Below are positions 1 to 64,000 of a stretch of DNA of 64,000 nt, one piece after another. How positions within the stretch are numbered: position 1 is the stretch's first letter; every line of letters starts with the position of its first letter. Made by a program: the position numbers and the translations under genes. This DNA comes from Petrosia ficiformis (taxonomy: Eukaryota; Porifera; Demospongiae; Haplosclerida; Petrosiidae): NCBI GenBank assembly GCA_947044365.1, contig OX345638.1:7387201-7451200 (forward strand), given 5' to 3'. The notes below the pieces were generated by a model that had not been told where the DNA came from, searched no databases, and saw nothing but the letters and a program-made list of their open reading frames with translations.

Positions 1-1
1 C

Positions 2-2035
2 AAGAAAAAGTTGACTTCAACAAATTCATCAGAATTCAGAAACTCAAATTCGCAATCACCTCCTATTACATCCAGTTTGGGACCTCGTAAAGCTCTGAAG
101 GTACTGGATGATCAGGTTTTGACTACCAGCGTACCATCTAATGGTCTGAATGTTTTAAAAGTTCGGACAAAATCACAAAGTTAGTTGTGAAGTTAATATA
201 TTCTATTAAATGAAAGTAAATGTACATTTACTATTATTACATGTATAACAATCGTAAATAGAGAATGTACATGGATTCATAGATGTACATGTACATGTGT
301 GATTATTAAAATTAGTATAATTATATGCATACCAATCAAACATCCACCTTTGATATTCACAACTCTATCACATCTATCTGTTGATCCATCTAACAATAAT
401 CCATTGATCCATTCATTGATCTATCCAATCATTCAATCCAGCCATCCATGCATACATCCATCCATCTACACTTGTACCACTATCCATCCACCCATCCATC
501 CACCCATTGATCAAATCATCCATTGATCCAATCATCCACCTATTGATCAAATCATCCATTGATCTAATCAACCATTCATTCATTCTTCCATCCATTGATC
601 AAATCAATCATTCATTCATCCACCGATTCATCTACCCATTGATCAAATCAGCCATCGATCAAATCATCTATTGATCAAATCAACCATTCATTCATCCATC
701 CATTGATTCAATCAACCATTGATCCAATCCATCTTATACATGTACATGTAGTCTGTAGCATAAATTCATCCATTCAATAACATATTATATTATATTATCA
801 GATGATTTATTAGATGGTCTAGATGATGATAATACTAATACTAATAATGAGGAGGACAATGAATGGTCTGATGATGACGATGATGAATATACGAGTCCTG
901 TCACTTCAGTCAATGGTCACGATCACTATGAAAGTCTGGTACATTATAAAACTTATGAGCAAATTTTTATTGCTTTTCATCAAATTTTAATATTCATTCT
1001 AGTGGGTGTTTCTTCATATAACCCCAGCGGGATTACATCATTATATTGTTAAATTAATCTAGACATGGGTGTGGTTTTTATTTATGGAACTGAGCATTTC
1101 CATTTATAGTTGCAAATGGCTACATCAAGAAACTGCCCTCTAGGGATGGGCGGGCGATACAATAATGTTTTTGATTACTATTGTTTTAGTATGACAATAA
1201 GTGACCACTTTTAGTTAATAGTATAAACTAACAAGAGACTTGTATTAGTTTTAGTTAAGTAATTGAAAGTGCATGATCATTATTGGCCAAATATCATTTA
1301 GTTGTAGTTTAGTTATAGTTAACTCACAATACCTTACTAAAAGAGGTTTTAGTTATAGTTAACTCACAATACCTTACTAAAAGAGGTTTTAGTTATAGTT
1401 AACTCACAATACCTTACTAAAAGAGGTTTTAGTTATAGTTAACTCACAATACCAGGTTTTACTGTACATATGACTTTACAGCACCTGACTTTATTAAGTT
1501 TACATACTATGATGGGAGCTACACTTTAATAAGGTGACAGTCAACTGTACTTCTAAGTAGTACTATAGTACTACTCTGTACTGTAATGTGTGAATTCACT
1601 TTACATTTATATATAGTATGTACGTATGTGATAGTATAGTAGTAAGGTGTAATACTGTGTAATACATTTGAAATACAGAGTACTTCACTCATAAAGCACA
1701 CTGTAGTCAATGAAAGTACAGTGATAGTACATGTGTATGTAAACTTAATAATGTCAGGTACTGTATAATACTTCTTCAAAGGTTTTATATACATGTAGTT
1801 GACTCATAATTCTCTACAGGCACCTGGTGTACCATGTTTCTACACAGCGACGGCTGATTATAACCCATCAGATGAAGATCACGGTATTCCGCTAAAGAGA
1901 GGCCAGGAGGTGGAATTAATAGGTATTAATCAATACTCTGGCTGGTGGTGGGTGAGATTAACAAACTTTTACACACATCAATATGTCGAAGGATGGGTAC
2001 CAGCGAGCTATCTTCAAATATCAAGTATAGATTGA
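2..2035 (+). CDS. C-terminal part of an SH3-domain protein (3' exons of a gene entering from the left)
   Basis: Three exons join in phase: 2-179 (donor GTTAGT, phase 1), 802-938 (after ATTATCAG, ending before GTACAT, phase 0) and 1820-2035 (after CTCTACAG, ending TGA). The first exon is serine-rich and basic. The second is very acidic, with runs of Asp, Glu and Asn. The third is a nearly complete SH3 domain: the ALYDY-like segment reads YTATADYNPSDED, followed by the GWWWVRL core and EGWVPASYL just before the stop. SH3 domains bind proline-rich peptides, so an adaptor role in signalling or the cytoskeleton is expected. The EGWVPASYL ending resembles SH3PXD2/p47phox and RhoGEF SH3 domains, but the rest of the gene is outside the window, so no symbol is given. 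The 180-801 intron holds an ATCC/ATTGATC satellite; the 939-1819 intron holds a 40-bp tandem repeat. Confidence 0.8.
395..735. repeat. Imperfect ATCC / ATTGATCAAATC tandem repeat
   Basis: This intronic stretch is built from degenerate short units such as CCATCCATTGATCAAATCA. The open frames across it are repeat translations and not genes. Confidence 0.85.
1311..1453. repeat. 40-bp tandem repeat, about 3.5 copies
   Basis: An identical 40-bp unit starting AGTTATAGTTAACTCACAAT occurs at 1311, 1351 and 1391, with a partial fourth copy from 1431. The copies I compared show no mismatch, which points to recent expansion. It lies in the last intron of the SH3 gene. Confidence 0.95.
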
Positions 2036-2343
2036 TATCACAGTCTCATTCCCAGATTCACATTGGAATGAGGCTTCTACCATGTTTCTAGTTGATTTTT
2101 AAAACATAATATTATATATTTTAATGAAGATTTGTATAATTATTAATATTAGTATTTTGTGTAGTAGTGTGTATGTACATGTACGTATATAATTTTAATA
2201 TTCACAAACTGTCCTTATAATTGGATCATTTTCCACAAATATGATCTATCACTTTTTTGGGGAAATATTTTATTATCTTTAAAACAGAAATGATTTCACT
2301 TGATTGCAAAAAAAGATGACAACTTTTTTGTGAGCCTTTGTTT

Positions 2344-4521
2344 TTATACTTTCTCATTAACGATTGGATCTAAATGAGCAAAAACGTTCATCCATGAACT
2401 TTTGTTAGATGGATCTTCTTTCCCAGTACCAACAGCTCCACTCATCTTTTCACCAGCATTCCTACCCTTACCCCACCTAGAAGCTCCGCCAAGTTTTGAT
2501 AGATTGGTCACTGGTACTGTTCTTGGTATAGGACCGGTATTAGTAATTGGTGTGGTTTGCATCAACGAAAGAGGCATGTTTTGTGGAAGCATGGGCGGAG
2601 GCATTGTGGGTGTGGCACTGCTTGTTTGAAAGAGAGAGGGGTCTAATCCTAGGTGTTCAAATGTATTTACAGGAGCAGGTGGAATATTTTCTGTACTGGA
2701 TGAATCATCTTGCCCCTGTAACAGGGGATCAAAAATGGGTTCAGAATTAACCACTGCTGATGAATTGCTTGTGGGTGTGGTCTCTTCGGTGTCTAGAGTA
2801 AGTAGCTCATCAATTTCTTTTTGTAAGTCTGTGATCTCTTCATTTCCTTGTAGAATTTCAGCACTCCATCCTTGATCTTCTTCCCCGTCTTTCGTAATTC
2901 CACCATCTTGTTGCGATTCTCCAATAAATTGGTCCCATTCATCAATAAGCGGATTATTCAGACCTGCCGAGGGTAACGGAAGAAGACTACCTTCCTCGTT
3001 TTCATCTGGAAGGTCTAATATTGACAACAGATTGGTTGTTTGTGCATCACTCTGTTCATCCTTTTTACTAACATTATCTTCCATTTGCTGTGACTCGATA
3101 TTATCCGATGGTTCCGGAGGTGCATCTTCCTGTTTTTGAACAGGGGAGGGTCTAGTTAATAATTCGTCCTGCAGTAGCCCAAATAAATCATCGTCTGAGT
3201 TTTTACTTTCAGTACCATGAGTTACAATATCACTGGACGGGTCTTTGTTAACTGGTACATCTTGGTTTGTGGGTGTATCACCAAGAGTTGATTCCCCAAG
3301 TTCAGAAGTGTCTTTATTTTCCAACTGAAGATCATCCACTTCTAGATCTCGTATTTCTTCTAAAAGTGTTTTTATCTTGTATTGATGTTGTGTTTGTGAC
3401 CTGTTTGAATACATAATTATGTACATATACATGTAAGATATCAGTATAACAGGACAGATATCCTACATGTAGAATATCTATATACATGTACATGTACTAT
3501 AACAGGACAGATATCCTACATGTACATATACATGTACTATAACAGGACAGATATCCTACATGTACATATACATGTACATGTACATGTAGAATATCTATAT
3601 ACATGTATACATGTACATGTACTATAACAGGACAGATATCCTATATACATGTACATGTAGAATATCTATATACATGTATACATGTACATGTACTATAACA
3701 GGACAGATATCCTACATGTAGGATATTTGTTTTAGTTAACTACAACTAAACTAAAATAATTTTAGTCAGTGACTCCAGGCACTAGTTAATTACATGTACA
3801 ACCAAAACTAAATTGTAATTCTATTACTAAATTTTGTTAAATGTTTGTTTAATTAAAAAAAAAACAAACTATAACTAGTTTTTATGGCCATGGAAAACTA
3901 GTTCAGTGTCATTTGATAAGTGTTGTGTAAATAGCAATGTACATGTACTTACTAAACTTATTCCAATCAATGATATTGTAATATCTGTTAGTCACATATT
4001 AAATAAAAATTGTTTTCACAATTAAATACTATAATTGTTAATGTAGAACTGAAATGATTCGACAGTTATAAAACTATAGGCATGTTATTTTTCAGTTGTT
4101 AATTAAAACCAAAACCATTTGTACTGACCTAACTAAAACAACATTATAAAATATCTCTATATACATGATGTTATCCGAGATGTAGAAAGAAAGAAAGAAA
4201 GAAAGACACCTGAAGCAATGGAAAAATGAAAAATGAGAGTTGCCTCAGGTGGGATTCGAACCCACGACACTCTGTACTCTGGACAGATGCTCTACCAACT
4301 GAGCTACCAAGGCAGCTCAGCTGGCAGGGTCCGAATCAAACATCTCATATGCTTAATTAATCAATTACTAAAACTATTATTATGTGAGTTGGATTTGCTA
4401 ATTAAACCCAAAGCTGAAATGGTTTGTACTGACCTAACTAAAACAACATTATAGGATATTTCTATATACATGTACATGTACATGTAGGATATCTGTATAT
4501 ACAAGATAATACTGAGATGAG

Positions 4522-4556
<35 letters not shown>

Positions 4557-7500
4557 CACCTGAGGCAAATGAAAAATGAAAAAATGAGTTGCCTCAGGTG
4601 GGATTCGAACCCACGACACTCTGCACTCCGGACAGATGCTCTTACCAACTGAGCTACCAAGGCAGCTCAGCTGGCAGGGTCCAAATCAAACATCTCACTC
4701 ATACACCTGTGTGAACAGGCTAACTAAACCGGTATACAAGCGAAGGCCGGGGTAATTAAACCACCAAGACGCCAAACACTAAACCTAAGTATATACATGT
4801 ACATTACATATTGTGTACTTGTGTACCTACACATATACAAATTGTATACAGATTATATACAAGATGTACATCACATATTGTGTACATGTACATGTACACA
4901 CACCTGTACATATGTATGTATGTATTTGTACATGTACATACACCTGTACATATGTATGTATATGTACATGTACCTACACATATACAAATTGTATACAGAT
5001 TATATACAAGATGTACATCACATATTGTGTACATGTACATGTACATACACCTGTACATACATGTATGTATGTATTTGTACATGTACATACACCTGTACAT
5101 ATGTATGTATATGTACAGGTGTATGTACATGTACATATACATACATATGTACAGATGTATGTACATGTACATATACATACACCTGTACATATGTATGTAC
5201 ATGTACATATACATACATATGTACAGGTGTATGTACATGTACATATACATACATATGTACAGGTGTATGTATATGTACATGTACATACATCTGTACATAT
5301 GTACATATGTATACAATTACAATGTACCTCAGTTCAGTCAATAGCTTATGAAAATGGTTTGCAGATAAGTCTAAGTAAGCTAACATCTCTGTCTGATAAT
5401 AAGGGAGAGTGTGAGAGAGGAGATTACTCCGGCTTGCTCCGACCATTTCTATTTTCTCTGTCAATACTCCTTTTAGTTTATCAAAGTTTTCTTTAGTGTC
5501 TTTCACATTAGCTTGTGCCTGAATTAAGATATATCAATTGTGTCCATCCATTATAATTTGTAATGGATTATGTACAAATGTATATTAATCCATCCATCTA
5601 TCCATCCATCCATCCATCCACCCATCCATTAAACATTCATCCATCCATCCACCAACCCATCCATCCATCCATCCATCATCTATTCATCCATCCATCCACC
5701 CATCCATCTATCCCTTCATCCATCCATTCACCCATCCACAAATCCATCCACCCATCCCATAAAAATCCATCCATCCATCCATCCATCATCCATCCATCCA
5801 CCCATCCACAAATCCATCCACCCATCCATCCATCCATCAAGTTTCACTAACCTCTCTGAATTTACCAAGCTGCCACTTTGAATCAGGATTACGAAACTTC
5901 TCAGAAACAGCTTTCATCCACAGAAGGGCAGCACGATAATCGGCTCTCGCTTTCTCTAATCTCCGAATCGAATCAGAAAGATCTCCCAAACCACTGCCGC
6001 AAAAGGTACTCATCTCTGATTGCAGTCGTGTTAACGGATTCACTAAACTGAATCTAAATTTAGCATTGTCCTCATGAACACTTCCTGTCCGTTTCATAAC
6101 GTCACCAGCTAATGTGAAGTCTGCCTCACCACGTGATGCAAGAAACCTTCCAAGAGACAGCTCATGAGATGAAAGTGCTGTGGATGAGTGTGTGTGTGTG
6201 TGACAAGTGAGTGTGAGAGAGTGATGGCGAGTGTGCATGTGTGTGAGTATGTGTGTATGTACATGTACATGTATTTGTGAGATCAAGAATGTGTGTGTGT
6301 GTGACAAGTGAGTGTGAGAGAATGATGGCGAGTGTGCATGTATGTGTGAGTATGTATGTGTATGTAACTATGTATTTGTGAGATCAAGAATGTGTGTGTG
6401 TGTGTGAAGATCACAATACATTCATTAACACCATTTTTGTGTCTCTAAACTACCTCTGATATGATAACAATTGCTAGTAGCAGATCGTAACAGTTGAGAA
6501 CAAGACGTTTCTAAATGACGTGCTTTCTAGATAGATACATGTAGATAGATAGAAAGATAGACACATACATACATACACATGTACATACATACATACATAT
6601 ATACATACATACATACATACATACATACATACATACACATGTACATACATACATACATATATACATACATACATACATACATACATACATACATACATAC
6701 ATACATACATACATACATACATACATACATACATACATACATACATACATACATACATTTATTTATTCATTTGTCATATTACAACAGTACAATATACATA
6801 CATACTGTACATACTGTACATGTACATACATACATACATACATACCAGGGCATAAACAAAGGTGGTAACATTCGAAGGTTCGTTATAATTCCTTACCTTC
6901 GAAGGTAGAATCCATTCCACAAAGGTTCACAATTAACACGTGGTTAATTATTTGCTGCAATAATTATTTATAACTCTTAATTAATTATTACATTTGTCAC
7001 GTGGAGATTGATAATGGCTGAGAGTGAAGAGACCATGGACGAGAGTGTGGACTTTCAAAACCAGAATGTACTGAATCTCATCTGCCATCTTCTGAATTAA
7101 GAGGTCTCCCGTTAGATAAACACTTATATAGGTACAAAGTTAACACATTCATAGTGTTACACCTTCATGAACCTTCTTGTTCTAGTTGAAACAAACCTTC
7201 GAAGGTGTAAAAATCACCTTCATTTATGCCCTGATACATACATAAATACATACATAGTTACATACATACATGTACATACATACATACATACATGTACATA
7301 CATGTACATACATACATACATACATACACACAAAAATACTATAACTATAATGCAGGCAACATGGGTAATGTAGGTGTGGCTGAACCTTAGGGTTTCTTGT
7401 CATTAGGGTTAAAATCTGAACAAAGTTGATTTTATTTTGTAGCCACACCTAATTAATTAATGTGGCGGCATTCCTGTGACGAGGCTCTCTCAACTCTCTC

Positions 7501-8090
7501 AGCTACATGTATAGCTAAAAGTAGTCTATTCTCATCATAGTACTAAAACAACCCAAATACACACTGTACCAGTGTTTTTGATAAGCTCATATGGCACACC
7601 ATTGGTCAATAGAGCTTCTTATTTGGCACTGCATAGTTCTCTCTTTGGCCCAGTGGTGCAGTGAATTATGATTATATTGTCAGTAACAGCATTAACTCTT
7701 AGTTAATTGGCTCAAGATGTATTCTCAATGGCGCACACACTAACCATTTTTGACCCAAGTTGGCCCAAGCTTCAAAAGTTATCAAAAACTCTGTACTGTA
7801 CTATAACTAAAAGTGATCATTATTGTCATATCACAACAGTACAATGAATCATTCAATACCTCTAACTTAGCATCAATATCAGCATCTCCAGCGACAATAT
7901 ATTCATCCTCGTCCTTGTGTAGTTTCTGACGGACTGTTTGTTTTGTTTTCCAGTATTTCTTCTTGAGACGATATTCCAATGTGTGGTTCTCAAGGTATCC
8001 ATCTTTCACAGATCCGTAACTATAGTGCTCATATGAATCAAAATCTGATTTCCCAAAACCCTCCATGTCAGAACTTCCAAAACCTTCCAT
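2344..8090 (-). CDS. ICA1: Islet cell autoantigen 1 (ICA69) homologue, five exons, 625 aa
   Basis: The exons on the minus strand are 8090-7860, 6526-6454, 6177-5852, 5518-5328 and 3400-2344. All introns are GT-AG and all phases match (total 1878 nt). The first four exons encode the arfaptin-homology/BAR domain. Family features include KKYWKTKQT and DADIDAKLE in exon 1, [13 protein letters not shown] in exon 3 and [10 protein letters not shown] in exon 4. Exon 5 encodes a long acidic, Pro/Ser-rich tail that ends in the ICA69 C-terminal motif [15 protein letters not shown]69 proteins bind curved Golgi and secretory-vesicle membranes, and the vertebrate protein pairs with PICK1 to control dense-core vesicle traffic. 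The start ATG at 8090 has an in-frame TAG just upstream. Exon 2 (73 bp) is the weakest piece, supported by phase and by position in the family alignment. The start is 249 bp from a divergent gene, so the two probably share a promoter region. Confidence 0.92.
3431..3725. repeat. Tandem repeat of ATAACAGGACAGATATCCTACATGTA units
   Basis: About five copies of a TATAACAGGACAGATATCCT core are separated by ACATGTACATGTA-type filler. It begins 30 bp upstream of ICA1 exon 5, inside intron 4. Confidence 0.85.
4241..4314 (-). repeat. tRNA-like head of a SINE-like element, copy 1
   Basis: The minus strand folds as a tRNA cloverleaf: a GCCTTGG/CTGAGGC acceptor stem with wobble pairs, the A box TAGCTCAGTTGG, an anticodon stem TCTGT/ACAGA and the B box GGTTCGAATCC. 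The anticodon loop is CCAGAGT, so the normally invariant U33 is C and the nominal anticodon AGA (Ser) sits on a body without a long variable arm. The downstream body ends in a CTTT-type run (GAAA at 4187-4205). The same unit recurs 350 bp away. I read it as a tRNA-derived SINE-like repeat rather than a working tRNA. Confidence 0.65.
4590..4664 (-). repeat. tRNA-like head of a SINE-like element, copy 2
   Basis: This is the same cloverleaf as at 4241-4314, with a one-base longer D loop and anticodon loop CCGGAGT (nominal GGA). The flanks are also shared: a pyrimidine-rich tail (GAAA run at 4522-4555) and an ACCTAACTAAAACAACATTATA segment further out. The repeated unit is therefore about 250 bp and not just the tRNA part. 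Confidence 0.65.
4797..5327. repeat. TACATGTA-rich satellite with a 148-bp higher-order unit
   Basis: Alternating TGTACATGTACATAC and ACCTGTACATATGTATG words fill ICA1 intron 4. The block CTACACATATACAAATTGTA occurs at about 4826 and 4974, giving a 148-bp duplication inside the simple repeat. The array abuts ICA1 exon 4. Long open frames on both strands here come from the repeat. Confidence 0.9.
5574..5838. repeat. (ATCC)n microsatellite
   Basis: Nearly pure CATC/ATCC repeat with a few interruptions fills ICA1 intron 3, ending about 14 bp from exon 3. Confidence 0.95.
6178..6412. repeat. TG-rich tandem duplication, unit of about 110 bp
   Basis: Two copies of a unit containing GACAAGTGAGTGTGAGAGA, GATGGCGAGTGTGCATG and TTTGTGAGATCAAGAATG lie next to each other in ICA1 intron 2. 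Confidence 0.85.
6550..6768. repeat. (ATAC)n microsatellite
   Basis: Nearly pure CATA/ATAC repeat, extending again at 6829-6845 and 7234-7328. The 6846-7233 MITE is inserted into this array. The poly-tyrosine/methionine/cysteine frames here are artefacts. Confidence 0.95.
6846..7233. mobile_element. hAT-type MITE (388 bp) in ICA1 intron 1
   Basis: The terminal inverted repeats are CAGGGCATAAACAAAGGTG on the left and its near complement CACCTTCATTTATGCCCTG on the right. They are followed inward by TTCGAAGG-containing repeats. ATACATAC flanks both ends as an 8-bp target duplication, although the insertion sits in an ATAC microsatellite, so that evidence is weak. The CAGGG terminus and 8-bp duplication fit hAT. 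Inside, at 7015-7100, a short frame starts [15 protein letters not shown], which may be a trapped first exon of a transposase. Confidence 0.8.
7570..7793. mobile_element. hAT-type MITE (224 bp), family A copy 1
   Basis: The ends are CAGTGTTTTTGATAA and TTATCAAAAACTCTG. The flanks CACTGTAC and TACTGTAC match at 7 of 8 bases, as expected of an 8-bp hAT target duplication. A second copy of identical length lies inverted at 44074-44297. This copy sits 66 bp downstream of ICA1 exon 1. Confidence 0.85.
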
Positions 8091-8158
8091 GTTATAGGAA
8101 GTGATTCTACAACTTGATAGATAGACTGGAATGAAAAGAAATATGTATGAAGATAGAG

Positions 8159-8193
<35 letters not shown>

Positions 8194-8339
8194 GATAACT
8201 CACTATAATTATGTACACAATGATGGGCGTGGTTTAAAATTGATTATATCGGGACGAGCTTCCGGTCGCCATGTGGGAGAGGAGTGGATACGCTAGACTA
8301 AGCTTCGCGCGTGTATACAGAAACACTTTTCCTGAAAAG
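8091..8339. promoter_or_regulatory. Shared intergenic region between divergent ICA1 and four-TM gene P1
   Basis: Only 249 bp separate the ICA1 ATG (minus) from the P1 ATG (plus). The region contains an (ATAG)n run at 8160-8192, the GC-box-like word GGGCGTGG at about 8224 and GGGACGAGCTTCCGGTCGCCATG at 8250-8272. No clear TATA box is seen. A degenerate relic of the same arrangement is found at 44530-44900. Confidence 0.55.
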
Positions 8340-9575
8340 ATGTCTCGAGATGCAGAAGCTGCTTATAGTAGAGAAGAAAATGGAGAAAACCATCGGACTG
8401 CCAAAATACAGAGTTGCTTCACCATGCACTCAACAATAACAATTCATTCTTTTAGGTTCTGGCAAAGCATAGCCATAGTAACAAGAGCAATTTTACTGGT
8501 AAAGCGACATGCTGTTTTGTATATAGATGGGTCTACTCTCTATATTTGTTTATTAATACTAGTACTCTATTAAATTCTGCAGGCTATTCTTCTGATAGTA
8601 ATTGATACTTGTGCAGCTGTTATAGACCAAAGTCACCAAACTAATCAGTTTCAGAACAGACTTACTGTAGGTGTTGAATATAAGAATTTCCAGACTGTTG
8701 CTGTGTGGGCACTGGTGTCAGCCAATGTAGGATTTATTTATGAATTGATAGTAATCATATCTACACGATTACTGAACTTTCAATGGATTAGTAAATATCG
8801 CATTCCTGCACTCACTGTGGTAAGTGATAGATTGAAGTGTGTTAATTTTTACGATAGATCTACATGTATGATATACTCACTCTACTTTGAACAGTTCAAT
8901 TTTATATACTTATATGCTTTTGAGCATTATCTATCATCTCTTCAGGATAATATTTTCAATTTGGTGTTAGCTATCTGGCTATTGGTAGTAGCCATCTACT
9001 TGGGAAATTGCGGTGCCCTTATTAAGAGTAAAAGAAATTATTTTGGTGCTAGTGATTATTTTGCTGATGCTGATGTCGGTCCACTGATACGAGTTTTAAA
9101 CGATAAACTTTCAAACACAGTAATAGCTGCTGCAGTAAGTGTGTATATAAAATTATTAGAAGTGTTGTTTTGGTTATGGGGATTACATTTTAGTTTTAAT
9201 TTACCTTGACTTTTGCTGGCACATACAAAGGTGTATGTGAACTGTTTCAAACCAAAATTATCTTCATGAAGGAAAAAATAATTATAGTTTGGTTTTATTT
9301 GTAGTAAAGATGGAATAATATTAGTTTTAGTTAATATATACTAAAATGGTGGACCTCCTTACTAAAATATGTTTTAGTTTTAGTTTTGGTATACCAAAAC
9401 AACACTACAAATTACACTAAATTTATATATTTACTCAATCTCTTTTTCAATTCAGTTTTTCACATTCTTAAGTTCTTCTGCATTCAATTTTCTCAATCTT
9501 TTGCATTGCATTCGATTTTGTCATAAATATGGAACTTTATTTACTATTCAAGTGGGATCTGAAAGACAGTTCTAG
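8340..9575 (+). CDS. Four-transmembrane protein P1 (unrecognised family, MARVEL-like topology)
   Basis: Four exons, all in phase 0: 8340-8498, 8583-8819, 8946-9134 and 9456-9575 (53+79+63+39 aa = 234 aa). The start is the ATG of MSRDAEAAY, which matches the start of P2; an upstream in-frame ATG at 8271 is possible. Hydrophobic segments lie at about 42-66 (across the exon 1/2 junction), 91-113, 134-154 and 186-214. Loops are basic between TM2 and TM3 (NFQWISKYR) and after TM4 (CIRFCHKYG), so both termini should be cytosolic. The topology resembles MARVEL or occludin-like proteins, but no family signature is certain. Other copies have a longer Ser/Asn-rich tail, seen here out of frame after 9575. 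It is the leftmost member of the paralogue cluster. Confidence 0.72.
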
Positions 9576-9927
9576 TTCCAGGCTTCCAGCAAAAAAAAAA
9601 ACATTAATCATAATTCTAGTACCCACATTTGTTGTTACAAACTCCATTGACAACAAACATTTCTCTTAAAGTTTATATATTTTAGATGCATTCATGAACT
9701 TGTAACTAACATGAAAAGACATGCATTAAACTACTGTTGTTTTCTTTCTTAAATTTTATAAACATTTAATATTAAATTACATAAAAAGTAAAAGGTTATT
9801 TTAACGTTCAGTTGGTTAGAATTTTCATGTTTTTTTCTCAAAGCTGATTTGCTAGGTGCACTATAAAGTGTTATTTTAACCCTCATTTGGTTGCATGAGT
9901 TCAATGCAATATTAATAATATTGTGGG
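9576..9927. other. Non-coding stretch downstream of P1
   Basis: 9576-9670 still aligns with the Ser/Asn-rich tail coding sequence of P3 but is out of frame, with an A-run. The rest is AT-rich, with two copies of the recurring motif TTATTTTAACNNTCANTTGGTT (at about 9797 and 9870) found after most four-TM copies. No gene is seen. Confidence 0.6.
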
Positions 9928-9932
9928 GTTAA

Positions 9933-10154
9933 ACCGAAATTAAATTAGGTATTTTACTGAAGAGTGCAATAAAGGAATATGATGGGTGTGACAGATACTT
10001 GGATATGAATGATAAGAAGTCAAAGGATGGACATATCATCGATGACTTTAAAACAATTTGTAAGTTCTTGAAGGTACGTCTTTTTGGAGAAAGCAGGCCA
10101 GACAACATTGAAGTGAATGATAAAGTAGTCCTCCAGTCTTTTGTCATGTCATAA
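9933..10154 (+). pseudogene. Orphan coding exon of unknown origin upstream of Q
   Basis: An open frame without a clear start runs to a TAA at 10152. It reads LLKSAIKEYDGCDRYLDMND, then GHIIDDFKTICKFLKVRLF and ends LQSFVMS. A possible acceptor (AAATTAG) precedes 9949. The amino-acid composition looks like real protein, but I do not recognise it. The unit B copy (25668-25898) has compensating single-base shifts that create a stop, and a third degraded copy is at 12690-12770. The antisense frame here is a shadow. Confidence 0.4.
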
Positions 10155-10475
10155 TGTTAATCTGTTCATAGTTTGAGTTAAAGCATAATTGTATACATTA
10201 AGTTGTATTATACATTATAGTACATATAAAGTCGTCACAGTTAATATTAAAGTCATCGTGTGTATACAGGGAAAATGATTATTAATGACTATACCTAAAA
10301 CTATCAGTAATTGTTTTCATATTGTCTTGACAGTAAACAACACTATCATAATTCATCTATTGTTGTATAGTCACATGGACTAGCTAACAGGATGTGTCGT
10401 TTAAGAAGTGCATATAATTGCAAGTTTTAAAGTGAATATCTAGGATGTGTATAATCTGTTTGAATCAAGAACACT

Positions 10476-11911
10476 ATGGCAGCAGCTCCAGCAGCTGCAG
10501 CTCCAGCTCCACGGTAATATACAGGTTTTGACTAGATATGCTTTTCTCAATTTGTATATTATAATGAGAGGAAAACGTATATGAATTTCACAACTATTGA
10601 AGGAGTAAATTACAAAAAAATCAAATATATATGTGATTCTTCATAGCTAGGTCAAATGCTTTTTTCACCTGGGTTGAGGGAAAAATGTACATCACGAATA
10701 ATTGTTTCATTAATTCTGTACTATATTTTTACTGTCTATTTTTCTTTCAGTACTGAATCAACTGAAGGTCTTTTCAATCTCTGGTAAGATAATAGTATAA
10801 AAAATCACTTGAATATTCCATATTTCTTTACACAACTGACATGATTATAATTATAACTTTATTCCCAACTTCTATTAGGGAACTACATCGAAAAGAGACA
10901 TATGAAGTTTTTTATCCTAAGGCTTTCGCAACAGCTGAAAACTGTTACTTCCCATGGAAAGAAAACACATGGGTAGAGGAAGTAACCGAAAGACTTCCTG
11001 AGGATAAACCTCGCAGTTATCCTCCAAAGGTCAAAATACAAGTTAATGAAGTTACTCATATCACACATTGTGAACAGTTTCGTAAAATTTTAGAAAGAGG
11101 TAGACTCCAATTTAAAGCAAATGAAAAACTTGGTCGAATGAACTCTTATTTAACGAAGGATGGTGAAATGGGAAAAAGCGTTCATGGTGTGGCATTGCTA
11201 CCTGGAAACTACTCCTGGTGGGGAATTGAGCTGCCAAGTGGATTTCCTCCTCCACAATTAGAGGGTCAGTGTGATGGATTGAGACCAATACTATCTCCTC
11301 TTTTTAAACCTTCAGAGTCAATTTATGGCACTGTTAAAATCAAAACTACGTTCAGTGATTTAAAACATTCATATTGTCAGAGCCGACTAGCAAGCCTGGG
11401 GGGTTCTATTGGTCCTGGATCAGTAAAAGTTGGTTTTAAAATTGGTGGTACATTGTTTTACAAGAGAGAGGTTTGCTTTGTTATTATTATGTACATGAAA
11501 AGAGATCCTCGTGCTGAGGCTAATTTAGACGAGTATCCTGATTGTGATTTTGACAATGAGCTTACCATTTTCAGGCCTTTTAGTAGAGTGGAATATGACG
11601 AACGATGTATACCATCAAGTTGGGATACATATGTTTTTGCTCTATTCTTTCCATTAGAAGAATCAGAAGCATTACTTCAAATGAACCGCGAACAACTGAA
11701 TCTATCATTGGTTTCTCATTATAATTTCGACTCAAATGGAAAGAGAATAAGGTATGGATCACTGGAAAATAATATTTGCCATTCATCTAAAAAAGTTGGA
11801 CACTGTCCTGATAGAAAGCTTGACTGTATTCCAATAGATGATTTACGACATGAGCTTGAACGTGGTGGTACAACTACCATCTCTGGAAGAGGTGTAGTAA
11901 CTAGATGGTGA
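10476..11911 (+). CDS. Gene Q, copy A: unrecognised 367-aa protein, three exons
   Basis: Exons 10476-10513, 10751-10783 and 10879-11911 join in phase (2 then 2) through GT-AG introns. They give an Ala/Pro-rich start (MAAAPAAAAPAPR), a short linker TESTEGLFNLW and a long C-terminal exon. The protein has no signal peptide or membrane segment. Visible landmarks are VTHITHCEQFRKILERGRL at about residues 82-100, YSWWGIELPSGFPPPQ at about 134-149 and GSIGPGSVKVGFKIGG in the middle. The Trp-, Cys- and His-containing pattern looks like a folded enzyme or binding domain. The HITH..(F)..IL..G segment is reminiscent of ADP-ribosyltransferase-like folds (for example DarT-type proteins), but this is a weak resemblance. 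The last 356 codons of open frame are identical to copy B at the protein level. Confidence 0.72.
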
Positions 11912-12155
11912 TAATAATTTTAAACTTAAACCTTCGTAATTATTTTATAATTCTTGTGAAATTTAATAATTATTAACTTTTAATTTTGTTATTCTGTTTA
12001 AAGATTTTTATTTATTAACCTTTACTGTTTCAACCTCAAAATTCAGAACAATAATGGAACAATTAATAATCATTATAATTATTCATCACTTGTGTATCAA
12101 ATGCAGCAAGTAATGTAATTGATCAATATGGTATACAAGTCAGTTATACACCTGA

Positions 12156-12465
<310 letters not shown>

Positions 12466-12689
12466 TGAACTGAAGTTTGCAGCCTTCTGTGTATAAATCG
12501 TAGTAATAGCAAATTGACTTCATGCACTATAAAACCTTACAGCATAGATATAATATACAATAAAAATTTCTTTCAAAGTAATTTGTGGTTAAATAAACTT
12601 TTCACAGCATTAATTATAATATACATTCTGTTAATCCTACATCCGAGGTCAAGAAATGAATTGATTTGTAATTCAAATTTCTGAAAAGT

Positions 12690-13260
12690 ACATCTCTTTG
12701 GAGAAAGCAGGCCAGACAACATTAGGTAATGAAGTGGATGATAAAGTAGTCCAGTCTTTTGTCATGTCATAATGTTAATCTGTTCATAATTTGAGTTAAA
12801 GCATAATTATATATTAACATTAAGTTGTATTATACATTATAGCACATATAATTAAAACTTGTTTATAGAATATCTTTAATCTCTTATTTTTTCTTTCAGT
12901 AATACCGAATCAACTGAAGATCTTGTCCATCTCGAGTATAAAAACCGCTTTTCCATCAAATATTGCATTTATTTACATAATAGTAATTACAACTTTTTTT
13001 CTCAACTTCTATTATGTTTAATTAGTGAACTAGAAGTTAAAAGTTCCAAAGAAGTGACCAAGAGATTGTCTACCGATGTACCTGGCATTACCCCTCCAAA
13101 GGTCAAAATACAAGCTAATGTCTGCTCCAAAATTAGAGGGCACTTGTAAAGAAATGAGACCAAGTCTTATCTCCCTTCAAAACACTCAATATTTAAAATG
13201 AAAACTACATTTAGTGATTTAAAAAAATGTATTGTCTAAGCCAATTAGCAAGCCTGTTTC
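12690..13260 (+). pseudogene. Broken second copy of gene Q (unit A)
   Basis: 12690-12890 repeats the sequence upstream of Q. After CTTTCAG at 12899 a segment reads NTESTEDL, matching Q exon 2. 13026-13255 matches the start and then the middle of Q exon 3 (TPPKVKIQAN, then TFSDLKK) with large deletions and stops. It is a decayed tandem duplicate of Q, also present in unit B. Confidence 0.75.
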
Positions 13261-14588
13261 TGTATTTCATTATTTTTTCTTAAAGTTTGTGAATAAAAAT
13301 AGTATATTTTACACCACTTCAAATTTAGAAAATGCCATACTATTCAGAAAATTAATAATTATAATTACGTTTGACATAAGCACTATAATATTGTATTAAC
13401 CAACTCATTTTGGCTGGTGAATTGGTCAATATCATTACATTTCACTATTACAATGTAGTTATAACTATTTACGTGATTATAACTACTTTTCCGTACAATT
13501 AACAAATTGGTTTGAAACTGTGAGCATTTTAATCCTATCGTGAAACTCAAATCGGACCATGGACTAAGCCTTGGTACTCATTTGACATGAAAAATAATTG
13601 TTTCATATTGAATTGGGTCAAACATTTTTCAGGAAGTGCATAATGATGTCCTTGTAAATACACACCTGTAGTCTTTCCAGATTTAGGTGGCTAAATGTAC
13701 AGGGACAGGTAAGTGTGGCACCTCTTGTCCCAAATATTTCTCAATAAATAGTGTTTGTGTTGACAGGAAATATTATTAGTTGATGACATATCACAGAAAT
13801 CATTTTGATTGGTCAATGATGGAGGTAGTACAGTGTTTGGTTAGTCTTGAAGCTGAGAATAGAAACAAGTTTCACTATCCAATATATACTAATGTGTGAT
13901 GAAAACATACATTTTACTGTCAGAGAATTTAATTCCATTAATTGTTACATGTACATACATGTATTTACATGTAAGACAGTGACTACTAATTAAAATAATG
14001 TAAATTCATTAACAGTGCATGAGTTACATATGCACATACATGTATTTACATGTAAGACACCAACTACTAATGTAACAGTGCTACTTACTTACTGTGTTGT
14101 GTACTTCCTTACTATGTTGCTTATTTTCTTACTATGTTGCTTATTTTCTTACTGTGTTGCTTACTTACTAAAGTTTGGTTACTGCATAGATAATTAATAC
14201 TACGCAACATAGATAATTAATAGTAGTATTTATTATCTATGGTTACTGTAACATGAGTTTCAATATTACTATGAATAATATGCTCCTGAGACTACATATA
14301 TATCTATTATATAAAGTACATTCATTACACAATAAAGAATCTCACAGTAATTTAGATATAACGGATATTATTTGCTATTATAAGTATAAATTTATGTACA
14401 TAGTAACACAGTAAGAAAGTAAGCAACAGAATTGGCTATATATAATAGAGCAGTGCAAAAAATTAGAAATACACATGAACACATGATACATGTATACTAG
14501 AAAAAAGAGTGAACACAGGTATAGGGCATAGGTATAGGCAGTTTAGTTGCCTATAATGTGACTGTGACTGTTGGTTTGGGTACTGCCC
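13261..14588. other. Non-coding stretch, unit A
   Basis: AT-rich sequence without a credible gene. 14080-14170 holds about four 20-bp TTACTATGTTGCTTATTTTC-type repeats. 14171-14370 is inverted relative to unit B (see findings). Confidence 0.5.
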
Positions 14589-14976
14589 TAGTGATGGGCG
14601 ATACTATCGGTCAATTTCGATTATACTCGATACCTGGACAGTATCGATTACTAATCGATTACAGTGCATTACTATCGATACTCTGCGCATGTGCATACTA
14701 AGTAAAAATTCACCTTTTTACAGCTGTAAGCAACTAAGCGTAATTGATTGTAATTGTACAATGACATCAGATGATACTCAGGATAGTACTACTGACTTTG
14801 AATCTGATAGTGATGTTTCTCTTCTCTCCTCTCACAAAAGACCCACCAGATAGCTACAGAAGTCCTTTTTTTGAACAGTTTTTTAATTAAAGTAATTTGA
14901 AAGTAATCAAAAAATACTTGATGAATGTAATCAGTAATCGTAATCATTTTAAAATTTTTGGTGTCGCCCATCACTA
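14589..14976. mobile_element. MITE with BED/hAT-like ends and a trapped transposase first exon (unit A)
   Basis: The ends are TAGTGATGGGCGATAC and GTGTCGCCCATCACTA, 388 bp apart. Inside, 14761-14853 is a short frame starting MTSDDTQDSTTDFESDSDVS, the acidic type of N-terminus seen on ZBED/hAT transposases. It is a non-autonomous internal-deletion derivative. In unit B the left end is lost (about 31019-31405). Confidence 0.7.
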
Positions 14977-15029
14977 TACTAAATAGTTACACGTGGTTTT
15001 AGACTCCTCCCATAAGAGAAACAAAGCAA

Positions 15030-16936
15030 ATGTCTCGAGAGGTAGAAGCGGCTTATAATAGAGACGAAAATGGAGAAAACCAATGGACTACCAAAGTACA
15101 GAGTTGCTTCACCCCACACTCAACAATAGCAATTGATTCTTTTAAGTCCTGGCAAGACATAGTAGAAATTGTTGCAAGAGGAGTTTTACTGGTAAAGCTG
15201 TAAAAACGACATGCACTTTTGTACTTGGGTCTATATATCCATCTATATAATTATATTTGTTATTATAATATACTCTATATATTAAATTCTGCAGGCTATT
15301 CTTCTGATAGTAATTATCGTCAGTACAATTGTCATAGACCAAGCTAATCAGTTTCAGGACAGACTTACTCATGGTGTTGAATATAACAGTTTCCACACTG
15401 TTGCAGTGTGGACACTGGTGTCAGCCAATGTAGCATTTATTTACGAATCAATATATATCATGCCTGCACGATTACTGAACTTTCAATGGATGAGTAAAGG
15501 TCACATTCCTGCAGTCACTGTGGTAAGCCTGTTTGAAGTGTATTTATTTTAAGATAGATCCACTCTGCTTTGAACAATGCAATTTTATACTTATATCACT
15601 GTTGAAAATGGGGTGCTCATATGCATGTTTAAAAATAGCACCCCTTAGGTGTAAGCCTTGGTTGTTATGGAGATTTTATAGACTAAAAATATAGTAAATC
15701 ATTCAATAGGTGCGATATTTTCAACATCATAACTTTGTACACACTAACTAATTTTGTGAAAGCACTTAAGTTTCCACGGCTACCTGGCTTGTATCCAATG
15801 AGTGTTATTTTTAAAACTGCATATGAGTACTCCATTTTTATCATGCATATGAGCATTACATATCTATCTATCATCTCTTCAGGACAATATTTTCAATGTG
15901 GTGTTAGCTATATGGCTGTTAGCAGTAGCCATCTACTTAGAAAATTATGGTACCTTTATTAAGAGTAAAAGAGATGATTTCAATTATTTAAAAGATTCTA
16001 ATGTCAATCCACTGGTACAAGATTTACACGATAAACTTTCAAACACAGTAATAGCTGCTGCAGTAAGTGTGTATATAAAATTGTTAGTGTTGTTTTGGTT
16101 GGGGATTACATTGCAGTTATAGTTTAGTTTTAGTTTTGAAACCCACAAGTAAGATTATCACCGAATGGGTTATTTTAACCTTCTTTTGGTTACATGAGTT
16201 TCAATTTCTCCTGAGACTATATAAATCAATGTTGCTTTCTTGTCTAGCTATAATGTTAACAAATAGTAATTTATTTCTTTTGATTTTGATCTATATTTAC
16301 CAGTATATAGAATTAATGGTACATACATGTACTGACTTTTCAAATCTCTATGCAGTACATCACGTGATTTGCTATTATAAGTACAACTTCATGTACATAT
16401 TTATTTGAAATGAGCTAGTAACATCTGTTGTTTTCGCAGATGTTGGAATTGGAATACTAATAATACACCTATGCTACATATATAGCTACATTGTATTAAT
16501 ATGTTTGTTATCATATGCTTTATTATGACGTGTACTTTATACTAGTCAATATAGATCAAGATCAAATGAACTGTGACTTGTATATATTACCTAGCAGGAA
16601 AATAAATCACCATGGAGGAAAATATAATTGTAATTTTTTTTATTAGTTTAGTTATAGTTTTGGTTGTGTTTTCAGATTTCATGTTAAAATGGTGGACTCC
16701 ATTACTAAAATATGCTTTAGTTTTGGTATACCAAAACAACACTACAAATTACACTAAATTTATATATTCACTCATTCTCTTTTTCAATTCAGTTTTTCAC
16801 ATTCTTAAGTTCTGTGGCATTCAATTTTCTCAATCTTTTGCATTGCATTCGATTTTGTCATAAATATGGAACTTTATTTTGTCATAAATATGGAACTTTA
16901 TTTACTATTCAAGTGGGATCTGAAGGACAGAGATGA
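15030..16936 (+). CDS. Four-transmembrane protein P2a
   Basis: Exons 15030-15191, 15295-15522, 15883-16062 and 16793-16936, all phase 0 with GT-AG introns (54+76+60+47 = 237 aa). It starts MSREVEAAYNRDENGEN. The four hydrophobic segments match P1; TM2 reads VAVWTLVSANVAFIY and TM4 starts FFTFLSSVAFNFL. Exon 4 carries an exact 24-bp tandem duplication that repeats CHKYGTLF twice, so the tail is eight residues longer than in P2b and ends differently (GQR against GQL). Intact in the window; function unknown. Confidence 0.7.
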
Positions 16937-17926
16937 TAATATTAATCTTGCAAGAAGTAATAAGTAATTTTAACCTTCATGATCAGTTAGGTACATCAGT
17001 GGATTTAGATGCAATTCTCAAAGAGCTGACTTGTTTTTCCTGTTAATAGGTGCACTGATGAGATTTACATACTTAACAGTATAATTTGTATTATTCTTTT
17101 TACCATTCTTTATTATGACATATACTTCACATACTTGTCAATATAGATCAAGATTAAAAGAAACAAATTACTACAATCCAAAGATAGAATTGTTAAAATA
17201 ACAAATTTAGTGTTTAGTGCAGTTGCAAGGATTTAACAATTAATTGGTTGCTATAGATACATACATCTATCGCCATAGCTACTTTATAATAATTATATTA
17301 AAGTTTTGAAACATTATACTACTGTTTTACTGTAGGAAAAGATTGATACAACAGTAGAATCATATTTTTTTCAGCTATTTCCTTTTCTAGTAGTTTGTGA
17401 ATTTCATTTTCCAACAGAAATGGCTATATAGAGCAGTGCTAAAAATTGGCGATGCACATGAACATATACTAGAAAAAGTATGTATATATAGGTATAGGTA
17501 TAGGCAGTTTTAGTTGCCTATAATATCTGTATCTGAATTATAGGCAAAACCTAGTATAGGTACAACACTAATACATGTATATGTGTCTAGATCTATTGTA
17601 CTAATGATCAGTTGTATGTAGTTTATTATTTAGAGACAGATGTCTCGGCTCCATTATCTTACTATATATTAGTTCAAATTTTAGATCACTCATCCCACTG
17701 TTGTACTTATTACCAGGGGCGGGTCTACGGGGGGGCACCCCCTAAGTTTTTACTTGTATGAACATTTATTTGAAAATTATAAAAAGTGAGTTGTTTACAT
17801 AAATGACATGAAGGGTGCAGTTACTATAACAACTGGTCAATCACTGAATGCAAACATAATTTTGTGTGTAAAATTTGAACACAGAATTATTGCTCATAGC
17901 GCGGCAACCAAGATTAAGTGACCACA
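16937..17926. other. Non-coding stretch downstream of P2a
   Basis: AT-rich, with scraps of repeats shared with other parts of the window, including TTTCATTTTCCAACAGAAATGGC and a GGTATAGGCAGTTTTAGTTGCC block also at 14530. No gene is seen. Confidence 0.5.
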
Positions 17927-18305
17927 CCCACTAATAACTGGAGTTATTATAATTTGGCAAAGTCATTCCGATGCACTCCACAAGCTACTATTCAGAGTCT
18001 TCGAATAATTTTTTTCCATTTTGGGTTACCAGAGAAGGTGGTCTCAGATAACGGACGCAACTTTGTAAGTGCAGAATTGAAGTCTTTCTCAGATGTAACC
18101 GAGTAAAACATTATTTATCAGCACCATATCATCCTTCGTCAAATTACTTAGTGGAGCGTGCTCTTCAGATCTTCAAGCAAAGACTGAAGAAGCTCACAAC
18201 AGGTTCACTGAATGTAAAATTAATCGTTTCCTTTTTAACTATAGGATTACACCACAAACCACGACTGGAACTTCTCCTGCCGAAATGTTCCCACTGCTGT
18301 ACTTA
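17927..18305 (+). pseudogene. Ty3/gypsy-type integrase relic (unit A)
   Basis: Frames read FGLPEKVVSDNGRNFVSAEL, then after a frameshift near 18100 YLSAPYHPSSNYLVERALQ, then after another shift near 18235 RITPQTTTGTSPAEM. These are the second and third catalytic regions of a retroviral-type integrase core (the D of SDNG and the E of VER). No other retrotransposon part is nearby, so this is an old fragment. Confidence 0.85.
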
Positions 18306-18503
18306 TTATAAATTTATAACAGAAGTTATTACAATACTGCTTTGTACATCTATTAGACAGCATAAGGATATTGAAATTACAAATATTTACATGTATATCC
18401 AAAACAACCTACAACCAATTACACTGCAAAAATAGAATGAATTAGTTAAAATAACTAATTTAGTGGTTAGTACAGTTGCAAGGATTTAACAATTAGTTGG
18501 TTG

Positions 18504-18882
18504 TAGGCCTGAGCCTATTATTCCCGAAATATTGCCTAATATTCTATTCTGAATTTCCCAAAATAGTATCCTATTATTCGTAATGAAATCACCAATTATT
18601 CTTCCAAAATCACATTGTAAGTGGTGGATTCAATTGCACTCTATGCTTCCTAGAGATTTCTAAATGTTTAGGGCATCTTAATCGGCTCAATGACTATCTA
18701 TCTCAGAAGATCTGGAACCACGAGATGAAGAAAAGCTGTGTCACAGTCGGCCATTTTGTCCAACATGTGCCATCGTCTGCCATGTGGCAATTATTTTAAC
18801 GCCAATTATTCCTGAAATTATTCTTATTCTGGGAAGCTCCTATTATTCTTTTAATTATTCTGGAATAATAGGCGCATGCTTA
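18504..18882. mobile_element. hAT-type MITE with GTTGGTTG target duplication (unit A)
   Basis: The ends are TAGGCCTGAGCCTATTATTC and GAATAATAGGCGCATGCTTA (imperfect inverted repeats). GTTGGTTG flanks both sides (18496-18503 and 18883-18890). It also contains internal AATTATTCC repeats. Confidence 0.85.
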
Positions 18883-19221
18883 GTTGGTTGTTCAGAATAC
18901 ATACATCTTATACCAATTTAGAGTGCTGTCTACTCATATTTCATTTGAAAGATTGGAATACTGATGAACAATACACTACACTACATGTTGTACCTATATA
19001 ATATTATGCTATGTATATATAGCTACATTGTATTACTATGTTTGTTACCATATGCCTTATTATGACATACATGTATACTTTATATTAGTCAATATATAGA
19101 TCAAGATCAAAATAAACTGTGCAAATATTACCTATAGCAGGAAACATAAATCAGCATGGAGGAAAATATAATTGCATTGAAACTACTGTAACCAACTGAA
19201 GGTTAAAATAACCTATTACTT

Positions 19222-19276
19222 TTTATGACCCGGCCCGTAGGGCCATCCCTATAATTGCTTTCCACGGGGTTTAATG

Positions 19277-19312
<36 letters not shown>

Positions 19313-19680
19313 GTTTGTGTCACTTGCGCGACTATGCGTTGTATACGTAGTTAAGTAAGTTGCCTCATTCCCGGGGGCTCGCTCGGTCAATTAATGGGCG
19401 TGGCGCGTAAACGAACGCGCAATCAAGCTCTACACACCAGCAGAAAGAAAGCTGTTGAACTTACGTAGAAACTGGAACTAATAGCTAGCTATTCTGCCTG
19501 AAATATATTCCTAAAGTTCTACAAGGTCCTTTGAAAGGTCAGGAGAGTAGATAATCAAAATAATAACTATAATAAGCTGTTGTCTTTCATGCTTGATAAA
19601 GTCAGCCATGATTACTGAATTCTGCACACCACAAAGCAGTCATAGGGATGTTTTTTTCTCTATATACACTTTTTACAGTG
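19222..19680. repeat. GGCCCGTAGGGCC repeat family, copy in unit A
   Basis: It starts near TTTTTATGACCCGGCCCGTA, with GGCCATCCCTATAATTGC, a (TA)n core, then TTAATGGGCGTGGCGCGTAAA, and ends near GGGATGTTTTTTTCTC. Related copies lie at 35596-36054, 57134-57528 and, as an inverted pair, at 59935-61466. It is more GC-rich than its surroundings. Confidence 0.75.
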
Positions 19681-20174
19681 TAGTGGGGTCAGTTGCTGTT
19701 AAAAGAGGGAGAACACTGCATTTGAATTAGTCCTACAAAGCATTTGGGAACTTTTGAGTCCTGGTAACCAGGTTGAAGTTTTGGTTACAGAAAGTGAACA
19801 GTAGCCAAGATATCTCCAGCAAAGCCGCCACACTGTAAAAATTAACTGGTTATTTTAACACTTATTTGGTCACAGGCTGACTCACAGGAGTTTCAATGCT
19901 GTATTGATAATAAATACTATGCTTGTGAGATATAAATTATTGTAAATTTTCATTCAATTCTCTGTGGAGCACAATGTTATTTGTTGATAAATTCCATATC
20001 TGTGTACTTATAATAATAACAAATAACAGATAACAAATTAAAACATTAATGTATATACATATATAGTATGGTTGTGACATCATCCCTTTGATGTGGTGAG
20101 TACTATATATTATATATAGACCTTCCATTTGCACACTATGCAGTGTCACTATCATACAATATATTGTATATAGT

Positions 20175-20316
20175 ATGCTAACAGGTCCTATAAACAAAAT
20201 ATAGGACGCTCGTTTTGTGTCCTCGGATGTGATATAGCCCTCTCAGGCTCGAGCTATATCACATCCTTGGACACAAAACATAAGTCCTACATTTTGTATA
20301 TAGGACCTGTTAGCAT
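20175..20316. mobile_element. Fold-back element, unit A
   Basis: Two arms of about 65 bp (ATGCTAACAGGTCC... and ...GGACCTGTTAGCAT) surround a GGATGTGATATAGCCC/AGCTATATCACATCC core. The same core is in an element at 55918-56064. Confidence 0.8.
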
Positions 20317-20645
20317 TGACAATGAACATTACTGTTAAATCTTAGATGGATTTCCGAACTTGTAATCAACATGTAGATCCATGGATTTATCAGAATAGAC
20401 TACTGTTTCTCTTTTTATTGAACATTTACCATTAAATTTAATTTAACACAGCCTTTTCGTGGCCAGATACAATTAATTACATGTACTTTAGTATACTAAA
20501 TCTTTGACACGAAATGAGTAGATAGCACCTTAAAATTATAGTGCTTCAACCCTTCAACTACATAATTGAATATAATTAGTACAAAGTATCTGTTGTACAA
20601 GATATATGTATTCTGATTTCTGAACCAACTAATTGTTTTTTAAGG

Positions 20646-21852
20646 TTGTACTAGGGGGAGAGGTAGTTGAAACTCCAATCGGTTTCTAGTCTTGCCAGCT
20701 TCTTGCTGCATACAATCTGGTTCCATTCTGTATTTTTGGAAGCCACACCCACCCGGGGGTATAATTATTGGGCCTAAATGTTTTGACTGATAGTTTATTT
20801 TCAGAAACAAAGCTAAACACGGCCCACGGGTGGTGGAGGGGGCAGTGGGTGGGAAACAATGGCGGGGTAACTGTAGTTGCTCTCTGAGAAAGATCGGAGT
20901 TTGATAGTGTCTAGAAAGGTAAATGTTATGGTTTCAGTGAAAACCTACAGAATTCAGCTTTCTTCAGCCTCTTGTAACTATAAAAGTAAAATGAATTTCC
21001 AGAAAACGGCTCTATTTGTTTTCTGGAAATGCATTGTACTTGGTGCACGCCATGATTGGTGGGCGTGGCTTTCTCGGTTTTGTACTTATTGCGATTGCAA
21101 AAATGGACATTTTATATGTTTTATCAATTCCAGGACCCTATAAAGGTGATTAGAAGATATGAAGGTTGCCATTACACCAGGTTAGAGTCATATTATATAA
21201 TATTCTATTTTGAAACTGATTGGAGTCGCATCCGCCCACTCCCTAGTACCACCTTAAATCCTTACAACTGTATATATAATATATATATATATATAATTTA
21301 TACTAACCATTAAATTATTTTGTTATATATAATTAATGTAATGAATTGTTGTGAAGTGTATGGTATTCTATGTAGTGCTGTATATATATAGTCATTGTGT
21401 TTTGTGTATACCATGAAAAATGTAATGTTTCATTACTGTAGCTCGTTTAAAGTGGTACTAGGCAGTGGGTGGATGCGACTCCAAGTATACTAATTTTGTG
21501 TAATAACAACTTTCATATTTTCTTCCTGTAAGTGAGGAAATGTAGCTTAAATCCCAATTGCAATAAGCACAAAACCACAAAAGCCACGCCCACCAAACAT
21601 GATGTGCACCAAGTACAATGCATTTTAGTTATATAGTTACAAAGGGCCAAAGAAAGTTGATTTCTGTAGCTTGTAAGTGAAACCATTAAATTTACCTTTC
21701 TAGGGACTCTCAAACTTGGATTTTTCTCATAGACCAACTACAGTTACCCTGGGTGGGTGTGGCTTCCAACAGATACATATTTGGAACCTGAGCAAGAAGT
21801 TTGCAAGACTAGAAACTGATTAGAGTTTCATCTACCCCTCCCCCAAGTACAA
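20646..21852. mobile_element. Long-TIR element of about 1.2 kb with a nested smaller inverted pair, unit A
   Basis: The outer arms begin TTGTACTAGGGGGAGAGGTA and end with its complement near 21852. CCACACCCACCC and GGGTGGGTGTGG pair further in. An inner pair, TTGGAGTCGCATCCGCCCAC (21222) and its complement (21462-21483), lies near the centre. No transposase is present. Confidence 0.7.
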
Positions 21853-22227
21853 CAATTAAGCATGCAATTGGCGTTTTACATTATGAATCATAGTGAATAT
21901 ATATACGCAACACGTACGAAATAATTACTCACTGCTGTCCAGTTTCCAAGTACTACTGCATATCATTATTTTAACTCTGAATGTTGGTTTGGTGACTGCC
22001 GTCTCAGCAGAGGTTAGACGATCTAGCCGTTTTCTATATTGAGCGAGATCCTTTGTCTTGGCTTTGGCAATTCATCAATGATCTCGTCCTAAAGTTTTCC
22101 AAGAGCCACAAGAATGCCAAAATAACTCTTCTATGATGCACTCTAGTATCAGTATATCACTCCCCACTAATAATTTTAATCATCATTAATAACTACTTTA
22201 TTAATTGCGATTAATTATATATATATC

Positions 22228-23631
22228 ATGAAAAAAAAACAGACTCGAGAGTTAGAAGTGGCTTTTAGTAGAGGAGAAAACAAATGTACTGTCAAAGTAC
22301 AGATTTGCTTCGCCCAGCATTCAACACTAGCAATTGAATCCTGGCAAGGCATTGCAAGAGGAATTTTACTGGTAAAGTTGTTAATTAAAGGGACAAGCTA
22401 TTTTGTACTTGGGTCTATATATATATTTATCTATCTTATACTCTATTAAATTCTGCAGGCTATTCTTCTGATAGTAATTGGTACTTGTGCAGCTGTTATT
22501 GACCAAGCTAATCAGTTTCAGAACAGACTTACTGTTGGTGTTGAATATAAGAGTTTCCAGACTGTTGCTGTGTGGGCACTGGTGTCAGCCATTGTAGCGA
22601 ATTGATATTTATTTTATTTGTACGATTAATGAAGTTTCAATGGATGAGTAAAGGTCGCATTCCTGTACTCACTGTGGTAAGCCTATATTGCAGTGTATTT
22701 TAAAATAGATGTAGAAATATAGATCTATGATATACTTGCTCTGCTTTGAACAATTCAATTTTATACTTATATATGCGAATAAGCATGATCTATCATCTCT
22801 TCAGGATAATATTTTCAATGTGGTGTTAGCTATCAGGCTGTTTGTGGTAGCCATCTGCTTGGGAAATTATGGTACCTTTATTAAAGGGTGTTATTTTAGC
22901 TATCATTTTCCTGATTCTGATGTCAATCCAGTGACACAAGATTCAAACGATACATTTTCAAACACAGTACTAGCTGCTTCAGTAAGTGTGTATATCACTG
23001 CAAAAATTAAATTGTTAAAATATTTGGTTAGTACAGTTGCAATGAATAGCATGAGTTTCAATTGTCAGTTGTCATAAGTGATGTTGTGGTTACATTCATG
23101 ATGTTATACTATGGCATAATGTGCACCAAGTATTAAAATGTACACTAGAATAAATTAATTATGTGTTTGGAGGTTTACAACTCCCCCTTTTGATCTGTTT
23201 GATCGTCAGATACAATACATTGACATGAAATATGTTTATAGATGTCTAACATTATAGTGCTTCAACTATAATTATTATTGGTACAAAGTAGCTATGGCAT
23301 TAGAGGTATGTATCCTCAAATAATTGTTAAATGCACTAACCAATAAATTAACTATTTTGTTTATATAATAAATTATGTACATAATTATTTTATATCTAAT
23401 ATAATTCTCTTTTTTTCAATTTAGTTTTTCACATTTTTAAGTTCCAGTACATTCAGTTTTCTCAATCTGTTGAATTGCATTCGATTTTGTCATAAATATG
23501 GTACTATTAAGTGGGATCTGAAGCACAGTTCTAGTTCCAGCAACAAAGATGATAATATTAATCCTGACTCTAGTGCTATCGCTCCCACATTTGTTGTTAC
23601 AAACTCCATTGACAACAAACATTTCTTTTAA
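22228..23631 (+). pseudogene. Four-transmembrane gene P3a, broken in TM2
   Basis: Exons 22228-22371, 22459-22676, 22805-22981 and 23425-23631 keep the family splice sites. Relative to P1, exon 2 has lost a net 10 bp after SAIVA, which creates an in-frame TGA in TM2 and destroys the second half of the segment. Exons 3 and 4 are open. Exon 4 keeps the long Ser/Asn-rich tail (SSSSSNKDDNIN to IDNKHFF) that other copies have truncated. The identical lesion in P3b shows that the break predates the duplication. A truncated 72-aa product is possible but unlikely to work. Confidence 0.75.
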
Positions 23632-24253
23632 AGGTTATGCATTATAGATGGATTCACATACTTGTAATCAACATGTAGAGACATGTATTTATCTGCTTCT
23701 TTCTTTATTACATTTTATAAACATTTACTATTAAATTACATAAAAAGTAAAAGGTTATTTTAACCTTCAGTTGGTTACATCAGTGAATTTTGATGTTGTT
23801 TTCTCAAAGCTGATTTGTTTTTTTCTGCTAGGTGCACTAATGGGTCATTTTAACCCTCGTTTGGTTACATGACAATATTAATAATAATTATGCTCCTGAA
23901 ACTATGTGTATATTGACTAGTAAAGAAAACATGCCTTGTTCTTTGTACAGGTGCAAGATTAAAGTCTCTGTAATGAATGTAATGATTTGTGGTGATTACA
24001 GATAATTCCCCAGTGAGATGTCGTTTTCCAATTGTTGCTATATGTTCCTTGTGTTATGTACTTATCCTGACTGAGTTTCGTTACTCTTCACTACCCTTCA
24101 TTACCCAGTAATAATCATTGTATGGTACTCCATGTAGTGCTGTACAGTCATTGTGTTTTGTGTATACCATGAAAAATGTAATGTTTCATTACTGTATAGC
24201 TCTTAGTATCAAGCATTGATGAGGCAAAATTATTAATCATAGTGAATATATAC

Positions 24254-24799
24254 CCAGCCCCAGTGCAAGACAACACGAGCGAAACCGGTGCTTTAACTGG
24301 TTTATAGTACAGTATTAGTACTTTGGATTGATACAATGGAGAAGAAGAATGAAGTACTTAGCGTTCTTGCACTAAACCCGAGGTAAGCGCATTGTTTTCT
24401 AGTGTTATAAACAACATCCGGAAAATATAGAACAGGATGTGGTCAAAAAAGTGTGCTATATGGAAAATATAGAACAGTCGGTACCTTGGATGTTAGGCGT
24501 GAAAGTGCTTTAAATATATATTTATATTTATATTTATAGCACTTTCACGCCTAACATCAAAGGTACCGACTGTTTTATATTTTCCATATAGCACACTTTT
24601 TTGACCACATCCTGTTCTATATTTTCCGGATGTTGTTTATATATAACACTAGAAAACAACGCGCTTACCTTGGGTTTAGTGCAAGAACACTAAGTACTTC
24701 ATTTTTCTTCTCCATTGCATCAATCCAAAGTACTATAAACCAGTTAAAGCACCGGGTTTGCTCGTGTTGTCTTGGAAAATATAGCACTGGGGGTGGGGT
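24254..24799. mobile_element. Large palindromic fold-back element, unit A
   Basis: Two arms of about 250 bp are separated by a short AT-rich centre (about 24507-24545). The arms carry GGAAAATATAGAACAG and GTGCAAGAACACTAAG with only scattered mismatches. The outer ends are CAGCCCCAGTGC and GCACTGGGGG. Open frames inside are by-products of the palindrome. Confidence 0.85.
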
Positions 24800-25406
24800 C
24801 TCGAAGCCTCATAAAGCACTCAACTAATACATATATATATAATATATATATACATGTACCTGTAGTAATTCTGACTGTTGGTTTGGTGACTGCCAAATGA
24901 TCAACGTTACACACTGTTTTATTATATTAAAATACATAAAGGATATATGTACCAATTATAATCAATTATCATGCCTAATTTCTTGTATTAGATGCACAAA
25001 GAAGGTTTGGAAACGTACAATGACTCAATTACAATACTTATTCTACATCTATTAGACAGGATAAGGGATGATTATAATTACATGTATATCCATAAAAACC
25101 TACAAGACCAATTAAACATTATTCCTTCCGACTGAATTTGTTATTTTAACAATTTTATTACACTGATATGCTTAACACAGTAAATATTACAAGTATGCTT
25201 GTAGGATGTAGCTGTATTCAAACTCCTCCACTCCAAATGCTAAACCATAGTATGAATAATTCCTTTTGATGTTAGAGATGATCTAATGAGGGATTTATAT
25301 TTAGTATAAATATTGGTTAGAGAATAAATCCTACCCGGTTTGAATAGTGGAAATGACATACATGCAAGTCCCAGACAGTGAAGACAATAAAAATTGAATA
25401 TCTATA

Positions 25407-25568
25407 CAGTGAAACCCCTTTATTGAGGACACCCCTGTATTAAGGACACTTACAAATGTCTCAAACTGTACTTTATAATGTAAATTCACCCATAGCTGAA
25501 ATGAGAACATCACTGTATTCAGGACACTCATATTTGTTCCAGGTGTCCGGAATAGAGGGGTTCCACTG
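25407..25568. mobile_element. pogo/Tigger-like MITE flanked by TA (unit A)
   Basis: The ends CAGTGAAACCCCTTTATT and AATAGAGGGGTTCCACTG are flanked by TA on both sides. The CAGTGGAACCCC terminus with TA target is typical of pogo-type elements. It is nested inside a longer TIR element seen complete in unit B. Confidence 0.75.
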
Positions 25569-25645
25569 TATACTGTTAGGATTTTATGAAATAACAGGCT
25601 ACAGGTTGTTAGGGGTTTCACTAGTACTGTATAGATAATCAATTT

Positions 25646-25662
25646 GGAAAATGTACGTCGGT
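25646..25662. other. 17-bp filler at the tandem-duplication junction
   Basis: Between the last base of unit A homology (AATCAATTT) and the first of unit B (GTTAAACCG) lie 17 bases without a match at either the 9928 or the 42019 flank. Short filler of this sort is common at end-joining junctions. Confidence 0.7.
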
Positions 25663-25667
25663 GTTAA

Positions 25668-25898
25668 ACCGAAATTAAATTAGGTATTTTACTGAAGGAT
25701 GCAATAAAGGAATATGATGGGTGTGACAGACACTTTGATATGAATGATAAGTATATAAAGAAGTCAGAGGATGGACATACCATCGATGACTTTAAACAAT
25801 TTGTAAGTTCTTGAAAGGTACGTCTTTTTGGAGAAAGCAGGCCAGACAACATTGAAGTGAATGATAAAGTAGTCCTCCAGTCTTTTGTCATGTCATAA
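25668..25898 (+). pseudogene. Orphan coding exon upstream of Q, unit B copy
   Basis: It reads LLKDAIKEYDGCDRHFDMND and DGHTIDDFKQFVSS followed by a stop. One missing and one added A relative to unit A change the frame. Same unknown origin as the unit A copy. Confidence 0.4.
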
Positions 25899-26220
25899 TG
25901 TTAATCTGTTCATAGTTTGAGTTAAAGCATAATTATATACATTAAGTTGTATTATACATTATAGTACATATAAAGTCGTCACAGTTAATATTGAAGTCAT
26001 CGTGTGTATACAGGGAAAATGATTATTAATGACTATACCTAAAAACTATCAATAGTTGTTTTCATATTGTCTTGACAGTAAACAACACTATCATAATTCA
26101 TCTATTGTTGTATAGTCACATGCACTAGCTAACAGGATGTGTCGTTTAAGAAGTGCATATAATTGCAAGTTTTAAAGTGAATATCTAGGATGTGCATAAT
26201 CTGTTTGAATCAAGAACACT

Positions 26221-27656
26221 ATGGCAGCAGCTCCAGCAGCTGCAGCTCCAGCTCCACGGTAATATACAGGTTTTGACTAGATATGCTTTTCTCAATTTGT
26301 ATATTATAATGAGAGGAAAACGTATATGAATTTCACAACTATTGAAGGAGTAAATTACAAAAAAATCAAATATATATGTGATTCTTCATAGCTAGGTCAA
26401 ATGCTTTTTTCACCTGGGCTGAGGGAAAAATGTACATCACGAATAATTGTTTCATTAATTCTGTACTATATTTTTACTGTCTATTTTTCTTTCAGTACTG
26501 AATCAACTGAAGGTCTTTTCAATCTCTGGTAAGATAATAGTATAAAAAATCACTTGAATATTCCATATTTCTTTACACAACTGACATGATTATAATTATA
26601 ACTTTATTCCCAACTTCTATTAGGGAACTACATCGAAAAGAGACATATGAAGTTTTTTATCCTAAGGCTTTCGCAACAGCTGAAAACTGTTACTTCCCAT
26701 GGAAAGAAAACACATGGGTAGAGGAAGTAACCGAAAGACTTCCTGAGGATAAACCTCGCAGTTATCCTCCAAAGGTCAAAATACAAGTTAATGAAGTTAC
26801 TCATATCACACATTGTGAACAGTTTCGTAAAATTTTAGAAAGAGGTAGACTCCAATTTAAAGCAAATGAAAAACTTGGTCGAATGAACTCTTATTTAACG
26901 AAGGATGGTGAAATGGGAAAAAGCGTTCATGGTGTGGCATTGCTACCTGGAAACTACTCCTGGTGGGGAATTGAGCTGCCAAGTGGATTTCCTCCTCCAC
27001 AATTAGAGGGTCAGTGTGATGGATTGAGACCAATACTATCTCCTCTTTTTAAACCTTCAGAGTCAATTTATGGCACTGTTAAAATCAAAACTACGTTCAG
27101 TGATTTAAAACATTCATATTGTCAGAGCCGACTAGCAAGCCTGGGGGGTTCTATTGGTCCTGGATCAGTAAAAGTTGGTTTTAAAATTGGTGGTACATTG
27201 TTTTACAAGAGAGAGGTTTGCTTTGTTATTATTATGTACATGAAAAGAGATCCTCGTGCTGAGGCTAATTTAGACGAGTATCCTGATTGTGATTTTGACA
27301 ATGAGCTTACCATTTTCAGGCCTTTTAGTAGAGTGGAATATGACGAACGATGTATACCATCAAGTTGGGATACATATGTTTTTGCTCTATTCTTTCCATT
27401 AGAAGAATCAGAAGCATTACTTCAAATGAACCGCGAACAACTGAATCTATCATTGGTTTCTCATTATAATTTCGACTCAAATGGAAAGAGAATAAGGTAT
27501 GGATCACTGGAAAATAATATTTGCCATTCATCTAAAAAAGTTGGACACTGTCCTGATAGAAAGCTTGACTGTATTCCAATAGATGATTTACGACATGAGC
27601 TTGAACGTGGTGGTACAACTACCATCTCTGGAAGAGGTGTAGTAACTAGATGGTGA
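26221..27656 (+). CDS. Gene Q, copy B: unrecognised 367-aa protein, three exons
   Basis: Exons 26221-26258, 26496-26528 and 26624-27656, with the same splice sites as copy A at an offset of 15745. The long exon encodes the same protein as copy A without any amino-acid change, while flanking non-coding sequence differs by single bases and indels. An intact frame in both copies supports a functional protein or a very recent duplication. Domain content and caveats are as given for copy A. Confidence 0.72.
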
Positions 27657-27909
27657 TAATAATTTTAAACTTAAACCTTCGTAATTATTTTATAATTCTT
27701 GTGAAATTTAATAATTATTAACTTTTAATTTTGTTATTCTGTTTAAAGATTTTTATTTATTAACCTTTACTGTTTCAACCTCAAAATTCAGAACAATAAT
27801 GGAACAATTAATAATCATTATAATTATTAACTGAATTCATCACTTGTGTATCAAATGCAGCAAGTAATGTAATTGATCAATATGGTATACAAGTCAGTTA
27901 TACACCTGA

Positions 27910-28065
<156 letters not shown>

Positions 28066-28449
28066 TAAATACATGTAAGATGAGTGTCTACTTTCAGTAC
28101 TGTATATGTATGTATTCTCTGAAGAAATGTATGTTGGTATGTATGTATGTATGTATGTATGTATGTATGTATGTATGTATGTATGTATGTATGTATGTAT
28201 GTGTGTATGTGTGTATGTATGTGTGTATGTATGAACTGAAGTTTGCAGCCTTCTGTGTATAAATCGTAGTAATAGCAAATTGACTTCATGCACTATAAAA
28301 CCTTACAGCATAGATATAATATACAATAAAAATTTCTTTCAAAGTAATTTGTGGTTAAATAAACTTTTCACAGCATTAATTATAATATACATTCTGTTAA
28401 TCCTATATCCGAGTCAAGAAATGAATTGATTTGTAATTCAAATTTCTGA

Positions 28450-29025
28450 AAGGTACGTCTCTTTGGAGAAAGCAGGCCAGACAACATTAGGTAATGAAGT
28501 GGATGATAAAGTAGTCCAGTCTTTTGTCATGTCATAATGTTAATCTGTTCATAATTTGAGTTAAAGCATAATTATATATTAACATTAAGTTGTATTATAC
28601 ATTATAGCACATATAATTAAAACTTGTTTATAGAATATCTTTAATCTCTTATTTTTTCTTTCAGTAATACCGAATCAACTGAAGATCTTGTCCATCTCGA
28701 GTATAAAAACCGCTTTTCCATCAAATATTGCATTTATTTACATAATAGTAATTACAACTTTTTTTCTCAACTTCTATTATGTTTAATTAGTGAACTAGAA
28801 GTTAAAAGTTCCAAAGAAGTGACCAAGAGATTGTCTACCGATGTACCTGGCATTACCCCTCCAAAGGTCAAAATACGAGCTAATGTCTGCTCCAAAACTA
28901 GAGGGCACTTGTAAAGAAATGAGACCAAGTCTTATCTCCCTTCAAAACACTCAATATTTAAAATGAAAACTACATTTAGTGATTTAAAAAAATGTATTGT
29001 CTAAGCCAATTAGCAAGCCTGTTTC
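28450..29025 (+). pseudogene. Broken second copy of gene Q (unit B)
   Basis: Equivalent of 12690-13260: exon 2-like NTESTEDL after TTTCAG at 28664, then fragments of exon 3 with deletions and stops. Confidence 0.72.
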
Positions 29026-30780
29026 TGTATTTCATTATTTTTTCTTAAAGTTTGTGAATAAAAATAGTATATTTTACACCACTTCAAATTTAGAAAATGC
29101 CATACTATTCAGAAAATTAATAATTATAATTACGTTTGACATAAGCACTATAATATTGTATTAACCAACTCATTTTGGCTGGTGAATTGGTCAATATCAT
29201 TACATTTCACTATTACAATGTAGTTATAACTATTTACGTGATTATAACTACTTTTCCGTACAATTAACAAATTGGTTTGAAACTGTGAGCATTTTAATCC
29301 TATAGTGAAACTCAAATCGGACCATGGACTAAGCCTTGGTACTCATTTGACATGAAAAATAATTGTTTCATATTGAATTGGGTCAAACATTTTTCAGGAA
29401 GTGCATAATGATGTCCTTGTAAATACACACCTGTAGTCTTTCCAGATTTAGGTGGCTAAATGTACAGGGACAGGTAAGTGTGGCACCTCTTGTCCCAAAT
29501 ATTTCTCAATAAATAGTGTTTGTGTTGACAGGAAATATTATTAGTTGATGACATATCACAGAAATCATTTTGATTGGTCAATGATGGAGGTAGTACAGTG
29601 TTTGGTTAGTCTTGAAGCTGAGAATAGAAACAAGTTTCACTATCCAATATATACTAATGTGTGATGAAAACATACATTTTACTGTCAGAGAATTTAATTC
29701 CATTAATTGTTACATGTACATACATGTATTTACATGTAAGACAGTGACTACTAATTAAAATAATGTAAATTCATTAACAGTGTATGAGTTACATATGCAC
29801 ATACATGTATCAGAGAGTACGGTAGTACTCTCTATGTAGGGATGGCACGGAAAAAAAATGGCCGCCCATGCATTTCAATTGCAAGTGATGAGCTGAAATC
29901 TCTGGTAATATATACACATAAGTTTCTATACACACATGCCTGTTTATATCTAGTGTTTTTATGACTACCAATACCTTCTAGATGGCCGAAGATTATTGTT
30001 AAGGTAGAGAACCGGCGAGTGGCAAAACTGGCAAAATCTTCATCATATTATTTTCCAGACAAATCATTTTTTTGTTTGTTGACCTATCACGATGATTCTA
30101 GCACCATTCCCGTCGCATTTATAGTAAAAATGTAAGCAACATAGTAAGAATGTAAGCAACATAGTAAGAAAGTAACCAACATAGTGAGTAAGTAAGCAAC
30201 ACAGTAAGAAAGTAAGCAACATAGTAAGAAAATAAGCAACATAGTAAGGAAGTACACAACACAGTAAGTAAGTAGCACTGTTACATTAGTAGTTGGTGTC
30301 TTACATGTAAACAAGAATAATAAAAAAACATTTTCAATAAAAATGAAAGAAGATGTAGGGATGTCAAAACCCAAAAAGCAAGCAAACAAGGTTGGGAAGC
30401 TAACTTAGGACCCAAAATTAAACAAACCACTTCCATATAACCCTACATAATTACAGCTTTTTGTACAGAGGTGTAAGCACTTATATATCCGTTATATCTA
30501 AATTACTGTGAGATTCTTTATTGTGTAATGAATGTACTTTATATAATAGATATATATGTAGTCTCAGGAGCATATTATTCATAGTAATATTGAAACTCAT
30601 GTTACAGTAACCATAGATAATAAATACTACTATTAATTATCTATGTTGCGTAGTATTTATTATCTATGCAGTAACCAAACATGGGTTCAAATAACTATAC
30701 AGTGATAGTACTATTTTACAGATTGATACAAGTTACAATCATATTCTTTTAACCTATTTCCATCTTTTCAACCGTCATGC
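29026..30780. other. Non-coding stretch with unit-B-specific rearrangement
   Basis: 29806-30110 has no match in unit A. 30125-30275 holds 20-bp AGTAAGAAAGTAAGCAACAT-type repeats. About 30480-30690 is the reverse complement of 14171-14370. No gene is seen. Confidence 0.55.
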
Positions 30781-30847
30781 CTGTTGGAAAATGAAACTCA
30801 CAAGCTACTTGAATTTCAAGTAGCTTGTGAGTTTCATTTTCCAACAG
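30781..30847. repeat. Perfect 67-bp palindrome
   Basis: Two 33-base arms beginning CTGTTGGAAAATGAAACTCA meet around a single T with no mismatch. It is absent from unit A and lies at the edge of the rearranged segment. A single-arm version (TTTCATTTTCCAACAG) occurs at about 17410 and 33800. Confidence 0.95.
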
Positions 30848-31458
30848 AATTGGCTATAATAGAGCAGTGCAAAAAATTAGAAATACACATGAACACATGA
30901 TACATTTATACTAGAAAAAAGAGTGAACACAGGTATAGGCATAGGTATAGGCAGTTTAGTTGCCTATAATGTGACTGTTGGTTTGGGTACTGCACTAGGG
31001 CAGTACCAAAACCAACAGGCGATACTATCGGTCAATTTCGATTATACTCGATACCTGGACAGTATCGATTACTAATCGATTACAGTGCATTACTATCGAT
31101 ACTCTGCGCACGTGCATACTAAGTAAAAATTCACCTTTTTACAGCTGTAAGCAACTAAGCGTAATTGATTGTAATTGTACAATGACATCAGATGATACTC
31201 AGGATAGTACTACTGACTTTGAATCTGATAGTGATGTTTCTCTTCTCTCCTCTCACAAAAGACCCACCAGATAGCTACAGAAGTCCTTTTTTTGAACAGT
31301 TTTTTAATTAAAGTAATTTGAAAGTAATCAAAAAATAATTGAATACTTGATGAATGTAATCAGTAATCGTAATCATTTTAAAATTTTTGGTATCGCCCAT
31401 CACTATACTAAATAGTTACACGTGGTTTTAGACTCCTCCCATAAGAGAAACAAAGCAA

Positions 31459-33310
31459 ATGTCTCGAGAGGTAGAAGCGGCTTATAATAGAGACGAAAAT
31501 GGAGAAAACCAATGGACTACCAAAGTACAGAGTTGCTTCACCCCACACTCAACAATAGCAATTGATTCTTTTAAGTCCTGGCAAGACATAGTAGAAATTG
31601 TTGCAAGAGGAGTTTTACTGGTAAAGCTGTAAAAACGACATGCACTTTTGTACTTGGGTCTATATATCCATCTATATAATTATATTTGTTATTATAATAT
31701 ACTCTATATATTAAATTCTGCAGGCTATTCTTCTGATAGTAATTATCGTCAGTACAATTGTCATAGACCAAGCTAATCAGTTTCAGGACAGACTTACTCA
31801 TGGTGTTGAATATAACAGTTTCCACACTGTTGCAGTGTGGACACTGGTGTCAGCCAATGTAGCATTTATTTACGAATCAATATATATCATGCCTGCACAA
31901 TTACTGAACTTTCAATGGATGAGTAAAGGTCACATTCCTGCAGTCACTGTGGTAAGCCTGTTTGAAGTGTATATATTTTAAGATAGATCCACTCAACAAT
32001 GTAATTTTATACTTAGATCACTGTTGAAAATGGGGTGCTCATATGCATGTTTAAAAATAGCACCCCTTAGGTGTAAGCCTTGGTTGTTATGGAGATTTTA
32101 TAGACTAAAAATATAGTAAATCATTCAATAGGTGCGATATTTTCAACATCATAACTTTGTACACACTAACTAATTTTGTGAAAGCACTTAAGTTTCCACG
32201 GCTACCTGGCTTGTATCCAATGAGTGTTATTTTTAAAACTGCATATGAGTACTCCATTTTTAACATGCATATGAGCATTACATATCTATCTATCATCTCT
32301 TCAGGACAATATTTTCAATGTGGTGTTAGCTATATGGCTGTTAGCAGTAGCCATCTACTTAGAAAATTATGGTACCTTTATTAAGAGTAAAAGAGATGAT
32401 TTCAATTATTTAAAAGATTCTAATGTCAATCCACTGGTACAAGATTTACACGACAAACTTTCAAACACAGTAATAGCTGCTGCAGTAAGTGTGTATATAA
32501 AATTGTTAGTGTTGTTTTGGTTGGGGATTACATTGCAGTTATAGTTTAATTTTAGTTTTGAAAGCCACAAGTAAGATTATCACTAAAAATGAATGGGTTA
32601 TTTTAACCTTCTTTTGGTTACATGAGTTTCAATTTCTCCTGAGACTATATAAATCAATGCTGCTTTCTTGTCTTTGATTTTGATCTATATTTACCAGTAT
32701 ATAGAATTAATGGTACATACATGTACTGACTTTTCAAATCTCTATGCAGTACATCACATATTATAAGTACAACTTCATGTACATATTTATTTGAAATGAG
32801 CTAGTAACATCTGTTGTTTTCGCAGATGTTGGAATTGGAATACTAATAATACACCACAGGTTTAATGCTATGCTACATATATAGCTACATTGTATTAATA
32901 TGTTTGTTATCATATGCTTTATTATGACATGTACTTCATAGTAGTCAATATAGATCAAGATCAAATGAACTGTGACTTGTATATATTACCTAGCAGGAAA
33001 ATAAATCACCATGGAGGAAAATATAATTGTAATTTTTTTTATTAGTTTAGTTATAGTTTTGGTTGTGTTTTCAGATTTCATGTTAAAATGGTGGACTCCA
33101 TTACTAAAATATGCTTTAGTTTTGGTATACCCAAACAACACTACAAATTACACTAAATTTATATATTCACTCATTCTTTTTTCAATTCAGTTTTTCACAT
33201 TCTTAAGTTCTGTGGCATTCCATTTTCTCAATCTTTTGCATTGCATTCGATTTTGTCATAAATATGGAACTTTATTTACTATTCAAGTGGGATCTGAAGG
33301 ACAGTTGTAG
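31459..33310 (+). CDS. Four-transmembrane protein P2b
   Basis: Exons 31459-31620, 31724-31951, 32305-32484 and 33191-33310, all phase 0 (54+76+60+39 = 229 aa). The sequence is almost the same as P2a but lacks its 24-bp exon-4 duplication. Differences include an Arg-to-Gln change before LLNFQWM and an Asn-to-His change in TM4. All splice sites and the frame are intact. Same predicted topology as P1, with both termini cytosolic and four hydrophobic segments. Confidence 0.7.
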
Positions 33311-34310
33311 CTCCAACAACAGAGATGATAATATTAATCTTCCAAGAAGTAATAAGTAATTTTAACCTTCATGATCAGTTAGGTACATCAGTGGATTTAG
33401 ATGCAATTCTCAAAGAGCTGACTTGTTTTTCCTGTTAATAGGTGCACTGATGAGATTTACATACTTAGCAGTATAATTTGTATTATTCTTTTCACCATTC
33501 TTTATTATGACATATACTTCACATACTTGTCAATATAGATCAAGATTAAAAGAAACAAATTACTACAATCCAAAGATAGAATTGTTAAAATAACAAATTT
33601 AGTGTTTAGTGCAGTTGCAAGGATTTAACAATTAATTGGTTGCTATAGATACATACATCTATCGCCATAGCTACTTTATAATAATTATATTAAAGTTTTG
33701 AAACATTATACTACTGTTTTGCTGTAGGAAAAGATTGATACAACAGTAGAATCATATTCTTTCAGCTATTTCCTTTTCTAGTAGTTTGTGAATTTCATTT
33801 TCCAACAGAAATGGCTATATAGAGCAGTGCTAAAAATTGGTGATGCACATGAACATATAGAAAAAGCATGTATATTATATAGGTATAGGCAGTTTTAGTT
33901 GCCTATAATATCTGTATCTGAATTATAGGCAAAACCTAGTATAGGTACAACACTAATATGTGTCTAGATCTATTGTACTAATGATCAGTTGTATGTAGTT
34001 TATTATTTAGAGACAGATGTCTCGGCTCCATTATCTTATCCTATATATTAGTTCAAATTTTAGATCACTCATCCCACTGTTGTACTTATTACCAGGGGGG
34101 GGCACCCCCTAAGTTTTTTACTTGTATGAACATTTATTTGAAAATTATAAAAAGTGCATGAGTTGTTTACATAAATGACATGAAGGGTGCAGTTACTATA
34201 ACAACTGGTCAATCACTGAATGCAAACATAATTTTGTGTGTAACATTTGAACACAGAATTATTGCTCATAGCGCGGCAACCAAGATTAAGTGACCACACC
34301 CACTAATAAC

Positions 34311-34675
34311 TGGAGTTATTATAATTTGGCAAAGTCATTCCGATGCACTCCACAAGCTACTATTCAGAACAATTTTTTTCCATTTTGGGTTACTAGAGAA
34401 GGTGGTCTCAGATAACGGACGCAACTTTGTAAGTGCAGAATTGAAGTCTTTCTCAGATGTAACCGAGTAAAACATTATTTATCAGCACCATATCATCCTT
34501 CGTCAAATTACTTAGTGGAGCGTGCTCTTCAGATCTTCAAGCAAAGACTGAAGAAGCTCACAACAGGTTCACTGAATGTAAAAATTAATCATTTCCTCTT
34601 TAACTATAGGATTACACCACAAACCACGACTGGAACTTCTCCTGCCGAAATGTTCCCACTGCTGTACTTATTATA
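34311..34675 (+). pseudogene. Ty3/gypsy-type integrase relic (unit B)
   Basis: Equivalent of 17927-18305, with an additional small deletion before the SDNG motif. Same two frameshifts. Confidence 0.83.
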
Positions 34676-34867
34676 AATTTATAACTGAAGTTATTACAAT
34701 ACTGCTTTGTACATCTATTAGACAGCATAAGGATATTGAAATTACAAATATTTTCATGTATATCCAAAACAACCTACAACCAATTACACTGCAAAAATAG
34801 AATGAATTAGTTAAAATAACTAATTTAGTGGTTAGTACAGTTGCAAGGATTTAACAATTAGTTGGTT

Positions 34868-35256
34868 GTAGGCCTGAGCCTATTATTCCCGAAATATTGC
34901 CTAATATTCTATTCTGAATTTCCCAAAATAGTATCCTATTATTCGTAATGAAATCACCAATTATTCTTTTAAAATTTCCAAAATCACATTGTAAGTGGTG
35001 GATTCAATTGCACTCTATGCTTCCTAGAGATTTCTAAATGCTTAGGGCATCTTAATCGGCTCAATGACTATCTATCTCAGAAGATCTGGAACCACGAGAT
35101 GAAGAAAAGCTGTGTCACAGTCGGCCATTTTGTCCAACATGTGCCATCGTCTGCCATGTGGCAATTATTTTAACGCCAATTATTCCTGAAATTATTCTTA
35201 TTCTGGGAAGCTCCTATTATTCTTTTAATTATTCTGGAATAATAGGCGCATGCTTA
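34868..35256. mobile_element. hAT-type MITE with GTTGGTTG target duplication (unit B)
   Basis: Same element as 18504-18882 at the same site, 10 bp longer internally. Flanked by GTTGGTTG on both sides. Confidence 0.83.
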
Positions 35257-35595
35257 GTTGGTTGTTCAGAATACATACATCTTATACCAATTTAGAGTGC
35301 TGTCTACTCATATTTCATTTGAAAGATTGGAATACTGATGAACAATACACTACACTACATGTTGTACCTATATAATATTATGCTATGTATATATAGCTAC
35401 ATTGTATTACTATGTTTGTTACCATATGCCTTATTATGACATACATGTATACTTTATATTAGTCAATATATAGATCAAGATCAAAATAAACTGTGCAAAT
35501 ATTACCTATAGCAGGAAACATAAATCAGCATGGAGGAAAATATAATTGCATTGAAACTACTGTAACCAACTGAAGGTTAAAATAACCTATTACTT

Positions 35596-35650
35596 TTTAT
35601 GACCCGGCCCGTAGGGCCATCCCTATAATTGCTTTCCACGGGGTTTAATG

Positions 35651-35686
<36 letters not shown>

Positions 35687-36054
35687 GTTTGTGTCACTTG
35701 CGCGACTATGCGTTGTATACGTAGTTAAGTAAGTTGCCTCATTCCCGGGGGCTCGCTCGGTCAATTAATGGGCGTGGCGCGTAAACGAACGCGCAATCAA
35801 GCTCTACACACCAGCAGAAAGAAAGCTGTTGAACTTACGTAGAAACTGGAACTAATAGCTAGCTATTCTGCCTGAAATATATTCCTAAAGTTCTACAAGG
35901 TCCTTTGAAAGGTCAGGAGAGTAGATAATCAAAATAATAACTATAATAAGCTGTTGTCTTTCATGCTTGATAAAGTCAGCCATGATTACTGAATTCTGCA
36001 CACCACAAAGCAGTCATAGGGATGTTTTTTTCTCTATATACACTTTTTACAGTG
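35596..36054. repeat. GGCCCGTAGGGCC repeat family, copy in unit B
   Basis: Equivalent of 19222-19680 with no length difference. Confidence 0.75.
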
Positions 36055-36548
36055 TAGTGGGGTCAGTTGCTGTTAAAAGAGGGAGAACACTGCATTTGAA
36101 TTAGTCCTACAAAGCATTTGGGAACTTTTGAGTCCTGGTAACCAGGTTGAAGTTTTGGTTACAGAAAGTGAACAGTAGCCAAGATATCTCCAGCAAAGCC
36201 GCCACACTGTAAAAATTAACTGGTTATTTTAACACTTATTTGGTCACAGGCTGACTCACAGGAGTTTCAATGCTGTATTGATAATAAATACTATGCTTGT
36301 GAGATATAAATTATTGTAAATTTTCATTCAATTCTCTGTGGAGCACAATGTTATTTGTTGATAAATTCCATATCTGTGTACTTATAATAATAACAAATAA
36401 CAGATAACAAATTAAAACATTAATGTATATACATATATAGTATGGTTGTGACATCATCCCTTTGATGTGGTGAGTACTATATATTATATATAGACCTTCC
36501 ATTTGCACACTATGCAGTGTCACTATCATACAATATATTGTATATAGT

Positions 36549-36690
36549 ATGCTAACAGGTCCTATAAACAAAATATAGGACGCTCGTTTTGTGTCCTCGG
36601 ATGTGATATAGCCCTCTCAGGCTCGAGCTATATCACATCCTTGGACACAAAACATAAGTCCTACATTTTGTATATAGGACCTGTTAGCAT
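36549..36690. mobile_element. Fold-back element, unit B
   Basis: Equivalent of 20175-20316. Confidence 0.8.
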
Positions 36691-37019
36691 TGACAATGAA
36701 CATTACTGTTAAATCTTAGATGGATTTCCGAACTTGTAATCAACATGTAGATCCATGGATTTATCAGAATAGACTACTGTTTCTCTTTTTATTGAACATT
36801 TACCATTAAATTTAATTTAACACAGCCTTTTCGTGGCCAGATACAATTAATTACATGTACTTTAGTATACTAAATCTTTGACACGAAATGAGTAGATAGC
36901 ACCTTAAAATTATAGTGCTTCAACCCTTCAACTACATAATTGAATATAATTAGTACAAAGTATCTGTTGTACAAGATATATGTATTCTGATTTCTGAACC
37001 AACTAATTGTTTTTTAAGG

Positions 37020-38226
37020 TTGTACTAGGGGGAGAGGTAGTTGAAACTCCAATCGGTTTCTAGTCTTGCCAGCTTCTTGCTGCATACAATCTGGTTCCAT
37101 TCTGTATTTTTGGAAGCCACACCCACCCGGGGGTATAATTATTGGGCCTAAATGTTTTGACTGATAGTTTATTTTCAGAAACAAAGCTAAACACGGCCCA
37201 CGGGTGGTGGAGGGGGCAGTGGGTGGGAAACAATGGCGGGGTAACTGTAGTTGCTCTCTGAGAAAGATCGGAGTTTGATAGTGTCTAGAAAGGTAAATGT
37301 TATGGTTTCAGTGAAAACCTACAGAATTCAGCTTTCTTCAGCCTCTTGTAACTATAAAAGTAAAATGAATTTCCAGAAAACGGCTCTATTTGTTTTCTGG
37401 AAATGCATTGTACTTGGTGCACGCCATGATTGGTGGGCGTGGCTTTCTCGGTTTTGTACTTATTGCGATTGCAAAAATGGACATTTTATATGTTTTATCA
37501 ATTCCAGGACCCTATAAAGGTGATTAGAAGATATGAAGGTTGCCATTACACCAGGTTAGAGTCATATTATATAATATTCTATTTTGAAACTGATTGGAGT
37601 CGCATCCGCCCACTCCCTAGTACCACCTTAAATCCTTACAACTGTATATATAATATATATATATATATAATTTATACTAACCATTAAATTATTTTGTTAT
37701 ATATAATTAATGTAATGAATTGTTGTGAAGTGTATGGTATTCTATGTAGTGCTGTATATATATAGTCATTGTGTTTTGTGTATACCATGAAAAATGTAAT
37801 GTTTCATTACTGTAGCTCGTTTAAAGTGGTACTAGGCAGTGGGTGGATGCGACTCCAAGTATACTAATTTTGTGTAATAACAACTTTCATATTTTCTTCC
37901 TGTAAGTGAGGAAATGTAGCTTAAATCCCAATTGCAATAAGCACAAAACCACAAAAGCCACGCCCACCAAACATGATGTGCACCAAGTACAATGCATTTT
38001 AGTTATATAGTTACAAAGGGCCAAAGAAAGTTGATTTCTGTAGCTTGTAAGTGAAACCATTAAATTTACCTTTCTAGGGACTCTCAAACTTGGATTTTTC
38101 TCATAGACCAACTACAGTTACCCTGGGTGGGTGTGGCTTCCAACAGATACATATTTGGAACCTGAGCAAGAAGTTTGCAAGACTAGAAACTGATTAGAGT
38201 TTCATCTACCCCTCCCCCAAGTACAA
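37020..38226. mobile_element. Long-TIR element of about 1.2 kb, unit B
   Basis: Equivalent of 20646-21852, with the same outer and inner inverted pairs. Confidence 0.7.
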
Positions 38227-38601
38227 CAATTAAGCATGCAATTGGCGTTTTACATTATGAATCATAGTGAATATATATACGCAACACGTACGAAATAATT
38301 ACTCACTGCTGTCCAGTTTCCAAGTACTACTGCATATCATTATTTTAACTCTGAATGTTGGTTTGGTGACTGCCGTCTCAGCAGAGGTTAGACGATCTAG
38401 CCGTTTTCTATATTGAGCGAGATCCTTTGTCTTGGCTTTGGCAATTCATCAATGATCTCGTCCTAAAGTTTTCCAAGAGCCACAAGAATGCCAAAATAAC
38501 TCTTCTATGATGCACTCTAGTATCAGTATATCACTCCCCACTAATAATTTTAATCATCATTAATAACTACTTTATTAATTGCGATTAATTATATATATAT
38601 C

Positions 38602-40005
38602 ATGAAAAAAAAACAGACTCGAGAGTTAGAAGTGGCTTTTAGTAGAGGAGAAAACAAATGTACTGTCAAAGTACAGATTTGCTTCGCCCAGCATTCAACA
38701 CTAGCAATTGAATCCTGGCAAGGCATTGCAAGAGGAATTTTACTGGTAAAGTTGTTAATTAAAGGGACAAGCTATTTTGTACTTGGGTCTATATATATAT
38801 TTATCTATCTTATACTCTATTAAATTCTGCAGGCTATTCTTCTGATAGTAATTGGTACTTGTGCAGCTGTTATTGACCAAGCTAATCAGTTTCAGAACAG
38901 ACTTACTGTTGGTGTTGAATATAAGAGTTTCCAGACTGTTGCTGTGTGGGCACTGGTGTCAGCCATTGTAGCGAATTGATATTTATTTTATTTGTACGAT
39001 TAATGAAGTTTCAATGGATGAGTAAAGGTCGCATTCCTGTACTCACTGTGGTAAGCCTATATTGCAGTGTATTTTAAAATAGATGTAGAAATATAGATCT
39101 ATGATATACTTGCTCTGCTTTGAACAATTCAATTTTATACTTATATATGCGAATAAGCATGATCTATCATCTCTTCAGGATAATATTTTCAATGTGGTGT
39201 TAGCTATCAGGCTGTTTGTGGTAGCCATCTGCTTGGGAAATTATGGTACCTTTATTAAAGGGTGTTATTTTAGCTATCATTTTCCTGATTCTGATGTCAA
39301 TCCAGTGACACAAGATTCAAACGATACATTTTCAAACACAGTACTAGCTGCTTCAGTAAGTGTGTATATCACTGCAAAAATTAAATTGTTAAAATATTTG
39401 GTTAGTACAGTTGCAATGAATAGCATGAGTTTCAATTGTCAGTTGTCATAAGTGATGTTGTGGTTACATTCATGATGTTATACTATGGCATAATGTGCAC
39501 CAAGTATTAAAATGTACACTAGAATAAATTAATTATGTGTTTGGAGGTTTACAACTCCCCCTTTTGATCTGTTTGATCGTCAGATACAATACATTGACAT
39601 GAAATATGTTTATAGATGTCTAACATTATAGTGCTTCAACTATAATTATTATTGGTACAAAGTAGCTATGGCATTAGAGGTATGTATCCTCAAATAATTG
39701 TTAAATGCACTAACCAATAAATTAACTATTTTGTTTATATAATAAATTATGTACATAATTATTTTATATCTAATATAATTCTCTTTTTTTCAATTTAGTT
39801 TTTCACATTTTTAAGTTCCAGTACATTCAGTTTTCTCAATCTGTTGAATTGCATTCGATTTTGTCATAAATATGGTACTATTAAGTGGGATCTGAAGCAC
39901 AGTTCTAGTTCCAGCAACAAAGATGATAATATTAATCCTGACTCTAGTGCTATCGCTCCCACATTTGTTGTTACAAACTCCATTGACAACAAACATTTCT
40001 TTTAA
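38602..40005 (+). pseudogene. Four-transmembrane gene P3b, broken in TM2
   Basis: Exons 38602-38745, 38833-39050, 39179-39355 and 39799-40005. It is identical in structure to P3a, including the 10-bp net deletion and TGA in exon 2. Exon 4 is open through the Ser/Asn-rich tail. Confidence 0.75.
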
Positions 40006-40627
40006 AGGTTATGCATTATAGATGGATTCACATACTTGTAATCAACATGTAGAGACATGTATTTATCTGCTTCTTTCTTTATTACATTTTATAAACATTT
40101 ACTATTAAATTACATAAAAAGTAAAAGGTTATTTTAACCTTCAGTTGGTTACATCAGTGAATTTTGATGTTGTTTTCTCAAAGCTGATTTGTTTTTTTCT
40201 GCTAGGTGCACTAATGGGTCATTTTAACCCTCGTTTGGTTACATGACAATATTAATAATAATTATGCTCCTGAAACTATGTGTATATTGACTAGTAAAGA
40301 AAACATGCCTTGTTCTTTGTACAGGTGCAAGATTAAAGTCTCTGTAATGAATGTAATGATTTGTGGTGATTACAGATAATTCCCCAGTGAGATGTCGTTT
40401 TCCAATTGTTGCTATATGTTCCTTGTGTTATGTACTTATCCTGACTGAGTTTCGTTACTCTTCACTACCCTTCATTACCCAGTAATAATCATTGTATGGT
40501 ACTCCATGTAGTGCTGTACAGTCATTGTGTTTTGTGTATACCATGAAAAATGTAATGTTTCATTACTGTATAGCTCTTAGTATCAAGCATTGATGAGGCA
40601 AAATTATTAATCATAGTGAATATATAC

Positions 40628-41173
40628 CCAGCCCCAGTGCAAGACAACACGAGCGAAACCGGTGCTTTAACTGGTTTATAGTACAGTATTAGTACTTTGG
40701 ATTGATACAATGGAGAAGAAGAATGAAGTACTTAGCGTTCTTGCACTAAACCCGAGGTAAGCGCATTGTTTTCTAGTGTTATAAACAACATCCGGAAAAT
40801 ATAGAACAGGATGTGGTCAAAAAAGTGTGCTATATGGAAAATATAGAACAGTCGGTACCTTGGATGTTAGGCGTGAAAGTGCTTTAAATATATATTTATA
40901 TTTATATTTATAGCACTTTCACGCCTAACATCAAAGGTACCGACTGTTTTATATTTTCCATATAGCACACTTTTTTGACCACATCCTGTTCTATATTTTC
41001 CGGATGTTGTTTATATATAACACTAGAAAACAACGCGCTTACCTTGGGTTTAGTGCAAGAACACTAAGTACTTCATTTTTCTTCTCCATTGCATCAATCC
41101 AAAGTACTATAAACCAGTTAAAGCACCGGGTTTGCTCGTGTTGTCTTGGAAAATATAGCACTGGGGGTGGGGT
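40628..41173. mobile_element. Large palindromic fold-back element, unit B
   Basis: Equivalent of 24254-24799. Confidence 0.85.
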
Positions 41174-41621
41174 CTCGAAGCCTCATAAAGCACTCAACTA
41201 ATACATATATATATAATATATATATACATGTACCTGTAGTAATTCTGACTGTTGGTTTGGTGACTGCCAAATGATCAACGTTACACACTGTTTTATTATA
41301 TTAAAATACATAAAGGATATATGTACCAATTATAATCAATTATCATGCCTAATTTCTTGTATTAGATGCACAAAGAAGGTTTGGAAACGTACAATGACTC
41401 AATTACAATACTTATTCTACATCTATTAGACAGGATAAGGGATGATTATAATTACATGTATATCCATAAAAACCTACAAGACCAATTAAACATTATTCCT
41501 TCCGACTGAATTTGTTATTTTAACAATTTTATTACACTGATATGCTTAACACAGTAAATATTACAAGTATGCTTGTAGGATGTAGCTGTATTCAAACTCC
41601 TCCACTCCAAATGCTAAACCA

Positions 41622-42161
41622 TAGTATGAATAATTCCTTTTGATGTTAGAGATGATCTAATGAGGGATTTATATTTAGTATAAATATTGGTTAGAGAATA
41701 AATCCTACCCGGTTTGAATAGTGGAAATGACATACATGCAAGTCCCAGACAGTGAAGACAATAAAAATTGAATATCTATACAGTGAAACCCCTTTATTGA
41801 GGACACCCCTGTATTAAGGACACTTACAAATGTCTCAAACTGTACTTTATAATGTAAATTCACCCATAGCTGAAATGAGAACATCACTGTATTCAGGACA
41901 CTCATATTTGTTCCAGGTGTCCGGAATAGAGGGGTTCCACTGTATACTGTTAGGATTTTATGAAATAACAGGCTACAGGTTGTTAGGGGTTTCACTAGTA
42001 CTGTATAGATAATCAATTTTTATTGTCTTCACTGTCTGGGACTTGCATGTACGTCATTTCCAGTATTCAAACCGGGTAGGATTTATTCTCTAACCAATAT
42101 TTATACTAAATAAATCCCTCATTAGATCATTTCTAACATCAAAAGGAATTATTTATACTAG
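41622..42161. mobile_element. Long-TIR element (about 540 bp) with a nested pogo-like MITE
   Basis: Left arm 41622-41777 and right arm 42009-42161 are inverted copies (TAGTATGAATAATTCCTTTT and its complement at the far right). Nested between them, 41781-41942 is a TA-flanked pogo-like MITE with CAGTGAAACCCC/GGGGTTCCACTG ends. In unit A the right arm is missing, so the duplication breakpoint lies in this element. Confidence 0.85.
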
Positions 42162-42431
42162 GCTACGTAAGTACGTATATAGCTAAATTGTATTAATATA
42201 TAAGTTTGTTACCTCCTTTGGCATGACATGTACTAATTTATACTAGTCAATATCAAATGAACTATGACTTGTAAATATTACCTAGCAGGAAAAATAAATC
42301 ACCATGGAGGAAAGTATAATTGCATTGAAATTCCTGTAATCAACTGAAGATTAAAATAATCTATTATTTAACAGCGTAGTTGGGGCTTTTTTAAGGTGCA
42401 AATGAGGAAAAAAAACTGGACACTATAGAAC

Positions 42432-42626
42432 TTGCTCAAAAACATTTGTAGCAGGGGCATATATGAACCAAATCTCCAACTACCACTTCAGCTAATGACG
42501 AGGTCAGAAGACTCTTCGAAGAGGTGTCCCGAATGCAGTATGGTGAAAGAAGGATGTAACAGATACAACCAACAAGCTGGAAGTGTGGGAGAAAAGATGA
42601 AACTGTCTTATGTACTAACCTTATGA
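42432..42626 (+). other. Short open frame of uncertain status
   Basis: A 64-codon frame contains RCPECSMVKEGC, which looks like part of a zinc-binding knuckle, but no partner exons or family match are apparent. It lies between two repeats. I do not call it a gene. Confidence 0.2.
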
Positions 42627-42850
42627 CATTAAACTATACACTATATTACATATACGTTATTGAGTTACAGTATAATCATGTATTAACCTTATGACATTAA
42701 ACTATACACTATAGTACATATACGTTATTGAGTTACAGTATAATCATATATTAACCTTATGACATTAAACTATACACTATACACTGTAAAAAATTAATGG
42801 TTGTTTCAACCAATTGGTTTGGTTATATCAGTTGCATGTTTTCTATCTGC

Positions 42851-42915
<65 letters not shown>

Positions 42916-43365
42916 CAGAAAATAGGAACAATTACTATGTTGCTAATTGGATAGTACACCTGTAATTTGCACTAGAAACATAATAAACATGTTTACTACA
43001 GAAAGTATTATGTTCCTAATGGATAGTACATCCGTACTTTCTCATTAGGAACATAATAATTATGTTTATAATGGAAAGTAAAAATTGTTTTTCCATTAAT
43101 ATTGGCTTCCTATGTTTCCATAGATGCTTTATTATTAATATACTTATTATTTAAAAGCAAATGAAACTCATGTAACCAATCAATTGGTTAAAACAACCAA
43201 TCATTTTTTACAGTGTAGTGCATATACGTTATTGAGTTACAGTATAATCATAATTTATATTAACCTTATGACATTAAACTATGCACTATAGTACATATAA
43301 GTTATTAAGTTACAATATAATCATGTATTAACCTTATGACATTAAACTATATACACTAACATAAT
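42613..43365. repeat. Tandem repeat of about 70 bp interrupted by a MITE
   Basis: Units containing ACCTTATGACATTAAACTATACACTATA and ACGTTATTGAGTTACAGTATAATCAT recur at about 42620, 42690, 42760, 43270 and 43335. The 42782-43215 element sits inside the third unit. Confidence 0.85.
42782..43215. mobile_element. TA-flanked MITE with a (TA)n core, CACTGTAAAAAATTAATGG family
   Basis: Left end CACTGTAAAAAATTAATGGTTGTTTCAACC, right end its imperfect complement finishing TTTTTTACAGTG, and TA on both sides. 42856-42913 is pure (TA)n. Confidence 0.85.
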
Positions 43366-44073
43366 AAATGAGTGGAAGTAATTAGGCTAATTAAGTTGGT
43401 TAATGGAAGAAACCCCTCCCATTTGATGATCCAATATGATTTCTGTCACTTCCATAATATTGTAGTTGTCACATGCTTGAAAACTACCATATATGTGGAA
43501 ATATTGATGGTGTTTTTTTTTATTTGGAAGTTTGGAAGTTTTGGGTTCAAACTGTCAACTTTAAATTCAGCAATTAGTTGTTATGGATACACATGTAATT
43601 ATAATCTGTAATTTCAATATCCCTATCGTGTCTAATAGATGTACAAAGAAGTAGAATAGCTATTTTAATTGAGTTATTTTAGGTTTCCAACCTTCTTTGT
43701 GCATCTAATAGAAATATTAGGATTATAATTATTTTACGTATTTTAAATAATTAGTGCAAAGTAGCTATGATGTTGCATGTATGTATCAACCACAACTAAT
43801 TATGCAACCGCACTATCAAATATATTTGTTATTTAACAATTCTTTCTTTGCAGTGTGATATCTTCCTTTGAATGTATCAAACAAGAAGGAGTAATCTCTA
43901 CTTCTTGGTTCTCACCTTCCACTACTAAGTACTTTCGGTGATAAAACGGAACAGCAGTCTATTGTGAAATGCACACAGTCATGCTCACATAATGAAATTT
44001 AATTGCCAATCGTCAAAATGTAATTCATCAATACTCTGTGAACACCAAATCATCAATGTTTATTACCGTCAAC

Positions 44074-44297
44074 CAGGGTTTTTGATAACTTTTGAAGCTT
44101 GGGCCAAATTGGGTCAAAAATGGTTAGTGTGTGCGCCATTGAGAATATGTCTTGAGCCAATTAACTAAAAGTTAATGCTGTTACTGATAATATAATCATA
44201 ATTAACTGCGCCACTGGCCCAAAGAGAGAGCTGTGCAGTGCCAAATAAGAAGATTTAGGGGCCAATGGTGTGCCATATGAGCTTATCAAAAACACTG
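44074..44297. mobile_element. hAT-type MITE (224 bp), family A copy 2
   Basis: The ends CAGGGTTTTTGATAA and TTATCAAAAACACTG are flanked by a perfect 8-bp duplication CCGTCAAC (44066-44073 and 44298-44305). It is inverted relative to the copy at 7570-7793, and the different target sites show independent insertions. Confidence 0.93.
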
Positions 44298-44534
44298 CCG
44301 TCAACATTTCCACAAAATACTATATGGTAGCTATGTCTTGGAATAATTGATATCACAGACTTACAATCAATAATCAGAATAATTTTTATTATCAATTGAT
44401 TAACCATCCCAGCACTAATTATTATATAAGTATATTATTATAATACTTATTTCAATACTAGTAAGTATCACTCAAACCCAACTGATAATAAAAATAATGG
44501 TCAATAATGACCATCACACTAACCAATCCAATTA

Positions 44535-44730
44535 TCTGTGATTCATTACAGCATCACTATCGGCACATCTCCAGGTACAATATATATGCTCATTCTCATT
44601 CTTGTGTAGTTTCTAACAAACTATTTGTTTTGTCTTGGTTCCAAAAACTGGCCCTCTGTGTAGAACTTCCAAAATATTCCATGTTATATGATTCTGTACT
44701 GAACTAGATAGATAGACTGGAATGAACAGA
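44535..44730 (-). pseudogene. ICA1: Relic of ICA1 exon 1
   Basis: The plus-strand sequence aligns with 7870-8130. Shared words include CTTGTGTAGTTTCT, ATTTGTTTTGTCTTGGTTCCA against TTTGTTTTGTTTTCCAG, AGAACTTCCAAAAT and GATAGATAGACTGGAATGAA. A central part is deleted and the frame is lost. It lies in front of P4 just as ICA1 lies in front of P1. Confidence 0.85.
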
Positions 44731-44898
44731 AGAATGTACGAAGGAACTGATGGAAAATAGATAAATAAATAGATAGATAGATATCGATAGATAACCTCGC
44801 AATGGTGGATGAGGTTGGACGAGCTTGGACTTCCGCTGGTCAGCGCCAGGGATGGGCTTGCTACTCGCTGTACGTTCCCCTCACATGATCTGCCTACA

Positions 44899-46811
44899 GA
44901 AGTGGCTTATAATAGAGAAGAAAGTAAAGAAAACCAATGGACTACCGAAATACAGATTTGCTTCACCCGCGCTCAACAATAGCAATTCACTCTTACAAGT
45001 CCATAGTAGAAATTGTTGCAAGAGGAGTTTTAGGGGTAAAGCTGCTTAAAGCGACATGGTGTTTTGTACTTGGGTCTATCTATCTATATTTTGTTATAAT
45101 AATATATTCTATTAAATTCTGCAGGCTATTCTTCTGATAGTAATTGGTACTTGTGCAGCTGTTATAGACCAAGCTAATCAGTTTCAGAACAGACTTACTG
45201 TTGGTGTTGAATATGAAAGTTTCCAGACTTTTGTTGTGTGGGCACTGGTGGCAGCCAATGTAGGATTTATTTATGAATCGATATTAATCATATCTACACG
45301 ATTACTGAACTTTCAATGGAGTAAAGGTCGCATCCTTGCAGTCACTGTGGTAAGCCTGTTTGAAGTGTATATATTTTAAGATAGGTCCACTCTACTTTGA
45401 ACAGTTCAATTTTATATACTTATATACGTATGAGCATTATCTATCATCTCTTCAGGATAATATTTTCAATGTGGTGTTGGCTATCTGGCTATTGGTAGTA
45501 GCCATCTACTTGGGAAATTATGGTGCCCTTATTAAGAGTAAAAGAAATTATTTTAGTACTAGTGATTATTTTGCTGATGCTGATGTCGGTCCACTGATAC
45601 AAGTTTTAAACGATAAACTTTCGAACACAGTAATAGCTACTGCAGTAAGTGTGTATATCACTGCAAAAATTAAATTGTTAAAATAGCAATTTTTTGGTTA
45701 GTACAGAATACACTGTAAAAAAATATATATAACCATTTATTGGTTAGTACAGTTGCACGGAATAGCATGAGTTTCAATTTAGTTTGTCAATTGTCATGCA
45801 TGATGTTACTATGACATTATGCATACCAAGTATTGAAAGGTATTAATTAAATTATGTTTGTGGGCTTATATATTACAAACCCTTTTCATGGCCAGATACA
45901 ATTTCATGTACTTTAATTTATACTAATTCTATCTGTGGTATAAGTTGTATTATCATGAACAACCAACTAATTGTTAAATCCTTCCAACTATACACTGCAA
46001 AAACAAAATAGTTAAAATAACTAATTTAATGGTTAGTATAGTTGCAAAGATTTAACAATTAGTTTGTTACTCATGATAAATACATATAATACCACAGATA
46101 CTTTGTACTAATTATATTCAATAAAAATTGAAGCTATATAATTTTAGGCTTATTACTTATATTTCATGTCAAAGATTTGGTATAATTTATACTAAAGTAT
46201 ATGTAATTATTGTATCTGGCCATAAGGGATTTGTAAACCTGTAAACACATAATTTAATTTATGCATTTCAATATTTGGTGCACATTATGTCATAGTAACA
46301 TCATGCATGTAGCCACAACATCCTCTATGACAATTGACAATCTAAATTGAAACTCATGCTTTTTCTTGCAACTGTACTAACCAATAAAATGGTTATTTTA
46401 ACGATTTAGTTTTTGCAGTGTACTAACAGTTTGTTAATTGTCATAGAGGGTGATGTGGCTACTTCGACATAATGTGCACCAATGTTTGAAATATGAGTAG
46501 ATAGCATGCTAAAATTATTGTGCTTCAACTGATCATATGTAATTAGAACAAAGTAGCTATGGCATTAGACATAATTATGTATTCTGAGCAACAAACTAAT
46601 TAATTGTTAAATACACTAACCAATAAATTAGTTATTTTAGTTATTTTAACTATTTTGTTTTTGTAGTCCATATATATTATATATATATATATATATAATT
46701 ATAATGATACATACTAATTATTTTGTATCTTTTTTTTTCTTTCAGTTTTTCACATTTTTAAGTTCTGCTGCATTCTATTTGGTCAATCTTTTGCATTGCA
46801 TTCGATTTTGA
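44899..46811 (+). pseudogene. Four-transmembrane gene P4, exon 1 frameshifted
   Basis: Exon remains are 44899-45035, 45125-45349, 45456-45644 and 46746-46811. Exons 2 and 3 are fully open with family splice sites (DNIFNVVLAIWLLVVAIYLGN). Exon 1 lacks the MSR start and has a one-base deletion after ICFTRA that leads to TAG. Exon 4 stops early at HCIRF, with the old tail sequence continuing out of frame. A product beginning elsewhere cannot be excluded, but the copy is probably dead. Confidence 0.72.
45711..46420. mobile_element. TA-flanked long-TIR element inside P4 intron 3
   Basis: Left end CACTGTAAAAAAATATATAT, right end TTTAGTTTTTGCAGTG, TA on each side. The arms of about 200 bp share ATGAGTTTCAATTTAG and ACCAATAAA(A/T)TGGTT, and a second CACTGCAAAAAC element is nested from about 45993. 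Confidence 0.75.
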
Positions 46812-47529
46812 CACAGGAACTGAAGGACAGTTCTAGTTCCAGCAATAATATTAATCATGATTCTAGTGGTATCGTTCCTACATTTTTTTTGTTGTTACAA
46901 ACTCCATTGACAACAAACATTTCTTTTATAGCTTGTGTATGGATTCTCATACTTGTAATCAACACTTTAGCTAATGTTTGTAAACATTTATTATTAAATT
47001 ACATAAAAAGTAAAAGGTTATTTCAGTTGGTTACATCAGTGAATTTTGATACAATGTTATCTTCCTCAAAGCTGATTTGTTTTTCCTACTAGGTGCTCTG
47101 TGTAAATTAATGAGTTATTTGAACCCTCGTTTGGTTACATGAGTTTAATACACTGCAAAAAGTGATAAGTTAATTCAACGAAGTATATTGGTTACACGGT
47201 TTCATTTTTATAAAGGTAACTTTAATTTAGCTGCTGAGTATCCATGATAATTTTCATCTTTCTTGTTTATTATCTTGTTTAATTTTTAGAGTGTACTACT
47301 ACAATATTAATAATGTGCTCTTGAGAATATATCTATTATATAATGAAGAATGGAAAAAGTTATTATAAGTAATTAATTTAATTTTACATGAACAATGACA
47401 TTGATGTTTACTAATAATGTTCATATGTGAATGTTTGTATAGTGCAACCCATACAGGTTTCCCGGCATGAATGTGGTTTTTTAAGTTTTGTGGTATTACA
47501 TCTATTTGAATAGATAAAGAAATTTTGAA
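46812..47529. other. Non-coding stretch between P4 and P5
   Basis: It begins with the out-of-frame tail of P4 (to about 46935) and then holds AT-rich sequence with two GGTTACAT motif repeats (about 47030 and 47130). No gene is seen. Confidence 0.5.
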
Positions 47530-47651
47530 ATAGTTGCTTTATCCTGCACTCAACATTAGCAATTCATTCTTTTACGTTCTGGCAAGGCATACAGCAGAAA
47601 TTGTTGCAAGAGGAGTTTTACTGATAAAGCTGCTAAATCGACATGCTGTTT

Positions 47652-50600
47652 CAGCGGCTGATCTAGAAAGGTTTCTAAAAATAATAGCGCGCGAAATTCA
47701 TTAATTATTCATGATAGGTGTGGTCAACGATTTGTTTTTTTTTCCTCTTTTGGGCACTATAAGTCATATCGGGACAGTTAGGAAAGGTATGCTATAAGTT
47801 AATAACTTAGCGCTAGCTATCATGATTTATTATACTAAATAATTGACGAAACACAAACATGAGATTCACAACCAGACCATAGATATTATATCTATGACCA
47901 GACTGAATATGAGAAGAAACCAGACTTCACTGCAGTCCTGACCACTACTGCTAATGGCAATCATCTGATTCAGATTCAGTTACATCAGACATGTAGTATA
48001 ATTGTAGGTATATAGTTAGTTATTTACTTACCATCTTTACTTAGAAGCAATGCTCCTACTACTGTTTGTTATTATACAGCATGCTGGTGGGCGTGGTACT
48101 GTTTTTTACGTTCGCGTTGAGCTGGGACTTTTCTCATTAAATATACATCTAATTTTACGCAATTAAAACTTACCATAGTAACCACGCTTTTTCACGTGTA
48201 GTCCATAACTGTGAGTTATATTATAATTCTTTTTACTGTCATTCGTCACTTATTTCATTTTCTTGAATTTTTTTTTGTTTACTGTCATTCATTACTTATT
48301 TCATTTTTATGAAAATAGCGAGTTATATATAATTATAATATTGTAATATAAATACGCTATCGTATTATTTATGTATCGTCAACTAGAAATTTTTTATTCA
48401 CTCACGAAGCACATTATCATCTATGATATTATACACCCATTTTACTTACCTCGAGGTAACTTTGTCGTTCCAAGTTAAACACACAGAGAGTAAAACAGGG
48501 ATGTGTTTTCGTTTACTACCACCGCGAGCTTTTAATTATATTCATGAGTAAAACGATCACCTATGAATATTTAATGAGAAAAGTCCCAATTCAACGCGAA
48601 CGGACTTTAGTTATAAAATTGTCAGCTGCATGTGTGTTAACTGTCAATGTCTGTCATAACTGACTGAATCACTACAGACTCAGTTTCATCATTGTCACTT
48701 TTCAAGAAATCAGATTTAAATTTCATTATCAATTAATTAATGTCTGGGGATCTTGGCCAGTGAAGATGAATGTAGTGATGATTATTCGTCTCAGCTGTCA
48801 GAAGATGATGATGAGACATCACAGCAACCAAGTAAAAAGAGGAAGGTAATTTATTCATCCATAGCACATAAAGAATTTTTGAATTTCCTTCATTTTGGCA
48901 TTTTAGATAAATGTAACTGGGAACAAATACACACAATCATGCAGGAAAGCGTGGGAAAAAGACCCTACATTTAAAGGGTCGCTTGCCCCTGTGAAAAACA
49001 CACCCGATAAGGCCAACTGTAAGATGTGTAAGAAAGAGATGACTGCTGTGGTGACAGCTCTAAGGAAACATCAGGTAACAGCCTCTCATAAGAAACAAGC
49101 AGAGCATCTGTTTGAAGACTCATCAATTAGTAGAATCGACACCATGTGGAGAGAACAGAACAGTAGTTCCAATATAGTTAAAGGTGGCAGAAATACGACT
49201 AACTGCTTTCCTCAGTGAATACAACATTTCTTTCAATGTTATGGATCATCTTAGTGATCTTTTGCCTTAATTGTTTCCGGATTCGAAAATAGCCAGTGGT
49301 ATAAATGTAAACGAACAAATACCAACTGTATTGTTAAAAATGCTCTAGCGTCACATTTTCACGAGGTGCTAGTCAATCAGTTAAAGCCAGACCATTTTTC
49401 TCTGATCATTGATGAGACCACCGATGTATCTAAGGAACTCGCTCTTGTTACTTGTCAATATTGTAAGGAGAGCCAAAAGGTGAATTGCAGCTTATGTATG
49501 AACTTATAGAGGCAACTGGTGGAAGTGCCGAACAACTTTTTCAAGCTATCAGTCGTGTTTTTGAGAAGGATTCGATTTCCTTTGACATGTTGATTGGGTT
49601 TGCGGCAGATACTACGAATGTTATGTTTGGTAAAAACAATAGTGTAGTTTCCCATCTGAAACAAAGAGTCCCAGACCCTTTTGTTCTTTGCTGCATCTGC
49701 CATAGTGTTCATCTCTGTGCCTCACATTCTTGTGAAAAACTTCCACACACTGTTGAGGAGCTTATCCACGATATCTACAACTATTTTGCCCATAGTGCAA
49801 AACGCCAGGCAGAATTTAAGCAGTTTCAGTGTTTGAACCTCATCGTCTTTTGCGTCCATCTCAGACCCGTTGACAATTACTACACTCATGTGTCTCAAGG
49901 CTCCTTGAACAATGGGATGCGCTCATTGGCTTCTTCAAAGCTGCTGTGACAACTGACAACCCACTAGTTACCCAGAAAATCCTTGGTCATTTACAGAACC
50001 CTATTTGGAAGTTATACATCCTATTTCTTGATTTTGTCCTTCCAAAATTCACCGAACTCAATGTCATGTTTCAAAGTGCAAAAATGTCACTTCACCTGCT
50101 CAATCGTTGTCTCACTTCAGTATATCGAGATGTATTAAGTTGCTATATGAAGGAGGCATACTGGAGACAAGACAGAATCGAAGAGGTAGATCCAACATCT
50201 GAGGTTAACTTTTTGCCTTTGACCAGTATGTACATGGGGGGCAAGGATTTCATTACTGATTGCAACACAAGAATACTTTCAACGAGCTTCTGATGTACAG
50301 TATTTCCTGAAGCAGGTCCAAGAATTTTATATCAAGGCTGCAAGCCAGATTAAAAAGAGATTTCCTATCAATGCTCCAGAAATCGCTATGCTAGAGGTTC
50401 TAGACCAAAATGCCGACCACACAAAGTTCCCATCTTTGGTCCCGTTGGCTTCCCGATTTCCCAATTTGATTGCCAAATCAAAAATTCAGAAGCTGGATAA
50501 TGAGTGGCATAGGCTTAGAATTGTCCATTTGATCACAAGGAAATAACCCCAGAAGAATTTTGGGTGAAACTTTCCAATGTCAAAGATGGTGGTGGGAACC

Positions 50601-51336
50601 TCCAATTCAGCACATTTATGCTTTCATTGCCACATGCCAATGTTGACGTGGAGAAAATATTCTCAAGTGTAAACCTCATCAAAACAAAGACACGAAACAG
50701 GCTACACACTGGAACCATTCGCTCTCTTTTAAAAGTCAAAGATGGGGTTAAAACATCTGGAGGTTGTGTTAATTTCTCACCGTCTTTGAGTATTAAACAA
50801 AGAATGCAATCGGAAACTCTTTACCAATGCTCCAGTTCCAATGAAGACGAATTAGACAATGAATGACTGAAACTGATGAAAAATCAATCAGCAACTTCAC
50901 TGATATACTGCTCAGCAATTCTCAAGACAGATTTCAGTATCTAAATTATTAATGTTATATTGTCACATTAAATACATGATCCCTAATTCTAAAAAAAAGA
51001 AAAAAAAAAAGGAAAAAAATGACAAAAAACAAAAGGAAATGAACTATTGCTATTAGCAAGTATAGTAGTTAATAAAGATTATAAATAGTTAATATTATTA
51101 AAATTAGTTATTACCTTGCAAATTGAGTCAGTTTTCAAAAAGTTAGTAATAAAAAGTAATGTTGAACTTCAAGTTTTTTTAAAATTTGATAGAATTAACA
51201 AAAATTTATGAACATGAACTTTTTTTTATCAAAACATGAACTTTTTTGCATTAACATGTGAACATTTGGTCCAACCCATCTGGCAACACTGGTGACACAC
51301 GGACTTGATCAAAAACCCCCCCTAGATCCGCCACTG
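47652..51336 (+). mobile_element. hAT transposon relic, 3.7 kb
   Basis: The ends are CAGCGGCTGATCTAG and CTAGATCCGCCACTG, inverted with two mismatches. Comparison with the unbroken paralogue (ATGCTGTTTTGTACTTGGG) shows that TGTTT is repeated on both sides. This is part of the expected 8-bp duplication, blurred by later change. It carries a broken transposase gene on the plus strand. Confidence 0.88.
48753..50866 (+). pseudogene. hAT-family transposase, several frameshifts and stops
   Basis: An acidic N-terminus (SEDECSDDYSSQLSEDDDE) and a KKRK basic motif are followed by a BED-like zinc finger (CKMCKKEM...LRKHQ...SHKK, about 49010-49095). The catalytic region reads LIIDETTDVSKE near 49400, then FAADTTNVMFG near 49605 and FVLCCICHSVHLCA near 49690. 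The C-terminal hAT dimerisation region reads LSLPHANVDVEKIFSSVN (about 50625-50680). A TAA near 49270 and at least three frame changes disable it. Such enzymes cut and paste elements with 8-bp target duplications. Confidence 0.88.
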
Positions 51337-51728
51337 TGTTTTGTATTTGGGTCTATCCATCTATAAATTATATTTGTTATTATACGTGATATACTCTATT
51401 AAATTCTGTTAGCTATTTTTTTGATACTTGTGTAATTGTCATAGACCAAGCTAATCACTTTCAGAACAGACTTACTGTTGGTGTTGAATATAACACAGCA
51501 AAAACGAAGGTATGAAAACCATACCTGGCAGGTTTGAACAACATACCGTTTGGTGATCATTATGACAAGCCATAAGTGTGCACTGCATACCCTTGGAGGG
51601 TATTCATACCAGTGATGGTTAGGATATCATACCATACTAATTTTAATGATTATTAAATTCATTATTACTATTAAATAATAATTAATGAATTTAAGGTGAA
51701 TTTCCAAAAAATTAAAATATATGGTATT

Positions 51729-54700
51729 TTAAGCAAACAAAATGTGTATGCCTTTAGTGAATGAGCATAATAATGATTTACTTAATGGTAGTGGATGATA
51801 ATCTTTTAAGTCTTTTTGTCGGTATACTATGTAGTGTGTAGTGTCAGCATAAACTTCAAAAGCATTATAGTGTGTATGAAAATTAATTCCAATATACGGA
51901 ATTGAGATGAAAAGACAGTCGCTGAATTTTGTGACAATAATATCCACAATTTTTCCAAACACAGGTATTTCTTCATCAAAGGAACAAATGAGAATATTTC
52001 CTTGCTTGTAACGGATACCACTAATTTCTACATAAGATACACTGTTAAGAAAATGCATGGTAATATAATGCAGGTATGAATGGGAAATTTTCAACCTGTG
52101 CACTTCCGAATCAGGTGTAATCTCTGGGCTAAATTCCACAAGCACAGATCCATAGTCTAGAGTGCTGTTGATCGAGCTACACACAATGTATATATTATGA
52201 ATATACATGTGTATATATAGCTTGGTATTTTTAAAGATTAATATTGTAATTAACAATAAATAATTATTATTATAACATACAATCATACATCTTATATATA
52301 AGTTTATCCATCCATATCAACCTATCTATTATATGTCCAGGATATATATAAACCATTTATAATAAATATAATTAATATTTTACATGTATGTATTACAAGG
52401 TTGGTGTCTACCAAAACCCTTATACAAACTCACAAGTTCCATAGGCAGTGTTTCCACCAAGAAAATGTGTACAGCATGTCATTTTGTGACACATAGCTCT
52501 CTGGTGACGATAAGCAACTGTCTTTTCCACATTCTTGAAGTTACCAATTAACATGGCAATTTTCTTAAAATATTTGTGCTTTGTTTCATAACGCATACAC
52601 CAACAATGAGTCAATGGTCCACACCTAAACAATAACGACATTTGATTGAGATAAACTTTAGAACAAGGTCATTTCTAGTGCATTTTCAGACCACAATGAT
52701 GTAACTGTTTGAGATACTATTTTTGGAATCTAAACCCAAAATAGTTGTATTATTAACATTAAAAATACTTTTGGGCAAATTTGTGTATATAACACAGGGT
52801 TCTCGTTAGGCTTTTTTTGAAGGGTACAGAACCCTTCTTAACATGAAAAGTACCCTTCTTGAAGGCCCAAAATACCCATTGTACCCTTCTTGAACTGTAT
52901 ATTAACATACAATATTATGTAAGGTTGTTTACCGCTAGCTGTTTGAAGCTGTAGTTGATAGCCATCATAGCTTAGAGTCTTCTGACTGACATCTATCCTC
53001 GCTTTCTTTTTAGCAAGCATCTTGACATGCTGTAAATGAAACTGACGTGGTCAAACTTAGTGGGCGTGTCTCATGAATGATTAATTAATAAGCTAAAAAA
53101 TTACAGAAATTTCTGGCAAGAACCCTGATATAACACTTATTCTGAAGTATACTATATCTGTTGTTTCACAGGTGTCAGAATGGGAATGATTATGATAGTG
53201 TAAATACACCACACATTATACCTATAATAATTATTATTATGCTATATACATTGTGTTGCTGTTTTTGTTACTATGCTTTATATACTAGTCAATATAGATC
53301 AACATGAGTTGAAACAAGTACTTGTAAATATTACCTAGCAATCGCAAGAAAAGCAAATTAGCGTTACATAATAACATTACACTGAAATGAAGGTTAAAAT
53401 AACCTATTATTTTTTACAGTGTACCTTCTGATCCATGATGGAATATGTACAAGGTAGTGCATTTTCGGCACCAGTGGCCTTTCCGGATACAATCTTTGAA
53501 ACTCACTCAGGAAGACTTCAATGAGCACTTCTAAATAACAAGTCTTATCTATAGTTATAATGGGAACAAAAGTGAATTCCATGATCCTGAGAATAATCAA
53601 AAAGTTGTCCCATCTTTCATCATCCTTGGGAACCAGGTCACCAATAAGAGGTGGTAAAACCGAGAAAGGCACCATGGCTGTGTAGCTACAAGTATGATAA
53701 AAGAATCTGTTGATTATCATGTGGTATTCTTATTGAGAATCACAGTGGTAGTTAACACATATGTAAGTCACACTGAGTGACTTACACCAAGAAGGTATAA
53801 ACTCACCGGATTGTTTCAGTGTATAATCTGATGAGTTAAATGTTGACCTAGAAATTTCAGATGGTTTGTTTTGTACATCCACAGTCCCATAATTGAAGGA
53901 AGTAATCCTCTCGTTCAGATATGCCAAAGAGAAGATCTTTTGCTCTTGAATGAAATAGTGTAGCAAACACTTGAGGGTAAGTTGTGTAGTACCTTCAAGT
54001 ACATCATGACGACAACTGTTAAGAATAGAGTCATCAGTAATGCCATAGGTAGTGGCAATGTGTCCATGTAATGGCCCATCCAGATCAACAATATGGGAGG
54101 AGTGTGTAGCACGAGTACGTAATTGAAGCTCTTTCTCTGTGAACTACATGAATATGTGTAATATGAAAAACCATGTGGATATAATTGTGCTATTGTTTTA
54201 TGTTAAAATACCTTAGTTTGCATATCAGTATCTACTGCCATACAAGTACGGCATTTTCGAAACGCTGCATGAAGTGACTTATATCCTCCCATTAAACAAG
54301 CTGCTGGATTATCTGCCGAGCAAACTGTGAGTGTTCCTCTGAAATACACAACTGTTCCGTCCACTATAAATGGGACACCAGAATCCTAAATTAACAAATA
54401 AAATGAAGTTGTTTTTGTGAAAGGGAACTTACACTTTCCAGCTGGTGAATGGACTCCAATAGTGGATTGAAAATCTCATTGATCCCATACTTCTCAATAA
54501 GTGAAGTTCTGACAACTGTTAGTAGTTGTATAGTTTGAGTAGCAGATCTGAACTTGGGATTAATGTTGCCAAGAGTGTAATAGAAGAGACCTATCATAAG
54601 AAATTAAATGCTATTAAAAAATGAAAATGAAATAAAACCTATCCAACTTGTGCTTTTTAGTCTTCGAGCCTAATGCATTGCAGATCTCTAGATCATCATA

Positions 54701-55250
54701 GTATAGCCTGATCTGTAGTGCACACTGGTCCTCTTAAAAAAGTGCATGTTGTTTGAATTGTTCACCATCACAATAGTCACCCATTCTTCCTTGATTGAGC
54801 TTATGGGAGTTAAACACCTATTATGTAAACATAATTATAATAAACACAATGACATGATCAAATTTTTAAAAAAAGCAATTACCTGGTCACGGATGGAATT
54901 AATGTTTATAAGTGCCTGTAATGATTGAAGAAGTGGTATGTCATAACAACATTCATATGTTTCTCTGATCACACCACTGGCTCGCATTTTGTAACTTCTT
55001 CCCAAGACTCTCTCGACAGGAATCTATTCACGTGGACACAAATATACATCATTGTAAAACTATAACCATCTATGTCATATTATCACTAGTATCACTGTCT
55101 TAAACCCTCATAACTTGCTGGAGTAGAAGGACAGCCATCAATCCCACATGGAACTTTGCCTTCAAAATGTGGATGCACTTCTCTGATATGCCTTAAGATA
55201 CCAGACAAAGTCCTTCTAGCATGTTGGTGACAAATACAGCATTCATACAT
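51729..55250 (-). pseudogene. CACTA/EnSpm-type transposase, nine exons, three lesions
   Basis: Exons: 55250 to about 55110, 55023-54883, 54817-54643, 54590-54433, 54385-54212, 54143-53807, 53685-53425, 52624-52434 and 52176-51729. Exon 1 starts MYECCICHQHARRTLSG with zinc-finger cysteines and CGIDGCP. Family signatures follow: YYDDLEICNALGS, LFYYTLGNINPKFRS, CLMGGYKS...CRTCMA, HDVLEGTTQLTLK, NERITSFNYG, PLVPKMHYLVHIPSW, and MRYETKHKYFKK with NFKN. Lesions: an in-frame TAA in exon 3 (after QHALF), an exon 3 donor changed to ATAGGT, and a one-base shift at about 53650 in exon 7. Apart from these it is complete, so it died fairly recently. Confidence 0.88.
52795..53127. mobile_element. hAT-type MITE (333 bp) inside the transposase gene
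   Basis: Left end CAGGGTTCTCGTTAGGC, right end GGCAAGAACCCTG, with a perfect 8-bp duplication ATATAACA (52787-52794 and 53128-53135). It lies in the intron between transposase exons 7 and 8. It contains an antisense frame beginning MLAKKKARIDVSQ and repeated CCCTTCTTGAA words. Confidence 0.92.
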
Positions 55251-55416
55251 AATACACTTTTCTAATTAATGCGCTTCACTAAACGTTTGCGCGTGCGCGC
55301 TAATTGCGCGGAAAGTGGTATCAGCTGCATTCGAATTTTCACTTTTCAGTTTTTCAGTAATTTTCACACATTCAGTCATTCACATTTCACACTACGTTAG
55401 GTAGCATAGTTGAAGA
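55251..55416. promoter_or_regulatory. Divergent promoter region inside the CACTA element
   Basis: 166 bp separate the transposase ATG from the SAM-gene ATG. It includes GCGCGTGCGCGCTAATTGCGCG (about 55290-55311), a GC-rich palindromic block in otherwise AT-rich DNA, which is a likely transcription-factor site. Confidence 0.5.
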
Positions 55417-55514
55417 ATGAATTTCAAGTTAAAGAGTGTTGGAGAAGTTGGAGTCTGGCTTACAGACGAGGGTTTTAACAAAGAAGTTGTGAAAACTTTT
55501 GAAGGTGGGAAACC

Positions 55515-55700
55515 AATAGATATAATTATATATATATTTATATATATATATATATATATATATGTGTTATATATATCATGTTTCAGAGGTCTATATGCGT
55601 TATATAAACCTGCCACGAGGTAAGATATCACCCGAGGGTGATATCATCCGAGTTGGCAGGTTTATATAACGCATATACACAGATGAAACATGTTATATCT
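55515..55700. mobile_element. (TA)n and fold-back element in SAM-gene intron 1
   Basis: 55577-55691 is an inverted repeat (CATGTTTCAGAGGTCTATAT ... ATACACAGATGAAACATG) around a GATATCACCCGAGGGTGATATC centre. A (TA)n tract precedes it. Confidence 0.75.
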
Positions 55701-55917
55701 GATATATTTTAGAATGAGATTCATACCTTGGATTGTCCTGCAAGAGATTGTCATTGAGTCCGTAAGAAATCGCCATCAAGTTTCACAAGGTTGATATTTT
55801 AAAATATCAACCTATTTTGAGGTTTATATGAGAAATATAAACTTACACGCCCCATAGAAATGTATGGGCTATGAATCTCATTATGAGATATATATAATTA
55901 TATATGTAATATATATA

Positions 55918-56064
55918 GTACACTTACAGGTCTTATATACAAAAATATAGACCCGAGGTTTAGTGTCCAAGGATGTGATATAGCCCGAGCCTGCGAGGGC
56001 TATATCACATCCGAGGACACTAAACCAAGGTTTTATATTGTTTTATATAAGAACTGTAAGTGTA
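55918..56064. mobile_element. Fold-back element sharing its core with the 20175/36549 elements
   Basis: The arms start GTACACTTACAGGTCTTATA and end with the complement. The centre GGATGTGATATAGCCCGAGC/GCGAGGGCTATATCACATCC matches the fold-backs in the two duplication units. Confidence 0.82.
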
Positions 56065-56204
56065 CTATATACAATATATTGTATGCTGATAGATTAAAGA
56101 TTCACAGGTCTATATACAAAAATATAAGACCTAACCACATCAAACGGTTGCCATGGTAGCATGCTATATATAATTATATATATATATATAATTATTATAA
56201 TAAT

Positions 56205-56917
56205 AATAAAGTCACATAATTTCAGACTATTTATTCAATATAAGACTGGAGAGAAATACTCAAGAAATGAGCAGCTGCAAAATAACACTTGCTTCAAGTA
56301 GTTTCTGAAATTAGGGGTAGTCCGGTATTACGTGACTTTACTATATATAATATGTATATATTGTATTATATAATATAAAATTATATATAATTTAAACTCA
56401 ACTGCAATGTATTCTTGTAATAATAATTACAGTAAAGTCCCCTAATTTCAGACTATTTTTTCAATAGCTAAAACTCAACTATATTGTAGCCTTATAATTA
56501 TTGAAATAGTTGGGCTATAGACAAAATTTTTGTACCTACTTTTTAAGTAGGTCTTGCTGTATAAAACTATGAGTATAATTCATATGGGAGATGCAAGACA
56601 GGAGAGAAATACTCAAGAAAGGAGAATCTCCGTTTGTCCTGTAATTCCAGACATGTATACTTTTGTATATTAAATTCCGAGCAGCTGCAAAATATATGTT
56701 TAGATTACTTGTATTTAGTAGGTTTTTAACTGTTCATAAGTCTTACAAGCTTTTATAATTATAATTGGATAGTATGTCCATGAGATAGTATATGCTTTTT
56801 GCTTTCTTGTCATATGTAGAAAGTTTCCCAATTCTTTTCTTCTGTCAGTCAACTGTCAGTTTAAACTTGTCTATCAAAAGTGTCTGGAATTAGGGGTAGT
56901 CTGGTATTACGTGACTT

Positions 56918-56925
<8 letters not shown>
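56205..56925. mobile_element. Two related TIR elements, TAAAGTCAC...GTGACTTTA
   Basis: 56207-56340 starts TAAAGTCACATAATTTCAGA and ends GGTATTACGTGACTTTA. 56432-56921 starts AGTAAAGTCCCCTAATTTCAGA and ends with the same GGTATTACGTGACTTTA. Both carry GGAGAGAAATACTCAAGAAA. (TA)n tracts flank them. Confidence 0.65.
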
Positions 56926-56973
<48 letters not shown>

Positions 56974-57133
56974 CCATAGCTTACAGCCACATGAAAGTTA
57001 CCAACAGGTGTTATATACTGGAAGCCATGTTATATATATTACATATAATTATATATATGTAATGTAGTTAGGATTAATTTAACTGTGTATATGTTTATTA
57101 TATAGAAAATGACATTGATGGCGAAGCTTTTTT

Positions 57134-57528
57134 ATGGCCCGTGGGACCATCCCTATGATTGCTTTCCCACGGGTTCGAACTATATATATTTATATGTTTG
57201 TGTCACTTACGCAAGTATGCGTTGTATACGTAGTTAAGAAAGTTACGTCATTCCAGGGGGCTCGGTCAATTAATGGGCGTGGCGCGTAAAGAAACGCGCA
57301 GTCATGCACTCAAGCTCTACGCTGTGTAGCTAATGTAGAAACTAATAGCTAGCTATTCTACCTGAAATATATTCTTAAAGTTCTACAAGGTTCTTTAAAA
57401 GGTAAAGAGTAGATAATCCTATAATAGGCTGATGTGTTTCAGGCATGATAAAGTCAGCCATGATTACTGAATGCTGGACACCACAAAGCAATCGTAGGGA
57501 TGTTTTTTTTCTCTATATACACTTGTTG
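57134..57528. mobile_element. GGCCCGTAGGGCC-family element inserted in the SAM exon
   Basis: It starts TGGCCCGTGGGACCATCCC and ends CTATATACACTTGTTG, with TTAATGGGCGTGGCGCGTAAA in the middle as in the 19222 copy. It splits the SAM-domain coding sequence between EAFL and LEDGD. Confidence 0.75.
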
Positions 57529-59934
57529 TTACTTGAAGATGGAGATATTGTACAACTGATAGCATCAATTGGACCAAGAAGAAAGTTAATCGCAAAGAGG
57601 AAAACTGTAATAGATATTGAACAGAATCTTAGTTCAGAGGTGTGTAGTCATAAAAATAATTAGATTGTTTCTTACCTGGTTGGCTATACTGAGTTACATA
57701 TATGGTTATTGCTTATTTTAGTTTTGTCATCACTTCTCACAGATTAACGTCACTTACCCTGAACTTCAGCTGCCATGACTTGGTTAGTACCATATATATT
57801 ATATATCAAGTCATTTAGTACATGTAGGTTGTACATACTAAAGTATACATGTATGCATCTTTTGATTTTGACTACAATATACAGAATGAAATCGAATGTT
57901 CAAGTGATGTTGAAGATAGCTGTGAAATTCTACCAGATGACTACTGTTATGTTAATGTTTGTGCTTGTATATAAACGAAGAATCCATACATTGTACATTT
58001 GATAAAATATGACATTTAACCATAACCTTGCAGATTGATTCACTCCCTTGAACTCCGTTGAAACAAGTGAATTGCTCAGAATCAGCCGCGTGTGTAAGGA
58101 ATGAGAGTAAGATCAAAAGTGCATTCTCTCCTTGTTTACCTCGTACAATCACAAAAAGACAGCCAGAAGCTCCACTTCCGATTCCATTTGAGCTTCCTTA
58201 TAATTATCCTGCAAAAGTCATGGCGGACTTGCAGAATGGTATGCTTACTGGCAAAGGAAAAACAAAGTTTGTTTCTTCTGTAGCAGCTGCTATCTTTAGG
58301 TACAAGAGCTAGAGACCAGAGAAGAATATGACCATGTGTCTCAACAAATCATTGCCAATTATCCATTCCTCAGGTCTTCATCTGGTTCTGGATACGTAAG
58401 TTGTTCTAAGCAATAATAAATTACAACTATTCTTTTAATCAATAATGTTTTTTTTTACTTTTTGTGAATACAATAGGGCTATCTTAAGGAAGCATTACAA
58501 GATAAAATGAAGTATTTTAGAAATGCAGGAAAACCAAAGAAAGTAAAAAGTGCACTGGAGACTGAAAGTATCAGTGATGGACCACCAACTAAAAAGGCGA
58601 GAGTAGAATTTAAACAATTTCCCCAGATACAGAGTGAACCGGTTATCCCCACTGATGAAGATGATTCTTCATACCTTCGTAACCATAAAATGCTTCTACT
58701 TGAAGAGAAAAAACTAAACCCTAACAAAAAAATAGTGTCAGTTTTGATGGCAAGAACATTTGCCTTTAGAAGACAAGAAATTATGAAGTCATCTAAAGCA
58801 GTTCCCGAGATACTGAAGATGTACACATGTATCCATCATTAAAAAAATTAGATCAGGTATGTAAATTTTACATATAAGTACACATGACAAAACTTCAAAA
58901 CAAACTATTGTAACTACATGCAGCTTCAATCTGAAATGGATCACATATCCCAAAGGAGTGTGTCAAAAGAAGCATTACAAAAGTGGACAGAGTTTATACC
59001 CAAGGCTTTTCAGATTGCTGAATCAGAAGACAATCCCAATATTAATTATTTCCTGAAAGTTACATGTAATTCAGCTGAGGAGTATTCTGGAAGTGAGGAT
59101 GCACTATTCATTATACATGTACATTTGTTATGTATTTTCTAATTTTTCTGTTGACCAAAATAATAATTGATATATATTGAGTATATCTCTTAAGTTTCTT
59201 AAACTTTATTTAAGAAAAACCAGAATCCTAAAGATACAACCAGAATTAACTCTACTTATATACTAAATAAAAGACAAGTAGGCAAAATTAAATTACCCAA
59301 ATAAGGTAATATTAAACAAAAACAAATCAAAGAAGAAGATAAACAAGCTAATGAATATAATTAATAGTTCAAAGGGGTATGGTTTCCCGATTTCTTCTCT
59401 TTGGAGGCATATCCTTAGGAGTATTTCACAATTTGGTAACCCTAATCGATCTTCAGCTGGTAAGGGCTGGTGGAGAGATAACTCAGAGGTGTGTTTAACC
59501 GTACAAAGTATCAATGACATCAATGATTAAACATTGTAAACTGATGCATTCATGAACATGTAATACAACATGTTACAGTATCTTTCATTCTTTTCTATGC
59601 AGGGGCCAAGTCTCTTTTAGCTCTTGTTTTTTTGTATTATCTCCTGCCAGACACCAGAGCAAAGTCTGATCACAGTAAGGTGATCACATTTGTACAGGTG
59701 TGTGTACAGATAAAATTTGCAGCTGGTCAATGGCTACATGTATGTGGCTTAAAAATAAACATTTTGCAATACATGATAATCACTTTAAATACCTATATAG
59801 CATAGTTATCACTTTAATCAGTTTATCACAATAGCACATAAGAATTTTCACTATTACTACACTACTTGCACTATCAGTTACATGATTATAATTATATTGG
59901 TGCATCACTAATCACTCTGTTGCTATTAACTTTT

Positions 59935-61466
59935 TATGGCCCGTAGGGCCATCCCTATAATTGCTTTCCACGGGGTTTAATGTATATATAACAAGTGTTT
60001 ATAGAGAAAAAAACATCCCTATATTTGCTTTGTGATGACTATGTATTAAGCATTGCTGATGGCACTAGTGTCTCTACCTTTCTGTGTACTCCTGGGGCCT
60101 GAAGAAGTAAGTGTAAGCCTGATTGCAGTCTAAGTACACAGATCTTTGATGAACTGACTGAAGTATTCCTACTAGGTTCTAAATGATGACTTCCTCATAT
60201 CTGAAACTTAACAACTTATTATACTTACTTGTTAAAGATTCTTGCATAATATTTATACTGTTTCTCTGCTATATACAACAGTTATTAGCAGTTTCTGAAT
60301 CTTCCTGGCTTGTCTGTAGCTCGAAGAGCCCAGAACGCGCGTTCTTTTACGCGCCACGCCCATTAATTGACCGAGCTCCCCGGGAATGACGCAACTTCCT
60401 TAACTACGTATACAACGCTTAGTCGCGCAAGTGACACAAACATAATTATATATATAATTATAATTTTATATAATTATATTTATCAAACAATGTTTACCAT
60501 AGACACAACGAATCCATACATTTTCAATTAGACATTCAAATCACGCACTATGACAATATTTTCCAGTATTTTTATAGAGTCATATGACCGGAAGTTTTAT
60601 TGTATTGCGTGTCACATGCTGCTAAGTAAAAATTGTGTAGAAAGAGATTACTCTCTAATTTCTTTAGTTTTGGCGATGGTGAAGTTAGTAAACATGAGTT
60701 GTGATAAAATTATGAACGAGGTAAGTTATGTTTATGATAAAATGTGAAAGTAGAGAAGTTTATATATGTGCAGTGCTGAAAGTCTTTTTTCGGGTTGGAG
60801 GTTGCCCGAGATAGCTACTGTTTTGGGATTTAACTTGTGAAATGCTTCAAGATTACCATCTTTATCATGATAGTGTGAATAATAAAGTATTGCTAAGTAG
60901 TAATAGGCAAAAACAAGCATTATTTGATAAATATATTATATACATTAAACCCCGTGGAAAGCAATTATAGGGATGGCCCTACGGGCCATAATAATTATAT
61001 ATAATTATATATAATTATATATAAATTATGTTTGTGTCACTTGCGCGACTATGCGTTGTATACGTAGTTAAAGAAGTTGCGTCATTCCCGGGGAGCTCGG
61101 TCAATTAATGGGCGTGGCGCGTAAAAGAACGCGCGTTAGAGGCTCTTCGAGCTACAGACAAGCCAGGAAGATTCAGAAACTGCTAATAACTGTTCCATAT
61201 AGCAGAGAAACAGTATAAATATTATGCAAGAATCTTTAACAAGTAAGTATAATAAGTTGTTAAGTTTCAGATATGAGGAAATACTTCAGTCAGTTCATCA
61301 AAGATCTGTGTACTTAGACTGCAATCAGGCTTACACTTACTTCTTCAGCCCCCAGCTTTCGAGTACACAGAAAGGGAGAGACACTAGTGCCATCAGCAAT
61401 GCTTAGTACATAGTCATCACAAAGCAAATATAGGGATGTTTTTTTTCTCTATATACACTTGTTTTT
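59935..61466. mobile_element. Large inverted pair of GGCCCGTAGGGCC-family elements
   Basis: 59985-60465 and 60967-61466 are inverted copies of about 480 bp (shared: TCTGTAGCTCGAAGAG, AACAGTATAAATATTATGCAAG, ACTGCAATCAGGCTTACACT). The pair surrounds a centre of about 500 bp. It lies in an intron of the SAM gene just before its last exon. Confidence 0.8.
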
Positions 61467-62280
61467 GTTATGTAGGAGGATGCAGATGCCAGTGCTGAAG
61501 CAAAAGCACAGTTAATTCCCCAACCAATGATTATAGTTCGAGGAAAGGCAAATGATCCTAAAGATGCTTATCCTGCAACCGAAGGGCAACTTTTATGCCT
61601 GTTACCATTGGAAAAGGCACCTTATGTTCTTTTAACAGCATTTTATGCATTTAACATGCAATATACTGCTGGATGTACAAACTTCTATTCTTTTTTGGAG
61701 TATTTGTTTTTAGATTTACCTGCCCCTAAAAGAAGTAAAATACAACACTTTATCACAACTCTATTTAACATTTGCTTTAAGCTCAACCTAACAGTATTAT
61801 ACATTATAGTAAAGTTATTCTGAAATATACAGGAAATAGTAAATGTATTCTGTAGCTTTTATTTCTTATTTTAATCTTGCTTATCAAATTTTTAATCTCT
61901 TAGGTTATTTTCTAGTTTATGTATAATAAATAATTATCTAATAACACTCAATTTAAACTTTTTTTTTAATGGCACAAGTTTGAATCTTGTATAGTTGTGA
62001 GGTATGAATTACATATATACTCATAGTAAGGTATGAATTACATACTCCTAGTATGGGTATTATACCTTCAGTTGGTGTGCTCAGTGTAACATCCAGTTTC
62101 ATACCATTTATGGTATGATATTCAAACCTTTGTTTTGCTGTGAAGAGTTTCCATACTGTTGCTGTGTGGGCACTGGTGGCAGCTAATGTAAGATTCATTT
62201 ATGAATCAATATTTATCATATCTACACGATTACTCATCTTTCAATGAATGAGTAAAGGTTGCATCCCTATACTCACTGTT

Positions 62281-62599
62281 GTAAAGTTGTTACAGACAGA
62301 CACAGATAGATAGCAGTGTTTCCCACAGGATAAATGTTTATTAAGGGAGCGTGTGTGCATCAGTGGTGCTTGATACTTCTTGGTCAACAATGTTGAATCA
62401 GTATTTTTGTTTTCAGCATAAACTTTAAAATTAAAGGACGGGGGAGCACCACATTATCAGCTTAGTCAACATTTGAATGTGAAGCTGGTCATTAGTTCAC
62501 AGTGCAGTCTGTATGTACAAGTATAGACATTGGGTCAATTATAATTACAATCTAATGAACATAAATTATTATAGGCTAAACATTTAAAGTGTATATATT
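62281..62599. other. Non-coding stretch after P5
   Basis: It follows the mutated donor of P5 exon 2. CAGTGTTTCCCACAGG at 62314 and GGGGGAGCACC near 62443 resemble worn transposon ends, but no matching pair is certain. Confidence 0.4.
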
Positions 62600-62735
62600 A
62601 CTATAGAGTGGTTTTACTGGTAAAGTGACATACTGTTTTGCACTTGGTATCTATCTGTTATAATAATTATACTCCTACAGGTTATTCTTCAGATAGTAGT
62701 TGGCATTTTATGTCACACAGGCACTATCAAATGTG
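62600..62735 (+). pseudogene. Four-transmembrane gene fragment P6
   Basis: The end of exon 1 (GTTTTACTG before GTAAAG at 62620), the small intron and the start of exon 2 (after CCTACAG, reading VILQIVVGILCHTG) are recognisable. The rest is lost. Confidence 0.65.
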
Positions 62736-63061
62736 GTGCAAAATGTTGGCATCATACATACATTCTCTTTCATTCAAATGTTTATTATTCTTGTGTTGGC
62801 TATGATATCTAATATATACGTATGCATGTATATTGCAAATATAACCTAAGCTGCGCTACATCAAATTATTCATAGTAGTATATAAAGTTCTCTTTCTTGC
62901 ATTTATATTTCTAAGGAGGAATCTACTATCTATGAATACAGAGAGTGCGACGTAAATACCTTCATGGAATGCTGCGCATCATTTTATTGTCATATTAGCT
63001 CATTATAATATAATTTGACTTATCTTTGTGGTTATTACATTCATAATATAATACCAATGCA
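62736..63061. other. Non-coding stretch between P6 and P7
   Basis: AT-rich sequence with no repeat or gene that I can recognise. Confidence 0.4.
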
Positions 63062-64000
63062 TTATTGTAAGTAAATTGATGGTGTATTGATATAAACAGT
63101 GGAAGTGTATAATAATAATGAAAGTACAAGTAATCTATACAATGATGACTGATATCTATTGCTATGCATAATCAAATTTTTGAATGTGTCTATACTATAT
63201 ATTGGTTTTGTTGCCAATGGATTTTGTGACAACCGATGTGGGAACAGTAGTGCTGCAATATTATCACCCTTGCTGCTTGATGGCTTGGGTAGTAAATAAA
63301 ATGCCATCCAGGTTGTGAGAAAATCGAATGCAATACAGGTTACGAGAATATTGAATCCAATGACACTTAATAATGTGAAAAACTGAATTGAAAAAGAGAA
63401 TGAATGATTATAACAATAATTATAATAATTAGACACCTACTACAGCGGCTGTTGTACATTGTTTTTGAATGTTCATCATTTTCATTTCCCAAGTTGATGG
63501 CAACTGTAAACAACCACAGAGCAGACACCACATTGAAAATAATATCCTAAAGAGATGATAATTATATAATATTTTTAAAAACTGTTGGAATTGAATGGAA
63601 AGCAGAACTGTCTATCATATGAGACCTATGTTAAGATTACACTTCAATATAAGCTTACCACTGTGAGTGCAGGAATGGGTCCAATGCGCTGACACCAGTG
63701 TGCCCATGCTGCAGCAGTCTGTGAATTTTCATATTCAACATCAACAGCAAGTCTGTCGTGAAACTCATCAGCTTTCTCAATGACAGCTGCACAAGTCCCA
63801 ATTACTATCAAAAGAATAACCTGCAGTAATAAAGTACAAACATGTACAGAGATTGATAACAAAATAGTATGTCGCTTTAGCAGCTTTACCAGTAAAACTC
63901 TTCTTGCAATAATTTCTACTAAGCCTTGCCAGAACCTAAAAGAATAAATTGCTATTGTTGAGCGTGGGATGAAGCAACTCTGTATTTTGGCAGTCAATTG
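63062..64000 (-). pseudogene. Four-transmembrane gene P7 (inverted), lacking TM2; runs off the window
   Basis: Exons on the minus strand: 64000-63890 (partial), 63820-63659, 63546-63441 and 63382 onward. Exon 1 matches the family (SCFIPRSTIAI). Exon 2 is open but 25 codons shorter than in P1: a 2-base insertion plus a deletion removes TM2 and rejoins at IPALTV in frame. Exon 3 has four extra bases near its end, so its phase no longer fits exon 4. Exon 4 keeps FFTLLSVIGFNIL and a diverged Ser-rich tail. Probably dead, although a divergent three-TM protein using another donor cannot be ruled out. Confidence 0.65.

Follow-up and report, generated by a model that had tools for sequence, protein, structure and literature searches.

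A dead CACTA-type transposon of the sponge Petrosia ficiformis with a divergent partner gene carrying an exchangeable N-terminal module

The stretch of Petrosia ficiformis DNA analysed here (the window, 64,000 nucleotides) contains a CACTA-type element with a transposase gene (T) on the minus strand and a partner gene (S) on the plus strand. Both genes lie between the ends of the element, recur head-to-head at dozens of sites in the genome, and move together. In relatives of the element, S sits back to back with the transposase and moves with it, so that S belongs to the mobile unit instead of riding along as a passenger. The N-terminus of S is exchangeable, being SAM-like in at least two lineages and a beta-grasp in others, which goes beyond the initial annotation of the sequence. 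The element is best explained as a dead two-gene transposon of the CACTA (En/Spm) type, the partner protein of which probably multimerises and binds the ends in the manner of TNPA; relation to TNPA is not implied.

Structure of the element in the window

The sequence CACAGCAAAA matches the window only twice, once at each end of the element (0.25 matches expected; two shuffles reached two), and the flanking bases form a 2-bp AA target-site duplication. All eight matches of GGTATGAA in the window, where 3.0 are expected, are within the element, and GGTATG occurs ten times in its outer 160 + 160 bases (5000 shuffles gave a mean of 0.12 and never more than 2). The left 147 bases have an 87% copy at C1:3948220-3948377, and a sequence 89% identical to the last 58 bases is present at C13:4209952-4210012. 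The two ends, the subterminal repeats, and a partner gene divergent from the transposase, which had been proposed in the initial annotation, are confirmed: the T exons are on the minus strand, the S exons on the plus strand, and the start codons are separated by 166 bases. The limits of the T exons other than exon 1 are approximate.

51494..62142, T on -, S on +: CACTA-type element
51492..51493: AA target-site duplication, left copy (flank TATAA/CACAG)
51494..51503, +: terminal inverted repeat CACAGCAAAA, left
51494..51653: GGTATG subterminal array, left (motif counts)
51745..52165, -: T C-terminal exon (match at G000:C3:7438971-7439489)
52474..52625, -: T exon with RYETKH, last acidic residue (alignment of T motifs)
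53418..53690, -: T exon with H(3)H motif HYLVH
53805..54143, -: T exon with HDVLEG, 13 residues absent just before HDVLEG
54206..54385, -: T exon with C(2)C motif CRTC
54430..54600, -: T exon LFYYTLGN..
54636..54825, -: T exon with YYDD and in-frame TAA
54883..55023, -: T exon IPVERV..
55095..55250, -: T exon 1, Cys/His-rich head
55251..55416: gap between the T and S start codons, putative shared divergent promoter (T-S spacing in other pairs)
55417..55521, +: S, SAM-like domain, first half (SAM_3 E 0.0048 alone)
57523..57639, +: S, SAM-like domain, second half (SAM_3 E 0.00055 joined with the first half)
58107..58400, +: S conserved core (PLPIPFELP..YPFL), frameshift near 58303
58477..58862, +: S block B (KMKYFR.., FxxRR..), frameshift near 58830
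58921..59060, +: S exon (QLQSEMDHIS..)
59603..59697, +: S exon (LLPDTRAKSD), aligned with other partners
59924..61466: nested foldback repeat in the last S intron, foreign to the original element (arms 94-99% complementary)
61476..61823, +: S last exon (AFYAFNMQYTAGCTNFYSFLE), aligned with other partners
61983..62142: GGTATG subterminal array, right (motif counts)
62133..62142, -: terminal inverted repeat, right, second CACAGCAAAA match
62143..62144: AA target-site duplication, right copy (flank CTGTG/AAGAG)

The order of motifs in T (D, D, C(2)C, H(3)H, E) is that of a CACTA/EnSpm transposase and predicts a DDE enzyme. The YYDD/YYDE, C(2)C, HYxxH, and R[YF]ExK motifs align among the transposases of the window element, the elements E81 and E82 listed below, and L023; in L023, the D preceding C(2)C is not conserved. 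Pfam family Transposase_21 (tnp2) is the best match of the L023 transposase, but with an E value of 0.016 and 14.8 of 28.6 bits, and the E81 T model did not match this family. Matches to DUF4218 had E values of 0.026 (window T) and 0.14 (L023).

The window copy of the element is dead. T was initially annotated as nearly complete; however, it contains an in-frame stop near 54.7 kb, and comparison with E81 as a reference shows that roughly 150 residues are missing behind exon 1 and another 13 in front of HDxLEG. S is frameshifted near 58.30 and 58.83 kb and split by repeats, with a 2-kb repeat-holding stretch separating the two SAM halves. The initial annotation is silent on the copy being dead. 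A segment at approximately 59390-59480, which was used in some of the S queries, was seen in none of the other partners and is probably non-coding.

Other elements containing both genes

Three further elements contain both genes between paired ends flanked by a target-site duplication.

E82, C1:31076150-31082870: ends CACTGTAAAAA, duplication TG, T and S inside
E81, C16:2332287-2342082: ends CACTGTAAAAAC, duplication ATA, T and S inside
L080, C1:3942507-3946868: ends CACTGTTAGA, duplication CA, T and S inside, T partly missing

Terminal inverted repeats of the form 5'-CAC..GTG-3' are shared by these elements and that of the window. The target-site duplications are each short, and only their agreement in all four elements counts. 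Subterminal motif arrays are likewise present in all four, with a motif specific to each family: the best 6-mer in the outer 2 x 200 bases occurs 10 times in the window element (0.27 expected), 12 times in E81 (0.38), 6 times in E82 (0.13), and 10 times in L080 (0.20). A second copy of E82 begins exactly at base 1 of the partner-side end, beside an unrelated flank. A second copy of E81, 89-97% identical, starts at base 1 and includes T and the greater part of S; its opposite end was not observed.

A young SAM-type family includes at least 15 two-ended copies. The initial annotation held that copies without the SAM gene would indicate trapping by chance; the SAM exon is present in 12 of 15 two-ended copies, partially in two of the 12. 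The other three also lack part of T and in this resemble deletion derivatives; the SAM-less copy at C6:4078426 retains most of T. A long copy with open SAM, core, and C-terminal exons terminates in TCTAACAGTG, the complement of the terminal inverted repeat. The young copies, the three additional two-gene elements, and the pairing described below support the proposal of the SAM gene as a component of the mobile unit.

Pairing of transposase and partner genes in the genome

Divergent pairs of the two genes, which the initial annotation had suggested looking for, were counted in the 191-Mb genome as S loci with a T match within 5 kb. Such a match was found at 33 of 62 S loci, 32 head-to-head, one tail-to-tail, and none on the same strand, whereas its chance is approximately 0.006 per locus. 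No T match within 5 kb was found at 29 of the 62 S loci, and 70 of 102 T clusters were without an S match, both counts being from incomplete locus lists, as 68 of 476 candidates were scored in one search. T-only elements may exist. Local tblastn revealed opposite-strand T pieces at C1:6909960 and C1:7358072, which had been counted as T-less. The single tail-to-tail S is a fragment positioned 3.9 kb from a T with its own head-to-head partner. A smaller count of 28 S loci with a range of 10 kb gave 14 head-to-head, one tail-to-tail, and 13 without T.

The T and S matches are 37-331 bp apart in 28 of the 32 head-to-head pairs, often near 100 bp. Both a chance neighbourhood of T and S and a single trapped S gene are rejected on the basis of the 32:1:0 orientation count. 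The identities of T heads and S cores are correlated among seven loci (r 0.60, exact Mantel p 0.018). The pN/pS ratio between copies is 0.44 (p 0.027, with comparisons that are partly non-independent), and pN exceeds pS in one of six exon comparisons.

The exchangeable N-terminal module of the partner

The remainder of S, outside the N-terminal module, is common to the SAM-like and beta-grasp lineages. The model of the beta-grasp N-terminus (bb-a-bbb) has pLDDT values mostly above 90 and fits solved beta-grasp domains. Its best Foldseek match is the PB1-like N-terminal domain of Par-3 (E 1.3e-3), closely followed by SUMO, UBX, and ubiquitin-like domains; none of the Foldseek matches reached an E value of 0.001.

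The SAM assignments of S, in the window and in the L080 class, are below the Pfam cut-offs; for the window, the SAM_3 match has E values of 0.00055-0.0012 and 19.2-20.3 of 22.6 bits. The SAM structure model of L080, read through an intron, is of low confidence, and all of its Foldseek matches had E values of 1 or more, a result from which no conclusion is drawn. Comparison of two SAM segments with PDB chains by phmmer gave nothing significant (best E values 0.32 and 0.28); the chain at 0.28, 2dkz, is a SAM structure. A search with profile A1 returned one chain at E 0.5.

The partner does not always bear a SAM domain, in place of which other families have a beta-grasp; in the window's own old family, SAM exons were seen in the window copy and not in other copies.

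Relatives of S were found by protein searches, one protein with a single sequence and six with an alignment. One of them, from Amphimedon queenslandica, has the same order of beta-grasp, core, and block B, and its best match in the Petrosia ficiformis genome is 54% identical over 93 residues. No relatives were confirmed among 64 pattern stretches from bacterial and archaeal genomes or 78 from viral contigs, and none were found in plasmids with the P0001 query.

Possible functions of the partner protein

SAM and PB1-like modules are typical self-association domains, and their presence suggests that S is a multimerising, end-binding protein similar to TNPA. Ubiquitin also has the beta-grasp fold; therefore, self-association is not implied by the fold alone. 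The core of S is without a recognised fold, so the idea of DNA binding draws only on basic residues and analogy. In the mechanism that we favour, T would yield the DDE transposase, and S would be transcribed in the opposite direction from the common gap, often near 100 bp. In the predicted S protein, the exchangeable N-terminal module precedes a conserved helical core with a basic RFKxFRR-like stretch behind it, and the C-terminal domain is conserved as well. It would multimerise through the N-terminal module, bind the family-specific subterminal arrays directly or via T, and join both ends for cutting, as TNPA does. S may also be necessary for transposition.

A less likely alternative is that S is an element-encoded regulator, an anti-silencing factor or autorepressor, acting outside the cutting complex. 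In maize, TNPA also acts as a regulator and is reported to reactivate the methylated promoter and repress the unmethylated one (PMC1636069). A promoter shared by the divergent genes, as is putative here, would lend itself to control of this kind, and T, with its own Cys/His-rich head, may bind the ends by itself. However, an end-binding factor accounts no less well for the co-divergence of S and T and for the presence of motif arrays at each end.

A structural or targeting role of S, for example in directing insertion or localisation by means of the SAM or PB1-like module, is improbable. Modules of the SAM and PB1/DIX type often take part in scaffolds, and their swapping suggests that assembly matters rather than one particular partner, but nothing ties S to localisation. 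It is very improbable that S originated as a host gene, captured on one or a few occasions, and travels as a passenger: CACTA elements can acquire genes and the order of core and SAM resembles vertebrate SAMD3, but S occupies the same head-to-head place at 32 loci, across families with cores only 23-64% identical, pN/pS is reduced, and most young copies have kept S.

With a conserved head-to-head partner of this kind, unnamed or SAMD3-like genes of sponges, and perhaps of other animals, would become transposon genes, and S would provide a case of SAM and PB1-like modules substituting for each other within one protein. We tentatively raise the possibility that animal CACTA elements have long had a second gene, the product of which polymerises on the subterminal repeats by a swappable head-to-tail module, SAM or PB1-like, and that the numerous SAMD3-like genes annotated in animals, perhaps including vertebrate SAMD3, arose from this gene as copies or through domestication.

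Comparison with known systems

The product of vertebrate SAMD3, a single-copy host gene, has a SAM at its N-terminus, then a core, and then a basic stretch, an order similar to that of S. En/Spm of maize resembles the sponge element in its CAC..GTG ends, subterminal motif arrays, and use of two proteins, and probably in its tnp2-type transposase. We know of no description of SAM or beta-grasp modules in TNPA. TNPA and TNPD are products of one alternatively spliced transcription unit, whereas T and S are two divergent genes. Both maize proteins are essential (PMC1636069).

The CMC/CMCT clade (EnSpm, Mirage, Chapaev, Transib) is characterised by a C(2)C motif, an H(3-4)H motif, ends of the form 5'-CA..TG-3', and target-site duplications of 2-5 bp (PMC12730594). 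The sponge elements share the C(2)C and H motifs, CA..TG ends, and short duplications. The extra gene of fungal members described there encodes a TET/JBP dioxygenase, unlike S (PMC12730594).

A literature search, with most subscription journals and Repbase outside its range, found no paper on a CACTA partner bearing a SAM or PB1 module. The identity of the second protein in animal CACTA elements has been a standing question since SmTRC1 (PMC1636069). That element (SmTRC1/TRC) encodes a transposase and further products of other kinds, which were proposed to act like TNPA; SmTRC-PrA and SmTRC-PrB are alternative splicing products without detectable relatives in other animals (PMC1636069). The partner in Petrosia ficiformis, by contrast, has a divergent gene of its own, and it is conserved both across families and in the Amphimedon queenslandica protein. 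The question of the second protein becomes testable with a partner that is conserved, lies head-to-head with T, and bears an exchangeable module of putative self-association.

Anatomy of the window element

The element at 51494–62142 of the window (G000:C3:7387201–7451200 of the 191-Mb, 29-contig genome) has the anatomy of a CACTA transposon and is one of several in which a transposase gene, T, and a divergent partner gene, S, move together between ends carrying family-specific motif arrays. Its features are:

51494, +: terminal inverted repeat CACAGCAAAA, inward-facing, paired with 62142 (−)
55250 down to about 51745, −: T, about nine exons
55417, +: start of S
55417–55521, +: SAM-like half 1 of S (below Pfam cut-offs)
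57523–57639, +: SAM-like half 2 of S (below Pfam cut-offs)
near 58303 and near 58830: frameshifts in S
59924–61466: foldback repeat in the last S intron, arms 94–99% complementary

The presence of both ends, proposed in the initial annotation, is borne out by the inward-pointing pair, the two occurrences of CACAGCAAAA in the window, and by AA on either side. The subterminal repeats it described are also found: GGTATG occurs ten times in the outer 160 + 160 bases (shuffle mean 0.12, maximum 2). The transposase retains YYDD, C(2)C (CRTC), HDxLEG, H(3)H (HYLVH) and RYExKH, a set given as the CMC-clade signature in the excerpted text of PMC12730594, and these motifs align with T proteins of the elements E81 and E82 and of the transposase locus L023. 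The nine-exon transposase had been read as nearly complete; this is contradicted by an in-frame stop codon (TAA) within the YYDD exon and by the lack, relative to E81, of about 150 residues after exon 1 and 13 residues before HDVLEG. The window copy is dead because T has this stop and these missing pieces, S is frameshifted, repeats separate its SAM-like halves, and its last intron holds the foldback. Pieces of the foldback also lie between the SAM-like halves, at 57129–57540. Elsewhere in the window are two tRNA-Ser genes (4239–4664) with the anticodons AGA and GGA, separated by about 270 bases, and a tandem repeat (63300–63361; 27-bp unit, 2.3 copies).

The left 147 bases of the element have one further occurrence (C1:3948220–3948377, 87%), the last 58 bases a second one (C13:4209952–4210012, 89%), and C1:29467240–29468090 carries T and S pieces, each at 86% identity with the window. 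This appears to be an old family with few copies. The first 74 residues of S had no match outside the window in the genome search with S, and SAM exons in this old family are therefore known from one copy. A 97% match to T exon 1, ending at the exon limits, sits within a 148-residue open frame (L041, C1:15544432–15544586) and could represent exon capture, a related element or a processed copy.

T and S recur as divergent pairs

Transposase matches (92 rows, from 68 scored of 476 candidates, with nine window rows entered as one, and 86 rows from a second search) form 102 clusters, and partner matches (121 rows, four overlapping ones dropped) form 62 loci. Among the matches listed, 32 of the 62 partner loci have T head-to-head within 5 kb, one has it tail-to-tail, none on the same strand, and 29 have no T within that distance, which supports the proposal of the initial annotation that the SAM gene is part of the mobile unit. 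The chance expectation per partner locus is about 0.006; the loci are partly non-independent, 12 SAM loci being one young family and some others looking recently duplicated. The T–S match spacing is 37–331 bp in 28 of the 32 head-to-head pairs and 97–118 bp in 14. Among the matches listed, obtained with few queries, 70 of the 102 T clusters have no partner match. Two transposases of the same kind, L022 and L023, are for the most part encoded by a single open frame, of 606 and 637 residues respectively, with no partner match nearby among those listed for this count.

Mobile units in other families

L080, C1:3942507–3946868: young SAM-family element, ends CACTGTTAGA, TSD CA
E82, C1:31076150–31082870: 6721 bp, ends CACTGTAAAAA, TSD TG
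E81, C16:2332287–2342082: 9796 bp, ends CACTGTAAAAAC, TSD ATA

In L080, T lies on the − strand and, 102 bp away on the + strand, an open SAM-like exon of 86 residues is accompanied by the conserved S core. This exon has 12 genomic matches at 98–100%, of which 11 lie no more than 118 bp from a T head, and nine at 26–50%, of which five have T head-to-head within 5 kb. A DNA search with L080 (40 of 2754 candidates scored, most rows 96–100% identical) gave at least 15 two-ended copies, L080 included, with C2:14311234 and C6:4078426 counted although their partner-side match ends 33 bases short. Among the matches listed, the SAM exon is full in 10 of the 15, partial in two and absent in three (C1:17986745, C2:11132394, C6:4078426); at least part of this exon is thus carried by 12 of the 15 copies, in support of the earlier suggestion that the SAM gene belongs to the mobile unit. 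The longer copy L083, ending in TCTAACAGTG, has open exons for SAM, the core and a C-terminal domain, with the basic stretch RDRFKFLRR after the core, in a reading that covers some of its middle exons; E82 S matches its core (E 3e-8) and C-terminal exon (E 0.009). Window-family bases 169–605 and the left end follow the partner-side end of L080 (C1:3946869–3948377); L080 adjoins, and apparently is inserted within, a window-family copy.

T and S lie head-to-head inside both E82 and E81. In a copy of E81 at C1:25786323–25794190 (89–97%) the match spans base 1, T and most of S, without the 1.5-kb nested insertion; of the two ends, the stretch covered includes only the near one. The insertion (L081 7970–9460; E81 7683–9172) comprises two short elements, one nested within the other, with at least 10 further copies of the outer (91–93%) and at least 27 of the inner (92–100%); their site is empty in this copy. 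A tandem array of roughly 58-bp units lies near the T-side end (L081 728–1445; E81 442–1159). An E82 copy at C1:19871936 starts with the first base of the partner-side end, preceded by unrelated sequence, and has most of S (91–97%) with the T side absent. A hAT-like transposase frame, read from translation, adjoins this truncated copy (L057/L066, C1:19874600–19875600).

Gene order is constant across families whose S cores are only 23–64% identical. T-head and S-core identities correlate across seven loci (r 0.60, exact permutation p 0.018), some of the peptides having been pieced together manually over introns or frameshifts. In six comparisons of S exons between copies, two using one common reference exon, synonymous changes number 12 and non-synonymous changes 20; pN/pS is 0.44 (p 0.027), with pN > pS in one comparison.

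Possible role of S and comparison with known systems

S may multimerise through its SAM or PB1-like module, would cover the motif arrays at both ends, perhaps together with T, and could bring the two ends into a pair. Replacement of one self-association module by another of unrelated fold is expected if assembly itself is the function. Among the literature listed by the searches, which did not extend to Repbase, none deals with a CACTA partner that bears SAM or PB1. The reference animal CACTA element, SmTRC1, is described in the excerpted text of PMC1636069 as having extra proteins without detectable relatives in other animals. In maize, according to the same excerpt, the products of tnpA and of tnpD are each indispensable, and TNPA on DNA is stabilised by TNPD (PMC1636069).
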